A stretch of 52,038 nucleotides of DNA from a candidate division NC10 bacterium CSP1-5 (GTDB lineage: Bacteria > Methylomirabilota > Methylomirabilia > Methylomirabilales > CSP1-5). The stretch lies in assembly GCA_001443495.1 (NCBI GenBank), contig LDXR01000016.1, forward strand, positions 19,593 to 71,630, in the 5' to 3' direction. The translations under genes and the position numbers were made by a program. Shown here piece after piece: positions 1 to 52,038 of the stretch; positions within the stretch are counted from its first letter, which is position 1; the number at the start of each line of letters is the position of its first letter. The notes below the pieces were generated by a model. The model made no database searches, was not told where the DNA came from, and saw nothing but the letters and a program-made list of their open reading frames with translations.

Positions 1-842
1 TGGAGGCCGGAGCGCAGCCGCTCCCGGCCCGCCACCACCTCCGCCACGTACGCCTCGACCCCGTCGGCCTCATCGAGGAGGCAGGCGGCGGCCGCCAGGG
101 CGAAGGCGTTGACATCGTACAGGGACTTCACCTTGGCAATCTGACGCAGGTTCTCCGGAGAGCCGACCAGATAGCCGAGGCGGAGTCCCGCAAGTCCCCA
201 CCCTTTCGAAAAGGTGCGCGCAATCAGTAGATCTTCGTACGTCGGCAACAGACTCAATCCCGTGTCCCGGCAGAACGGATGATACGCCTCGTCGAGCAGC
301 ACGATCGCTCCGCACGCACGGCTGCGCGCCACGACACGCTCGAGAAGCTCGGGCTCCAGCCGTGTTCCCGTGGGTTGGTTCGGATTAGCGATCAGGACCA
401 TCCTGGTCTCCTCGGTGATCCCTCCAAGGAGCCGCTCCGGCGGCAGGCAGAACTCCGTGTCGAATTCCACCCAGGCCTTCTCGGCCTCGTACATGTCGCA
501 ATAGACCCCGAACATCGCATAGCTGGGCGACAGGAGCAGGACCCGGTCACCTGGAGCGATGAACGTCTCGAAGACAGCCTTGATCCCCGCATCCGATCCG
601 TTGGTCAGCAGCAGCTGATCCGGTGGCACGCCAAGAAAGGCCGACAGCTTCTGAATCACCGCGGTCGTGTCGGGATACGCGGTCAGCAGGTCCGTCACCA
701 CCGACTCTCGCAAGCGGTCGATGACCTCACGGGGGAACGAAACGGTCCGTTCGTTCTTGTCCAACCGGACGTAATCGGGGCGCCGGTCCTCGTGGTCGAA
801 GATCCGCACGAGTCGGCTGATCCGCTCAACGGGTTTTGCCAT
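1..842 (-). CDS. Histidinol-phosphate aminotransferase-like PLP aminotransferase (partial, C-terminus off the window)
   Basis: A class I/II pyridoxal-phosphate aminotransferase of the HisC type; about 280 residues are present and the C-terminus lies beyond the left edge. Family landmarks are clear: NPNQPTG, LLDEAYHPF (the PLP-ring aspartate) and TFSKGWGLAGLRLGY, in which the lysine forms the Schiff base. HisC-type enzymes convert imidazole-acetol phosphate to histidinol phosphate, but relatives in polysaccharide loci act on other substrates. Its position at the end of a sugar gene run, two bases after a methyltransferase stop, makes a role in making an amino-substituted precursor as likely as histidine synthesis. 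The start ATG at 840-842 gives MAKPVERIS. The family is certain; the substrate is not. Confidence 0.85.
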   Translation of the reverse strand, partial: MAKPVERISRLVRIFDHEDRRPDYVRLDKNERTVSFPREVIDRLRESVVTDLLTAYPDTTAVIQKLSAFLGVPPDQLLLTNGSDAGIKAVFETFIAPGDRVLLLSPSYAMFGVYCDMYEAEKAWVEFDTEFCLPPERLLGGITEETRMVLIANPNQPTGTRLEPELLERVVARSRACGAIVLLDEAYHPFCRDTGLSLLPTYEDLLIARTFSKGWGLAGLRLGYLVGSPENLRQIAKVKSLYDVNAFALAAAACLLDEADGVEAYVAEVVAGRERLRSGL

Positions 843-844
843 CT

Positions 845-1741
845 TCACACGCCTCGGGGAACCTCTGCGAGGGCGAGAACCGTGTCGCACTTCCAATGCG
901 TCTTCAGACAATCTGCGTATGCGCGCTCGAGATCATCCGAGAAGACGTGACAAAATTTTCCTTTCCCGCCGGGGCGACCCGCCATCATCCACCACATGTG
1001 GTTTGAAAGATCGTACCGCTGCACGGGTTGGACCTTTGGGATGTACCCGGCTCGCTGTAAGACGGCGACGAGGGTCTGCGGGGAGAAGTAATAGTAGTGG
1101 GCCCGCTGATAGTAGAAGCGCCGAAAGGCCGGAAGATCGTAGAGGCTGGCGAGTGCGTCCTCGACATTCGGCACCTCAAGGACCAAGAGACCGCCCGGGC
1201 GTATCACGCGCCGGACCTGGGTGAGGAAGTCCACCGGGTCACGCATATGCTCAAGGACGTAGAAGAGGAAGACCAGATCGAATGATGCTCCAGGAAGGTC
1301 GGCCAGAGAGCTCACGGTGGTGATTCCCCGGGTCCGGGCGTATCCGGCAAACTCCTCGCCCGGCTCAACCCCTGTCACCGACCGCACGTACGGGCGGATC
1401 ACATCAAGGAAATAGCCTGTGGCACTCCCGATGTCTAGCGCCGCCATGCCCGGCGACAGGAGATCCCGGACGAGCGCGAGGCGCCGCTCGGCCTCCGGCC
1501 GATGCGCCTGAAAATGGGAGGCGGGATCCGCTCCCCCAGGGGCATGCCGTTCCTCCATGTAGCTCGGAAAGTCGCGCTCGTAAAAGGCCCGCTCCTCACC
1601 CGGGTCCATGATCGGATGCAAGAAGACGATACCGCACTCCGCGCATCGGTAGACGCGCGATTCGGGCGCTCCACTGACCTCCTCGGAGACCAGGCGCCCT
1701 CCAGGAGCGCTGCACAGGCGACAGATTGGGATGACATTCAC
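845..1741 (-). CDS. Class I SAM-dependent methyltransferase with N-terminal zinc-ribbon-like cysteines
   Basis: A 298-residue protein. Two cysteine pairs near the N-terminus (CRLC, then CAEC about 25 residues later) suggest a small zinc-binding knuckle, followed by a Rossmann methyltransferase core: motif I ALDIGSATGYFLDV, the acidic post-I region, and LVFLFYVLEHMRDP typical of Methyltransf_11/23 proteins. This architecture is common for O-, N- or C-methyltransferases acting on nucleotide sugars or glycans in O-antigen clusters. It is followed two bases later by the aminotransferase and preceded 14 bases earlier by an oxidoreductase, so it belongs to the same transcript. The methyl acceptor cannot be read from the sequence. 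Confidence 0.85.
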   Translation of the reverse strand: MNVIPICRLCSAPGGRLVSEEVSGAPESRVYRCAECGIVFLHPIMDPGEERAFYERDFPSYMEERHAPGGADPASHFQAHRPEAERRLALVRDLLSPGMAALDIGSATGYFLDVIRPYVRSVTGVEPGEEFAGYARTRGITTVSSLADLPGASFDLVFLFYVLEHMRDPVDFLTQVRRVIRPGGLLVLEVPNVEDALASLYDLPAFRRFYYQRAHYYYFSPQTLVAVLQRAGYIPKVQPVQRYDLSNHMWWMMAGRPGGKGKFCHVFSDDLERAYADCLKTHWKCDTVLALAEVPRGV

Positions 1742-1755
1742 GAGCAGCTCCTCAC

Positions 1756-2844
1756 TCAGAACCCTGCCTGGTGCAGGATGTCGGCGACATCCACCGGTTT
1801 GCCGCTCTGGCAGGCCAGCGCCGCCCCCTCAAGAGCGGCCAATGTCCACAAGTTGTCGGCCCCTGGGCAGAGCGGAGGGCGTGTGCCTGTGACCGCCGCG
1901 TAGAAGTCCTCCAGGAACCATGCATCGGCGGCGTCGTATTGCGATCGGGGGTCCCGCTCCTCCACGTCGGCCGTGAGGTCCTGCAGTTCGGACGAGCCGA
2001 CGCGGGAAAGGTAGAGCGGCGGCTCGCTCCAGTCCGAGCGGTTGAGAAGCGTCCCCCGCTCTCCTTCCACCGCCAAATCCTCCTGAGGGAGCGCGCCCCC
2101 CTGCGACGCGAATGTCCCGGCGTACGAGATCAACACTCCCCCCGCGGTTTCCATCGCCATATGGACCGTCGGCGGAGAGGCGTAACGGCTCCAGGGCGGT
2201 CGGAAGCCTCGCCCTTCGACACGGACAACGTTCTCACCCAGCACGTATCGAAACAGGTCGAAGTGATGGACCCCGATCGCGTACAGGAGAGGAAAGGACT
2301 CCTCGAACAGATAGGGGGGGAGAGAACTTCCTTCGCGGTTCCTCAGGTACCGGAAAAAGATCTGACCAACCTGGCCAATGAGCCCCTCGACGACAGCCCG
2401 GCGCATCGCTCGCCCCACGGCCTTCGCCCGCCAGGTCTGGATGACGGCCACCACGACGCCTGCCGCCTCTGCCTCGCGGCAGACCGTCACCCCGTCCGCA
2501 AGGCGCGTCACGAACGGTTTCTCGACGAGCACGTGGCACCCTGCGGCAATGGACACCAACGCCTGGGGGGCGTGGGCCTGAGCCACCGGGCAGATCAGAA
2601 CCGCGTCCGGGCGGAGCCGGGCCAGTCCAGCAGCCAGGTCGGTAAAGAGCCGATCCTCCGGCAGCACGCCCGAGGTGGCCACGCGGGTGAGACTCGACGG
2701 ATCCGCGTCCTGGATTCCCACCAGCTCAAACCGGGGCGACCGTCGAATCGTCTCGATCCAGCCTCGCCAGTGTGAGCGCTGGGGGTCTTTCGGCAGCGCA
2801 CGGTTTCCAGCCCCGCAGAGAAATAGCCTCAGTCGGTCCTGCAC
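1756..2844 (-). CDS. Gfo/Idh/MocA family NAD(P)-dependent sugar oxidoreductase
   Basis: A Gfo/Idh/MocA-type dehydrogenase of 362 residues with an N-terminal dinucleotide-binding fold (LFLCGAGNRA, altered from the usual GxGxxG) and a C-terminal substrate domain. HVLVEKPFVT carries the conserved EKP motif, and GVHHFDLFRYVLG carries the catalytic-region histidine. I use the GTG at 2842-2844, preceded by AGGAGG; the reading frame stays open further upstream, but that part is the epimerase gene in another frame. The start overlaps the end of the upstream SDR gene by 16 bases. The family oxidises or reduces a hydroxyl/keto group on nucleotide sugars or inositols; here the likely substrate is a cell-surface sugar. 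Confidence 0.85.
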   Translation of the reverse strand: MQDRLRLFLCGAGNRALPKDPQRSHWRGWIETIRRSPRFELVGIQDADPSSLTRVATSGVLPEDRLFTDLAAGLARLRPDAVLICPVAQAHAPQALVSIAAGCHVLVEKPFVTRLADGVTVCREAEAAGVVVAVIQTWRAKAVGRAMRRAVVEGLIGQVGQIFFRYLRNREGSSLPPYLFEESFPLLYAIGVHHFDLFRYVLGENVVRVEGRGFRPPWSRYASPPTVHMAMETAGGVLISYAGTFASQGGALPQEDLAVEGERGTLLNRSDWSEPPLYLSRVGSSELQDLTADVEERDPRSQYDAADAWFLEDFYAAVTGTRPPLCPGADNLWTLAALEGAALACQSGKPVDVADILHQAGF

Positions 2845-3794
2845 TCCGCCTCCTGACTCGAGTGGCGCGACCGGACCCACGAAACCATTCGCTCGATTCC
2901 CTCCCCAAGATCCACGCGAGGCCTCCAACCCAGGTCGGCAACGATGGCTCCGATGTCGGCGGTCATCCCCCACTGATCCCCCGGAGTCGGGGGACCCGCT
3001 TCTATCGGATAGTCGGACGGGTCCAGACCCCATGCTCGAAGGAGAGTCTCGAGCAGCTCGGCCACCGTCGTGCGCCGGCCGGTCCCCAGATTGTAGATCT
3101 TCCCAAAGGCAACCGGAGCGTCGAGAGCGGCGATCCAGGCGTCGACCATGTCTTCGATGAAGACGAAATCGCGGAATCGCTCCCGTGAGCCCCGCACGAG
3201 GATCGGAAGTCCGCCCACCACATAGGCGAGGTAGATGCTCACCATCCCCTGCTTCAGGTTGTCCAGATTCTGGCCGGGGCCGTAGACACTGAACATGCGA
3301 AAGACCGTGGTCCGGATCCCGGCAGCGGAGAAGAGTCGGACATAGTGTTCGGCGGCGAGCTTGGTCACACCGTAATACGAGGCCGGAACGCAGAGGCCGT
3401 CCTCGCGGACCGGCAGGACCCTCGGATTACCGTAGACCGCCATCGAGCTGGCGTACAGAAACCGCGGGATCCCCCTCCGCTGGCACCACTCGAGCAGCGC
3501 CAGGGTGCCCTTGATGTTGCTATCGATATCCCGCACGGGGGCGTCGTGCGACGCCTCCCCGGAGGACTGAGCCGCCAGATGCAGGACCGCATCAAAGTGG
3601 ACCGCCGGCAGGCGGGAGAGCAGGCCGGGGTCCGCGACATCACCTTCGAGAAGCCGGGGCGCGGGCGGCAGATTATCGCGTCGCCCTGTCGAGAAGTCAT
3701 CCACAACCCATACCTCATGCCCCAACCCGATCAGGCGGCGTGACAGGTGCGAGCCGATGAAGCCGGCTCCCCCGGTGACAAGCATCCGTCCCAT
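2829..3794 (-). CDS. NAD-dependent epimerase/dehydratase (extended SDR)
   Basis: A 321-residue extended short-chain dehydrogenase. GGAGFIGSHL near residue 10 binds NAD. LLHLAAQSSG-type sequence, SSMAVYG and YYGVTK (YxxxK catalytic pair) follow in the expected order. It resembles UDP-glucose/GDP-mannose 4-epimerase-type enzymes that remodel nucleotide sugars. Its ATG overlaps the stop of the upstream SDR gene by one base (TGATG), so the two are translationally coupled, and its 3' end overlaps the Gfo/Idh gene. The specific sugar interconversion (4-epimerisation or 4,6-dehydration) cannot be chosen from the sequence alone. Confidence 0.85.
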   Translation of the reverse strand: MGRMLVTGGAGFIGSHLSRRLIGLGHEVWVVDDFSTGRRDNLPPAPRLLEGDVADPGLLSRLPAVHFDAVLHLAAQSSGEASHDAPVRDIDSNIKGTLALLEWCQRRGIPRFLYASSMAVYGNPRVLPVREDGLCVPASYYGVTKLAAEHYVRLFSAAGIRTTVFRMFSVYGPGQNLDNLKQGMVSIYLAYVVGGLPILVRGSRERFRDFVFIEDMVDAWIAALDAPVAFGKIYNLGTGRRTTVAELLETLLRAWGLDPSDYPIEAGPPTPGDQWGMTADIGAIVADLGWRPRVDLGEGIERMVSWVRSRHSSQEAECRTD

Positions 3795-4684
3795 CAGCCT
3801 GCTTCCCCCCCCAGGCGGGCATGGACCTCTTCCAGGCAGCTGAGCAGTCCTTGGCCCATATCGACGTAATAGGAGCTAACGAGCTTCCGCCCCACCTTCG
3901 GCTGGAAGGAGTACGGCGTGACCTTGTAGTGCCCCTCCTCGCGGGGCAGCGCCTGGCGGTACTCCACCTCAACCCTGTCGCCGAGAATCTCTCGGATCAT
4001 CGTCATCAGATCCCGAACACGCATCGGCTGCTGCCCGGTCAGGATCACGTGCTGATTCTCAAAGGCGGGATCCAGAATCTCCACGCTGCAGCGAGCGGCG
4101 TCCTCGGCGTGGATGTACTCTCGCATCTCGTCCCCGTCGCCGTAATATACGATCTTCCGATCGGTGATCGCCTGGCAGAGAAAACGGTGGACGCTGTTCC
4201 GCATGTCGGCCCGCAGACCGTAGAGGGTCCCGTACCGAAGGATGGTGTAAGGCAATCCGTATTCCCGCTGATATTCCTCCACATAAGACTCACAGGCCTG
4301 CTTGCTCGCCCGGTAGAAGCCCCCCGCGCGGCTGTAGACGTAAATCGTGCTGGCGAGGACGAAGCGCCTCGCTCCGGCCTCCCGCGCCGCCTCAAGCAGG
4401 GTGACGGTCCCGAGGATATTGGCTTGCACGGTCTCCACGGGGAGATGCCGGGCCTCGTCAATGTCTGAAACCCCCGCGAAGTTGTACAGGACCTGGGCGC
4501 CCCGTACCGCCTCAGCCACCTTGGCCGCGTCGAGGATGTCCCCGACGATCATCCGCTGCCCGGGTCGCAGATACGGCGAAGGCTTGAGGTCGTAGACGAT
4601 CACCTCATGGCCAGATGCCGCTAAGGCATCCGCGACATGGCTGCCGACAAAGCCCGCCCCGCCAAAGACGACAGCCCTCATCAC
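3794..4684 (-). CDS. NAD-dependent epimerase/dehydratase (extended SDR)
   Basis: A 296-residue extended SDR with the NAD-binding FGGAGFVGSHVADAL at the N-terminus, VLYNFAGVSD, LASTIYVYS and FYRASKQ (YxxxK). It differs clearly from the neighbouring SDR, so the two are not a recent duplication. It overlaps the dehydrogenase gene upstream by four bases (ATGA) and the next SDR by one base. Such paired SDRs in O-antigen loci commonly supply reductase and epimerase steps for deoxy- or uncommon hexoses. Product unknown. Confidence 0.85.
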   Translation of the reverse strand: MMRAVVFGGAGFVGSHVADALAASGHEVIVYDLKPSPYLRPGQRMIVGDILDAAKVAEAVRGAQVLYNFAGVSDIDEARHLPVETVQANILGTVTLLEAAREAGARRFVLASTIYVYSRAGGFYRASKQACESYVEEYQREYGLPYTILRYGTLYGLRADMRNSVHRFLCQAITDRKIVYYGDGDEMREYIHAEDAARCSVEILDPAFENQHVILTGQQPMRVRDLMTMIREILGDRVEVEYRQALPREEGHYKVTPYSFQPKVGRKLVSSYYVDMGQGLLSCLEEVHARLGGEAG

Positions 4685-5637
4685 GCCGCTCCTCCCCGCT
4701 CAAAGAACTGGATGAGGTTCCGGGCCGCCTCCATCTCCATTGCCACCCGCGACTCGACTGTGTAGGCGCCGATGTGGGGGGTGACCAGGACCTGCGGCAG
4801 ATCGAGGAGGGGGCCAACGTACGGTTCCTCACCGAAGGTATCCAGGAATGCCCCGCCGAGATGGCCCGTTCGGATGGCATCGGCTAGCGCCACTTCGTCT
4901 ACCAGGTCCCCGCGGGCGCAGTTGACCAGCAGGGCCCCTGGCCTCATCAGCGCGAGCTGTTCTGCTCTGATGAGGCCTTTCGTCGCGGGCCCAAGATTCA
5001 CATGGAGCGTCACGATATCTGCCCGCCGGAGTAAGGAATCAAGGGGGAGGTACTCTATGCGGTGTACGCGCGCGAATTCCCGATCCTCAAGCAGGTCATG
5101 CGCGACGACCTGCGCGCGGAAGGCGCTGACCAACTCCGCGACGCGCTTGCCGATGCGGCCCAACCCCACGATTCCCACACAACGGTCTTCCAAGAGCCGT
5201 CCCATCTCCCGCTTCCACTCCCGTGCCTTGCACCGCCGATCGAGCGAGGGCAGATGCCTCAACAGGGCCAGAATGCCGGCCAGTACCAGCTCGGCGACTG
5301 CGTTCGTCGCCGCCCCGGTGGTCGTGAGGACCGCGATGCCAAGCGCCTCGGCGGTTGCCAGGTCGACATTGTCGACCCCAACCCCACAGCGTGAGATCAC
5401 CTTGAGTCGCCCGGCCGCCTGCAGGACCTCTGCATTCAGGGGCTCCGTCCCGGCAATCATCCCATCCGCGTCCCCCAGGAGTGCCTTGACCTCTGCCGCC
5501 GTGAGCCGCCGGCCATGCGGGTTGACGCGATATCGGAACCCCCTCTCCTCAAGCAACCGCAGCGGCCGGTCATCCTCGGCGCCAAAGCTTGTGGTCGCAA
5601 TCAGGACCTCCGGCACGGCCGCTCCCGCCTTACCCAT
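4681..5637 (-). CDS. D-isomer specific 2-hydroxyacid dehydrogenase (phosphoglycerate dehydrogenase-like)
   Basis: A 318-residue D-2-hydroxyacid dehydrogenase. SRCGVGVDNV contains the substrate-binding arginine, GIVGLGRIGKRV is the NAD-binding loop, and NCARGDLVDE, DTFGEEP (catalytic glutamate) and VTPHIGAYT (catalytic histidine) follow. It ends after the catalytic domain and lacks the regulatory ACT domain of many SerA enzymes. I place the start at the ATG at 5637, which overlaps the preceding cytidylyltransferase gene by eight bases; a GTG at 5616 with a better-spaced GGCGGGAG is a real alternative. Similar SerA-like genes occur in nonulosonate and capsule clusters, where they may reduce a keto acid, but the substrate here is unknown. 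Confidence 0.85.
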   Translation of the reverse strand: MGKAGAAVPEVLIATTSFGAEDDRPLRLLEERGFRYRVNPHGRRLTAAEVKALLGDADGMIAGTEPLNAEVLQAAGRLKVISRCGVGVDNVDLATAEALGIAVLTTTGAATNAVAELVLAGILALLRHLPSLDRRCKAREWKREMGRLLEDRCVGIVGLGRIGKRVAELVSAFRAQVVAHDLLEDREFARVHRIEYLPLDSLLRRADIVTLHVNLGPATKGLIRAEQLALMRPGALLVNCARGDLVDEVALADAIRTGHLGGAFLDTFGEEPYVGPLLDLPQVLVTPHIGAYTVESRVAMEMEAARNLIQFFERGGAA

Positions 5638-6403
5638 CCGGCCCCGCCGGTTCAACCCCATGGGCCCTGAGCCAGTGCTCCACCCCGGGAACTTGCCACT
5701 CGTAATCGACGTCGCAGCCGCCCCATTGCTTGAGCGCAAAGATCTTCCGCCCCATCCATTTCTGAGGGAGCAGCCCTTCCTCAATCCTTTCAAGGCACCG
5801 AGGACGGACGACCGAGACCCCCATGTCGGCAAACCACACGTCCCCCTGCGAGTCGCGGTCACAGGTGAGCGTCGCCGGATCGCCGAAGGTTTCGAACGGG
5901 ATAAAGGGATGCAACAGTCCGTCGTCGCCGATCCGGCGGGCACGGAGCGGACTCCACATGTTGTACCGCGAGACGGTTACCGCCGAATCGTATTCTGGAT
6001 GACTCCGGAGAACCTCGACCCCCTCGTCAATTGTTTGCGAGGTAACGGTTGCGGCGTTACAGAAGAGAAGGACCATGAGTTCGACGGTGAGTCCATCGCG
6101 GGCGAGGCTGTCCCGGATCACCCGGTATCCATGGACGTAGGCGTCCTCACCCAACGCCTCATTCGTGCAGAGCTCGAGCGGCCTGTCGATCACGGTCGCT
6201 CCGTGATCCCGGCCAATGGCCTTGATGGCCGGTGAGTCGGTCGAGACGTACACGCGGTTGACGGTCTTGGCGCCGAGGGCCGCCCGAAGCGGGTACACCA
6301 TCAGAGGGCGTCCCAACACCGGCGTGAGGTTTTTGCCCGGAAATCCCGAACTCCCCTCGCGTCCGAGTAGCAGGGCGCACACCTGTTCGGCCTTCTTCGC
6401 CAT
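5630..6403 (-). CDS. CMP-N-acylneuraminate/nonulosonate cytidylyltransferase-like protein (NeuA family)
   Basis: A 257-residue nucleotidyltransferase. The N-terminus has LLLGREGSSGFPGKNL, a variant of the activated-sugar signature of CMP-sialate synthetases, and VYVSTDSPAI follows where the family has its conserved STDS. Such enzymes join CTP to a 2-keto-3-deoxy sugar acid. The ATG at 6401-6403 is preceded by GAGGATCAGC; an open frame further upstream lies over the methyltransferase gene and is not used. This is the second candidate sugar-acid cytidylyltransferase of the locus besides the SpsF-type gene at 22851, and it may activate the product of the NeuB-type synthase at 17859. Substrate assignment is inference. 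Confidence 0.8.
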   Translation of the reverse strand: MAKKAEQVCALLLGREGSSGFPGKNLTPVLGRPLMVYPLRAALGAKTVNRVYVSTDSPAIKAIGRDHGATVIDRPLELCTNEALGEDAYVHGYRVIRDSLARDGLTVELMVLLFCNAATVTSQTIDEGVEVLRSHPEYDSAVTVSRYNMWSPLRARRIGDDGLLHPFIPFETFGDPATLTCDRDSQGDVWFADMGVSVVRPRCLERIEEGLLPQKWMGRKIFALKQWGGCDVDYEWQVPGVEHWLRAHGVEPAGPDG

Positions 6404-6411
6404 GCTGATCC

Positions 6412-7221
6412 TCAATCGGCCCGTGTAAGTTCGTGCAGTTGGAGCACGGGAAAGTACCTCGGAAATAACACCTGCCCCAGGACGAGGCTGTGAACAGGAT
6501 TCGACACTCGGGGGAAGATGCGAACGACCTCGCTGTGCACGAGGCGCCAGGGGGTGTGAGAGAGCATCGTCGCAAAGTCTCTGGGAGAGAGTTCGAAGAC
6601 GTGTCCCGTGTCCACCGAGGGAGAGGTGTCGGAGCGAGGGCAGACTCTCGTTGCGGCCACCCCCGGGATCGTCAGGTACAACCGTCCTCGGCAGACGCGA
6701 GCGAATTCGCACAAGGCGCGGACCGGATTCGGGACATGCTCGAGCGTTTCACAGCAGACCACGGCGTCAAAGCTCTGGTCCCGGAAAGGCAGGGCTTCGA
6801 TATCGCCGCGGCAGGCGAGCCACCCGTCCTTTTGGATTTGCACGACACACGCCTCGAGCAGGTTGTACCCGAGACCCCACCGCGCCCCGAGGGCCTCAAG
6901 GAAGAGGCCGTCGGATGCTCCGGCGTCCAGCACCCGCCCCATGGAGGGCGCCAGACCGACCCGCCTGCGCAGGGCCCGCGTGACTTCGAAAAGCTGCCAC
7001 TTCAAGTGCTCGAGGGTGAAGGGATCGTCCACCCGCGTATGCCCGTAGTGCCTCGCAAAGCGTTCATCCCCCACGACTTCAACCCATGATCGATACTCCG
7101 GAGACCGCGCGGCCTTGCGTGCGTAGAGCTTCAAGCCCAGCTCCTTCGTATAGTCGGCGGGTGACCGCCTTGCCAGGGCTGCAAAGACCGACCGCAAGGC
7201 CTCCTTGAACGCCGGCTTCAC
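6412..7221 (-). CDS. Class I SAM-dependent methyltransferase
   Basis: A 269-residue methyltransferase with motif I VLDAGASDGLFLEAL, then an aspartate-rich turn and FDAVVCCETLEHVPNP, typical of Methyltransf_11. The first hundred residues are basic and helical and could hold an acceptor-binding or membrane-associated element. I use GTG at 7219-7221, which overlaps the stop of the upstream glycosyltransferase as GTGA; the longer open frame is a shadow. Its position between a glycosyltransferase and a CMP-sugar synthetase suggests that it methylates a surface glycan or lipid-linked sugar. Confidence 0.8.
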   Translation of the reverse strand: MKPAFKEALRSVFAALARRSPADYTKELGLKLYARKAARSPEYRSWVEVVGDERFARHYGHTRVDDPFTLEHLKWQLFEVTRALRRRVGLAPSMGRVLDAGASDGLFLEALGARWGLGYNLLEACVVQIQKDGWLACRGDIEALPFRDQSFDAVVCCETLEHVPNPVRALCEFARVCRGRLYLTIPGVAATRVCPRSDTSPSVDTGHVFELSPRDFATMLSHTPWRLVHSEVVRIFPRVSNPVHSLVLGQVLFPRYFPVLQLHELTRAD

Positions 7222-8180
7222 CGGCGCCCTTCCGTACCGCCGCGCGCCCACGCCCCTACCGCGGTCGTCGCGGCGCGAGTCGCCCGCAACAGGTACAAGC
7301 CCAGGGCCGGGTACGTCTTCAGGAAATACGGAGCCATGCGGAGCGCCCTCCCATACTGCACGAAGGCACCGCGAAGGTCTCCCTGCCGCTCCAGAAGCCG
7401 GCCGGCTCCGTAGAACACGGAGGCCTCTCGCCACCGCGTCCGCTGCCGAAACCCGCGAGAGCCTCTCCGCGGGTGCTCCGCAAAATGACGCCTCACGAGC
7501 GCTAGCACGCACTCCGAATGCATGATCGCCCGATGGGAGGCGTTCTCGCCGTGTTCCACGTGCTCACCCAGGACGTCGGGCAGGAATCGGAAGCGACTGA
7601 CCCGGGCCAGTCTTAACCACAAATCATAATCCTCGACGGTGACGAGCGTCCGATCCTCCGAAAACAGTCCAACGTCGATCAGCGTGGAGCGGCGGACCGT
7701 CGTGGCCGAGGGGGAAAGGCAATTGCGCACGAACAGGAGGTAGTCGTATAGATCATCCCAGCGGGATCGGGGCGGGCGGTAGCGCGACAGGCGCCGTATC
7801 TTGCCGTGACTTCGATAGATCTGCTCATGGCAGGCTACGTCCGTTTCGGGATGTCTCCGGATCGCCTCGCGGACGCACGCAAGCTTTTCAGGATACCAGA
7901 GGTCATCCGAGTCCAGGAAGGCCACATACTCGCCCCCGGCCTCGCGGATCCCGACGTTACGTGAGGCGGCGATCACGCCATGATTCGCGAAGTCGATCCG
8001 CCGCACCCGTGGATCCCCAAAGTTCTCGATCACGCCAACGGTATCGTCAGTCGAATAGTTATTGATCACCAGCACTTCGAAATCCGGGTCCGTCTGGGCG
8101 AGCACCGATTCAAGGGCGCCGCGGAGGAACCGCGCGTGGTTATACGTCGGAATCACGACGTTGAAGAAGGGCGTTGTCAT
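7218..8180 (-). CDS. Glycosyltransferase family 2 protein
   Basis: A 320-residue GT-A glycosyltransferase. The N-terminus NVVIPTYNHARFLRGALESV and INNYSTDDT form the nucleotide-binding part; FLDSDDLWYPEKL contains the metal-binding DxD-type motif. It has no evident membrane spans apart from a weakly hydrophobic C-terminal stretch. It would transfer a sugar from a nucleotide donor onto a lipid-linked or peripheral glycan on the cytoplasmic face. It is separated from the flippase upstream by 209 bases, so it may start a new transcript, and it overlaps the methyltransferase downstream by four bases. Confidence 0.9.
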   Translation of the reverse strand: MTTPFFNVVIPTYNHARFLRGALESVLAQTDPDFEVLVINNYSTDDTVGVIENFGDPRVRRIDFANHGVIAASRNVGIREAGGEYVAFLDSDDLWYPEKLACVREAIRRHPETDVACHEQIYRSHGKIRRLSRYRPPRSRWDDLYDYLLFVRNCLSPSATTVRRSTLIDVGLFSEDRTLVTVEDYDLWLRLARVSRFRFLPDVLGEHVEHGENASHRAIMHSECVLALVRRHFAEHPRRGSRGFRQRTRWREASVFYGAGRLLERQGDLRGAFVQYGRALRMAPYFLKTYPALGLYLLRATRAATTAVGAWARGGTEGRR

Positions 8181-8389
8181 GCTGCCTCTGTTACCTTGCC
8201 GTTTCTCGAGATTCGCAGCGTCAACTCGTAGACAGGGGCTGGACAGAAACCATCAGGAACGTCGAGAACCAGCTACCGTTGAACTCGCAACTTTCGAAAA
8301 AGCCCTGAAATCAATACCTACCCCCACTCCCCTGAAACGATGGTCCCCATCGCGTATCACCGGGTATAAATGCCAGCTTCCCCTACAGA
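8181..8389. other. Non-coding gap between flippase and GT2 genes
   Basis: A 209-base gap with no convincing gene on either strand. It may carry the leader of the GT2 gene, but I see no well-spaced promoter and no strong terminator hairpin. Confidence 0.5.
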
Positions 8390-9973
8390 TCACCTCGAAA
8401 CTGCACTTAAGATTCCCAGCCGTCTCCCAGCACTACTAAGTACAAACCGAATCTGATCCCGACCTAACCCAGCAAGCCAAGGCATCTTGTACAAGATGAT
8501 TAAGGTCGAAGCCGCGTATAAAACCCAGCCTAGACCCATGGTCGCCAAATGGCCCCAACCAAATACACCTGCTAGACCCAACGCTTCGCCGGCGACCCAT
8601 TTAGACAAGAGCGCAACCCCGAACAAAATGCCGAGTGCTGCAGCCTGGTGGCCGTAGTCCCACGTCCACCCGTTCGCCTTGGCGATCAAGCGAGAATAAA
8701 GATTCACTCCAACTACCTGCAGCACTACCATCTTGAGGGCCAGGCCGACCGCTGCAAGTCCAAGGCCCGGCACCGCCGCCGACGGCGAGGCCAGCATTAG
8801 GTAGGTTACAGGAATACTTACCCCCATCGTAAGTACGCCAATTTTGGCATACCGCCAGGTCTCCCCATCTGCATATAAGAACGTCCCTACTATCTGACCC
8901 AGCGACTGGTGAATCGGAACCAGAAACATCAGGCCCAGAATGAGCCAGGCTGCCTCATAGCTGGGCCCAAGTGTCCAGCTAAGGATTTCACGACTGTATG
9001 GGAGGAGAAGACAACTGATCCACGCACCGGCAAAGTACAGGCCGCGAGACACGGAAACATAGAGCCTCTGCACCCGCCGGTGGTCCTGGCGCTCCCGAGC
9101 CTCTGCGACCTCCTTCCAAAACACCCTCAGGATTGACGCAGTCACAATCAAGCTGACATTCGCAAACTGCTGGCCAACAGCAAAAAAACCCTGCTGCTCC
9201 GCTCCCCCGAACTGCTGCAGCAGCCACCGGTCGGCAAAGGCGTAGAGAAACCCTACCCACCCATAGATAACGAGCGGTGCACAATACGTCGTAAACTCCT
9301 TCGCCACTGCCCTCGCGTTATCACGCCCTTCGTAATGCGCAGGCAGATTGGCCCGCACCAACCTCGGCCCCAATGCTGCCACAAACAAGGCGTACTCCCC
9401 GACCAGCAACCACATGACGTTCTTGACGGTCAGCCACCCCCAGTATGAAGCCGCGAGAATCAGCGCGAGATGCGCCGCGGCCTGGATGACCAACGCCACC
9501 TGAACGATGACAGTCTTCCTGACCGCCTCTCCCAATTGACTAACCATTCCCCATGCCTGCATCATCAGGAAGCTTGCGACGAAGGCGAGAAGCACAATCC
9601 CACGCTCGTGACCAACCCAGACACGCTCGACGACACTACCAGGCAACAACAACCCGACGACTAGAACCGTGCCGGCAAACTGAAAGACAAGCCATCCGAT
9701 GTAAAGAGCGAAAAATGTTGCCCCCCTACGCCTTCGTGAAATAAAAGTATAGAAGGCCGACGAGCTCCCCATCTCCAGTAACAGGCTGATGGCAACGAAG
9801 CTCCCGAGGAGAAAATTCAGATCACCGTATCGCGAAGCTCCCAACTCACGGGCAATCAGAATACCAGTGGCGAACGAGAGGCCGGCTCGGAGGAAATTAG
9901 CCACAACCGTCACGCCGAAGCGAATGCCGATTCGTTCAATGAAGACGCCAGGCACTGAAGCAGCTTCTAGCAC
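8390..9973 (-). CDS. Oligosaccharide flippase (Wzx-type polysaccharide biosynthesis membrane protein)
   Basis: A 527-residue, very hydrophobic protein with roughly 12-14 predicted membrane spans and the N-terminal pattern GVTVVANFLRAGLSFATGIL followed by ARELGASRYGDLNFLLG, characteristic of the polysaccharide synthase/MATE-like Wzx family. It would flip undecaprenyl-pyrophosphate-linked repeat units across the inner membrane. Length is slightly above the usual 420-500. It sits in DNA visibly less GC-rich than its neighbours and has non-coding gaps on both sides, so it may have been exchanged together with the next gene upstream. No Wzy polymerase is visible in the window. Confidence 0.85.
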   Translation of the reverse strand: MLEAASVPGVFIERIGIRFGVTVVANFLRAGLSFATGILIARELGASRYGDLNFLLGSFVAISLLLEMGSSSAFYTFISRRRRGATFFALYIGWLVFQFAGTVLVVGLLLPGSVVERVWVGHERGIVLLAFVASFLMMQAWGMVSQLGEAVRKTVIVQVALVIQAAAHLALILAASYWGWLTVKNVMWLLVGEYALFVAALGPRLVRANLPAHYEGRDNARAVAKEFTTYCAPLVIYGWVGFLYAFADRWLLQQFGGAEQQGFFAVGQQFANVSLIVTASILRVFWKEVAEARERQDHRRVQRLYVSVSRGLYFAGAWISCLLLPYSREILSWTLGPSYEAAWLILGLMFLVPIHQSLGQIVGTFLYADGETWRYAKIGVLTMGVSIPVTYLMLASPSAAVPGLGLAAVGLALKMVVLQVVGVNLYSRLIAKANGWTWDYGHQAAALGILFGVALLSKWVAGEALGLAGVFGWGHLATMGLGWVLYAASTLIILYKMPWLAGLGRDQIRFVLSSAGRRLGILSAVSR

Positions 9974-10061
9974 CCTGATTTTCCCCTCATCTCTCTCAAC
10001 GCTCCTTTCATTTCCACAACCCTATTCCTTGCGAACCACCTTACCGTCAGCCTTCAACCAT

Positions 10062-12125
10062 TCAACTTTCCAATTTGTCACTTAGAGTAACGCTGTCTTC
10101 CCAATTATCAACTGAATGCTTATTACGGCACACCTGATTCAAAAATGATAGGACGCGCGATACACACTGCCCGTCATGAAGAACATAGTTACGCACGAAG
10201 GTTGTCGCGTCAATATCCCGCAACTCAGCCACAAAGTTATTTCCACCGGTCACCAACTGGTGCACAGCTGCTACAAGCGCTTCTTTAGACTTACACCAAT
10301 AACAGGCACGCTCAAGATCAGCCGCGAAGTGTGGCATCAGACGCGTTTGCCCCGGGTCACAATACAGGATCAGCGGCTTGTTCAAAGCCAGCACTTCGTT
10401 CCAGACCGTACCGCTGGAGGTGTCAGTGATGACAACATCACTGCTCCGTATCAGATCATCCAGCGGCTGTGTTTCCTTCGTGCGAATTGAACGAATCTTT
10501 GTCCGCTTGAGCCAATATGGGATGGCCTGCCAGTCCGGCATGTACGGGAAAGGGCGATAGATGACCCGCACGTGCAATGCGTTTCCCAAAATCTGTAAGC
10601 ATTGCCTCTGCAACCAGTAACGCGTGGTATCTTCAACTTGCAGGCTGCCACCAAATGTGTTACGCGATGATAGCTCGCCTACCCAAAGAACATTGAGGGT
10701 TTCATTATGTGGGCGTTGGGGAAGAGGATTTCTGAGTTTCATCCTCTCGATACGCGCCGAGCCGACAGGGACACATCGTGCACGGATGGGTACAGTTGAT
10801 GCTGTGGGCGGTTGAATGCCTTCGCCATAAGTCAAAAAATAATCGGCATACCCTAGCTCTGCTAGCTCATGCGATGGAACGATGTGCGTGCCATACGCAC
10901 CACCATGTTGAAAACAAACGACCGGGATCCCCCGTCGTCGGCAGTGATACGCTAACCTTTTCGCAGGCAGCAGCGGCATAGCGGAGAAGCAGACTGCATC
11001 CGGCTTGACGGCGTCCAAAGCATGCACTGCCACTGCATCTGCATGGCGGGCGAGCAGTGGACCCAACACAGTGAGTGCCCGCAAATGTGGCACAAGGGCT
11101 GGAAACAGGTTCATCCCAAGCACGGTAACTGCAGGCGATGCAGGTCGCCCTCGAAGCCAGTCATTAAACAAGTCAGATAGATGCCTCACTTCGGCAGCGT
11201 CTGCCTGCGGCAAACCAACATCGAACTTATACTCAGGGCCACCCAGCAGGGAGCCCGCGGACGGGACGTAATACTGAGTCCACCATCGCTCATCCAGCCA
11301 GCCCGCTGTAAGACTGAAACATTCAACCCCCCTTGCCAACCGCAAAGCGTCCAACGTCGGGGCCCATTCATAGGCTGAACCTTCGACTAAAAGTAAGCGC
11401 CACCCACCGAGATCACCCAAAGACGAAAGATGAGGCCGTCGGGGTTGCAATCGTCCACGGACAAACCCTGCAATCTTTCGACTTGCGTAACGACAAGCCC
11501 GCCAAAGACTTCTCGTATAGTGGGTGCCCAAAATACGCTTAGATGCATCGCCTCGCAGTGTCTCAAATGGGAAGCCGTGTGCCTGGCACAACTCTTCGAT
11601 GACATCCAGCCATGGGTTGCGCCTGTATCCGTCGCCGGCGAACCATGGATCAATCTCGTCATCAAAGACTGTCACACGATCGGGTGCGAACGACTGCAGA
11701 GTTTCGCGCATGAGAAACGCACGAGTCACTATAGTCGATATTGAGAACAGAATGTAATAAGCCTGACCACTCAAGAATCCGGGGCCTTCAAACCGGGCAG
11801 GTTCGTATCTTGCGGCAATAAAGGATTCGATTTCATGCGCCAGGGAAAAACTTTCGCGACTGAACTGTTCCTCGACACATGCGAGCTGGCGGGTATCAGC
11901 ATACGCCGATACCCCTTCCTGCGGCAGACCGCACTCATCCAGCGCATCCAGGGCTTCAGCCGTTATTGCAACCAATTTAATGCTCGAGTCAAGCGGCACC
12001 GATTGCTTGGCCCTGTATACCTGTGCTCGGTTCTCCAAGAAAACTAATTGGCTGGCCATGCCCGGTTGTTTTGAAGCAATAGCCCCAGGTCGACTAACAG
12101 CCATAGAAACATCAGGAGGCTCCAT
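10062..12125 (-). CDS. Putative surface-polysaccharide glycosyltransferase (GT-B-like), poorly characterised
   Basis: A 687-residue soluble protein. The C-terminal half resembles GT-B/CDP-glycerol-transferase-like proteins: VVCFQHGGAYG, then VIYRPFPY, SSDVVITDTSSGTVWNEVL and NKPLILYCDPG, which look like the donor-binding half of a retaining transferase. The N-terminal 300 residues have no motif I recognise. The start at 12125 is uncertain; an ATG at 12057-12059 giving MASQLVFLENRAQ is equally plausible. It lies in an AT-richer segment with the flippase and is bounded by an unusually long 358-base gap, which suggests transfer as a cassette. Function as a glycosyl- or glycerophospho-transferase is inferred from C-terminal motifs only. 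Confidence 0.6.
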   Translation of the reverse strand: MEPPDVSMAVSRPGAIASKQPGMASQLVFLENRAQVYRAKQSVPLDSSIKLVAITAEALDALDECGLPQEGVSAYADTRQLACVEEQFSRESFSLAHEIESFIAARYEPARFEGPGFLSGQAYYILFSISTIVTRAFLMRETLQSFAPDRVTVFDDEIDPWFAGDGYRRNPWLDVIEELCQAHGFPFETLRGDASKRILGTHYTRSLWRACRYASRKIAGFVRGRLQPRRPHLSSLGDLGGWRLLLVEGSAYEWAPTLDALRLARGVECFSLTAGWLDERWWTQYYVPSAGSLLGGPEYKFDVGLPQADAAEVRHLSDLFNDWLRGRPASPAVTVLGMNLFPALVPHLRALTVLGPLLARHADAVAVHALDAVKPDAVCFSAMPLLPAKRLAYHCRRRGIPVVCFQHGGAYGTHIVPSHELAELGYADYFLTYGEGIQPPTASTVPIRARCVPVGSARIERMKLRNPLPQRPHNETLNVLWVGELSSRNTFGGSLQVEDTTRYWLQRQCLQILGNALHVRVIYRPFPYMPDWQAIPYWLKRTKIRSIRTKETQPLDDLIRSSDVVITDTSSGTVWNEVLALNKPLILYCDPGQTRLMPHFAADLERACYWCKSKEALVAAVHQLVTGGNNFVAELRDIDATTFVRNYVLHDGQCVSRVLSFLNQVCRNKHSVDNWEDSVTLSDKLES

Positions 12126-12483
12126 ACCCTATACGACCTCAACCTTCCCAGACGAAGATGCTAGGGCAGACACTGAAGGAACCATGAAAGCGCGGAGGGT
12201 ATACCAGCCGCAATTTGTAGTTCTCAAATAGACGCCTCAGCGGACTCTTGAGACAGGAGACCGCTATTGCTTCGCTAAATTGTGATGTTCACATTGGGCT
12301 AACTTGTAGAATGCATTTCCGCATTTGCAAGTACTCCTACGCCTGGCCACTACCCACAAATACAGAAAGAACCCAAACATGAAAAATAGGAGTTTACGCA
12401 CCCTGATCATTTCTAATATAAGAACTGGATTCGGTGGACGCCTTAGTGCTGGCGTGAAATGAGACTGACTGATCGCGGATTGG
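12126..12483. other. 358-base AT-richer intergenic region
   Basis: The longest gene-free stretch in the polysaccharide locus. It is less GC-rich than its surroundings and separates the 11-gene nonulosonate block from the flippase island. It contains a short palindrome at 12281-12293 (TGTGA, three bases, TCACA) and several A/T runs, but no complete promoter, terminator or RNA gene that I can support. It may mark one edge of a recombined cassette. Confidence 0.5.
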
Positions 12484-13677
12484 TTAGATATCCGCGAGTC
12501 TCACACTACTCGAACCGGTTACGCCGAACTCTTCCAACAGGTTGCCTACGACACCCAGATGCTCCTGCAAGGCCTGCGCATCGAACGGCGCTTTCGCTTC
12601 AAGCAGGCTCCGCACCTTGTTGTGCACTGAGCGGCAGACAATGATTTTGTATGCGGCGATCTCGTGTTTCGATTGAAGCCGAGCCAGTCCCACGGCGATG
12701 CGCCCCAACGGTGCGCCGAACTGGGCCACCGGCGGACCATCCACATAAGGCGATCCCTTTCCGCCAGGCGGATCAGGCAAGGCATACCGGCTGCCGCACG
12801 GCGCCCTCGCCTTGCGGCAGAAAAACCGAAGATCGCCCTCCCCCATGAACGCCAACTCCTCAGGGCACGCACCGACGCGCCGCTGGGAGGTGTCATATCC
12901 GACTCCCAGCCTGAGCGGTTCGGCATCTTCATATCCCAGTTCGACCAGCCGATTGGTCGTATCGGTCCCCGTGTAGCGCCGCAGATATGGGACGAACCAG
13001 TCATCAATCCATTCCGCGATCCGACGCACTGGCGTATCCATGAGCCGAAGCTGGATGATACACTCTCGCAGATCCACACCGCGCAACGCCGCCCGTATAC
13101 AATCCACCGTGTACCAATAGATTCCGCCGGAGCCGTAGACATACAGCCATAGGTGCCCCCCGGTCTTGAGGACTCGTGTGATCTCCTTCAACCCCTGATC
13201 AGGATCGGTGAGATGATGGAGCACGCCGTTGCACCACACCACATCGAAGCTTTCGTCCACAAACGGGAGTTCCATCAGCGAGTCCTGCTGAAAGCCGAGA
13301 TTTTGGAATCCTTTCTGGACCGCTCGCTTCCGGCAGCTTTCAATGTTGGTTGCGCTCAGATCGACCCCGATAACCTCCCGCGCACCGCATTGCGCCATCA
13401 GAATGGATCCGCGCCCCCCACCGCAGCCTGCATCCAGACAACGCTTTCCCTTGAATACGTGTGAGCTAATGCCATTAGCCTTGAGCCGCACATACAGCGG
13501 CTCGACAAATTCATCGAAGGTCTTTTCGTCATACAATGAAAACGTGTCTCCATAAACAAGCGCCGTTAGTCGTTCTTGCTCGGTCATGAAAATCGAACGA
13601 CTCATCCAATCGGTGATCTTGTTTCCCATGGGGGCGACCGACAGCGGGTCGGCTTTGCTCCGCAGTCCTCTCCTCAA
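12484..13677 (-). CDS. Class I SAM-dependent methyltransferase
   Basis: A protein of about 397 residues whose centre is a Methyltransf_11-type domain: CLDAGCGGGRGSILMA (motif I), VIGVDLSATNI, LPFVDESFDVVWCNGVLHHL and a post-motif region. The C-terminal 150 residues are not typical of the family and may bind the acceptor. Two starts are possible: a TTG at 13677 overlapping the previous stop, or an ATG at 13629 giving MGNKITDW. It is the last gene of the overlapping block that starts at 23558 and is followed by the 358-base gap. Acceptor unknown. Confidence 0.8.
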   Translation of the reverse strand: MRRGLRSKADPLSVAPMGNKITDWMSRSIFMTEQERLTALVYGDTFSLYDEKTFDEFVEPLYVRLKANGISSHVFKGKRCLDAGCGGGRGSILMAQCGAREVIGVDLSATNIESCRKRAVQKGFQNLGFQQDSLMELPFVDESFDVVWCNGVLHHLTDPDQGLKEITRVLKTGGHLWLYVYGSGGIYWYTVDCIRAALRGVDLRECIIQLRLMDTPVRRIAEWIDDWFVPYLRRYTGTDTTNRLVELGYEDAEPLRLGVGYDTSQRRVGACPEELAFMGEGDLRFFCRKARAPCGSRYALPDPPGGKGSPYVDGPPVAQFGAPLGRIAVGLARLQSKHEIAAYKIIVCRSVHNKVRSLLEAKAPFDAQALQEHLGVVGNLLEEFGVTGSSSVRLADI

Positions 13678-14510
13678 CCGAGTTTTAGCATGCGCGGGAC
13701 GAGGAACGCTCGTAAAGTGAACTTTGTGCTAGGTTCCCGCAGCCGTTCAATGACGCGCACCGTGAATCCGGAGCGAGCACCCAGCAGCGCGAGTGACGCA
13801 GCGCTGAAGACGTGGTGATGCTCGATGAAGAATTCCTCACGGCCCGGACCCTCGCTGACCGCGGCTTCGCCGTCCGGCACTTCCACGTAGACGAAGCCCG
13901 CGGGGTGAAGAAACTTGACGGCCCGCGCGAGTATTCCGATCGGATCCCTGACATGCTCGAGGACCTTGTTGAAGGTTACGAGATCGTACCGGCCGAGATC
14001 CTCGACGGTCGCAAAATCGCCGCAGACGCCTCGGACCCCGACCACGTTCCGCGCGTGGGCGACCAGCCGGGGATCGCGGTCGAGGGCCGTCCCATCCCAC
14101 CCAGCCGCCTTCACGCGGTGCAGGAAGACGCACAGGCCGGAGCCCACGTCGAGGACCGTCGGGGCTCGACCCTCCTGGGCGGGGGCCACCAAGTGACTCG
14201 CCGCGAAATCCAGGATCCGCCGCACCCGCCCCACGTTGTCGGACTGCTCTGGCGGCAACGACACGATCCGCTCAAAAGCCTTTCGGACGCCGTCCCTTCC
14301 GTAATTCGCGCTGACGTAGTCTTCCTGGTAGAGCCCCGAATCATCCATGGCGTGGACTGAGACGAAGTGACCGCACACGGGGCACCGCAGAACCTCGCGG
14401 TGGTAATTTGCGACCGCGCTGAACCGGAAGTGCACTTCGCCTGCGGGCGGCGCATCATACGTGAACGCCGTCGTCCACTCCTTGCCCCCGCACAGGCAAC
14501 GCGGGTTCAC
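13674..14510 (-). CDS. Class I SAM-dependent methyltransferase with N-terminal cysteine motifs
   Basis: A 278-residue protein. An N-terminal knuckle (CLCGGKEW and LRCPVCGHF) could bind zinc and precedes the methyltransferase core VLDVGSGLCVFLHRV, LVTFNKVLEHVRDP and FVYVEVPDGE. The same layout recurs at 845-1741 and 31043-31864, so the locus carries at least three members of this architecture. I choose GTG at 14508-14510, which overlaps the preceding stop as GTGA; the open frame continues upstream but only as a shadow. It probably modifies a nonulosonate or another sugar of the glycan; acceptor inferred from context. Confidence 0.8.
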   Translation of the reverse strand: MNPRCLCGGKEWTTAFTYDAPPAGEVHFRFSAVANYHREVLRCPVCGHFVSVHAMDDSGLYQEDYVSANYGRDGVRKAFERIVSLPPEQSDNVGRVRRILDFAASHLVAPAQEGRAPTVLDVGSGLCVFLHRVKAAGWDGTALDRDPRLVAHARNVVGVRGVCGDFATVEDLGRYDLVTFNKVLEHVRDPIGILARAVKFLHPAGFVYVEVPDGEAAVSEGPGREEFFIEHHHVFSAASLALLGARSGFTVRVIERLREPSTKFTLRAFLVPRMLKLG

Positions 14511-14905
14511 CGATCCACCTCGTCCGACAATCGGACCGCGGCCTCCAGGCGCTCGAGCACCCCGCTTTCGTCGAGCCACGAGACCACCGTGAGCCGCTCA
14601 TCCGCCACGTACCGCACGAAGGCCGCTTCCTGGCTCCGTTCCACGAGGAGGACGGAGTACTGGTTGATCCGGTTCTTGACGAGGACCCCCCGCAGGCCGA
14701 ACCGCTGCAACCGCCCGTTGAGCGACGGCGTCGCGTAAAACCCCCACGACTTACGGGCCACGTCGTACTCGGCTCCCGACGGCGTCGTAAAGGTGACCTG
14801 CTCATCCGGATCCAGCTCGACGCGCCCGCAATCCTTGAGGCGAATCTTCTTCTCCCCGTGGCCCACGTCGAACAGGCGCGGCGGATCGGCCGGCGTGAAC
14901 TTCAT
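14507..14905 (-). CDS. Small protein of unknown function coupled to the WbpG-type amidotransferase gene
   Basis: A 132-residue protein that I do not recognise. It starts MKFTPADPPRLFDVG, has no signal peptide or membrane span, and looks like a compact mixed alpha/beta or beta-rich fold with many charged residues (EKKIRLKDCG, FTTPSGAEYDVARKSWGFY). The ATG at 14903-14905 overlaps the stop of the amidotransferase gene as ATGA, and its own stop overlaps the following methyltransferase as GTGA, so it is translated in step with both. The tight coupling suggests an accessory subunit or small enzyme of the same sugar-modification step. Function unknown. Confidence 0.75.
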   Translation of the reverse strand: MKFTPADPPRLFDVGHGEKKIRLKDCGRVELDPDEQVTFTTPSGAEYDVARKSWGFYATPSLNGRLQRFGLRGVLVKNRINQYSVLLVERSQEAAFVRYVADERLTVVSWLDESGVLERLEAAVRLSDEVDR

Positions 14906-16020
14906 ATCCAGTTCCAATCCGGGATCAGGAATCCCTCGATCATCCACTTCCCATCACGGCGCATCCAGATGTCCCGACTCCTGAATCGCTCGATCACGTC
15001 GAGGAAGTGCGCCTCGGTAATGCCGACGAACTCGCAGAACTTCGCGATGTCCTCCCAGGGGGTCTCGTCCCCCCGCTTCCGCAGGACCTCGATGGCCTCC
15101 AGTCGCGTCATCCGCCCGTTCCGGATCTCCAGCGAGAGATTGTCGAACGTGCGCGTGAAGCCGAACTTGTACCACTTCAGCCAGTGGTGGATGGAGATGA
15201 AGTCGTCATCGATGTCGGCGTAGTCATAATAGCCGGTCTTCGGCCCCTCCGCGCGCGGCTGGAACCCATGCGTCCGCGCGACGGCGAGGCTCGTCTCGGG
15301 ACCCCACGGGAAGTAGTATCCCAGGAAGACCGCCAGGATCTCCTTGACGTTAAGCTCCTCATCCGTCGGCCCGAAGTACGGCGTCAGTTCCCCCTCTGAC
15401 AACTCGTCCGAGATCCAGTCCCGCGCCGTCGTCCCGTGCGTGACGCCGTATTTCCTCAGCCAGGCTCCGTCCAGGCAGAACCCGTGTCGATCCTCCGGCG
15501 CTCCGCCGTACTCGACGGCCGAATTCTCCCCCCAGACGACCAGCGGAATGTCGAACCGCACCGCGATCTTCAGCGGGATGTTGAAGAGGGCCAAGTGCAT
15601 CGGAATCGCCGGGCTGCCGTACCGGACCAGCGCCCGATACATGAACTTCCGCTCCACCCTGAGATTGACCTGATAGTCGATATGATCGACCCCGAGGCCG
15701 ACTAGATTGGCCAGGTTCCTCGCGCCGATCTCCGTGCGCGCCGGCGTCTTCCACGTCACCGCCAATGGGTTCAACCCGTATTCGAGGCACTTCACCACCT
15801 GCCATGTGCTGTCCTTGCCGCCGCTCACCGGGATCAGGCAATCGTACCCTCGGCTGCGCGCCTTGGCCTGTTGCACCACTTCCCGGAAAGCCAGTTCGCG
15901 GGCCCTCCAGTCGATCTCGCGCCGCATGGCATGGGTCACACAGGCGTTACAGACCCCCTCCTCGTTGAGCCGGATGTTGGGGCGACTGGAGGGGGTGATG
16001 CACCGTGCACAATACTTCAT
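14902..16020 (-). CDS. N-acetyl sugar amidotransferase (WbpG/PseA family)
   Basis: A 372-residue PP-loop ATPase. The N-terminus has two CxxC pairs (MKYCARCITP and VCNACV, probable zinc site), then the PP-loop LIPVSGGKDSTWQ, and VVWGENSAVEYGG characteristic of WbpG/PseA-type amidotransferases, which convert an acetamido group on a sugar to an acetamidino group with ATP and ammonia. In Pseudomonas O-antigen the ammonia comes from HisH/HisF-like partners; none is present here, and the gene instead overlaps an AsnB-type gene by four bases. The assignment to the family is strong; the sugar (nonulosonate or diamino-uronate) is inferred. Confidence 0.85.
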   Translation of the reverse strand: MKYCARCITPSSRPNIRLNEEGVCNACVTHAMRREIDWRARELAFREVVQQAKARSRGYDCLIPVSGGKDSTWQVVKCLEYGLNPLAVTWKTPARTEIGARNLANLVGLGVDHIDYQVNLRVERKFMYRALVRYGSPAIPMHLALFNIPLKIAVRFDIPLVVWGENSAVEYGGAPEDRHGFCLDGAWLRKYGVTHGTTARDWISDELSEGELTPYFGPTDEELNVKEILAVFLGYYFPWGPETSLAVARTHGFQPRAEGPKTGYYDYADIDDDFISIHHWLKWYKFGFTRTFDNLSLEIRNGRMTRLEAIEVLRKRGDETPWEDIAKFCEFVGITEAHFLDVIERFRSRDIWMRRDGKWMIEGFLIPDWNWI

Positions 16021-17849
16021 GCCCCGAACTCCTCGAGAAACATCTTGCTGGTCAGGAAAGAGAAGAGGAACTTGCTCTCGCTGTTGGGCAGGTCCGGCTT
16101 TCCGATCAGGTGCTCGATCCGGTCGCGCCGGACGTGCTCGAAGATCGGGCCCTCGTCGAGCAGGGAGGCCCGGACCTCGGGATCGGCCACTTCGAGAAAG
16201 GAAAAGATCGGCGCATTGAAGCCGACCTTCCGCGGATTGTCAAGGATGCGGTCGGGCACAATCCCGCGCACCGCGTCCCGCAGGATCGCCTTGGCGAGAC
16301 CCCGCCGGATCAAGTGCCTGGAGGGGATCCGGTAGCAGAAATCGAACAGCTGCCGATCCAGGTAGGGCGATCGATTCTCGATGGAGAAGTACATGGCGTT
16401 CAGATCGTCCTCGTGCAGGATCACCGGGACGGCCTCGTGGAACATCTCGTTCAACATCCGGTTGCGCAGGAGGCTCGACGCAAACTCTTTTTCCGAGAAC
16501 GGCTCACACCAGACAGACTTCAGGTACCTCCCAAAGCCGTCCGCGTTGAGAAAGATGTGGTCCCGGAAATTTGGGTTCTCGATGAACAGCTCTGGGTTGG
16601 CAAGATACGGATTTCTTACAAAGGGTCGGATATGTTCCATCCATGCCTGTCGTGAGGTTCTGTGGAGCTGGGGGTGATCGCGCACTTCGTACAAGTAGGC
16701 CAGGTGATGATCATAGTAGCCCGTGAACAGTTCGTCGGCCGCGGTACCGCTAACGGCTATCCGGTACCCGTGGGCGGCGATCAGCTCCATCAGCAGCCAG
16801 TGTGCGAAGTAGGCAATGGTGTAGACCGGGGCATCGTGCTGACGCACCAGGGTGCGCAATTTCGGCAGGAAATCTTTCGTGTCCACGGGAATCGAGGTGT
16901 GGCGGATCCCAAGCGCGGCGACGGCATGCTCCACCATATCCTGCTCTTCGTACCGGGCGTCCGAGTTGACGATGGTAAAGCCGTGGACGTCGTACCCGAA
17001 GACGTTCTTGGCGATGCTGATCAGCGCGTTGGAATCGACGCCGCCACTCATGCAGAACGCCAGCGGCACATCGGCCCTCAGGCGCAACTCGACGGCGCCA
17101 ATCAAGCGCTCCCGCGCGCCCGCCACCGCCTCCTCATAGGACATGGCCTCGTCCGGAAGGCAGCGCGGCTGCCAGTAGCCCTGCCGCGTCTCGCGACCGG
17201 CGGCGTCCAGACGCAAGAGCGAGGCGTGCGGCAGCTCGGACAACCCCTGGAAGAAGGTGTGCCCATCCTTGTAGAGCGCCTTGTAGCCATTCACGAGGTA
17301 GCGGTAAAGGTGGTCGATGTTCACCTCAAACCGCCGACCGAGGAGTGCGACGATGAACTTGACCTCCGAGCCGAAGTAGATCCCCGTCTCATCCCGATAC
17401 AGGTAGAGGGGCTTTTCGCCAAAGCGGTCACGGGATAACGTCAGTGATCCGTCTGCTTCGTCGTAGACCGCAAACGCCCACATGCCTTCGCACTTGTCCA
17501 GGTAGGACCAGCCGAAGTGGTCGATGGCCCGCAGGAGTACTTCGGTATCGGACGTGGTGCGGAACTGCACTCCTCGGGTAGCCAATTCCTCGCGGATCTC
17601 CACGTAGTTGTACAGCTCGCCGTTGTATACGAGCCATTTTGCCCCGACCCCGAACGGCTGGTTTGCCCGCTCGTCCAGATCGATGATGCTCAACCGTGTA
17701 TGCAGGAGACAGACATGCTGGCCCGCCGCATTGATCCACTGCCGGTAGGCCGCATGATCCGGACCCCGCCGACCCATCAGGCGGAGACACGCCTCAACGC
17801 GCCCTGGGTCGATCTGTCGTACTCCGAAGTATCCTGCGATCCCGCACAT
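16017..17849 (-). CDS. asnB: Asparagine synthase (glutamine-hydrolysing) family amidotransferase
   Basis: A 610-residue AsnB homologue. It starts MCGIAGYFG, with the N-terminal nucleophile cysteine at position 2 of a class II glutaminase domain (about residues 1-210), followed by an ATP-binding synthetase domain with CMSGGVDSNALISIA near residue 265. Classical AsnB makes asparagine from aspartate; paralogues in O-antigen loci amidate other carboxylates or supply ammonia. Here it overlaps the WbpG-type gene and lies nine bases after the NeuB-type synthase, so a role in the glycan pathway is more likely than general asparagine synthesis. Length fits the family; the glutaminase and synthetase signatures are intact. 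Confidence 0.85.
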   Translation of the reverse strand: MCGIAGYFGVRQIDPGRVEACLRLMGRRGPDHAAYRQWINAAGQHVCLLHTRLSIIDLDERANQPFGVGAKWLVYNGELYNYVEIREELATRGVQFRTTSDTEVLLRAIDHFGWSYLDKCEGMWAFAVYDEADGSLTLSRDRFGEKPLYLYRDETGIYFGSEVKFIVALLGRRFEVNIDHLYRYLVNGYKALYKDGHTFFQGLSELPHASLLRLDAAGRETRQGYWQPRCLPDEAMSYEEAVAGARERLIGAVELRLRADVPLAFCMSGGVDSNALISIAKNVFGYDVHGFTIVNSDARYEEQDMVEHAVAALGIRHTSIPVDTKDFLPKLRTLVRQHDAPVYTIAYFAHWLLMELIAAHGYRIAVSGTAADELFTGYYDHHLAYLYEVRDHPQLHRTSRQAWMEHIRPFVRNPYLANPELFIENPNFRDHIFLNADGFGRYLKSVWCEPFSEKEFASSLLRNRMLNEMFHEAVPVILHEDDLNAMYFSIENRSPYLDRQLFDFCYRIPSRHLIRRGLAKAILRDAVRGIVPDRILDNPRKVGFNAPIFSFLEVADPEVRASLLDEGPIFEHVRRDRIEHLIGKPDLPNSESKFLFSFLTSKMFLEEFGA

Positions 17850-17858
17850 CAGCCGCCC

Positions 17859-18869
17859 CTACTCCACATCCGCCGGAAGAATCGGCTCACCGAAGGCCAG
17901 GGCCCGCTTGAGCCGTTTACCCACGACTCGCGCCTCCTCCCCGGGCGGTAAACCGACGGCAGGGCGAATCCAGGTCAGGTCCTCGAGCCGCACCGTGTGC
18001 CTGGCCGGCAGATCCGCCCCCGCCACGATCGAGCGCCGCGCCCGATGCGCGGACTCCGCCTCGGCCACTTGCACGACCTTCTCGCCGCTCCCGAGGAGCA
18101 CGCCCACGTCGGCGATCTGGCGGACGAGCTTTGCCATCTCCGCTGGGTCCGCCGAAAGTCGGTGGTCCCGGAAATCCGAATAGTTCTTATCCAGGGTGAA
18201 GTGTTTCTCGATGATCCGCGCACCCAAGGCGACGGCGATCACGCACGCCTGGATGCCCAAGGTATGGTCCGAATAGCCCACGGTACACTCGAGCTCGCGG
18301 ATGAGCGTCGGGATCGCCCCGAGGTTCGCCTGTTCTGGCGAAACCGGATAACTGCTCACGCAGTGAAGCACTGCCAGGTGCTGCTGGACTCCGAAGGTCC
18401 GCCACCGGTCCTCGATAAATACCTTGCTCTTCCCGATGCCCTGCAGATCGGTGAGCCCCGAGGAGAGGATGATTGGCCTCCCGGTTCGGCAGATGCGCTC
18501 GATCAGGGGAAAGAAGTTATTATCGCCCGAGGCGATCTTGTAAGCATCGACTAGCCGCTCCAAAAATGCCGCGCTCTCCAAATCGAGCGGGGTCGCGATG
18601 AACAAGAGACCGTGCGACTTGGCCAGCCGGTGCAGCTCCTCGAACTGCTTGTGGGACATCTCGAACGAGGACAGCCGCTCGTATCTTGCCTGGTCCGCGA
18701 CGGTGACGAAATACTTCGTCCGGAAGACCTGGAACTTCACCGCCCCAACACCACACGCGGCCCCCTCCCTCACCAGTTTCTTTGCCGTCGCGAAATCTCC
18801 CTCGTGATTGTTACCGATTTCGGCGACGATCAGTACCTTCTGCGTGAGATCGAATCCACCGATATTCAT
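17859..18869 (-). CDS. N-acetylneuraminate/nonulosonate synthase family protein (NeuB/SpsE-like)
   Basis: A 336-residue sialic-acid-synthase-type enzyme. VLIVAEIGNNHEGDF, VGAVKFQVF, LFIATPLDLES, YKIASGD and VGYSDHTLG belong to the NeuB TIM barrel that condenses phosphoenolpyruvate with an N-acyl-mannosamine or a 2,4-diacetamido-hexose. The C-terminal 60 residues (RRSIVAGADLPA to VGKRLKRAL) form the SAF/antifreeze-like domain that caps the active site. It overlaps the acetyltransferase upstream by four bases. With SpsC-, SpsD- and SpsF-like neighbours it fits a legionaminic-type acid route. Whether the product is sialic, legionaminic or pseudaminic acid cannot be told from sequence alone. Confidence 0.9.
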   Translation of the reverse strand: MNIGGFDLTQKVLIVAEIGNNHEGDFATAKKLVREGAACGVGAVKFQVFRTKYFVTVADQARYERLSSFEMSHKQFEELHRLAKSHGLLFIATPLDLESAAFLERLVDAYKIASGDNNFFPLIERICRTGRPIILSSGLTDLQGIGKSKVFIEDRWRTFGVQQHLAVLHCVSSYPVSPEQANLGAIPTLIRELECTVGYSDHTLGIQACVIAVALGARIIEKHFTLDKNYSDFRDHRLSADPAEMAKLVRQIADVGVLLGSGEKVVQVAEAESAHRARRSIVAGADLPARHTVRLEDLTWIRPAVGLPPGEEARVVGKRLKRALAFGEPILPADVE

Positions 18870-19651
18870 TTCGGGCCCGATCCATCCCTCGCGTCGCGCA
18901 CATGTTTGTGCATGACGTACTGGACCCTCACCATGGCAAATCCGAATTTCTGGTACAACTTGATCGACGGGAGGTTCGCAATTTGGGTTCCGACCTGCAG
19001 GTAGTCGGACACCCCCGCGTACCGATCGACGAAGAACGCCACTAAGGAGGCGCCGAAGCCGCGGCCCTGAAAGGCGCTGTCCACGCCGATGAGATCAATT
19101 GTCCGGACGCGCCGTCCTCCAGCATCGGAGGCGAGGACCGCCAGGAAGCCGGCGGGCTGGCTGTCATCCAGCGCCACCCACAACTGCTCTCCTCGCTGCT
19201 TCCTGATGTAGTTGAGGATCCAATCGTGCTTGATCCGGTTTGCCACGGTCACAGGAATGAGTGGGTCTAGATGAAAACGCGAGTATTTGAAGCAGGTAGC
19301 GGCGATTCGGAGCACCGCCTCGTGATGCTCGCGCGCGACCTCGCGGATCACGTGCCGTCGTGAATGGGCCGGCCCCGTCGGACCGGCCAGGTCGGCGGCG
19401 GGCATTCCGAACGTCACGTTGACATCAACGACGTAGAAGCCGGCCCCGGTCAATTGGCGAACCGTCTCGATGCGATCGGCGCCGACCTTCGCGTAGTACA
19501 TGGCGTCGGGATGACGGCTCTCGTGATCCCGGATCAAATCGCCGAGGGGCAGGGCTGTTTGCCACGCGTCCGCCGCCCGATCGTCAGCCTCGATCCTGAA
19601 GACCGGATAGCCGAATATCTCGGAGAGCCAACTGTCCTCGCGTGTCTTCAC
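18866..19651 (-). CDS. GNAT family N-acetyltransferase (SpsD/WecD-like)
   Basis: A 261-residue protein with a C-terminal GNAT domain. GVDSAFQGRGFGASLV is the acetyl-CoA-binding motif A (V..xxRGxGxG-type) and VGTQIANLPSIKLYQKFGF is motif B. The N-terminal half (FGYPVFRIEADD, then IETVRQLTGAGFYVVDV) resembles the extra domain of dTDP-fucosamine acetyltransferase WecD and SpsD-type proteins. It would N-acetylate the 4-amino group made by the DegT aminotransferase before condensation by the NeuB-type synthase. The gene overlaps the synthase by four bases. Substrate is inferred from gene order. Confidence 0.8.
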   Translation of the reverse strand: MKTREDSWLSEIFGYPVFRIEADDRAADAWQTALPLGDLIRDHESRHPDAMYYAKVGADRIETVRQLTGAGFYVVDVNVTFGMPAADLAGPTGPAHSRRHVIREVAREHHEAVLRIAATCFKYSRFHLDPLIPVTVANRIKHDWILNYIRKQRGEQLWVALDDSQPAGFLAVLASDAGGRRVRTIDLIGVDSAFQGRGFGASLVAFFVDRYAGVSDYLQVGTQIANLPSIKLYQKFGFAMVRVQYVMHKHVRDARDGSGPK

Positions 19652-19664
19652 GGCTCAGACTCTG

Positions 19665-20690
19665 CTACAGCCCATCAGCCGAAAAATCCAAGGTCCGGTA
19701 CCACTTGATGTACTCCGCGAAGCCCAGCTCGAGCGGATATCTCGGCGCGTATCCCAAAAACTCTGCAGCCTTCTTGACGCTCAACGTCCCCCGCGAAGGC
19801 ATCAGCCTGTCGCGCTCGACGTATTCGACCTCCGCCTTCGGGAAGTGCTGGCCAATGACTTCTACCACGTCCTTAATGGACCGTGATCTCCCGTACGTCA
19901 GGTTGAAGATCTGGTTTCGGGCGGCCGGATTTTCAATTGCGAGACACACGCCCTGTACGAGATCCTCAATGTACGTGAAGTCGAGCTTCTCAGTCCCGTC
20001 ACCCTCGACGCGGAGCTTGGAATCGTTCAAGGCGTTTTCAATGAACACTTGGCCCACCCGTCTGCTGACGCAGCGGGGCCCATACAGTGCAGAAGGACGG
20101 ATTATCGTGTAAGGCAGGTCAAATACCTGCTGATACGCAATAACTATCTTTTCCCCGGCTACCTTCAAGGCTCCGTAGATCCCGATTGAGTTCAATGGGT
20201 GTTCTTCATCAACAGCTTCGGTCAGGAAATTTCCATACACCAGACTGGAGGACAGGAAGATGAAGTGTTCGATGTTGCCACGAGAATAGTCCAACGCATT
20301 TTCCAGCGTCCGGAGGCTGTGATCAAAGGTGCTGAACGGATCCTTGTTCGACCGGCCCGCGTGGGAGACGGCTGCAAGATGAACAACGACTTGTGGCTTA
20401 ATCTGACCAAGAATACGAGATAAAGCATGGTAGTCACGGGCATCCTGTGGATGAAGTGGAATGCCAGCCTTGCGCAATAAATCAAGCCGCTCGTTGATGA
20501 TCCGCAGATACAGCTCGCGGTGTTGCGCGTCAGCGTCGTGCGAACTGAACCATAACAGATTGTTCACCTGTAGGCTGTCGATGATTTCGACATTCGCTCC
20601 CCGCTCGGCCAGAGTGAGGGCAAGGTTGTGGCCAATGAATCCTGCTCCGCCGATGAGGGTGATCTTTCGCCCGCGAATCGCAACGCTCAT
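19665..20690 (-). CDS. NAD-dependent epimerase/dehydratase (extended SDR)
   Basis: A 341-residue SDR with LIGGAGFIGHNLAL at the N-terminus, VVHLAAVSHAGRS, LSSSLVYGN and IYGALK (YxxxK catalytic pair), and IRPSALYGPR near residue 200. It lies between the aminotransferase and the acetyltransferase, so it could provide the 4,6-dehydratase or epimerase step that creates the keto sugar aminated by the DegT enzyme. It has no close resemblance to the other SDR genes of the window. It overlaps the aminotransferase by four bases and is separated from the GNAT gene by 13. Confidence 0.85.
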   Translation of the reverse strand: MSVAIRGRKITLIGGAGFIGHNLALTLAERGANVEIIDSLQVNNLLWFSSHDADAQHRELYLRIINERLDLLRKAGIPLHPQDARDYHALSRILGQIKPQVVVHLAAVSHAGRSNKDPFSTFDHSLRTLENALDYSRGNIEHFIFLSSSLVYGNFLTEAVDEEHPLNSIGIYGALKVAGEKIVIAYQQVFDLPYTIIRPSALYGPRCVSRRVGQVFIENALNDSKLRVEGDGTEKLDFTYIEDLVQGVCLAIENPAARNQIFNLTYGRSRSIKDVVEVIGQHFPKAEVEYVERDRLMPSRGTLSVKKAAEFLGYAPRYPLELGFAEYIKWYRTLDFSADGL

Positions 20691-21853
20691 CTCTTTACCT
20701 CCATGAGCAAACTCCTCAATTTGTCAGCGATGTATTTGGTATCATCGGCCGTAACGTGCGGCCCAACCGGTAGTGCCACCGATCGGTCGCTGATCTGGGC
20801 CGCCCCACGGAAGGCATCAGCGCTGTATCCATATTTGTTTCGGTAGTAACTCATTCGGGGCACCGGTTGAGGGTAGTAGACACTGGTGCCAATTCCGGCC
20901 GCGTTGAGGCGAGCCACGACCTCATTGCGTCCGGCGGACAGCCTATCTCCCAAGACCACACTAAGGCAATAATGGCTGCTCTCCGCATCACGATTCCGCG
21001 CATCAAGGATGCGAATGTCAGAAAGCTCCTTCAATGTCTGCTTGAGTGAACCGAAGTTCGCCTGGCGCTGTTCCAGGTTAACTCCGATACGGCGTAGCTG
21101 CGACCGTCCGAGAGCGGCCTGCATCTCGCTCATGCGATAGTTCAAACCCAGGGTGGGGACATCGTACATTCCTGGAACGCCCCGTTCAGTGTGAGTCCGG
21201 TCCACACCGAAAGCGCGTAACCTCGCCACCGCCTCTGCCACGGCGAGGTGGCGTGTGACAAACATCCCTCCCTCACCGGTGGTGATGTGCTTGACCGGAT
21301 AGAATGAGAAGCAACCAACATCGCCGAAGAGTCCGACGTGCCCGCCTGCAAACCGAGCTCCGACCGCTAGCGCACAATCCTCGATCACCCTCAAGCCGTG
21401 CCGTTCGGCTATTGCCATGATTGCAGGCATATCACATGGGATCCCCAAAAAGTGGACAACCGAAATGGCTCTTGTACGTGGGGTGATGGACGCAGCAATA
21501 GCGTCCGCAGTCAGGTTTCCAGTCGCCAGGTCACAATCCACGAATATAGGTTTCGCCCCTGCCCACTCGACGGCATGCGCCGTGGCCGTATGCGTCTGGG
21601 CGGGAACGATCACCTCATCACCCAAACCGATGCCGAAGTGCAGGTAAGCCATGTGCAACGCCGCCATGCACGAGCTCACACTGACGCAATGCGCGCCATC
21701 ACCCAGAAACGCCGCGAATTCGCTCTCGAAGTCCCTGCACTGTGGACCGTGGGTCAATATGTGGCCTTCCAACACCTGCATCACCGCTTTCCGGTCGTCG
21801 GCGGTAATCCAGGGCCTGCCGAAGGGGATGTGACGGATTTCGGCGCCACTCAT
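20687..21853 (-). CDS. DegT/DnrJ/EryC1/StrS aminotransferase (SpsC/LegC-like)
   Basis: A 388-residue sugar aminotransferase. The PLP lysine is in FSFYPVKHITTGEGGM, the usual position in the DegT family, and VIEDCALAVGARFAGG holds the aspartate that contacts the cofactor ring. The N-terminus IPFGRPWITADDRKAV is a normal family start. These enzymes transaminate a keto-sugar nucleotide using glutamate. In legionaminic/sialic-like pathways the SpsC/LegC member makes the 4-amino sugar. Start ATG at 21851-21853 overlaps the Gfo/Idh gene by four bases. Substrate inferred from the surrounding SpsD-, SpsE- and SpsF-like genes. Confidence 0.9.
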   Translation of the reverse strand: MSGAEIRHIPFGRPWITADDRKAVMQVLEGHILTHGPQCRDFESEFAAFLGDGAHCVSVSSCMAALHMAYLHFGIGLGDEVIVPAQTHTATAHAVEWAGAKPIFVDCDLATGNLTADAIAASITPRTRAISVVHFLGIPCDMPAIMAIAERHGLRVIEDCALAVGARFAGGHVGLFGDVGCFSFYPVKHITTGEGGMFVTRHLAVAEAVARLRAFGVDRTHTERGVPGMYDVPTLGLNYRMSEMQAALGRSQLRRIGVNLEQRQANFGSLKQTLKELSDIRILDARNRDAESSHYCLSVVLGDRLSAGRNEVVARLNAAGIGTSVYYPQPVPRMSYYRNKYGYSADAFRGAAQISDRSVALPVGPHVTADDTKYIADKLRSLLMEVKR

Positions 21854-22854
21854 ACGTACATAATCTCCACCGCCGTACCCGTGGCGAGCGCCTGATCAGA
21901 GGCAACGCACGCGCTGATCACGTCAAATTCGTGCTGGGTTTCTGCCCGGGTGTCCCGGCCGCCTTGAATCGCATCGACGAAACCGGGAATCAGCGCCCCC
22001 TTGGTGGCGGAAACTGCCGCGAGATCTAGAACGACCGGCGAACTAGTCCGATCCCGGGAGACGTGCATCCGAGGCCCCATATCATCGTGGAGGAATGTTC
22101 CCTTGGTGCCAAACACCCGCACGATGTGCTGGTGGCGGTGCACGCACCCGAAGTTCGCGGTGATGCGGCCGATGGCACCGGAAGGAAATAGGTAGGTCGC
22201 CGCCACGTAATCGTGGTAGCGAAAGGCAGTGCCCGCGGTGCAAATCTGGTTGCCGACGGCGGTCACCGATACCGGCCGCTCGGCGAGAAACCAAAGCATC
22301 AGATCGACGAGATGAACCCCGCCCCCCTGGATCACGGAATATCCCGCCACGTCCTTCCGCCAGCCTTCGGTGATTTTTTCGATGCGGCCATAGAGGTATT
22401 CGCCGTCAAAGGCGTACACCTGCCCGAGCGCGCCCTTCGCAATCTCTGCTCGCAGCCACCGGTAGAGCGGCGCAGCGCGCAGGACAAGATTGGACGCGAG
22501 GTACAACCTTTCCCCATCCATCCAGCATCGTTTGATCGACCGGAGCTCCTCGAAAGAACGACACAGGGGTTTCTCTACAAAGACGTGCTTGCCGGATTGC
22601 AGGGCGATCATCGTCTGTTCGTAATGGGCATCGTCATACGAGGCGATAGACACCAGGTCGATCTCGGGGTGCTTCAGGACTTCCTTTGCGTCGTCCATGA
22701 TGGCAGCGGACGGATATTTCGTGCGGGCCGCCGCCCGTCTTTCCGGCGACAGATCACACACGGCGACCAGCTCGCATGCTGGGTGTGCCTGATACGCAGC
22801 AATGTGCTCCTCGCCCACGCCAAGGCCAATCACACCAACCCTCAGGCGTTTCAT
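21850..22854 (-). CDS. Gfo/Idh/MocA family NAD(P)-dependent oxidoreductase
   Basis: A 334-residue dehydrogenase: VGVIGLGVGEEHIAAY at the N-terminus binds the dinucleotide, HVFVEKPLCRS carries the EKP motif and GGGVHLVDLMLWFL carries the active-site histidine region. It could oxidise C-3 or another carbon of a nucleotide sugar, as WbpB does before the aminotransferase WbpE in Pseudomonas, and the adjacent DegT gene makes that pairing attractive. It overlaps the SpsF-type gene and the aminotransferase by four bases each. It is distinct from the other Gfo/Idh gene at 1756. Confidence 0.85.
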   Translation of the reverse strand: MKRLRVGVIGLGVGEEHIAAYQAHPACELVAVCDLSPERRAAARTKYPSAAIMDDAKEVLKHPEIDLVSIASYDDAHYEQTMIALQSGKHVFVEKPLCRSFEELRSIKRCWMDGERLYLASNLVLRAAPLYRWLRAEIAKGALGQVYAFDGEYLYGRIEKITEGWRKDVAGYSVIQGGGVHLVDLMLWFLAERPVSVTAVGNQICTAGTAFRYHDYVAATYLFPSGAIGRITANFGCVHRHQHIVRVFGTKGTFLHDDMGPRMHVSRDRTSSPVVLDLAAVSATKGALIPGFVDAIQGGRDTRAETQHEFDVISACVASDQALATGTAVEIMYV

Positions 22855-23558
22855 GCGCGCGCTCTCCGGCCGGAGGATACGCTCTCGTAGATGTCGAGAA
22901 TCTCCTCGAGCCCGTACTGCCAGTGGGGCTTCTCCATCGCATTGACGATGGCGCCAAGACGCTCGATGTCCGCGATACTATCGACAGCAAGGTGGACACC
23001 ACTATAGTCCGCGTCCGCCCCGAAATTCAGAATCTTGAACATCTCCGGATGCCGGTAGAAGAAAAGCGTCACATGTTCCGCCTCGTCAGCATCCTCCATC
23101 GTCTCCACAGTGCGTCGAAAAGTCTCCGTCCGTATCACTTCCACGGACTGCCCACGGGGATACGAGCGGGGGAAAACGTTTGTGACAAGATCGAATTCAC
23201 CCCTTCGAAATAACTCCACACCCCGGTCGACCAACCTCGGATCGAGAAGCGGGCTGTCCCCACTTACTCTGACGAACGCATCGAACTGGTAGACGTTGAG
23301 AACATCCCCGAACCGACTCGCGACATTCAGCAACGAACCACGACAGCAATCTGCGCTGCGCTCGTGGCAAAATCGTTCGACGAGATCGTCGCTCTGATCG
23401 GTGGACGTCGCGATGACGACCGAGTCCAACGAGGCACACTGCCGCAGCCGTTCCAGCAGATATTCCAACATCGGCTTCCCGCCAACCTGCTGGAGCACCT
23501 TACCTGGTAACCGATCGGAATTCATTCGAGCCTGAACGATCCCCCCGATTTTCATCAC
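22851..23558 (-). CDS. SpsF-type cytidylyltransferase
   Basis: A 235-residue nucleotidyltransferase of the spore-coat SpsF/acylneuraminate cytidylyltransferase group: IGGIVQARMNSDRLPGKVL is the signature pyrophosphorylase motif, VVIATSTDQSDD follows, and VRVSGDSPLLDP holds metal ligands. SpsF homologues activate a nonulosonic acid as its CMP derivative. It is the first gene of the overlapping block running to 12484 and is preceded by a 205-base gap with short repeats, so it may have its own promoter. The ATG at 23556-23558 gives MMKIGG. Confidence 0.85.
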   Translation of the reverse strand: MMKIGGIVQARMNSDRLPGKVLQQVGGKPMLEYLLERLRQCASLDSVVIATSTDQSDDLVERFCHERSADCCRGSLLNVASRFGDVLNVYQFDAFVRVSGDSPLLDPRLVDRGVELFRRGEFDLVTNVFPRSYPRGQSVEVIRTETFRRTVETMEDADEAEHVTLFFYRHPEMFKILNFGADADYSGVHLAVDSIADIERLGAIVNAMEKPHWQYGLEEILDIYESVSSGRRARA

Positions 23559-23680
23559 CGCGTGGCCGACCAGTCAAAGCCCCTGGACGCGACGTCTTCG
23601 ACCCTCCAAATCCAGCCAGCTACTGAAATACCCGATGTGGGGCGCCTGCTTTAATCAATCTACTGCCCGCTAGCCATAGT

Positions 23681-23720
23681 ATGCTGGAATGTTGGCGTGC
23701 TGGAACGCTTAAACCCTAAA
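23681..23720. repeat. Short degenerate repeat of the GCTGGAATGCT family
   Basis: Within the gap upstream of the SpsF-type gene the units atgctggaat, gttggcgtgc and tggaacgctt follow one another, then aaaccctaaa. Related units occur at 27355-27432, 45020-45050 and 48726-48799. Some neighbouring units are inverted and could base-pair. The rest of this gap shows no gene. Confidence 0.6.
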
Positions 23721-23763
23721 GTCCGGCTCTGTATGCAAGCCGCTAAGTTTGTCCGCCACATCT

Positions 23764-25152
23764 TCATAGGCTCCAGTAGAGGATGCCGGTATTCTCGACG
23801 GCGTCCCGAGGCAGCACCCCTTTCACATCCACCAGCACCCTGGTCCCATCTTTCCGCAAGAGCCCAAGATACGTTTCGAGTTCTTTTTGCCGAAACACTT
23901 GGTGGGAAACGGCGAGGACGACGGCGTCATAGTTGGGTTTGTTGGGTCCATCAGGTTTATAGGGTTCGAACGGGTCAGAGACGGGTCGCAGGCCCAGTTT
24001 GTGTAGCTCTGCCGCACCGACCAAGGGGTCGTACACCGCCACCTCGACCCCGTAGGTTTCCAGTTCGCGCACCAGTTCCACGATTCGGGTGTTGCGGACG
24101 TCGCGCACGTCCTCTTTGAAGGTGGCACCCAATATCAGGACCTTCGCGCCTTGGACGGCCTTTCCGGCCTTGATGAGCAGCTTGATGGTTTCCTGGGCTA
24201 CATACACCCCCATGAAGTCGTTAATGCGCCGTCCGGCCAGAATAACTTCCGGGTGGTACCCGATTTCCTGCGCCTTGTGCGTGAGATAATACGGATCCAC
24301 CGGGATGCAGTGGCCCCCCACCAGCCCGGGCCCGAAGGGCAAGAAGTTCCACTTGGTCTGGGCCGTTTTGAGAACTTCCTGCGTATCGACCCCCAGGCGG
24401 TGAAAGAGCATGGCCAGCTCGTTCATCAGGGCGATATTTAGGTCCCGTTGGATGTTTTCAATGACCTTGGCTGCTTCCGCCGTCTTGATATCCTGGGCCC
24501 TATACACCCCCGCTTTTACGACGAGGCCGTAGACCCCCGCCATCGTCTCAGCGGTCTCACCATCCTGGGCAGCAACCACCTTGACTATCGTCTCCAGCGT
24601 GTGCTCCGGATCGCCAGGATTGATCCGTTCAGGGGAGTAGCCCACACCAAAGTCCTTGCCGGCTTTGAGCCCTGATTCTTGCTCGAGGATCGGGATGCAT
24701 ACCTCCTCCGTGCAGCCGGGATAGACCGTGGACTCGTACACGATGATTGGGTGTTGGGTGTTTGGTGTTGGGTGTTGGGTCGTCGGTCGTCGGATTTTGA
24801 GGATGTGGGCGACGAGGCGGCTGGCCTCGAGCAGGTGCGACAGGTCCGGCCTCTTGGCCGGGTCTACCGGGGTAGGGACGGTCACAATGAGGAAATCGGC
24901 TTTTTCGAGGGCTGCAGGATCATTGGCAAGCATGAGCTGCGGGACTTTGAGGGCTTCGGGCGGGATCTCTCCGGTGCGATCGTGTCCCGATTCAAGCTCC
25001 CGAATGCGATCAGGATTGATGTCGAAGCCAACAGTCGGGAGGACCCGGCCGAAAGCGGTGGCCAGCGACAGCCCCACGTAGCCCAGTCCGATCACCCCTA
25101 TGCATTCAACGGGAAGCGGGTTCATTGGGTTTGTTGGGTTTGTCGGGTTCAT
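23764..25152 (-). CDS. Nucleotide-sugar dehydrogenase (UDP-HexNAc/UDP-glucose dehydrogenase family, TviB/WbpO-like) with repeat-derived insertions
   Basis: A 462-residue NAD-dependent 6-dehydrogenase. CIGVIGLGYVGLSLATAFG binds NAD, VYESTVYPGCTEE and FGPGLVGGHCIPVDPYYL hold the catalytic cysteine region, and ILGATFKEDVRDVRNT begins the C-terminal UDP-binding domain. It resembles TviB/WbpO, which make UDP-GalNAc-uronate; UDP-glucuronate is possible. Three stretches come from DNA repeats: the N-terminal MNPTNPTNPMNP, RRPTTQHPTPNTQHP just before IVYESTVYPG, and EPYKPDGPNKPN before YDAVVLAV. All are in frame and in surface-loop positions, so the enzyme may still work. The ATG at 25150-25152 overlaps the epimerase stop by four bases. 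Confidence 0.9.
   Translation of the reverse strand: MNPTNPTNPMNPLPVECIGVIGLGYVGLSLATAFGRVLPTVGFDINPDRIRELESGHDRTGEIPPEALKVPQLMLANDPAALEKADFLIVTVPTPVDPAKRPDLSHLLEASRLVAHILKIRRPTTQHPTPNTQHPIIVYESTVYPGCTEEVCIPILEQESGLKAGKDFGVGYSPERINPGDPEHTLETIVKVVAAQDGETAETMAGVYGLVVKAGVYRAQDIKTAEAAKVIENIQRDLNIALMNELAMLFHRLGVDTQEVLKTAQTKWNFLPFGPGLVGGHCIPVDPYYLTHKAQEIGYHPEVILAGRRINDFMGVYVAQETIKLLIKAGKAVQGAKVLILGATFKEDVRDVRNTRIVELVRELETYGVEVAVYDPLVGAAELHKLGLRPVSDPFEPYKPDGPNKPNYDAVVLAVSHQVFRQKELETYLGLLRKDGTRVLVDVKGVLPRDAVENTGILYWSL
23931..23971. repeat. In-frame repeat in the nucleotide-sugar dehydrogenase gene (TTGGGTTTG family)
   Basis: Units such as gttgggtttg, ttgggtccat and gggttcga follow one another and encode EPYKPDGPNKPN on the minus strand. 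The same family recurs at 24745-24793 as ttgggtgttgg and at 25118-25152 and 26130-26184. Confidence 0.65.
24745..24793. repeat. In-frame repeat in the nucleotide-sugar dehydrogenase gene (GGTGTTGGGT family)
   Basis: A run of gattgggtg, ttgggtgttt, ggtgttgggt and gtcggtcgtcgg. On the minus strand it encodes RRPTTQHPTPNTQHP immediately upstream of the conserved VYESTVYPG. The same sequence type reappears at 45050-45090 outside genes. Confidence 0.75.
25118..25152. repeat. Repeat at the dehydrogenase N-terminus (TGGGTTTGT family)
   Basis: Units ttcattgggt, ttgttgggtt and tgtcgggttc give the N-terminal peptide MNPTNPTNPMNP of the dehydrogenase. The start codon itself lies in a repeat unit. Confidence 0.7.
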
Positions 25153-26168
25153 TCGGTGCCGAGCTCGACGGCGCTGGCCCATTGCCGGTTTTCCAGGTAC
25201 CACTTGACCGTGTGCTCGAGCCCCTCTTCCCAGGTCGTCTGCGGCGACCATCCCAAGAGCCGTCGCGCCTTCGAGAGATCGGCCCAGGTGGCGGGAACGT
25301 CCGCCGGATGACCGGGGCGAGACTGGATCACCGCCTCGCGCCCCAAAAGGCGCTCGATCGTCTTGATGATCTGCCGCAGCTTGACGGGACGGTCGCTACC
25401 CAGGTTGACGATCTCAAAGCCGATCGACTGGAGCCCCAGGAGCGTCCCGCGCGCGATATCATCCACATAGGTAAAGTCGCGCTCCTGCGAGCCATCGCCG
25501 TAGAGGATCAACGGCTCCCCCTCGGCGATCCACTTGATGAACCGAAAGATGCTCATGTCGGGCCGACCGGCGGGGCCGTACACGGTGAAGTAGCGGAAGA
25601 TCGTCACGTCAAGCCCGTAGAGATGGTGATACGTGTAACAGAGGGCCTCCGCCCCCTTCTTCGACGCCGTATAGGGAGAGAGCGGCCGATCGGTGGGGGC
25701 ATCCTCACGAAACGGCCGTTCGCCCTCGCCATAGATGCTTGATGTGGACGCCAGGATAAACTTCCTGATGCCGGAGTTCCGGCAGCACTCCAGCAGATTG
25801 AGGGTGCCGATGACATTGGTCTGAAAATAGGGCCAGGGGTTCTTGACACTCGGCCGCACCCCGGCACGGGCCGCCAGGTTTATGACAGCAGTGATTGGTG
25901 ATTGGTGGCTGGTGGCCAATAGCTGTTGAAGGGCCTCGCGGTCGGTGATATCGAGCCGGTGAAAGGAAAGATTCGGGTGGCCGTCGAGCTGGGCGAGTCG
26001 CCACTCTTTGAGCCGCAGGTCGTACGCGTCGTTCAGGTTGTCCACGCCGATCACGCGGTGCCCCTCGCGAAGCAGGCACTCGCTCACCTTCCAGCCGATG
26101 AATCCGGCGCAGCCAGTGACTAAGATGTTCATTGGGTTCATGGGGTTGATTGGGTTTGTGGGGTGCAT
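25149..26168 (-). CDS. NAD-dependent epimerase, UDP-glucuronate 4-epimerase-like
   Basis: An SDR of up to 339 residues. The core starts MNILVTGCAGFIGWKVSE, then VINLAARAGVRPSVKNP, LASTSSIYGEG, YTASKKGAE (YxxxK) and FRYFTVYGPAGRPDM, closest to UDP-glucuronate/GalA 4-epimerases that work with a UDP-sugar dehydrogenase such as its downstream neighbour. The first 12 residues, MHPTNPINPMNP, come from DNA repeats; an ATG at 26130-26132 starts directly at MNILVTG. An ATSHQSPIT segment before AVINLAARAG is also repeat-like. Neither start has a clear ribosome binding site. It overlaps the dehydrogenase by four bases. Confidence 0.85.
   Translation of the reverse strand: MHPTNPINPMNPMNILVTGCAGFIGWKVSECLLREGHRVIGVDNLNDAYDLRLKEWRLAQLDGHPNLSFHRLDITDREALQQLLATSHQSPITAVINLAARAGVRPSVKNPWPYFQTNVIGTLNLLECCRNSGIRKFILASTSSIYGEGERPFREDAPTDRPLSPYTASKKGAEALCYTYHHLYGLDVTIFRYFTVYGPAGRPDMSIFRFIKWIAEGEPLILYGDGSQERDFTYVDDIARGTLLGLQSIGFEIVNLGSDRPVKLRQIIKTIERLLGREAVIQSRPGHPADVPATWADLSKARRLLGWSPQTTWEEGLEHTVKWYLENRQWASAVELGTE
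25891..25920. repeat. In-frame repeat in the epimerase gene (GTGATTGGT family)
   Basis: Sequence gtgattggtg, attggtggct, ggtggccaat encodes LATSHQSPIT on the minus strand, just before the conserved LAARAGV. The same family dominates at 26681-26714, 27171-27271 and 30048-30205. Confidence 0.65.
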
Positions 26169-26184
26169 TTTGGGTGTTGGGTTT
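26130..26184. repeat. Repeat at the epimerase 5' end and in the preceding gap
   Basis: Units ttgggttcat, ggggttgatt, gggtttgtgg and ttgggtgttgg fill the start of the epimerase and the 15-base gap before it. They encode MHPTNPINPMNP and leave no recognisable ribosome binding site. Confidence 0.7.
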
Positions 26185-26738
26185 TACCAGTCGAGGGGAA
26201 CGGCACTGTCGGCATCAATCTCGACAGCAACCGACTGCTGCAGGATGTCGATGGAAACCACCAGACGGTGCTTGCCTTTCCTCCTCACCAGGATTCCGCT
26301 CAACCCCCCCAGCGGGCCCCGGACCACGCGAACCCATCGACCCTCGGTCAGATACGGGTATGGATCGCAGGGGAGCTTGGTGAGACAGATCTCGCGGACG
26401 GCTTCAATCTGGTCATCAGGGATGGGGGCCGGGGTGCCTTGGAAGCCCACCATACAGACCACCCCATCCGTGCTCACCACCTGCCGCTTCTGCACGAGGG
26501 AGGTGTGCACAAAGACGTAGCCGGGGAACAGGGGGAGTTGGACCAGTTTGCGTCGGTCCTTCCAGCGGGAGAGGACCTCGCGGACGGGCAGAAACGCCTC
26601 CATCTCGCGCTTGGCCAGTTGCTCGGCGACCGCCTTCTCGTGGCGGGGGCGCGTGTAGAGGGCGTACCACCGCAGCACTGAGAGTGATTGGTGACTGGTG
26701 ATTAGTGATTGGGGAGTCGCGGACGACTGTTGAGTCAT
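26184..26738 (-). CDS. NusG-family transcription antiterminator (UpxY/RfaH-like)
   Basis: A NusG paralogue of about 184 residues. WYALYTRPRHEKAVAEQL is the NGN-domain signature, LPLFPGYVFVH follows, and the C-terminal part RVVRGPLGGLSGILVRRK is the KOW motif. Specialised NusG proteins at the head of capsule/EPS loci load onto RNA polymerase and suppress termination, allowing long operons such as this one to be transcribed. The ATG at 26736-26738 has a GGAAG upstream; an ATG at 26771 adds 11 residues. The first 20 residues (TPQSLITSHQSL) come from a repeat tract. It is followed 15 bases later by the epimerase. Confidence 0.88.
   Translation of the reverse strand: MTQQSSATPQSLITSHQSLSVLRWYALYTRPRHEKAVAEQLAKREMEAFLPVREVLSRWKDRRKLVQLPLFPGYVFVHTSLVQKRQVVSTDGVVCMVGFQGTPAPIPDDQIEAVREICLTKLPCDPYPYLTEGRWVRVVRGPLGGLSGILVRRKGKHRLVVSIDILQQSVAVEIDADSAVPLDW
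26681..26714. repeat. In-frame repeat near the NusG-like N-terminus (GTGATTGGTG family)
   Basis: Units gagtgattgg, tgactggtga and ttagtgattgg encode LITSHQSLSV ahead of the NGN domain. The family is the same as in the neighbouring gaps. Confidence 0.65.
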
Positions 26739-26763
26739 GGATACTTCCACACGACGACGCTCT

Positions 26764-27159
26764 CTAGGCATGATCTTTGGCGTTCCGCCTCGAAGCGATG
26801 GACCGAACGAGGTTCGTCAGCATTCTTCCGACGGACTGGCAAGCATCGGCGAGCTTCTCGTGATGGCTGGCCGGAATTAAGCCCTCTTCACGAGCAAAAA
26901 GGAGAAGGTACCGCGTTTCGGCCAGAGAACGGCGTGCCACGTTCAGAGACTGTGTGAGTTCCTTGGAGTGCATACTTGCGGAGCCCTCCGCTATATTCGC
27001 AGGCACCGACAATGCAGCACGTCGTAGCTGGTTCCCGAGGTCGTACACGTAAGAGCGGGGAAACCGGTGCGTGACGCTGAAGATTTCGTGGGCCAATTGG
27101 TTAGCCGCCTTCCAGACCTCAAGGTCCTCAAAGCTTCTCACTTTCCCCAGGCTACTCAC
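26764..27159 (-). CDS. Four-helix-bundle protein (23S rRNA intervening-sequence protein family)
   Basis: A 131-residue all-helical protein: SFEDLEVWKAANQLAHEI at the N-terminus, LGNQLRRAALSVPANIAEGS in the centre and a final amphipathic helix. This is the S23/IVP four-helix-bundle family, first seen inside intervening sequences of 23S rRNA genes and now known near many genes; its biochemical role is unsettled. It lies between the winged-helix regulator and the NusG-like gene, flanked by short repeats, with the downstream ATG (26771) overlapping its stop. Start ATG at 27157-27159. Family assignment firm, function unknown. Confidence 0.85.
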   Translation of the reverse strand: MSSLGKVRSFEDLEVWKAANQLAHEIFSVTHRFPRSYVYDLGNQLRRAALSVPANIAEGSASMHSKELTQSLNVARRSLAETRYLLLFAREEGLIPASHHEKLADACQSVGRMLTNLVRSIASRRNAKDHA

Positions 27160-27170
27160 CCCTGACCATC

Positions 27171-27271
27171 CTTAACACCTAGCACTAACCACTAATCACC
27201 TGTCACCTTTTACCTTCGTTCACTACCCCACCAATCACCAGCCACTATTCACCAATCACCTTTCACTGGCC
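27171..27271. repeat. Intergenic array of ACCAATCACC-type repeats
   Basis: Units such as aacacctagc, actaaccact, aatcacctgt, ccaatcacca, gccactattc and accaatcacc fill the 5' region of the four-helix-bundle gene. There is no ORF and no spacer pattern, so it is not a CRISPR array. Confidence 0.7.
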
Positions 27272-27354
27272 CTGGGCAGGCTTGCGCCCTCTCAGTTACA
27301 GCCCACAATCGCTGTAACCATCGAGGAATAAAAGCTTAAAATGCATTTGCGCTT

Positions 27355-27432
27355 GGAGGCTGGAATGCTCGGATGCCTGGATGTCTTAGCCTGCTAGCCT
27401 TCCAGCCTGCTAGCGTTCTAGCCTGCTCGGCT
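27355..27432. repeat. Inverted short repeats at the 3' end of the regulator gene (GCTGGAATGCT/AGCCTGCTAGC family)
   Basis: Forward units aggctggaatgctcgg are followed by inverted units ctagccttccagcctgctagcg, so the RNA can fold into a hairpin. The regulator's last codons and its stop at 27418-27420 lie within the array. It may act as a transcription terminator or RNA 3' stabiliser. Confidence 0.6.
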
Positions 27433-28050
27433 GCCCGCCCCGTCGGTCTCCGATTCTCGGGCAGGGGTATCGCGGAGAAAAACAATTCTGTCTTCGGGGA
27501 CCTTCAGGGAGCGCAATCGATCCAGGATGTCTTCGGTGCCATTCCGAACAGCCAGGACGACCCAGTCGTAGCTCAACTCCGGCACCTCAGGAAGTGTCCG
27601 CACCTTGTGCCCGAGGAACGTGCTCCCCGCCTTCTCATCATCGACGACGTGCTCAAGGCTGAGATCGACTTCCCAGAGGACGAGGGCCGCGATCTCGGCA
27701 ACCTCACCCGACCCAACCAGCAGGACCCGCCGCCCACCCGAGAGGCTCAGCGGCGAGAGGCGCTGCCGAAATGTCTCGCGTAATTGTGTGTAATAACTCA
27801 GAGAGTACTCCACATATTGGTAGGCCAACCGAGCCTTCTCGGCAATTCCCCGGGGAGTGAGGAGATACTTCAGGCGGGAGCGCTTGACGTTGACGATCTT
27901 GACATACCCCTTTCTGGCCAGTCGCTTGATATAGAGGTTGGTCAGGCCCAACGCCATCCCGAGCTTCTTGGCCAGCGCGCGTTGGGTAACGCCCTGCCCC
28001 TTAGCGATTTCGGTCAGCAGTTCCAGTTCGCGTTTCGCCTGGGGATCCAT
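27418..28050 (-). CDS. Winged-helix transcriptional regulator with C-terminal Rossmann-like domain
   Basis: A 210-residue protein. Residues 1-75 form a winged helix (VTQRALAKKLGMALGLTNLYIKRL, then KRSRLKYLLTPRG). The rest has GGRRVLLVGSGEVAEIAALVL, a nucleotide-binding GxGxxx motif, with later segments like the CoA/sugar-acyltransferase (PglD-type) N-terminal domain. Proteins with this layout commonly precede polysaccharide loci and may sense a sugar nucleotide or redox cofactor. The promoter upstream overlaps an inverted repeat that could be its own operator. Its C-terminus lies in a repeat array. Confidence 0.8.
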   Translation of the reverse strand: MDPQAKRELELLTEIAKGQGVTQRALAKKLGMALGLTNLYIKRLARKGYVKIVNVKRSRLKYLLTPRGIAEKARLAYQYVEYSLSYYTQLRETFRQRLSPLSLSGGRRVLLVGSGEVAEIAALVLWEVDLSLEHVVDDEKAGSTFLGHKVRTLPEVPELSYDWVVLAVRNGTEDILDRLRSLKVPEDRIVFLRDTPARESETDGAGSRAG

Positions 28051-28076
28051 GGTTTTTAACCCTTTGATTTCAGTAG

Positions 28077-28136
28077 ATTATGCAGGATTCGGGCCAAGTT
28101 GTTCAACATTCGAACATTACACGGAATCCTTGTCAA
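28077..28136 (-). promoter_or_regulatory. Promoter region of the polysaccharide locus with overlapping sigma-70-like elements
   Basis: On the minus strand TTGACA (28131-28136) and TCGAAT (28108-28113) are 17 bases apart, and a second pair, TTGAAC (28101-28106) and CATAAT (28077-28082), is 18 apart. The inverted repeat GTTC, seven bases, GAAC at 28101-28115 overlaps them and could be a regulator site. The start codon of the winged-helix gene is 27 bases beyond the nearer pair. Confidence 0.55.
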
Positions 28137-28212
28137 GGAAAATCTGGAAAGTGGGGGTCCGCCAGACGGAACCACCTGGAAAGCAGTTCGGGGGAAGGAG
28201 GGGGAAGTGGTC

Positions 28213-30036
28213 TTACGCTTCTCTACCGACCTCGATCATCTGGGCCCGGTACAGACGGGCGTAGGTACCACCGCACGCCAGGAGCTCTGCATGAGTCCCC
28301 TGCTCCACGACCTGACCTTCGTAGAGAACCAACACCTTGTCCGCCCTCCGCACGGTCGAGAGGCGATGGGCGATGACAAAAGTGGTGCGATGTTCCATCA
28401 CGCGGTCCAGCGCCGCCTGCACCAGCTCCTCTGATTCCGCATCCAACGATGAGGTGGCCTCGTCCAGGATCAGGATCGGGGGGTCCTTCACCACGGCCCT
28501 GGCAATGGCGATCCGCTGGCGCTGTCCCCCGGAAAGGAGGACCCCCGACTCTCCAATCCGCGTCTCAAGCCCGTGGGGAAGCTTCTCGATAAACTCCAGG
28601 GCGTTGGCGATGCTGAGGGCCCGAACCACGCGCTCCGGGGACACATCTCGCCTGCCATAGACGACGTTATTGAAGATGGTGTCATCAAAGAGGATGATCT
28701 CCTGAGTGACCATCCCGATCTGTTCGCGCAGGGACTTCAGCGTCACGCGACGGATGTCGACCCCGTCGATCTCGACCACCCCAGCGGTCGGATCATAGAA
28801 GCGGGGGATGAGGTTGACCAGGGTGCTCTTGCCGGTGCCGCTCGGTCCCACGATGGCCACGATCTGACCCATCCGGGCGGAGACGGCCACATCCCTGAGG
28901 ACTTCTTGATGCCCGTCGTAACTGAACGATACGTGCCGAAACGCCACCCGTTCCCGCATCGGCGGCAGGACGATCGCACCGGGAATCTCTTGGACCTCCG
29001 GCTGTGTATCCATCAGTTCAAAGATCCGCCGGACGCCAGCCATTCCATGTTGAATGGAGTTATTCATCTTTCCGATCTTCCGGACCGGCTGGAAGAACAG
29101 CGCCAGTGTGAGGAGAAAGGTCAGCAACTCCTCGGGAAGGATGAGCCCCCGAACGACCAGGTAGCCCCCCAGCCACACCATGAGGAGAACGCCGCCAAAG
29201 GCCAGGATCTCGATGACCGGCGAGGAGAGTGCATCCACCTTCGCAATCCGCATGCAGGCCCGGAAGAGCCCCGCATTCTTCTGCGCGAACCGGAAGCGTT
29301 CGTACGCCTCCATGGCGAAGGCCTTGACGATCCGGATGCCGCTCACCGTTTGCTGGAGGAGGATGTTGAGCTCCGCCCGCCGTTCCTGGATCGCGGTCCC
29401 CCGCGACCGCATCTTCTTGCCGAATTTCACGATGGGGTAGACCGCGAGGGGAATGCTGGGTAATGCGATGAGGGCCAGGGGCCAGTTGATCAGAAACAAC
29501 ACCACGAGCAAGCCCACCGCGCTGAACGGCTCTTTCAGGAGGCTGGCGAAAAGCCACAGCAGGCTCCGACCGCAGAGATCGACATCGAAGGTCAGGCGGG
29601 ACATCACCTCGCCGGTCGGCGTGCGAGTAAAGTACCCGACGGACAGGGCGTGGAGATTGGCGTACAGATCGTCCCGGAGGTCCCGCTTGACCGCCTCGGC
29701 GACATAACTGACGAGGTATTCCTCGAGATACGAAAAAATCCCCCGGAGGATCGCCCCCAGAAGGAGGACCAGGACACCGAGCGAGAGGAGCGTCAAGGCA
29801 TTCGACGCCAGTGATTCGGGCAACCGGCTGAGGAGTTGTGGCCCCAGGTCCTGCAAGGGGCCCGGCAGGCTGAGGCGGGGGGCGCTTCCCATATGAAAGA
29901 CGAGGCCGAAGATCGGCTGCAGCGCCCCCGCTGAGGCCGCGCCCAGGGCGGAGACGACGACCGTGGAGAAGATCGCCAGGGCCACGGGCCCTCTGTACGG
30001 TCGGGCGTAGCGAAACAAACGAATCAGGTTTCTCAC
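28213..30036 (-). CDS. msbA: MsbA-type lipid/LPS ABC exporter (fused TM and ATPase)
   Basis: A 607-residue half-transporter. Six membrane spans in the first 330 residues are followed by an ATPase domain with Walker A IVGPSGTGKSTLVN, signature LSGGQRQRIAIARA, Walker B ILILDEATSSLD and the switch histidine in FVIAHRLSTV. MsbA flips lipid A-core across the inner membrane; the position downstream of kdsA, pyrG and kdsB supports this over a drug exporter. Length matches MsbA (about 580-610). The 165-base gap before it carries inverted short repeats, so it may have separate expression. Confidence 0.88.
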   Translation of the reverse strand: MRNLIRLFRYARPYRGPVALAIFSTVVVSALGAASAGALQPIFGLVFHMGSAPRLSLPGPLQDLGPQLLSRLPESLASNALTLLSLGVLVLLLGAILRGIFSYLEEYLVSYVAEAVKRDLRDDLYANLHALSVGYFTRTPTGEVMSRLTFDVDLCGRSLLWLFASLLKEPFSAVGLLVVLFLINWPLALIALPSIPLAVYPIVKFGKKMRSRGTAIQERRAELNILLQQTVSGIRIVKAFAMEAYERFRFAQKNAGLFRACMRIAKVDALSSPVIEILAFGGVLLMVWLGGYLVVRGLILPEELLTFLLTLALFFQPVRKIGKMNNSIQHGMAGVRRIFELMDTQPEVQEIPGAIVLPPMRERVAFRHVSFSYDGHQEVLRDVAVSARMGQIVAIVGPSGTGKSTLVNLIPRFYDPTAGVVEIDGVDIRRVTLKSLREQIGMVTQEIILFDDTIFNNVVYGRRDVSPERVVRALSIANALEFIEKLPHGLETRIGESGVLLSGGQRQRIAIARAVVKDPPILILDEATSSLDAESEELVQAALDRVMEHRTTFVIAHRLSTVRRADKVLVLYEGQVVEQGTHAELLACGGTYARLYRAQMIEVGREA

Positions 30037-30047
30037 GACTCACCCTT

Positions 30048-30205
30048 TATTGGTGGATGGTGGCCAGTGATGAGTGGTTGGTGAATGGTGAAATGCGCAA
30101 AACATTCGTCACCAAGCGCGAGCCACTAGCCATTTTTTCACCTTTGACCGGTCACTTTTCACCAATCACTCGTCTCTGGTCACCAATCACTACTCACCAG
30201 TCACG
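30048..30205. repeat. Inverted arrays of short repeats between kdsA and msbA
   Basis: The left part reads as GTGA/GGTGAATGG-type units (30048-30091) and the right part as their complement, TCACC/CCAATCAC (30107-30205), so RNA could fold into a long imperfect hairpin. The kdsA stop codon (30201-30203) is inside a repeat unit. Confidence 0.75.
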
Positions 30206-31042
30206 CCCCGCGGAGCGCGGCGGAGATACGGAGAAGCGACTGCAGGAGCACCTCGAGTTCTCCGAGCGGCCACATGGTAGCTCCATCCGATGGGGCACGA
30301 TCCGGATCCGGGTGGACCTCCATGAAGATGGCATCACAACCCGCCGCCACTGCCGCGCGCGCCAGATGAGGGACATACTCCCTCAGACCCCCCGAGGCCA
30401 CACCGGTCCCCCCGGGAAGCTGAAGGCTATGGGTGGCATCAAAGACCACTGGGTAGCCGATGGCCCGCATCATCGGCAAGGCCCGCATATCCACGACGAG
30501 GTTGTTGTATCCAAAGCTCGTCCCACGTTCGGTGATCAACAGTCGGTGATTGCCGGTGGAGACCACCTTTTCCACCACCCGAGGAACCTCACCCGGTGAG
30601 AGGAACTGCCCCTTTTTCACGTTGACGGCTAGGCCACTCTGGCCCGCAGCCAGGAGGAGGTCGGTCTGTCGGCAGAGGAAGGCCGGGATCTGCAGCGCGT
30701 CCACGACCTCCGCTGCAAGCGTAACCTGGGACACGTCATGCACATCGGTGAGGACCGGCAGCCCGGTCTTTTCCCGCACGCGGCGGAGGAATTCGAGCCC
30801 CCGCTTAATCCCCGGCCCCCGGAAAGAGGCGAGCGAGGTTCGGTTCGCCTTGTCGTAGGACGACTTGAGAATGACGGGGATCCCCACCCGGCCGCAGATT
30901 TCCTGGAGTCGTTCTGCTACTCCAAGCAGGTGGTCCTCCCCCTCGATCACACACGGTCCGGCAATGAGGGCCAGCGGATGGCCGGCGCCCACGGTCACAG
31001 ACCCCACGCTGACTGACCGGTGCGGAGGCCCCTTCGGGTGGC

Positions 31043-31046
<4 letters not shown>
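30201..31046 (-). CDS. kdsA: 3-deoxy-8-phosphooctulonate synthase (Kdo-8-P synthase)
   Basis: A 281-residue TIM-barrel aldolase. ALIAGPCVIEGED is the family start, LKSSYDKANRTS binds arabinose-5-phosphate and PEP, and VFDATHSLQLPGG holds the late metal/substrate residues. It condenses D-arabinose-5-phosphate with phosphoenolpyruvate to give Kdo-8-phosphate in the cytoplasm, the first committed step of Kdo synthesis. The start is GTG at 31044-31046, overlapping the methyltransferase stop as GTGA; the longer open frame is a shadow. It lies within a Kdo/heptose operon with kdsB and pyrG. Confidence 0.92.
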
Positions 31047-34307
<3,261 letters not shown>

Positions 34308-34311
34308 GATG

Positions 34312-35319
34312 CTACTCCTCCTTCTGTGCCAAGGCTCGCTGGAGCTCTGCCACACTCACCGTTGCGGTTCCTCGCTTCCCCACCACCACGCTGGCGGCGT
34401 GGTTGGCGATGTGGGCCGCCTCCACCATCGTCGCCTTGGAACAGAGGGCAAGGGCCATGGCCCCGACCACCGTGTCCCCTGCCCCGGTGACATCGTACAC
34501 CTCTTTCGCCACCGCCGGGATATGGCTGACACGACCGTCCGCCTCGAACAGGGACATCCCCTTCTCCCCGCGGGTGACGAGCACCGCCTGAACCCTCAAG
34601 GTATCGACGAGATGTCGCCCCGCCTCCACGACCTCTGCTTCACTCCGAATGGGCCGTCCCCAGGCGGTCGCCGCTTCCCAGTGGTTGGGCGTGAGCACGC
34701 TGACATTGCGATACATGTCAAAGTGATTGACCTTGGGGTCCACCACGATCACCACCCCACGAGCGTGGGCCAGCGGAAGGATCTCCTGGAGGAGCCGACC
34801 GCCGATCACTCCCTTTCCGTAATCGGAAATGACGAGGGCATCGACAGAGGCCAGCCGATCCCGGATCAGCTCCTCAATCCTCCCCCGGATCTCATCACCC
34901 AGATCATCCGTGGACTCCCGGTCAAATCGTACCACGTGCTGGGGCCCGGCGACAACCCGGGTCTTGCGCGTGGTCTTCCGCGACCGATCCACGACCATAC
35001 CATCCGACTTCACCCCGATCTGCTCGACCTCGTGGATCAAGCGCTCTGCCATGGCATCGCCACCCACGACGCCGACCAGATCCGCCTGGCCACCGAGGGC
35101 GCGCACGTTGGCCACCACATTGGCGGCGCCCCCCAGACGGATATACTCGTGCTCCACCTCGACGATCGGGACCGGGGCCTCGGGCGAAATCCGTGAGACG
35201 CCTCCCCAGATATATTCGTCCACCATGATGTCCCCGACTACTAGGATCTTCCTTCGGGGAAACCGGTCCAACAGCTCATGAAATGCGAAGGGGGGGTGGT
35301 GTGGCTCGGAAATCCTCAC
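34312..35319 (-). CDS. hldA: D-glycero-beta-D-manno-heptose-7-phosphate kinase (HldE/RfaE N-terminal domain only)
   Basis: A 335-residue ribokinase-family sugar kinase: KILVVGDIMVDEYIWG, RLGGAANVVANVRALGG and VTGAGDTVVGAMALA with the catalytic aspartate in GAGDT. It matches the kinase domain of HldE/RfaE, which phosphorylates heptose-7-phosphate at C-1. Unlike bifunctional HldE there is no C-terminal cytidylyl/adenylyltransferase domain, so it corresponds to HldA and the partner HldC must be elsewhere. Start GTG at 35317-35319, overlapping the oxidoreductase stop as GTGA. It lies in the Kdo/heptose operon. Confidence 0.88.
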   Translation of the reverse strand: MRISEPHHPPFAFHELLDRFPRRKILVVGDIMVDEYIWGGVSRISPEAPVPIVEVEHEYIRLGGAANVVANVRALGGQADLVGVVGGDAMAERLIHEVEQIGVKSDGMVVDRSRKTTRKTRVVAGPQHVVRFDRESTDDLGDEIRGRIEELIRDRLASVDALVISDYGKGVIGGRLLQEILPLAHARGVVIVVDPKVNHFDMYRNVSVLTPNHWEAATAWGRPIRSEAEVVEAGRHLVDTLRVQAVLVTRGEKGMSLFEADGRVSHIPAVAKEVYDVTGAGDTVVGAMALALCSKATMVEAAHIANHAASVVVGKRGTATVSVAELQRALAQKEE

Positions 35320-36497
35320 GAGAGTGACCTCCGGCGAAAGTAGTTCCAGACCAATTGGAAAAAGATGTTCGAGCGGCACAGCGCGAGAATGAACTTCCGG
35401 TGCCGCTCGAAATCTGCACACCGCCTCACCAGCTCTGGCAGGTCGGAGTCGTGGTAGGCGCGGATCAGGCGGTCGATCTGCTCGTCCGAGAGCGTCCCTC
35501 CCACGCGCCGGAAGAAAGAGCCTACCCGAAGCTCGACGCCGATCTCCTGGCGCCACCGCCGCTCGTACTCACCCAGGATTCGCTCGCTGAGATCCCCGAG
35601 GCGAAAGGCCCGGTCTAGCGTTGCGGCCGCTATATCACCGCATAGGATTCCGTACGAGATTCCCCCGCCCGTCGTCACCTTCACCTGTCCCGCTGCATCT
35701 CCGACCAGCAGGATCCTGTCGCGAAAGCTGCGACAGATATTGGCAATGGGAATCGCCTTCCGCTTGATCTGAGTCACCGGCTGACGAAGTCGAGAGGCGA
35801 TGGATGGGTGCTGGAGAAACCGTCTGAGGTGCTCCACGGCCCCGGCACCGTTGCAGACCCCCACCCGCGCCACGGGGCCAGCCGGAATAGCCCAGGCAAA
35901 GCTGCCGGGGGCCACGTCTCGCCCCAGATACACCTCCACGCCGTCTACGCCTTCCATGCTGGCTTCAGCCTGGGCCGCCTGCAGAAAGGCAGAGGGTCGC
36001 TTGAGTCCCAGTCCCCGAAGCAACCCGTAGCGGATGCCGGTGGCCAGGACGACCGACCGCGCCCTGAAGGTCATCCGGGCCTCGCCGTCCTCCGGTCCCC
36101 TCTGGACCGCCGTCACCGTCACATGATCCTTATGCTGCTCCAGGCCGACACATCGGACCCGCAAGAGGTAACTCGCGCCACAGGCGAGGGCCCGCTGCGC
36201 CATCGTCTGATCAAACTCACAGCGGCGCACCACATAGGCCATCACCCGATCGGCCCCGACCGTCGCGGAACCGCCCTTGGGCGAGAAGAAGGTGGCGGAA
36301 TTGAATCCGCGGATGACCGAGTCACGAGGAAGGTCGAATCGCTCGAAGGCCTCCGCCCCGATAAGGCCCGAGCAGTTCGTTGGCACGCCGATCTGTGGAT
36401 GTTCTTCCAGGACGAGGACCGTGTACCCTCGCTGGGCCAGGCTGGCCGCCGTCTGGCTCCCTGCCGGCCCCGCCCCCACCACGATCACATCGTGCAT
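35316..36497 (-). CDS. Geranylgeranyl reductase family FAD-dependent oxidoreductase
   Basis: A 393-residue flavoprotein. DVIVVGAGPAGSQTAASLA binds FAD; the middle has PGSFAWAIPAG, the geranylgeranyl-reductase PxxxxWxxP-type active-site motif, and GDAAGQVKVTTGGGISYG is the second FAD contact. Members saturate isoprenoid chains of lipids, quinones or chlorophyll side chains. Its presence as first gene of the Kdo/heptose operon, overlapping hldA by four bases, is unexpected; it could act on an undecaprenyl or other isoprenoid carrier. The promoter at 36614-36642 is likely its own. Substrate unknown. Confidence 0.82.
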   Translation of the reverse strand: MHDVIVVGAGPAGSQTAASLAQRGYTVLVLEEHPQIGVPTNCSGLIGAEAFERFDLPRDSVIRGFNSATFFSPKGGSATVGADRVMAYVVRRCEFDQTMAQRALACGASYLLRVRCVGLEQHKDHVTVTAVQRGPEDGEARMTFRARSVVLATGIRYGLLRGLGLKRPSAFLQAAQAEASMEGVDGVEVYLGRDVAPGSFAWAIPAGPVARVGVCNGAGAVEHLRRFLQHPSIASRLRQPVTQIKRKAIPIANICRSFRDRILLVGDAAGQVKVTTGGGISYGILCGDIAAATLDRAFRLGDLSERILGEYERRWRQEIGVELRVGSFFRRVGGTLSDEQIDRLIRAYHDSDLPELVRRCADFERHRKFILALCRSNIFFQLVWNYFRRRSLS

Positions 36498-36613
36498 AGA
36501 GGCCCCTCCGCCACGTTAGCCACCCTCCGAATCGCGGGCGAACTCACTCCTTCGCTCGTAACTTCTTCGGCTGCTTCCCTCCTTCTACGCCCGAGCCCTG
36601 AACAAACCGTTTA

Positions 36614-36642
36614 ACAATACCCCTGAACCTTCCGCTGGTCAA
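36614..36642 (-). promoter_or_regulatory. Sigma-70-like promoter upstream of the GGR-like/LPS-core operon
   Basis: On the minus strand TTGACC (36637-36642) and TATTGT (36614-36619) are separated by 17 bases, in the gap between lgt and the oxidoreductase gene. The leader to the ATG at 36497 would be about 105 bases. This is the best-formed promoter of the core operon. Confidence 0.6.
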
Positions 36643-36653
36643 CAAGAAATCGG

Positions 36654-36669
36654 GCACGTGAGAACGTGC
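36654..36669 (-). terminator. Hairpin just downstream of lgt
   Basis: GCACGT, four bases, ACGTGC forms a perfect six-base stem two bases after the lgt stop codon. The following run (CCGATTTCTTG) is only weakly U-rich, so it may be a weak terminator. Confidence 0.4.
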
Positions 36670-36671
36670 GG

Positions 36672-37460
36672 TTAGGGGTTGCCGCGACGCGGAAGGGTAA
36701 GCAGCCTCCACAGCCCCACGACCGAACAAAGGACCAGCACAAGACTCATGATCTGGGCGGCCCGGAAAGGCCCCAGCATGAGGCTATCGATCCTGAGCCC
36801 CTCAATGAAAAACCGCCCGAGCGAGTAGAGCCCGAGGTAGCTGAGAAACAGCGCCCCCCGGACCGCCTCCAGCCGTTTCCTGAGGAGGCCGAAGAGCAGG
36901 ACAAAGACGACAAAATCCCAGATGGATTCATACAGGAAGGTCGGATGGAAATATTCGTACTCCGCCAGATGGGGGGGGCGATGGCCCGGATCGATATACA
37001 GCTTCCAGGGAAGGGCGGTGGGAGTCCCAAAGGCCTCCTGATTGAAGAAGTTTCCCCATCGCCCGATGGCCTGTCCCAGGGCGAGCGGAGGAGCCGCGAT
37101 GTCCAGATACACCGAGGCGGGAAGGCTTCGCCGCCACGCCACGAAGGCCCCAGCGGAGACCCCGGCCAGCAGCCCACCGTGAATCGCCAGCCCCCCTTCC
37201 CAGACCGCCAGAATCTTCCAGGGGGAGAAGGCGTAGTGCTCCCAGTTGAAGAGGACATAGTAGAGCCGGGCCCCCACCAAGGCAGCGATGATGGCGATCA
37301 CTGCCACATTGACAAGTTGCTCGGCGTCTTCCCCCCGACGCCGGGCCTCCCGCTCGGCAAGAAAGATCCCGAGGAAAACGGCCGTGGCGATCAGGAGGCC
37401 GTACCAGCGAATCCCGACCGGCCCGATCTGAATGGCGATGGCGCCCGGTGAGGCAAGCAT
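36672..37460 (-). CDS. lgt: Prolipoprotein diacylglyceryl transferase
   Basis: A 262-residue membrane enzyme with seven predicted spans. GGLAIHGGLLAG carries the catalytic histidine region, GRWGNFFNQEAFG is the Lgt signature, and the rest of the family pattern follows (a proline- and tyrosine-rich loop, then LGRFFIEGLRID). It attaches diacylglycerol from phosphatidylglycerol to the lipobox cysteine of prolipoproteins. Normal length. Start ATG at 37458-37460; the Nudix gene ends 22 bases before. A hairpin after its stop suggests it ends a transcript. Confidence 0.92.
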   Translation of the reverse strand: MLASPGAIAIQIGPVGIRWYGLLIATAVFLGIFLAEREARRRGEDAEQLVNVAVIAIIAALVGARLYYVLFNWEHYAFSPWKILAVWEGGLAIHGGLLAGVSAGAFVAWRRSLPASVYLDIAAPPLALGQAIGRWGNFFNQEAFGTPTALPWKLYIDPGHRPPHLAEYEYFHPTFLYESIWDFVVFVLLFGLLRKRLEAVRGALFLSYLGLYSLGRFFIEGLRIDSLMLGPFRAAQIMSLVLVLCSVVGLWRLLTLPRRGNP

Positions 37461-37482
37461 CTCGGTCCTCAGTCGAATCCCC

Positions 37483-38013
37483 TCACGTTCCCGGATCCCT
37501 GAACCGGTGCTTCAGCCCACGAATCCAATCCTGCAGGGCCTCCCGGGTACTTCGGAAGGCCAGCTCCTCCCAGGGGAGTGCCCCGACAGGAAAGAAGGCA
37601 ACCTCTTCCGCCTCGTCCCCTGCTCGCGGTTCTCCCCCGACGATGCGGGAGAGGTAGACGACGGTCACGACCGGCGATCCTTGGTAGGAATAGACGTTCA
37701 GCAGGGAAAGCTCCTCGATCTCCAGCGCAACCTCTTCTCGGGTCTCCCTCACCGCCGCCTCCTCGACGCTCTCACCGAGTTCGACGTAGCCGGCGGGAAA
37801 GGTCCACTTCCCCCGGGCAGGCTCGATCTTGCGCCGTAAGAGGAGCACGCGGCCGTCGTGGACGGGAATCACCCCGGCCACCACCTTCGGGTTGCGGTAG
37901 AGGATGAAGCCGCAGGACAGGCAGACCGGCCGCTCCCTCCCCTCCGCCTCAACCCACTGCCATGTCAGGCGCCCACCGCAATCGGGACAGAAAGCGCTCT
38001 CTTGCGTCAGCAT
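37483..38013 (-). CDS. Nudix hydrolase with N-terminal zinc ribbon
   Basis: A 176-residue protein. CPDCGGRLTW and LSCGFILYR form a zinc ribbon in the first 40 residues, followed by the Nudix box GYVELGESVEEAAVRETREEV (GX5EX7REUXEEXGU type). The layout is that of NudC-like NAD(H)/NADH pyrophosphatase proteins and of ADP-ribose/nucleotide-sugar hydrolases. Substrate unclear. It lies between an ArnT-like transferase and lgt with short spacers, so it may be in a common transcript. Confidence 0.88.
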   Translation of the reverse strand: MLTQESAFCPDCGGRLTWQWVEAEGRERPVCLSCGFILYRNPKVVAGVIPVHDGRVLLLRRKIEPARGKWTFPAGYVELGESVEEAAVRETREEVALEIEELSLLNVYSYQGSPVVTVVYLSRIVGGEPRAGDEAEEVAFFPVGALPWEELAFRSTREALQDWIRGLKHRFRDPGT

Positions 38014-38031
38014 CCCCGCCTCTCCGACCGG

Positions 38032-39726
38032 CTAAGACACCTGGATAAAAGCCTTCGTCCGGGGCTCCAATGCATACAGAACAATGGTGAGGCTCACCGG
38101 CTCCAGGTTTCGGCTTCGGAGGGCCAGCATCCAATCGTCCCAGGTTGCTCTTGTTCGCGTAAACCTCATCCACTTATCTCTCGCATTCGGGGTCTTGTAA
38201 CTATCCACTCGTCTAAATTCCACACCAAGCTCTCTGAGGTTTTGTTCGAGGTCTGCTACGAACTCTTCCGAAGTAAAGATGACCGGACTGTGACCTCCCT
38301 CGCTCGACACGTCAGAAAGGCTCAATGCGTGCCTTTGCGTCAACGTCCGCCCGATTTGCACGTGGAGCAGACGCGGCTGCTTATCCCTGTATAAGATCAC
38401 CGGCCTTCCCTTGACCGCCTCCAGAATCCTCGCAGGAATCGCGTTGAAACCGAAAGTGGGATATAGAATGCCGGCCAGAGTCATCCAGAGTAGGGCCGCC
38501 GATGACGCCATTGAAACGAGGTGGGTCGATTGCCACCACACGAGTGCGAAAACCGCGTAGGCCGCCAGGACAGCGACGAGCCCGCCTATGGAGGTCCTGA
38601 ACCACCAGGAGAACGCCGCAAAGGATAGCACAATAACAGACGTAACGATCATTGCTAAACGTGTGTGAATCTGCACTCGCCGTTCGTCCATGGGATTCAT
38701 CGTGGCAGCGCAAAGCAAGGCGACAGGCACAAGAGACCCGATAAGGTATCGACTATAGGACTCCATGAAAAAAAAGGGTAGGACACTCAGACCGACCCAC
38801 AGGACGAGAAGCCTCCGGCTTCCCATCCGAAAAAGATCGGACGGAAAGGACTTCGGCCGCATGAGGAGGTGCATGCATACAAATGACCACGGGAAGGCGA
38901 TAACCGGTAGAGCGATAAGAGGGACTGGGGAAAGAGGTCCAAGAAGGCGGAAGATGGTTTCCCCTATTACCGTTTGGACGGCATGGTCGCGATACAACAC
39001 ATACACATACACAAACCACGGCGCGGTCAGTCCCAGGAAGAGCAGCAATGATCCGGCAAGAGCAACTTTTCCCCGCCAGATGACCGATCGGATTTCCGCG
39101 TCAGCTATGCACAGTGCCAGGACGCCCGAGCCAAAGATGACAAAGACGACAAAGAACTTTGTAAGTAAGCCGGCAGCGAGACACATGGCGACGCCGGCCA
39201 ACAGCCACACACGCCGGCTCCTGCACCATTTGAGGAACCAATAGAACGCACAGCTGCTGAACGCTGCCGTAGGTACATCAAGCATCGCATACCTACTTTC
39301 TATCGTTATCCCGATCGTGGAAAGCGCGATCAACCCCGCACAAAGGCTGTACCTGAGATTCTCTGTGAATTCGAAGCCAATCAGGGCTACCACCAGGACG
39401 AGGAGGGCCCCAAACACCACACCCACTATTCGCGCACTCAGGAGGGAGACACCAAAGACCTCAAAGCTTGCACGAGTTAGCCAATAGATCATCGGCGGTT
39501 TCTTGAGTCTCGGAACTTCGTCGAGGTGCGGTACAATCCACACATCGTGTTCCATCATGGTCAAGGCCGTTCTGAGCGTGAGCTGACTTTCATCACCCGT
39601 TGTGATGCCGGTGACTTCGCCGATGCCTGGAGACAGAGCCAGAAGTGCGGCAAGAAATAACAGGGTCAGAAGCAGGGTTCTCTGGTGCCGGCTCGGTTCT
39701 GCAGAACCCAGAGAGCGGGCGCTCAT
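38032..39726 (-). CDS. ArnT-like/PMT-family membrane glycosyltransferase
   Basis: A protein of about 564 residues with roughly 12 membrane spans. TTGDESQLTLRTALTM, near the N-terminus, holds the D-E catalytic loop of ArnT/PMT (GT-C) enzymes, and RLKKPPMIYWLT follows as in ArnT. A large C-terminal domain of about 130 residues contains no spans. Such proteins transfer a lipid-linked pentose or hexose to lipid A or protein at the periplasmic face. I use ATG at 39724-39726; one 18 bases upstream is open. Whether it modifies lipid A or another glycan is unknown. Confidence 0.8.
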   Translation of the reverse strand: MSARSLGSAEPSRHQRTLLLTLLFLAALLALSPGIGEVTGITTGDESQLTLRTALTMMEHDVWIVPHLDEVPRLKKPPMIYWLTRASFEVFGVSLLSARIVGVVFGALLVLVVALIGFEFTENLRYSLCAGLIALSTIGITIESRYAMLDVPTAAFSSCAFYWFLKWCRSRRVWLLAGVAMCLAAGLLTKFFVVFVIFGSGVLALCIADAEIRSVIWRGKVALAGSLLLFLGLTAPWFVYVYVLYRDHAVQTVIGETIFRLLGPLSPVPLIALPVIAFPWSFVCMHLLMRPKSFPSDLFRMGSRRLLVLWVGLSVLPFFFMESYSRYLIGSLVPVALLCAATMNPMDERRVQIHTRLAMIVTSVIVLSFAAFSWWFRTSIGGLVAVLAAYAVFALVWWQSTHLVSMASSAALLWMTLAGILYPTFGFNAIPARILEAVKGRPVILYRDKQPRLLHVQIGRTLTQRHALSLSDVSSEGGHSPVIFTSEEFVADLEQNLRELGVEFRRVDSYKTPNARDKWMRFTRTRATWDDWMLALRSRNLEPVSLTIVLYALEPRTKAFIQVS

Positions 39727-39833
39727 CGGGCACCACGCAGGCAAACGACTGGGGTCGCGAGGGCAGCCTCAGCCCCCCACGCACACATAAGCCCAAGGCC
39801 CAACAAGGCATGAGAGCGCATCAGGAAAGGGGG

Positions 39834-39998
39834 TCAACTCTTCTTGGAGGTCTTGGCGAAAAAGGAGCCCAGGAGGGGTTCCGCATCCTTCGACCCGCAG
39901 GTGGGGCAGGCGATCCTTCCCGCCTCTCGCTCCTTGATCGTCAGGGTCACACTGAAGGGCTTGTTACATTTCTTGCACTGAAATTCATAAGAAGGCAT
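39834..39998 (-). CDS. FmdB-type zinc-ribbon small protein
   Basis: A 54-residue protein starting MPSYEFQCKKCNKPF with a second CPTCGS pair, together forming a zinc ribbon of the FmdB/CxxC-regulatory family. A C-terminal basic tail (FFAKTSKKS) follows. Start ATG at 39996-39998 with GGTGACGAGG just upstream; a longer open frame upstream is non-coding. These small proteins are thought to bind nucleic acid or modulate transcription, but a precise role is not known. Confidence 0.8.
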   Translation of the reverse strand: MPSYEFQCKKCNKPFSVTLTIKEREAGRIACPTCGSKDAEPLLGSFFAKTSKKS

Positions 39999-40074
39999 CC
40001 TCGTCACCCCCCCCATCCTCCACAATGCCCATTGCCTCGTCAGGCGGCGCGACGGCATAAGAGCAGCTTCTGCA

Positions 40075-40407
40075 TTATGAGGTCTCGCGGAGCTTGCGAA
40101 TCCGGCGCTTGAGGCGCTTGATCCCAACCCGGGCCTCTCTAAAGCCGTCAGAATCCTTTGCCGCCAGCGCCTCGTCTCGCCGGCCCCTGAACAGCCGCAC
40201 CTGGGACTTCAGGTCCGTGACGGTCTGCCTCTTGGGGGCAACGGCATCGGTCTTTGGACGAAGCCCGAGGCGCACCTCCTCGGCGACGATCGCCTCGATG
40301 ATCTCTTCTTTCGTCATCCCCGAGACCCCCTGGATCTCGGGGTACTTGTCTATGCAGAACTCTCTGAGCTTAGTGGCGGTCAGCTTTTCAAGCTCCCCCC
40401 GCTCCAT
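40075..40407 (-). CDS. Rho termination factor N-terminal domain-like (SAP/HeH) protein
   Basis: A 110-residue protein. LTATKLREFCIDKYPEIQG with GMTKEEIIEAIV is the helix-extended-helix fold of Rho_N/SAP domains that bind single-stranded or duplex nucleic acid. The C-terminal half is basic (RRDEALAAKDSDGF, then IKRLKRRIRKLR) and likely coiled. It has no ATPase, so it is not Rho. It clusters with other small nucleic-acid-type proteins. The role is unassigned. Confidence 0.78.
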   Translation of the reverse strand: MERGELEKLTATKLREFCIDKYPEIQGVSGMTKEEIIEAIVAEEVRLGLRPKTDAVAPKRQTVTDLKSQVRLFRGRRDEALAAKDSDGFREARVGIKRLKRRIRKLRETS

Positions 40408-40446
40408 CGCGCCCTCCCGCTGCTCGGTTTCCCTCCAAGAAGGCAG

Positions 40447-40707
40447 CTACCCCCTGAGCCTCCGCCAGCATTCCTCCTCGAGGTGCTCCCGCAAGAGTCG
40501 CTCAAAGCGGGGTCGCAGGACGAGGTCGAACACATGAGCCTTGTCCGGAAACAGCGTGAGGACCCGCTCCCGGACAGTCGCAATCGTCTGTTCTCCCTCC
40601 GCCCGGGTCATCGGGCCGACCGTGAGTCGCCAGGCCGTCGCGTCGGTCAGCCACCTCAGGAGCCGCATCTGCTCTTCTTCACGCTCAACCGCCTCGTGAT
40701 CGACCAT
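40447..40707 (-). CDS. Small conserved-looking protein of unknown function
   Basis: An 86-residue, highly charged, helical protein (HEAVEREEEQMRLLRWLTDA, later FPDKAHVFDLVLRPRFERLL). No motif or membrane span is recognisable. Start ATG at 40705-40707 is two bases after the stop of the EF-Tu-like gene, and the preceding base composition and codon use are like its neighbours. Function unknown; the tight spacing to the EF-Tu-like gene suggests co-expression. Confidence 0.65.
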   Translation of the reverse strand: MVDHEAVEREEEQMRLLRWLTDATAWRLTVGPMTRAEGEQTIATVRERVLTLFPDKAHVFDLVLRPRFERLLREHLEEECWRRLRG

Positions 40708-40709
40708 GG

Positions 40710-40973
40710 TTATCTGTCGGGGACCTCCCTGTACACGCGATCATCCTCGCGCACCCGCTCTCGGACCTTGATCCCGACCACCTGTCCCGGGCCGGCCGAC
40801 TGCACCGGCTTGCGATCCATCTCCATCGACTCTACCTTCTGGGACAAGTCGGTGGTCTTCCCCCGGATGCGGATGTCCTCCCCAACGCGCAATTCGCCGG
40901 CCTGGATCTCAATGAGGGCGACCCCGACCTTCCCATAATAATGGGTCACCCGCCCCACCTGCACCTCAGCCAT
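40710..40973 (-). CDS. Translation elongation factor-like protein (EF-Tu domain 2-like beta barrel)
   Basis: An 87-residue protein resembling the second (beta-barrel) domain of translational GTPases: EVQVGRVTHYYGKVGVALIEI, GELRVGEDIRIRGKTTD and KPVQSAGPGQVVGIKV are the typical barrel strands. There is no GTPase domain. Homologues of this single-domain type are annotated as translation elongation factor-like proteins without known role. It is first in the small-protein run; the promoter at 41054-41083 lies upstream. Start ATG at 40971-40973. Confidence 0.8.
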   Translation of the reverse strand: MAEVQVGRVTHYYGKVGVALIEIQAGELRVGEDIRIRGKTTDLSQKVESMEMDRKPVQSAGPGQVVGIKVRERVREDDRVYREVPDR

Positions 40974-41053
40974 TCCCCCCTCCCGAAATTATGGTGGGCC
41001 CAAGACGCGAGAGACAGAACCAGGGGTCGTCTCGCATCGCTCTCGACGGGGCT

Positions 41054-41083
41054 ACCCTACCATCCCTCATTTTCCCTTGTCAA
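41054..41083 (-). promoter_or_regulatory. Promoter of the small-protein run
   Basis: On the minus strand TTGACA (41078-41083) and TAGGGT (41054-41059) are 18 bases apart. The -35 is perfect and the -10 is weak. The transcript would enter the EF-Tu-like gene after about 80 bases. Confidence 0.5.
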
Positions 41084-41186
41084 CTCCCCTCCACACCTCT
41101 CACCGGCCAGCGGTCAGGTGCCTCCGTCCCCTCCTCGACCGCCACGGATGGGTGGGCTCCGCTCGCGCAGTTTCGACAGATGAGGG

Positions 41187-41214
41187 TTGACTTTGAGAAA
41201 AGTTTCGGCATAAC
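41187..41214 (+). promoter_or_regulatory. Promoter of the UPF0182 gene
   Basis: TTGACT (41187-41192) and CATAAC (41209-41214) are separated by 16 bases. GAGGGAG at 41228-41234 is the ribosome binding site for the ATG at 41244. The 270-base gap between this gene and the minus-strand small proteins holds only divergent promoter elements. Confidence 0.5.
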
Positions 41215-41243
41215 GTAAGGCACGAAAGAGGGAGTCGCAACGC

Positions 41244-43997
41244 ATGCGGGATATCTTTCGCTTCGCCAAACGCCCTGAGATGACGACCCGATCGGGACGC
41301 AGCCGCTCCCGGTGGATTGTGATTCTCCTCCTCGTCGCGCTCGTCGTGGTGGCGAACCAGTCGATTCCCCTCTACATCGACTGGCTCTGGTTCGAGGCGC
41401 TCGGATTCTCGTCCGTCTTGCGCACGATCCTCCTCACTCAAGGGGTCCTGGCCCTTCTCTTTGGAGGGATCTACTTCACCATCCTCTCCCTGAACCTCTT
41501 CCTGGTCCACCGCTCCCCAGCCACCGACGTCCTCATAGAGCTTGAGGATCACCTGGGACTGCCCGGCCGCTTCATCCTCGAGCGGTACACCAAGCGGTTC
41601 CTCCTCCCCGTGACCGGTGCCATCAGTCTCCTGGCAGCCCTGCAGGCCATCGACCAATGGGGGGCAGTTCTCCGCTTCCTCTATCCCACTCCCTTTCAGG
41701 TGCAAGATCCCCTGTTCCACAACGACCTGAGCTTCTACATCTTCCGTCTGCCGTTCCTCAACGTCGTCTATCAGTCGCTGATGACCGTCCTGGTCCTCAG
41801 CACCCTCTTGGCGGCCCTCGCGTACATCCCCTATCGAGGCATCCAGATCACCAGCCAGGGTCTTCGCTTCAGCCGCTGGGCTCGCATCCACCTCCTCTGC
41901 CTGATCGGCGCCCTCCTCTTCCTGAAGGCCTGGGGGTATCACTTGAGCACCTACGATCTGCTCACCTCTGCCCGCGGAGTGGTCTTCGGCGCCAGCTATA
42001 CCGACCAGTTCGCCACCCTGCCTGCCCTCAGAGTGCTGACCGTCCTGGCGGTCCTCTGTGGGGCCCTCGCCGTGACCCAGATCTGGCGGGAGCGCCTGAC
42101 CCCCTTCCTGCTCGGCCTCGCCACCCTGATCGGGGTCGCCGTCATCGGCCAGATGGTCTACCCCAGCCTGTTGCAACGCTTTCGGGTCGCCCCCAACGAA
42201 CTGGATCTGGAGACCCCGTACGTCCTCGAGAACATCCGCTTCACCCGGGCCGCGTATGGCCTCGATCGGATCGAGGAGGTCGAGTTTCCGGCCGACGAGA
42301 ATCTGAGTCTTGCCGATCTCCGGAAAAACGAATTGACCGTCAGTAACATCCGCCTGTGGGACCCTCGGCCGCTCCTCGCCACCTTCGCCCAGCTTCAGGA
42401 GATCCGCACGTACTACAAATTCGTCGATGTGGACGTCGATCGCTACCGGCTGAACGGGCGCTACGAGCAGGTGATGCTGTCTCCCCGGGAGCTCTCCACC
42501 GATCATCTGCCCAGCCGGGGGATCTGGATCAATGAGCATCTGACCTTCACCCATGGGTATGGGGCGGTCCTGGCCCCCGTCAACCGCGTGAGCCCGGAGG
42601 GACTCCCGGTCCTCTATATCAAGGATATCCCGCCGGTTTCAGGCGTTCCGCTCCGGATCAGCCGCCCGGAGATCTATTACGGCGAATTGGGTAACGAGTA
42701 CATCTTCGTTAACACCGGGAGTAAGGAGCTGGACTATCCGGCAGGAGGGGAGAATGTCTACACCACGTATCAGGGGAAAGGCGGGGTTCCTGTCGGATCC
42801 TTCTTCCGGAAGGCCCTCTTCGCACTCCGCTTCCGGGACATCCGCATCCTCTTTTCCCAGGAGATCGTCCCGGAGAGCCGGGTGATGTTGTACCGGCGTG
42901 TCGGCGAACGGGTCCGGAAGGTCGCCCCGTTCCTCCGCTACGAGCCAGACCCCTATCTGGTCATCGCGCAGGATGGACGACTGTTGTGGATCCTCGACGC
43001 CTACACCACAAGCGACCGGTACCCCTACTCAGAGCCGACTCGCCAGGTGGGAAACTACATCCGCAACTCGGTCAAGGTGGTGGTCGACGCCTACCACGGA
43101 TCCCTGAGCTTTTATGTCAGCGACCCGAACGATCCCCTCATCCAGACCTACGGCAAGATCTTCCCCGGGCTCTTTCAGCCGCTGGAGGCCATGCCGCTAG
43201 ATCTCAAGGCCCACATCCGCTATCCTGAGACCTTCTTCGCGATCCAGGCGCAGAAGTACGCCACCTACCACATGAAGAGCCCCCAGGTCTTTTACAACAA
43301 GGAGGATGTGTGGAGCGTCCCCCGGCGGCAGGGAGAGAAGGACGTCCCCATGGAGCCCTACTACACCATCATGAAGCTTCCCCGGGAAAAGACCGAGGAG
43401 TTCATCCTCCTGATCCCCTTCACCCCGGCCCGGAAGGATAACATGTCGGCCTGGATGGCGGCCCGGAGCGACCCGCCCCATTACGGCAAGCTGATCGTCT
43501 ATACCATGCCCAAACAGAAACTGGTCTACGGACCGCGACAGATTGAGGCGCGACTCAACCAGGATGCCTTCATCTCTCAGCAGCTCTCTCTGTGGGGACA
43601 GCGGGGGTCGCAGGTGCTCTACGGCCCGTTACTGATCATTCCCATCGAGACCTCCCTCCTCTACGTCCAGCCGCTCTATCTGGCCGCCGAGCAGCAATCG
43701 CTGCCTGAGCTGAAACGGGTGATCGTCGCCTACGGAAACCAGATCGCCATGGAGGAGACGCTCGACCGAGCGCTCGGGAGGGTCTTCAGCAAGACACCCC
43801 TGCTTGCGACTCCCGGCGCTTCGCCGACGCCGCGCATGCCTTCCTCCATCCGCGAGTTGGCGAACAGAGCCCTCGAGCAGTATCACAAGGCCCAGGAGCT
43901 CCTACGGCAGGGTAACTTTGCGGGCTACGAGGTGGAGCAGAAGCGGCTGGCAGAGACCTTGAGGCTCCTCCGAGAGCAGGCAGGCAGCCTCCCGTAG
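41244..43997 (+). CDS. UPF0182 family large membrane protein
   Basis: A 917-residue protein. The first 300 residues hold about seven membrane spans (WIVILLLVALVVVANQS, TILLTQGVLALLFGGIY and others). The remainder is soluble with LTFTHGYGAVLAPVNRVSPEG and YPFSEPTRQV-like segments that mark UPF0182, a family present in actinobacteria, cyanobacteria and others whose function is unknown. The C-terminus, with a proline-rich linker (TPGASPTPRMPSS) and a helix, resembles family members. It is one of the few plus-strand genes and converges on the ATPase gene downstream, leaving 42 bases between stops. Confidence 0.9.
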   Translation: MRDIFRFAKRPEMTTRSGRSRSRWIVILLLVALVVVANQSIPLYIDWLWFEALGFSSVLRTILLTQGVLALLFGGIYFTILSLNLFLVHRSPATDVLIELEDHLGLPGRFILERYTKRFLLPVTGAISLLAALQAIDQWGAVLRFLYPTPFQVQDPLFHNDLSFYIFRLPFLNVVYQSLMTVLVLSTLLAALAYIPYRGIQITSQGLRFSRWARIHLLCLIGALLFLKAWGYHLSTYDLLTSARGVVFGASYTDQFATLPALRVLTVLAVLCGALAVTQIWRERLTPFLLGLATLIGVAVIGQMVYPSLLQRFRVAPNELDLETPYVLENIRFTRAAYGLDRIEEVEFPADENLSLADLRKNELTVSNIRLWDPRPLLATFAQLQEIRTYYKFVDVDVDRYRLNGRYEQVMLSPRELSTDHLPSRGIWINEHLTFTHGYGAVLAPVNRVSPEGLPVLYIKDIPPVSGVPLRISRPEIYYGELGNEYIFVNTGSKELDYPAGGENVYTTYQGKGGVPVGSFFRKALFALRFRDIRILFSQEIVPESRVMLYRRVGERVRKVAPFLRYEPDPYLVIAQDGRLLWILDAYTTSDRYPYSEPTRQVGNYIRNSVKVVVDAYHGSLSFYVSDPNDPLIQTYGKIFPGLFQPLEAMPLDLKAHIRYPETFFAIQAQKYATYHMKSPQVFYNKEDVWSVPRRQGEKDVPMEPYYTIMKLPREKTEEFILLIPFTPARKDNMSAWMAARSDPPHYGKLIVYTMPKQKLVYGPRQIEARLNQDAFISQQLSLWGQRGSQVLYGPLLIIPIETSLLYVQPLYLAAEQQSLPELKRVIVAYGNQIAMEETLDRALGRVFSKTPLLATPGASPTPRMPSSIRELANRALEQYHKAQELLRQGNFAGYEVEQKRLAETLRLLREQAGSLP

Positions 43998-44039
43998 ATC
44001 CAGTCGCCCGACACCGTGCAGGCAGGCCGCCGACCCATC

Positions 44040-44930
44040 TTAGAGGAAGGTGAGGCCCCGGTCTGTGATGGTGTACCCGGCGATCTCGTCGCTACAAGCG
44101 CTCCCCCGGTGCTTGGCGACGTGAAGCGCCCGACCAACTTGCCCCTGTCCCATCCGCCTCCCCATAAGGAGGATGGTGTTCGCCGAGGCCCCGATATCCC
44201 CCTCCCCAACCTTCCGGGCGATCAGGTCGTCGAGCAGCGTCTCCTCCGTGGTGACCAGCAAGAGCGTCGCCACCTCTCTGTGGTCGTAACGGTGCCGGTC
44301 GATGAAGTCCCGATGGCGCCAGACGGGGATCAGGATCTCCATGCCCAGGATCTCTCCATCCTGATGGATGATCTTCCGGTAGAGCTCCTCAAAGATGTAG
44401 AGCTGCATCGACTCGTGGGGGGAGCCGGTCGGGTCCACGCCGTCCACCACAATCCTCTTCACCCCCGACGCAAAGTGGAAGTAAAAAAAGGGGAGGACCG
44501 CCTTCCACCGCTGGGCATAGGCAGCCAGCCAGTCCCGGCGGAATTCCCGATCCCCGGATCTCACCACCTGGTACTCCTCCAGGCGCCCCCCGTAGTCGAA
44601 TTCGTGGCAGTACCGCATCCTCTCCAGGTGTGTGGCCGGCGGAAAGGGGTTTTGCTGGCCCGGCCGAACCGCGTGGTCCCATCGCCCAAGCTCCCAGCCA
44701 AAGAGGCGCTTCGCATACTCGTCGTGGCGTTGAGAATCTCCCCGGGCGGTCATGTCCAGGATGAGTCCCCGCGCCCTTTCATAGCGCTCTCCAGCCCAGG
44801 TGAAGGTGAGACCCAGATGGGTTTTCCCAATCCCCGTCGCCCCATAGACAACCGTTAACGTCCCCGGGAGGAGCCCCCCGCCCAGCATCTGGTCCAGCTT
44901 CTCGATCCCAAACCTCACCCGGCGCGACAT
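44040..44930 (-). CDS. KaiC/RAD55-like RecA-superfamily ATPase
   Basis: A 296-residue ATPase. FGIEKLDQMLGGGLLPGTL is typical of KaiC-domain proteins, TVVYGATGIGKTHLG is Walker A, and VKRIVVDGVDP is a Walker B-like strand. It has a single domain, whereas KaiC has two. The RAD55-like group includes signalling ATPases of unknown partners. The AATC repeat-bearing gap before it may hold its promoter. It converges on UPF0182. Function unknown. Confidence 0.8.
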   Translation of the reverse strand: MSRRVRFGIEKLDQMLGGGLLPGTLTVVYGATGIGKTHLGLTFTWAGERYERARGLILDMTARGDSQRHDEYAKRLFGWELGRWDHAVRPGQQNPFPPATHLERMRYCHEFDYGGRLEEYQVVRSGDREFRRDWLAAYAQRWKAVLPFFYFHFASGVKRIVVDGVDPTGSPHESMQLYIFEELYRKIIHQDGEILGMEILIPVWRHRDFIDRHRYDHREVATLLLVTTEETLLDDLIARKVGEGDIGASANTILLMGRRMGQGQVGRALHVAKHRGSACSDEIAGYTITDRGLTFL

Positions 44931-44978
44931 TTCACAGACCTCTGACCGGAGACATCAGAAGGAGACATGAGACCGGGA

Positions 44979-45118
44979 ACTGGTGAGTAGTGATGGATGA
45001 TTGATGGCTGGTGATTGATGAAGCAATGCTGGGACGCTCGGAGGCCTTGTCTAACACCCAAAACCCAACACCCAACACCCGAATCCAATGAACCCTATAA
45101 ACCCTATGAACTGTGAAC
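44979..45118. repeat. Mosaic of four short-repeat families between moaE and the KaiC-like gene
   Basis: Consecutive units: tggtgagtag tgatggatga ttgatggctg (GTGATTG type), gcaatgctgg gacgctcgga (GCTGGNNCGCT type), aacacccaaa acccaacacc (AACCCAACAC type) and aaccctataa accctatgaa (AACCCTAT type). All families seen elsewhere in the window appear here side by side. No ORF crosses it. Confidence 0.8.
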
Positions 45119-45121
45119 CGC

Positions 45122-45532
45122 CTAGGAGCCCATGCCGACCCAGGTTGACCCGTCGGGTGAGACCTCTTTCTTCCAGATGGGAACGATCTGCTTGAGGCGC
45201 TCAATGGCGTACGCACACGCCTCGAGGGCCGGCTGGCGGGGTGCCGCAGCAACGGCGATAACGACGCTGGCCTCGCCGATTCCCAGTCGGCCCACCCGAT
45301 GATGAATGGCGATCTGTTCGATCTCCCACTTCTGCCGAATCTCCCCCTCGATCTGTCGCATCTTGGCAATGGCCATCTCCGGGTATGCCTCATACTCCAG
45401 ATAGGAGATCTGCCGTCCGCGGGAGGACTCCCGGACGACGCCGACAAAACTCGCTACCGCCCCGCAGGTCCTCCTGGTGATCGCCGAGACGACCCCTTCG
45501 ACCGAGAGGGGCTTCTCGGTAATCTCATACAT
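45122..45532 (-). CDS. moaE: Molybdopterin synthase catalytic subunit
   Basis: A 136-residue MoaE. VGVVRESSRG and SYLEYEAYPEMAI are family blocks, and IVPIWKKEVSPDG contains the catalytic lysines near the C-terminus. With MoaD it converts precursor Z (cPMP) to molybdopterin by transferring sulfur. Start ATG at 45530-45532 overlaps moaD by eight bases, with GGAGGG (45537-45542) as its ribosome binding site inside moaD. It is the last gene of this small operon. Confidence 0.92.
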   Translation of the reverse strand: MYEITEKPLSVEGVVSAITRRTCGAVASFVGVVRESSRGRQISYLEYEAYPEMAIAKMRQIEGEIRQKWEIEQIAIHHRVGRLGIGEASVVIAVAAAPRQPALEACAYAIERLKQIVPIWKKEVSPDGSTWVGMGS

Positions 45533-45779
45533 CAGTCCCTCCGCTCACGGGGGGAATGACCCCGACTTCATCCCCGTCCCGAAGACCCACGCTCCGTTCG
45601 GCCAGCTCGCGGTTGACCGCGAACACTAAAGATCCTGCCATCCCCTTGAGACCGGGGAATCGGCTGAAAATACCCTCCATGAGGTCCCCGACCGTACTCC
45701 CCTCTTTCAGCTCTATCGCAACTTCCCCGTGTCCCACAATTTCCCGGGCCGCTGCGAAGAGCCTTACCTGTATTCGCAT
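45525..45779 (-). CDS. moaD: Molybdopterin synthase sulfur carrier subunit with extra residues after Gly-Gly
   Basis: An 84-residue ubiquitin-like sulfur carrier: MRIQVRLFAAAREIVGHG, AVNRELAERSVGLRDGDEV and the end VIPPVSGGTDV. MoaD normally ends with a Gly-Gly that is adenylated and thiocarboxylated. Here TDV follows the Gly-Gly, so either the tail is removed or this copy is inactive. The Gly-Gly codons GGA GGG also form the ribosome binding site of moaE. Start ATG at 45777-45779; a longer frame is open upstream. The overlap suggests the two subunits are made in balance. Confidence 0.88.
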   Translation of the reverse strand: MRIQVRLFAAAREIVGHGEVAIELKEGSTVGDLMEGIFSRFPGLKGMAGSLVFAVNRELAERSVGLRDGDEVGVIPPVSGGTDV

Positions 45780-46086
45780 CCCGAAGATCCCCCGAGCGGA
45801 ATCCGGTCTCGGCACTAGTAAAACGCGGATACGCTAGCATGGGCGGGTTTCTCTGTCAATTACCGCCTATAAAACTTCTTCTTGACCCGCCCCTTCACGG
45901 TATGCTACGTAAGATGGCTAAAGATTTAGCGTGGTTCTGGGTGTAATTGCATATAATCTTTATTATACAATATTTTAGCATATATATACTCAAGTATAAT
46001 GTTATAGATTGTCAGCCATCCTTTGTGGGGAGGAGAAGAATAAGTGACGGCCTTAGGGCCTTTTGAGAGGATCAAGGGTGACATGG
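45780..46086. other. Divergent AT-rich promoter region between moaD and the TPR protein
   Basis: About 300 bases. On the minus strand TTGACA (45854-45859) and TAGCGT (45831-45836), 17 apart, make a promoter for moaD. On the plus side the DNA from 45940 to 46015 is strongly AT-rich with TATAAT at 45995-46000. GCTAAA, two bases, TTTAGC at 45917-45930 is a perfect inverted repeat that could be an operator. Confidence 0.5.
45831..45859 (-). promoter_or_regulatory. Promoter of moaD-moaE
   Basis: TTGACA and TAGCGT with a 17-base spacer and a TGC just before the -10 box; about 50 bases upstream of the moaD ATG. Confidence 0.55.
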
Positions 46087-47781
46087 ATGATTAAGGTCTT
46101 GGCCCCCTCGCGACATGAGGGGGGGCAGGCCTTTGAACGCTTTGTGCGTCAGGTCCTCGACTCGTGCGGCCTCTCCCAGTTCCGCACGCGACTCAAGGTG
46201 ACCGGCGCAGGCCCCCTCATCGACATCGGGGCAAGGAACCGAAAGGACGCCACTCCGACCATCGGCGTATGCCGCGCTCTCTCCCGGGAGGTGACGGCCG
46301 ACGAGGTCAAGAGCTTCTTCCGCCGATACCGCCGAGAACGGAGAAGGAACAGGAGATTACGCGGGCTGTTCCTCTCTTGCACTCCTTTCAGTCCCAAGGT
46401 CTTCGCCTGGTATCAGACCCTGGATTCCGAGGTGCGGCAAGCCTTTCAGCTCCTCGGCCCTGATGCCATTGTTGCACGCCTGGCTGGGCCCCACCGCCTG
46501 CTGGATCCGAAGGCGGTGGACGCAGAGATTGCCGCTTCATCCACCTACCCTCCCGGCCCTCGGTCCATCGCTCTCTTGGGCGGGAAGCTTTACTGGGTCC
46601 AGACGCTGCTGGTGGGTCGCCGGCCGAAGGCTTTTTGCGTCCTCGAAGGGTCGGGGGGGGCGGCACCCCGCCCCGTCTGCCAGGAGATCAAGAGGCTAGA
46701 TGCCGCCCTGCGCGACAAGCGCCTGCTCGATCTCGGCCTCCGAGAGCGGACCCTCCTCGAGCTGCTCGCCCAGGAAGGACGCGCCGTCGGCGAACTAGCC
46801 CGGGCCCTAGGGGAGCAGCCTCAGGAGGTCCTCGCCCTCCTCCAGTGGCTGGGGAAGGAGGCGGTGGTGACCTCGCAGCGGGAACCCAGGAAGCCCCGCA
46901 GGTTCGATCGATACCGCCTGCAGCGCAGTTTTCAGAACTTCCTTCACGTCGCCCGTCATTTCTTGCCAGGGCCCTATCGCTTCCGCTTTCTCGCCTCCGC
47001 CTTTGCCGCTCAGATGATCACGACCGGCCTCACCTCCTATCTCGAAGAGCGTTTCCGTCTGAAGCTGCCCGCGGAAGATCTCGAGGCGGTCACGAAGCTC
47101 GCGTCGATTTCGCCCGCCGCCCTAGCCTTCGTCCTCTCCACACCACCGACCTATGTCATGACTGACCGCGAAATGAACGCCCGGTTTATCCCCAATGGAG
47201 AACGAGAGAGGCTTCGGGAGGCCGCCCGGACGCGATTCGTGAGCGACCTGACGCTCCGGGCCATCACCGATGGCCTCCACGAAGAGTTCTCGAGCCTTCT
47301 GATCGCCCGGGATGTCCGGGTGTACCTCGCGCGGATCCAGCTCAAGGCAGCCACCCTGCAGTATCCCCTCTTCTCTCTTCGGGCGCACCACGCCCATACC
47401 CTGCCGGGAAGAAAGCCGGTGGCGGACGCCGAACTTTCCCTCGAATTCGGGGCGGTGATGCGCCTCATCCAGGAGTACGATCACGCCATTCAATACCTCA
47501 ACCAGGCCATCCGCGACCTGAGGGACCCCGCGCGCCTGAAGACCGCTTGGAACAACAAAGGCCTCTGCTTCTTCAGCAGACGGCGGTACCAGGAGGCGAT
47601 CGAGTGCTTCAATGAGGCGATCAAGATCGATAACAATCTCAAGCAGGCGTGGTTCAATAAAGCCGTGTGCCTCCGCGAGGTGGGAGATACCCTGGGTGCC
47701 CTGCGCTGCGTCCAGAGGTCCCTGGAGATTGATCCCGCGTACAAGGAGGCGAACGATCTCCTCCGCCGCATCCAGGGTTGA
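46087..47781 (+). CDS. TPR-repeat protein with an Mrr-like (PD-(D/E)XK-type) N-terminal domain and central unknown region
   Basis: A protein of about 564 residues. The first 110 (GGQAFERFVRQVLDSCG, PLIDIGARNRKD, then VCRALSREV) resemble Mrr-type nuclease folds, but the expected E-x-K is replaced by VCRA, so it is probably not catalytic. Residues 110-450 have a helical region of no known family (LSPAALAFVLSTPPTYVMTD). The C-terminal 100 residues hold two to three TPR units (TAWNNKGLCFFSRRRYQEAI, KQAWFNKAVCLREVGDT). A role in binding partners or nucleic acid is possible. The ATG at 46087 is one of three nearby starts (TTG 46063, GTG 46078). An AT-rich promoter region precedes it. Confidence 0.7.
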   Translation: MIKVLAPSRHEGGQAFERFVRQVLDSCGLSQFRTRLKVTGAGPLIDIGARNRKDATPTIGVCRALSREVTADEVKSFFRRYRRERRRNRRLRGLFLSCTPFSPKVFAWYQTLDSEVRQAFQLLGPDAIVARLAGPHRLLDPKAVDAEIAASSTYPPGPRSIALLGGKLYWVQTLLVGRRPKAFCVLEGSGGAAPRPVCQEIKRLDAALRDKRLLDLGLRERTLLELLAQEGRAVGELARALGEQPQEVLALLQWLGKEAVVTSQREPRKPRRFDRYRLQRSFQNFLHVARHFLPGPYRFRFLASAFAAQMITTGLTSYLEERFRLKLPAEDLEAVTKLASISPAALAFVLSTPPTYVMTDREMNARFIPNGERERLREAARTRFVSDLTLRAITDGLHEEFSSLLIARDVRVYLARIQLKAATLQYPLFSLRAHHAHTLPGRKPVADAELSLEFGAVMRLIQEYDHAIQYLNQAIRDLRDPARLKTAWNNKGLCFFSRRRYQEAIECFNEAIKIDNNLKQAWFNKAVCLREVGDTLGALRCVQRSLEIDPAYKEANDLLRRIQG

Positions 47782-47940
47782 GGAAGTTTCCACACCGGTC
47801 TCCTCGGCCTGAAACAGTGCAGTCTGCCATCGGTCTCGTGCGGTCCCCATGAGGCTTCTCGGGTACGGATTGGCCCCCTGGATTTCCCTTGCCGGAGGCG
47901 CGTCGATTCGAGTATCGTGGGTACCGGTGGAGGCACGGTC

Positions 47941-48474
47941 ATGGGATCAGAAAAACGGGTAGCGATCGGAGCCGATCACGCGGCCTATCACATGAAGGAG
48001 GAGCTGAAACTCTTTCTCAAGGAGCTCGGGTACGAGTGCGTCGATTTCGGCACCCACTCGGCCGAGGCTGTCGATTATCCCGATATCGTGTTCCCGGTCG
48101 CGAGGGCCGTCGCCAGTGCGGAGGTGCCGCGGGGGATCGTACTCTGCGGTACCGGGATCGGGAGCGCCATTGTGGCGAATAAGGTCCCGGGCGTCCGTGC
48201 CTCCTTGTGTCACGACACCTTTTCGGCCAAGCACGCACGCGCCCACAATGACGCCAATGTGTTAGCCATGGGGGCCCGAGTCATCGGCATGGGCCTTGCC
48301 CGCGAGATCGTTCGGGAATGGCTTGCCGCCGAGTTTGAAGGGGGGCGGCATGCCCGGCGGGTGGACAAGATCGTACGGCTGGAAGGGCAGCTCTTTACCG
48401 GTGAGGTCAGGCGGGGACCGACCTCGCCGCCGAGGGCGAAGGAGCATCCACCACGGGGAAACCAGGAGGGGTAA
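47941..48474 (+). CDS. rpiB: Ribose-5-phosphate isomerase B
   Basis: A 177-residue RpiB/LacAB-type isomerase. VAIGADHAAYHMKEEL, GIVLCGTGIGSAIVANK (active-site cysteine) and HNDANVLAMGARVIG (conserved H-N-D) are the family signatures. It interconverts ribulose-5-phosphate and ribose-5-phosphate. The C-terminus runs about 30 residues past the usual end with basic and proline residues (RRGPTSPPRAKEH). Start ATG at 47941 with GGTGGAGG upstream. It is followed four bases later by the ligand-binding protein. Confidence 0.92.
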   Translation: MGSEKRVAIGADHAAYHMKEELKLFLKELGYECVDFGTHSAEAVDYPDIVFPVARAVASAEVPRGIVLCGTGIGSAIVANKVPGVRASLCHDTFSAKHARAHNDANVLAMGARVIGMGLAREIVREWLAAEFEGGRHARRVDKIVRLEGQLFTGEVRRGPTSPPRAKEHPPRGNQEG

Positions 48475-48478
48475 TGGG

Positions 48479-48721
48479 ATGACACCGACGACTGCCTATG
48501 TCCTCATCGAGGCCGCATCCGACAAGGCTAAGAATGCACTGAAGGCCATCAGCAAGACCCCCGGTGTGAAGATGGCCCACGCCGTAACCGGCCCCTACGA
48601 CATCATCGCCTTTGTCGAGGCAGCCGACGTCGACGCCTTGGGTCGGGTGGTCCTGTCGAAGATCAGAACAATCTCCGGTGTGACCAAGACCTTGACCTGC
48701 GTTGCCATCGAAGTGCGATAA
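48479..48721 (+). CDS. Stand-alone Lrp/AsnC-type ligand-binding (RAM) domain protein
   Basis: An 80-residue alpha/beta protein. TAYVLIEAASDKAKNAL, GVKMAHAVTGPYDIIAFVEA and LTCVAIEV are the core of the AsnC/Lrp effector-binding RAM fold, without the DNA-binding helix-turn-helix. Such proteins bind amino acids or act as partners of Lrp regulators. Start ATG at 48479 with AGGAGGGG upstream; it follows rpiB by four bases and ends at a hairpin of short repeats. Precise role unknown. Confidence 0.85.
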   Translation: MTPTTAYVLIEAASDKAKNALKAISKTPGVKMAHAVTGPYDIIAFVEAADVDALGRVVLSKIRTISGVTKTLTCVAIEVR

Positions 48722-48725
48722 GAGG

Positions 48726-48799
48726 GCTAGAACGCTGGGAGGCTGGGATGCTAGGATGCACCAGCCTACGAGCATTCTAGCGTCCTAGCTTACTAGCCT
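48726..48799. terminator. Imperfect long hairpin (GCTGGAACGCT family) between convergent genes, likely bidirectional terminator
   Basis: 48726-48746 and 48761-48781 form a 21-base stem with three mismatches and a 14-base loop; further inverted units and a TTTTTT run follow near 48799. It lies between the plus-strand RAM protein and minus-strand pepA, so it could end transcription from both sides. The sequence belongs to the same repeat family as 27355-27432. Confidence 0.6.
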
Positions 48800-50307
48800 T
48801 TTTTCTGCGCAAGGTCGCCGGCAAGACGGATCAGGGTTCGGACGGGAACTCCTGTGGCTCCCTTGGGGCTATCGCCCCTTTCTTTCTCGGCCTGGGTCGT
48901 CCCGGCGATGTCCAGATGGACCCAGGGGGTCTCGCCCACGAAGCGGGCCAGAAACTTGGCGGCGGTAACGGCACCGGCCTTGCGCCCACCCACGTTCTTG
49001 ACGTCGGCCACATCGCTCTTGATCTGCTCGTCGTACTCCCCATCCATCGGCATCTGCCAGACCTTCTCCCCCACCGCTTCGGCCGCAGACCGCACCTGAT
49101 CCATCCATCCCTGATTATTGGTGAAAGCCCCGCTCCGGATTGATCCCAAGGCCACGACACAGGCCCCCGTGAGCGTCGCCGCATCCACCAGGCGCTGGCA
49201 GTCAAGTCTCCGGGCGTAGCAGAGGGCATCGGCAAGGATCAGGCGGCCTTCGGCATCGGTGTTCACCACCTCGATCGTCTTGCCATCCATGGCCCGGACC
49301 ACATCCCCCGGTTTCAGCGCTGATCCCGAGGGGAGATTCTCACAGGCCGGGACAATGGCGGTCACATTAATGGCCGGTTTGAGCTGCCCGATCGCCGCCA
49401 TGGTCGCGATGACGGCTGCCCCGCCAGCCATGTCCCCCTTCATCTGCTCCATGCCCTCGCTCGGCTTGATGGAAATCCCCCCAGAATCGAACGTGATCCC
49501 CTTGCCCACGAGCCCCAAGTCCGGCTGCTTCCCACGTCCGCCTCGATACGAGAGAACGATCAAGACCGGCGGCCGGCTGCTTCCCTGCGCCACCCCCAGG
49601 AGAGCTCCCATCCCCAGACGCTGAAGCTCCCGCTTTCCGAAGACCTGGCAGGAGAGCCTCTGGGCCTTGGCCACGGCGCGGGCCTGCGCCGCGAGATCCT
49701 GCGGGGTGAGGTAATTGGAGGGTTCGTTCACCAGATCCCGGGCCAGGTTGACCGCGCGAGCGACGATCTGCCCGGTGGTGCTCGAGGCCCTGACCTCGGC
49801 CATCTGAGCCCGGTCCCGCAGGAGCAGGGAGACCTCATCGATCGCCCTGTGATCGTCATCGTCTGTCTTCCGCTTATACCGGTCGAAGGTATAGAGCCCC
49901 AGGAGAGCCCCTTCGGTGATGGCCTGAGCCACCTCCGCAACGTCGAGACCCCCAGTCCCCGTCCCATGGAGGATCGTCCCGACCTGCCGGCATCCGTGGC
50001 GGCGGAGGAGTCTCAGGGCCTCCCCGGTCGCCGACCGGACCGCGTCGCGCCCAAACTGTGCCTGCTTCCCCAGACCGGCGACGAGGACCCGCTCGGCCTT
50101 GAGCTTTCCCTGGGTATGCAGGAGCAGGTGTGTCCCCGCCTTTCCCTGAAACTCTCCCTGCGCGATCGCCTGGGAGATCAGGCCCCCCAAAGCCTGATCC
50201 ACTGCGGCCGTCGCTCCGCCCGGCTTGGTGACCCCCTCGAAGAGATTGACGATGAGAGCGTCACCCTTATAGGCGAGAATGTCCTGGACGCGTACTTCGA
50301 CGTTCAC
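48793..50307 (-). CDS. pepA: Cytosol (leucyl) aminopeptidase
   Basis: A 504-residue M17 aminopeptidase. GKGITFDSGGISIKPSEGME holds metal/catalytic residues and VVNTDAEGRLILAD is the M17 signature (NTDAEGRL). It removes N-terminal residues from peptides. The start is GTG at 50305-50307 with GGGAGGGGG upstream; the frame stays open above but overlaps the terminator of pafA. Placement right after pafA suggests degradation of peptides released by the proteasome, though this is inference. Confidence 0.9.
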   Translation of the reverse strand: MNVEVRVQDILAYKGDALIVNLFEGVTKPGGATAAVDQALGGLISQAIAQGEFQGKAGTHLLLHTQGKLKAERVLVAGLGKQAQFGRDAVRSATGEALRLLRRHGCRQVGTILHGTGTGGLDVAEVAQAITEGALLGLYTFDRYKRKTDDDDHRAIDEVSLLLRDRAQMAEVRASSTTGQIVARAVNLARDLVNEPSNYLTPQDLAAQARAVAKAQRLSCQVFGKRELQRLGMGALLGVAQGSSRPPVLIVLSYRGGRGKQPDLGLVGKGITFDSGGISIKPSEGMEQMKGDMAGGAAVIATMAAIGQLKPAINVTAIVPACENLPSGSALKPGDVVRAMDGKTIEVVNTDAEGRLILADALCYARRLDCQRLVDAATLTGACVVALGSIRSGAFTNNQGWMDQVRSAAEAVGEKVWQMPMDGEYDEQIKSDVADVKNVGGRKAGAVTAAKFLARFVGETPWVHLDIAGTTQAEKERGDSPKGATGVPVRTLIRLAGDLAQKKG

Positions 50308-50361
50308 CAGCCCCCTCCCTTTCCGTCCAAGCCCCCCCTCTGGCTCCCATGCGCTGATCGC

Positions 50362-50385
50362 AAAAAAATCGGGCGGCCCTCCCGA
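50362..50385 (-). terminator. Intrinsic terminator after pafA
   Basis: On the minus strand TCGGG (50381-50385), seven bases, CCCGA (50369-50373), followed by seven T residues (50362-50368), 33 bases after the pafA stop. A classic short stem with a U tract, it separates pafA from pepA. Confidence 0.65.
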
Positions 50386-50417
50386 GCCACCCGGAACGGG
50401 ATCTCGGCCTTTCCACC

Positions 50418-51782
50418 TCAATAATAGGAGGAGGCGATCATCTCCTCTACCCTGGCATCCCTCGACTGGAACGGGTCCTTACAGAGAATGGTCCGCTGGT
50501 ACCGGTCATTGAGCTTGAGATAGCTCCATCCCACGTCGTATGACTTATTCCGCTCCATCGCGTACTTGATGAAGTCGCTCCGGATCTTTGCCCGCGTCGT
50601 CTGCGGAGGCTCCACCATCGCCTCTTCGATCTGCCCGTCGGTACACAGGCGATCGATCAGATCCTCCCGGGCCATGAGATAGTAGAGCCCGCGGCTCCGC
50701 TTGATATCGTGATACTGCAGATCCAGCATCGAAATCCGCTGGTCCTCGAACCCCACCTTGCGCCGCTCCATGTAGGACCGGATGAGCTCCATCTTGATCA
50801 CCCAGTCGAGATGTTGCTGGAGCTGCCATGGGTCCTCCGCCAGCTTGTCCAGGACCCACGCCCATTTCTCCAGGATGTCAAGGATCTGGGGGGCGGCCTC
50901 GCGCCCCTGGTAGTAGGCCCACGCCATCTCGAGATACTCCCGCTGGATCTCGACCCCGCTCAGCTCCACTCCCCGCTTGAGCCGCACCTTCCGCCGGCAG
51001 GTAACATCGTGGGAGATCTCCTTGATGGCCCGGACCGGGTCCTCGAGGGCAAGATCCTTCCGGAGCCACCCATCCTCCACCATGCTGAGGACGATCGCCG
51101 TCGCCCCGACCTTCAGATAGGTGGCGAACTCCGACATGTTGCTGTCGCCGACGATGACGTGCAACCGGCGGTACTTCTCCTCGTCGGCGTGGGGTTCGTC
51201 ACGGGTGTTGATGATGCCGCGGGAGCTCGTGGTAGCCCCCGAGATCTCCTGGTAGATGTGCTGCGCCCGCTGGGAGATGTAGTAGTGGTTCCCCGCCCTG
51301 GTCCGCAGGACCTTGCCCGCCCCCGCGTAGACCTGGCGGGTGACAAAAAAGGGAATCAGGAGCTCGGCCAGTTTGTGGAAGTTGACCGATCGCTCCACCA
51401 GGTAGTTCTCGTGACAGCCGTAGGTGTTCCCCACCGAGTCGGTGTTGTTCTTGAAGATATAGATCTCGCAATAAAGCCCGTTCTCCCGGAGCTTCCGCTC
51501 CGCGGCGTACAGGAGCTCCTCCACGATCCGCTCCCCGGCCTTGTCGTGAATCACCAGGTCCAGCGGGTTGTCGCACTCGGGGGTCGCATACTCCGGGTGG
51601 CAGCCGGTGTCCTGATACAGGCGCGCCCCGTTCCGGAGGAAGTCATTCGTCCCCCGCTGACGGGAGACCACCTTTTCAAACAGGTACCCGAGGGCACTCT
51701 CGACCGAGAGGTTCAGCTTCCCGCCGAGCGACGAGGAGATGAGGCCGTATTCATTTTCCAGTCCGAAGATCCTCGTCTGCAT
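50418..51782 (-). CDS. pafA: Pup-protein ligase
   Basis: A 454-residue enzyme of the glutamine-synthetase-like carboxylate-amine ligase family. MQTRIFGLENEYGLI begins with the metal-binding residues, HPEYATPECDNPLDLV follows, and RLHVIVGDSNMSEFATYLK and the C-terminal domain are typical. It ligates Pup to substrate lysines using ATP, feeding the bacterial proteasome. The length (454) and lack of the roughly 40-residue loop typical of Dop favour PafA over Dop. Start ATG at 51780-51782; the prcA gene ends 54 bases before it. Confidence 0.92.
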   Translation of the reverse strand: MQTRIFGLENEYGLISSSLGGKLNLSVESALGYLFEKVVSRQRGTNDFLRNGARLYQDTGCHPEYATPECDNPLDLVIHDKAGERIVEELLYAAERKLRENGLYCEIYIFKNNTDSVGNTYGCHENYLVERSVNFHKLAELLIPFFVTRQVYAGAGKVLRTRAGNHYYISQRAQHIYQEISGATTSSRGIINTRDEPHADEEKYRRLHVIVGDSNMSEFATYLKVGATAIVLSMVEDGWLRKDLALEDPVRAIKEISHDVTCRRKVRLKRGVELSGVEIQREYLEMAWAYYQGREAAPQILDILEKWAWVLDKLAEDPWQLQQHLDWVIKMELIRSYMERRKVGFEDQRISMLDLQYHDIKRSRGLYYLMAREDLIDRLCTDGQIEEAMVEPPQTTRAKIRSDFIKYAMERNKSYDVGWSYLKLNDRYQRTILCKDPFQSRDARVEEMIASSYY

Positions 51783-51836
51783 AACACGCTGTCCGGTGTC
51801 CCGCGCCGCCCGTGAGGCACATGACGGGGCCGCTCC

Positions 51837-52038
51837 CTACGACTCCAGGTCGCCCGCCAGGCCGACCAGCTCGGCGGCGGTGAACCGGCGGAACCTCCGG
51901 CCGGGATGGTGCCGATCCAGCATCGCCACCTCGAGATTGTTGGCCCGGACCGTCTGATTCGCCGAGGCCTCCAGGGCCTTCACCGCCAGCCCGAGTGAGG
52001 CCTCGAGGGTGGTCCCCTCCTCGTACTTGTCCTTCAGA
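51837..52038 (-). CDS. prcA: Proteasome alpha subunit (partial, 3' end)
   Basis: The last 66 codons of a gene that continues past the right edge. The end ANNLEVAMLDRHHPGRRFRRF matches the alpha-subunit pattern (NLEVAVLDR...FRRL) of bacterial 20S proteasomes, and it lies just before pafA, its usual neighbour. The stop is at 51837-51839. Identity rests on a short C-terminal piece and on context. Confidence 0.8.
   Translation of the reverse strand, partial: LKDKYEEGTTLEASLGLAVKALEASANQTVRANNLEVAMLDRHHPGRRFRRFTAAELVGLAGDLES

Follow-up and report, generated by a model that had tools for sequence, protein, structure and literature searches.

The window (the whole stretch of DNA analysed, 52,038 nucleotides) is G000:C16:19593-71630, where G000 is the source genome (2.77 Mb, 99.7% complete) of what we infer to be an NC10-type (Methylomirabilota) bacterium, uncultured and methanotroph-like. 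On the minus strand at 23764..25152, profile matches, reading frame and orthologues identified a TviB/WbpO-like nucleotide-sugar dehydrogenase, which carries three segments derived from repeats. The protein scored 347.6 bits against TIGR03026 (curated cut-off 189.8), which places it in this NDP-sugar dehydrogenase subfamily, and 439.9 bits against the NCBIfam TviB model, below the equivalog cut-off of 592. Judged by these profiles, it is a TviB-like nucleotide-sugar dehydrogenase, assigned above the level of the TviB equivalog, i.e., of the exact substrate. The catalytic motif GGHCIP (GGHCIPVDP) was intact. In the AlphaFold2 model (mean pLDDT 83), the fold matched solved sugar-nucleotide dehydrogenases, and the inserts lay in a disordered N-terminus and two loops. 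Searching the genome contigs with the dehydrogenase yielded two matches only, both distant. Full-length sister-family orthologues (L005 and L006) were 66% identical to it, and an orthologue from the same genus (G006), the sequence of which is cut off before residue 178, was 78% identical.

The three segments put forward in the preliminary description are real and lay within a few bases of where it had placed them, as established with TRF, probe scoring and, for sites 2 and 3, homologue gaps. The reading frame was open through all three, with no stops, as had been claimed. Their derivation from repeats was likewise borne out: array scores exceeded those of shuffles, and the unit families matched those elsewhere in the genome. 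The sites comprise two unit classes (9, 7, and 9 nt for sites 1, 2, and 3), not one. For the (GGGTTTGTT)x4 probe, the null came from shuffling the whole window in codon blocks 60 times; the best score was 24/36.

Site 1 (25118..25153, minus strand) lies at the N-terminus and consists of AACCCAACA-type 9-nt units, encoding the peptide MNPTNPTNPMNP. TRF reported period 9, and positions 25118-25149 matched the probe consensus at 31/36 positions. In the model, the segment was a disordered tail (pLDDT about 42; < 50 at residues 1–10). It is the least certain of the inserts because an alternative start, ATG at 25125, which would give the N-terminus MNPLPVECIGVIG.., would leave most of the array untranslated. 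The start at 25152 is supported by an ATGA overlap with the upstream epimerase. From the sequence, the array may be partly or largely upstream of the true start, or may just abut it. The sister-family orthologues L005 and L006 had an N-terminal 9-nt array of their own, related to site 1 (MNAIDPMDSIDLLIDPIDS).

Site 2 (24747..24793, minus strand) is a 7-nt array in which CCGACGA units are followed in register by CCCAACA units, encoding RRPTTQHPTPNTQHP. TRF gave period 7, 4.9 copies, and 92% matches (sense strand CCGACGACCGACGACCCAACACCCAACACCAAACACCCAACACCCAA). The model placed it in a loop between helix 105–120 and strand 136–140, with pLDDT < 50 at 124–131. In an alignment of 23 dehydrogenase sequences, the insert was unique to this protein (0/21 other homologues covering the site).

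Site 3 (23926..23970, minus strand) is a degenerate 9-nt array encoding EPYKPDGPNKPN. Its best window, 23935-23970, scored 26/36 against the same probe consensus, and the G006 orthologue carried a longer 9-nt array there (HQPNEPYKPNKRNKPNKLDQPQ). In the model, it lay between helix 380–385 and strand 410–413 at moderate confidence (pLDDT about 70–75). The inserts of sites 2 and 3 were missing from L005 and L006; the sister-family sequence reads ..AHLRPGAIVVYESTVYPG and ..DPFHAGHRYDAIVLAV at these positions. The earlier statement that family members have short loops at the inserts was supported. The homologue alignment proposed earlier as a check was run, and no distant homologue with the inserts was found among the 23 sequences, many rows of which end before site 3.

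Arrays were also found in or at the edges of other intact frames: an NAD-dependent epimerase/dehydratase, a NusG-like gene, KdsB, PyrK, CarA, HPPK, a Mur ligase, two histidine kinases, and a MATE transporter. The dehydrogenase had been presented as a special case, which does not stand, since several enzymes of the same genome carry arrays and PyrK also has three; the finding is real but ordinary within its genome. The epimerase, the dehydrogenase's neighbour (25149..26168, minus strand), has an in-frame loop array of 7-nt units (AATCACC family; 25887..25916, minus strand; peptide TSHQSPIT) and a 9-nt array at its start (MHPTNPINPMNPMN; 26125..26169, minus strand). The NusG-like gene (26184..26771, minus strand), identified solely from its resemblance to MLQWYALYTRARHEKAV, the neighbour in L005, has an N-terminal 7-nt array at 26684-26715 (SSATPQSLITSHQSLS). 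KdsB (CMP-KDO synthetase; 33474..34355, minus strand; Pfam CTP_transf_3, 178 bits) carries two in-frame 7-nt arrays in one loop, at 33736-33767 and 33785-33812. Three in-frame 7-nt arrays were present in PyrK, the DHODB electron-transfer subunit (L065:13700-14620, minus strand; orthologues L177-L195). All three PyrK array loops differed strongly from those of G005, and sister-family PyrK loops contained other short repeats (KVQSSKFQ, TPHPTPHT, and PFTKGGHGG types). In CarA (L065:17894-19279, minus strand), a 7-nt array occupied exactly the linker between two Pfam domains (LDLFSLQSSALSPRPRF).

To count arrays genome-wide, 852 kb of the own genome (about 31% of the total) were sampled as stretches, with codon-block shuffles as the null; array calls and gene calls were our own simple ones. 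Period-7 arrays numbered 57 (0.4 expected), period-8 arrays 13 (0.6 expected), and period-9 arrays 24 (4.8 expected), the last partly reflecting ordinary coding periodicity. The period-7 and period-8 excess over shuffles in the 852 kb excludes chance for this class of arrays. Stretches from relatives were picked for containing arrays, so that densities are given for the own genome only, where selection for arrays also applied to the window and to one stretch at C14: 7- and 8-nt arrays occurred at 48 per 100 kb in intergenic DNA vs 3.8 in genes, a difference of about 13 times. This agrees with the preliminary description, in which the repeat families of the dehydrogenase lie between genes elsewhere and are also able to enter genes in frame.

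The 179 heptamer arrays from the genus samples fell into 25 unit clusters, a few of them dominant, and the commonest families were AACCATG, ACCGATG, ACTGCTG, AACTCTG, AATCACC, and AACACCC. Octamer units in these samples were mostly of the GCTAG type and nonamers mostly of the AAACCCAAC type. Genus-specific motif counts agreed with the array clustering, and by such counts the genus motifs were absent outside the order. A sister-family genome (G026) also had a period-7 excess, with other units (5 vs 0.0 in 140 kb). The Rokubacteria-like relative G035 had no excess of period 7 (0 vs 0.6) or period 8 (0 vs 0.4). An ancient trait of the whole class was therefore rejected, given G035 and the motifs missing outside the order.

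TGA was present on one strand in six of the nine commonest heptamer families, and the main octamer contains CTAG, i.e., TAG on both strands. With TGA in the heptamers and CTAG in the main octamer, no reading frame stays open through such arrays in at least one direction; a heptamer array with TGA on one strand has this effect in one orientation as soon as three units are present. Within genes, arrays of the TGA-containing families were mostly in the opposite (non-TGA) orientation. Open frames for internal arrays were more numerous in sense than in antisense in 11 cases, fewer in 1, and equal in 8. In a single case, the left arm of the G005 KdsB arrays, the TGA orientation was used, and the would-be in-frame TGA unit reads CGA. 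For some of the in-gene arrays, the gene start may have been miscalled; in these genomes, array segments can lead start prediction and alignment astray.

Neighbouring arrays were mostly arranged as inverted pairs. When pairs within 120 bp were compared, 61/78 matched better inverted and 15/78 better direct. Forty of the 47 clear inverted pairs were folded, and they folded much better than shuffled sequences (median z of −4.2); such pairs would form hairpins. In the 47 pairs, a G-rich arm lay 5′ and a C-rich arm 3′ in 33 vs 9 with the opposite arrangement, whichever strand was read. Intergenic examples in the window (unstranded features) were an inverted pair of 7-nt arrays at 30051..30204; 7-nt arrays at 27173-27266 with an 8-nt inverted array at 27351-27437 (27173..27437); 7-nt arrays that run directly into a 9-nt array, their families being those seen in the dehydrogenase (44962..45111); and an 8-nt inverted pair of GCTAGGAN units followed by TTTTTT (48721..48797). 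The last resembles an intrinsic terminator and is an exception among the pairs. T4 or A4 stood beside the arms in 2/47 inverted pairs (background 7%). A general role as intrinsic terminators was rejected, as the pairs showed no preference for T-runs, gene ends or gene orientation.

Turnover was assessed in two genome pairs, G000/G005 (about 92% identical) and G006/G003 (about 95% identical). Genic arrays had 31 and 15 indels per kb, respectively, and the remaining coding DNA had 0.85 and 0.31; intergenic arrays had 63 and 41 vs 5.4 and 8.5 in other intergenic DNA. Alignment gaps counted modulo 3 carried no information, since they offset one another. Exact one-unit 9-nt differences between close relatives were seen in the HPPK-gene array and in one intergenic array.

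The KdsB loop arrays differed in every one of the six species compared. The loop contained GTGCAGC-type and CTCAGTC units in G000, GAGGACT and CTCAGTC in G005, CCGAAAT and GGACCTC in G002, CCCTCAG in G001, GGTTCAG in G003, and almost nothing in G006. Its length was equal in G000 and G005 although the left arms differ. In the kdsB of G004 (L201:539-1099), the frame ended just past the array loop and the downstream sequence was unrelated, which corresponds to a rearrangement or misassembly at the array. In the epimerase, the loop held CACCAAT units in G000 vs an AAATTCG-type array in G004, and the start carried a 9-nt array in G000 but a 7-nt array (CACCCAA type) in G004. The intergenic hairpin at 30041-30210 (7-nt units in G000) corresponded to L166 241-400 in the orthologous gap of G005, made of 9-nt units, with flanks 92% identical.

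Each genome pair offered few orthologous sites (8 to 14); at the eight comparable array sites of G000 and G005, the family was kept in four, different in three, and the site was empty in one. What is surprising in these sequence comparisons is the change of repeat family at sites that themselves persist. No description of such site-persistent family switching was found for this group in the open-access literature searched, which is not proof of absence. An assembly artefact, named earlier as a possible refutation, was rejected as unlikely, as arrays recurred at the same sites in independently assembled relatives (site 3; KdsB). The comparison of related genomes also proposed there returned one-unit 9-nt changes, whole arrays that appear or vanish, and replacement by a different unit family. 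The choice it had left between insertion and expansion was partly answered: neither simple picture suffices.

How 7–9-nt bacterial repeats are born and spread is a long-open question. The dehydrogenase inserts probably belong to a genome-wide population of degenerate 7-, 8-, and 9-nt arrays, of which those inside genes are a minority. In the explanation we consider likely, such arrays would arise again and again, be replaced, and change by slippage of units, with selection for an open frame acting as the filter. Arrays would repeatedly be born or exchanged via recombination or error-prone repair synthesis, and would afterwards change by slippage. Those in flexible loops, linkers, and termini would survive only if in frame and in a stop-free orientation. 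Judged from intact frames and domains in several enzymes, genes would tolerate arrays, as suggested earlier; the array peptides would then be tolerated passengers and not gains of function. The route of birth or swap is what we infer from the comparisons, in which no enzyme, intermediate, or active polymorphism for it was seen. Some apparent switches could be old arrays diverged beyond recognition, and some could stem from whole-locus transfer from another strain, although the flanks are 92–95% identical.

It is unlikely that the arrays are classic variable-number tandem repeats, each born once and altered only by slippage expansion, contraction, and mutation. Such repeats would account for array indel rates several-fold (intergenic) to tens-fold (genic) above those of comparable DNA, for the exact one-unit differences, and for the greater length of site 3 in G006 than in G000 with the unit class unchanged. 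Slippage, however, cannot produce the switch from 7-nt to 9-nt units in the inverted pair that occupies one gap in both G000 and its 92% relative, and both the occurrence of the same unit families at many loci and the different families within one KdsB loop are left unexplained. An active process of the genus by which entire repeat cassettes are swapped, the two hairpin arms as one, at fixed genic and intergenic sites also appears improbable; if it existed, short enzyme loops would be continually rewritten with the rest of the gene unchanged.

More doubtful still is an origin from mobile miniature elements (of the MITE, REP or RPE kind) that a transposase inserted and that are now read in frame. 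In their hairpins, their genome-wide dispersal, and their in-frame presence in unrelated genes, the arrays are similar to Rickettsia palindromic elements (PMC10969869), but no fixed-length conserved element with terminal inverted repeats was found among them; they consist only of 7–9 nt units in varying number, with arm and spacer lengths that vary. Clean empty sites, at which a target-site duplication would show, were few. Nor does the presence of the REP-associated Y1 transposase track the arrays: G000 had one match, G001 none though arrays are present, and G013 ten with few arrays. RAYT-driven REP spread appears unlikely, as in these genomes transposase copy number does not follow the arrays. 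Least credible are inserts that are functional adaptations (linkers or interaction loops) under selection, for while the same loops keep bearing inserts across the genus and the KdsB loops of G000 and G005 are equally long despite different left arms, the peptide at one site is wholly different between close relatives, G006 KdsB carries almost none, the segments are predicted to be disordered or loops, and their unit families match intergenic DNA.

Under the favoured explanation of recurrent birth and replacement, short degenerate repeats would enter and turn over in housekeeping enzymes (KdsB, PyrK, CarA, and HPPK) of an uncultured genus. Unrelated repeats at the same position in close relatives make the birth and spread of such repeats testable by strain comparison.

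Several known systems share some of these features. Heptanucleotide long simple sequence repeats are a class described by Mrazek et al. 2007, here taken from the summary in PMC4679880, which also covers the TAACTGA arrays of Beggiatoaceae. As far as that summary goes, these repeats resemble the present arrays in having 7-nt tandem units that are genome-wide and mainly intergenic, and, within coding sequence, in favouring multiples of three and the orientation free of stops; here too, 7-nt units occurred in tandem more often than by chance (57 vs 0.4 in 852 kb). Unlike the repeats as summarised there, the present units are degenerate, belong to many families with 8- and 9-nt classes, mostly form inverted pairs, and switch family at a site; one near-perfect unit with copy-number change as the main variation was not found in these arrays. 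The STRR heptamers of heterocystous cyanobacteria, which also lie within the gene for RNase P RNA (Vioque 1997, by its title as cited in PMC2858038), are likewise a tandem genome-wide family within a functional gene. They are likened by description, not by unit sequence, and unlike them the present arrays occur in NC10 bacteria and in protein loops. Rickettsia palindromic elements also place repeat DNA in frame in unrelated metabolic genes, where it is tolerated, but they are conserved elements of about 150 bp (PMC10969869), whereas the arrays here are built of 7–9 nt units with no fixed element. The tandem repeats of archaeal Borgs (PMC9879509) are, like the present arrays, fast-evolving, both genic and intergenic, and add disordered peptide segments. 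In the Borgs, the units are perfect, almost every one is unique, and within genes their length is a multiple of three (PMC9879509); this combination was not found in the present arrays, the units of which are imperfect, common to several loci, and 7 nt long also within genes.
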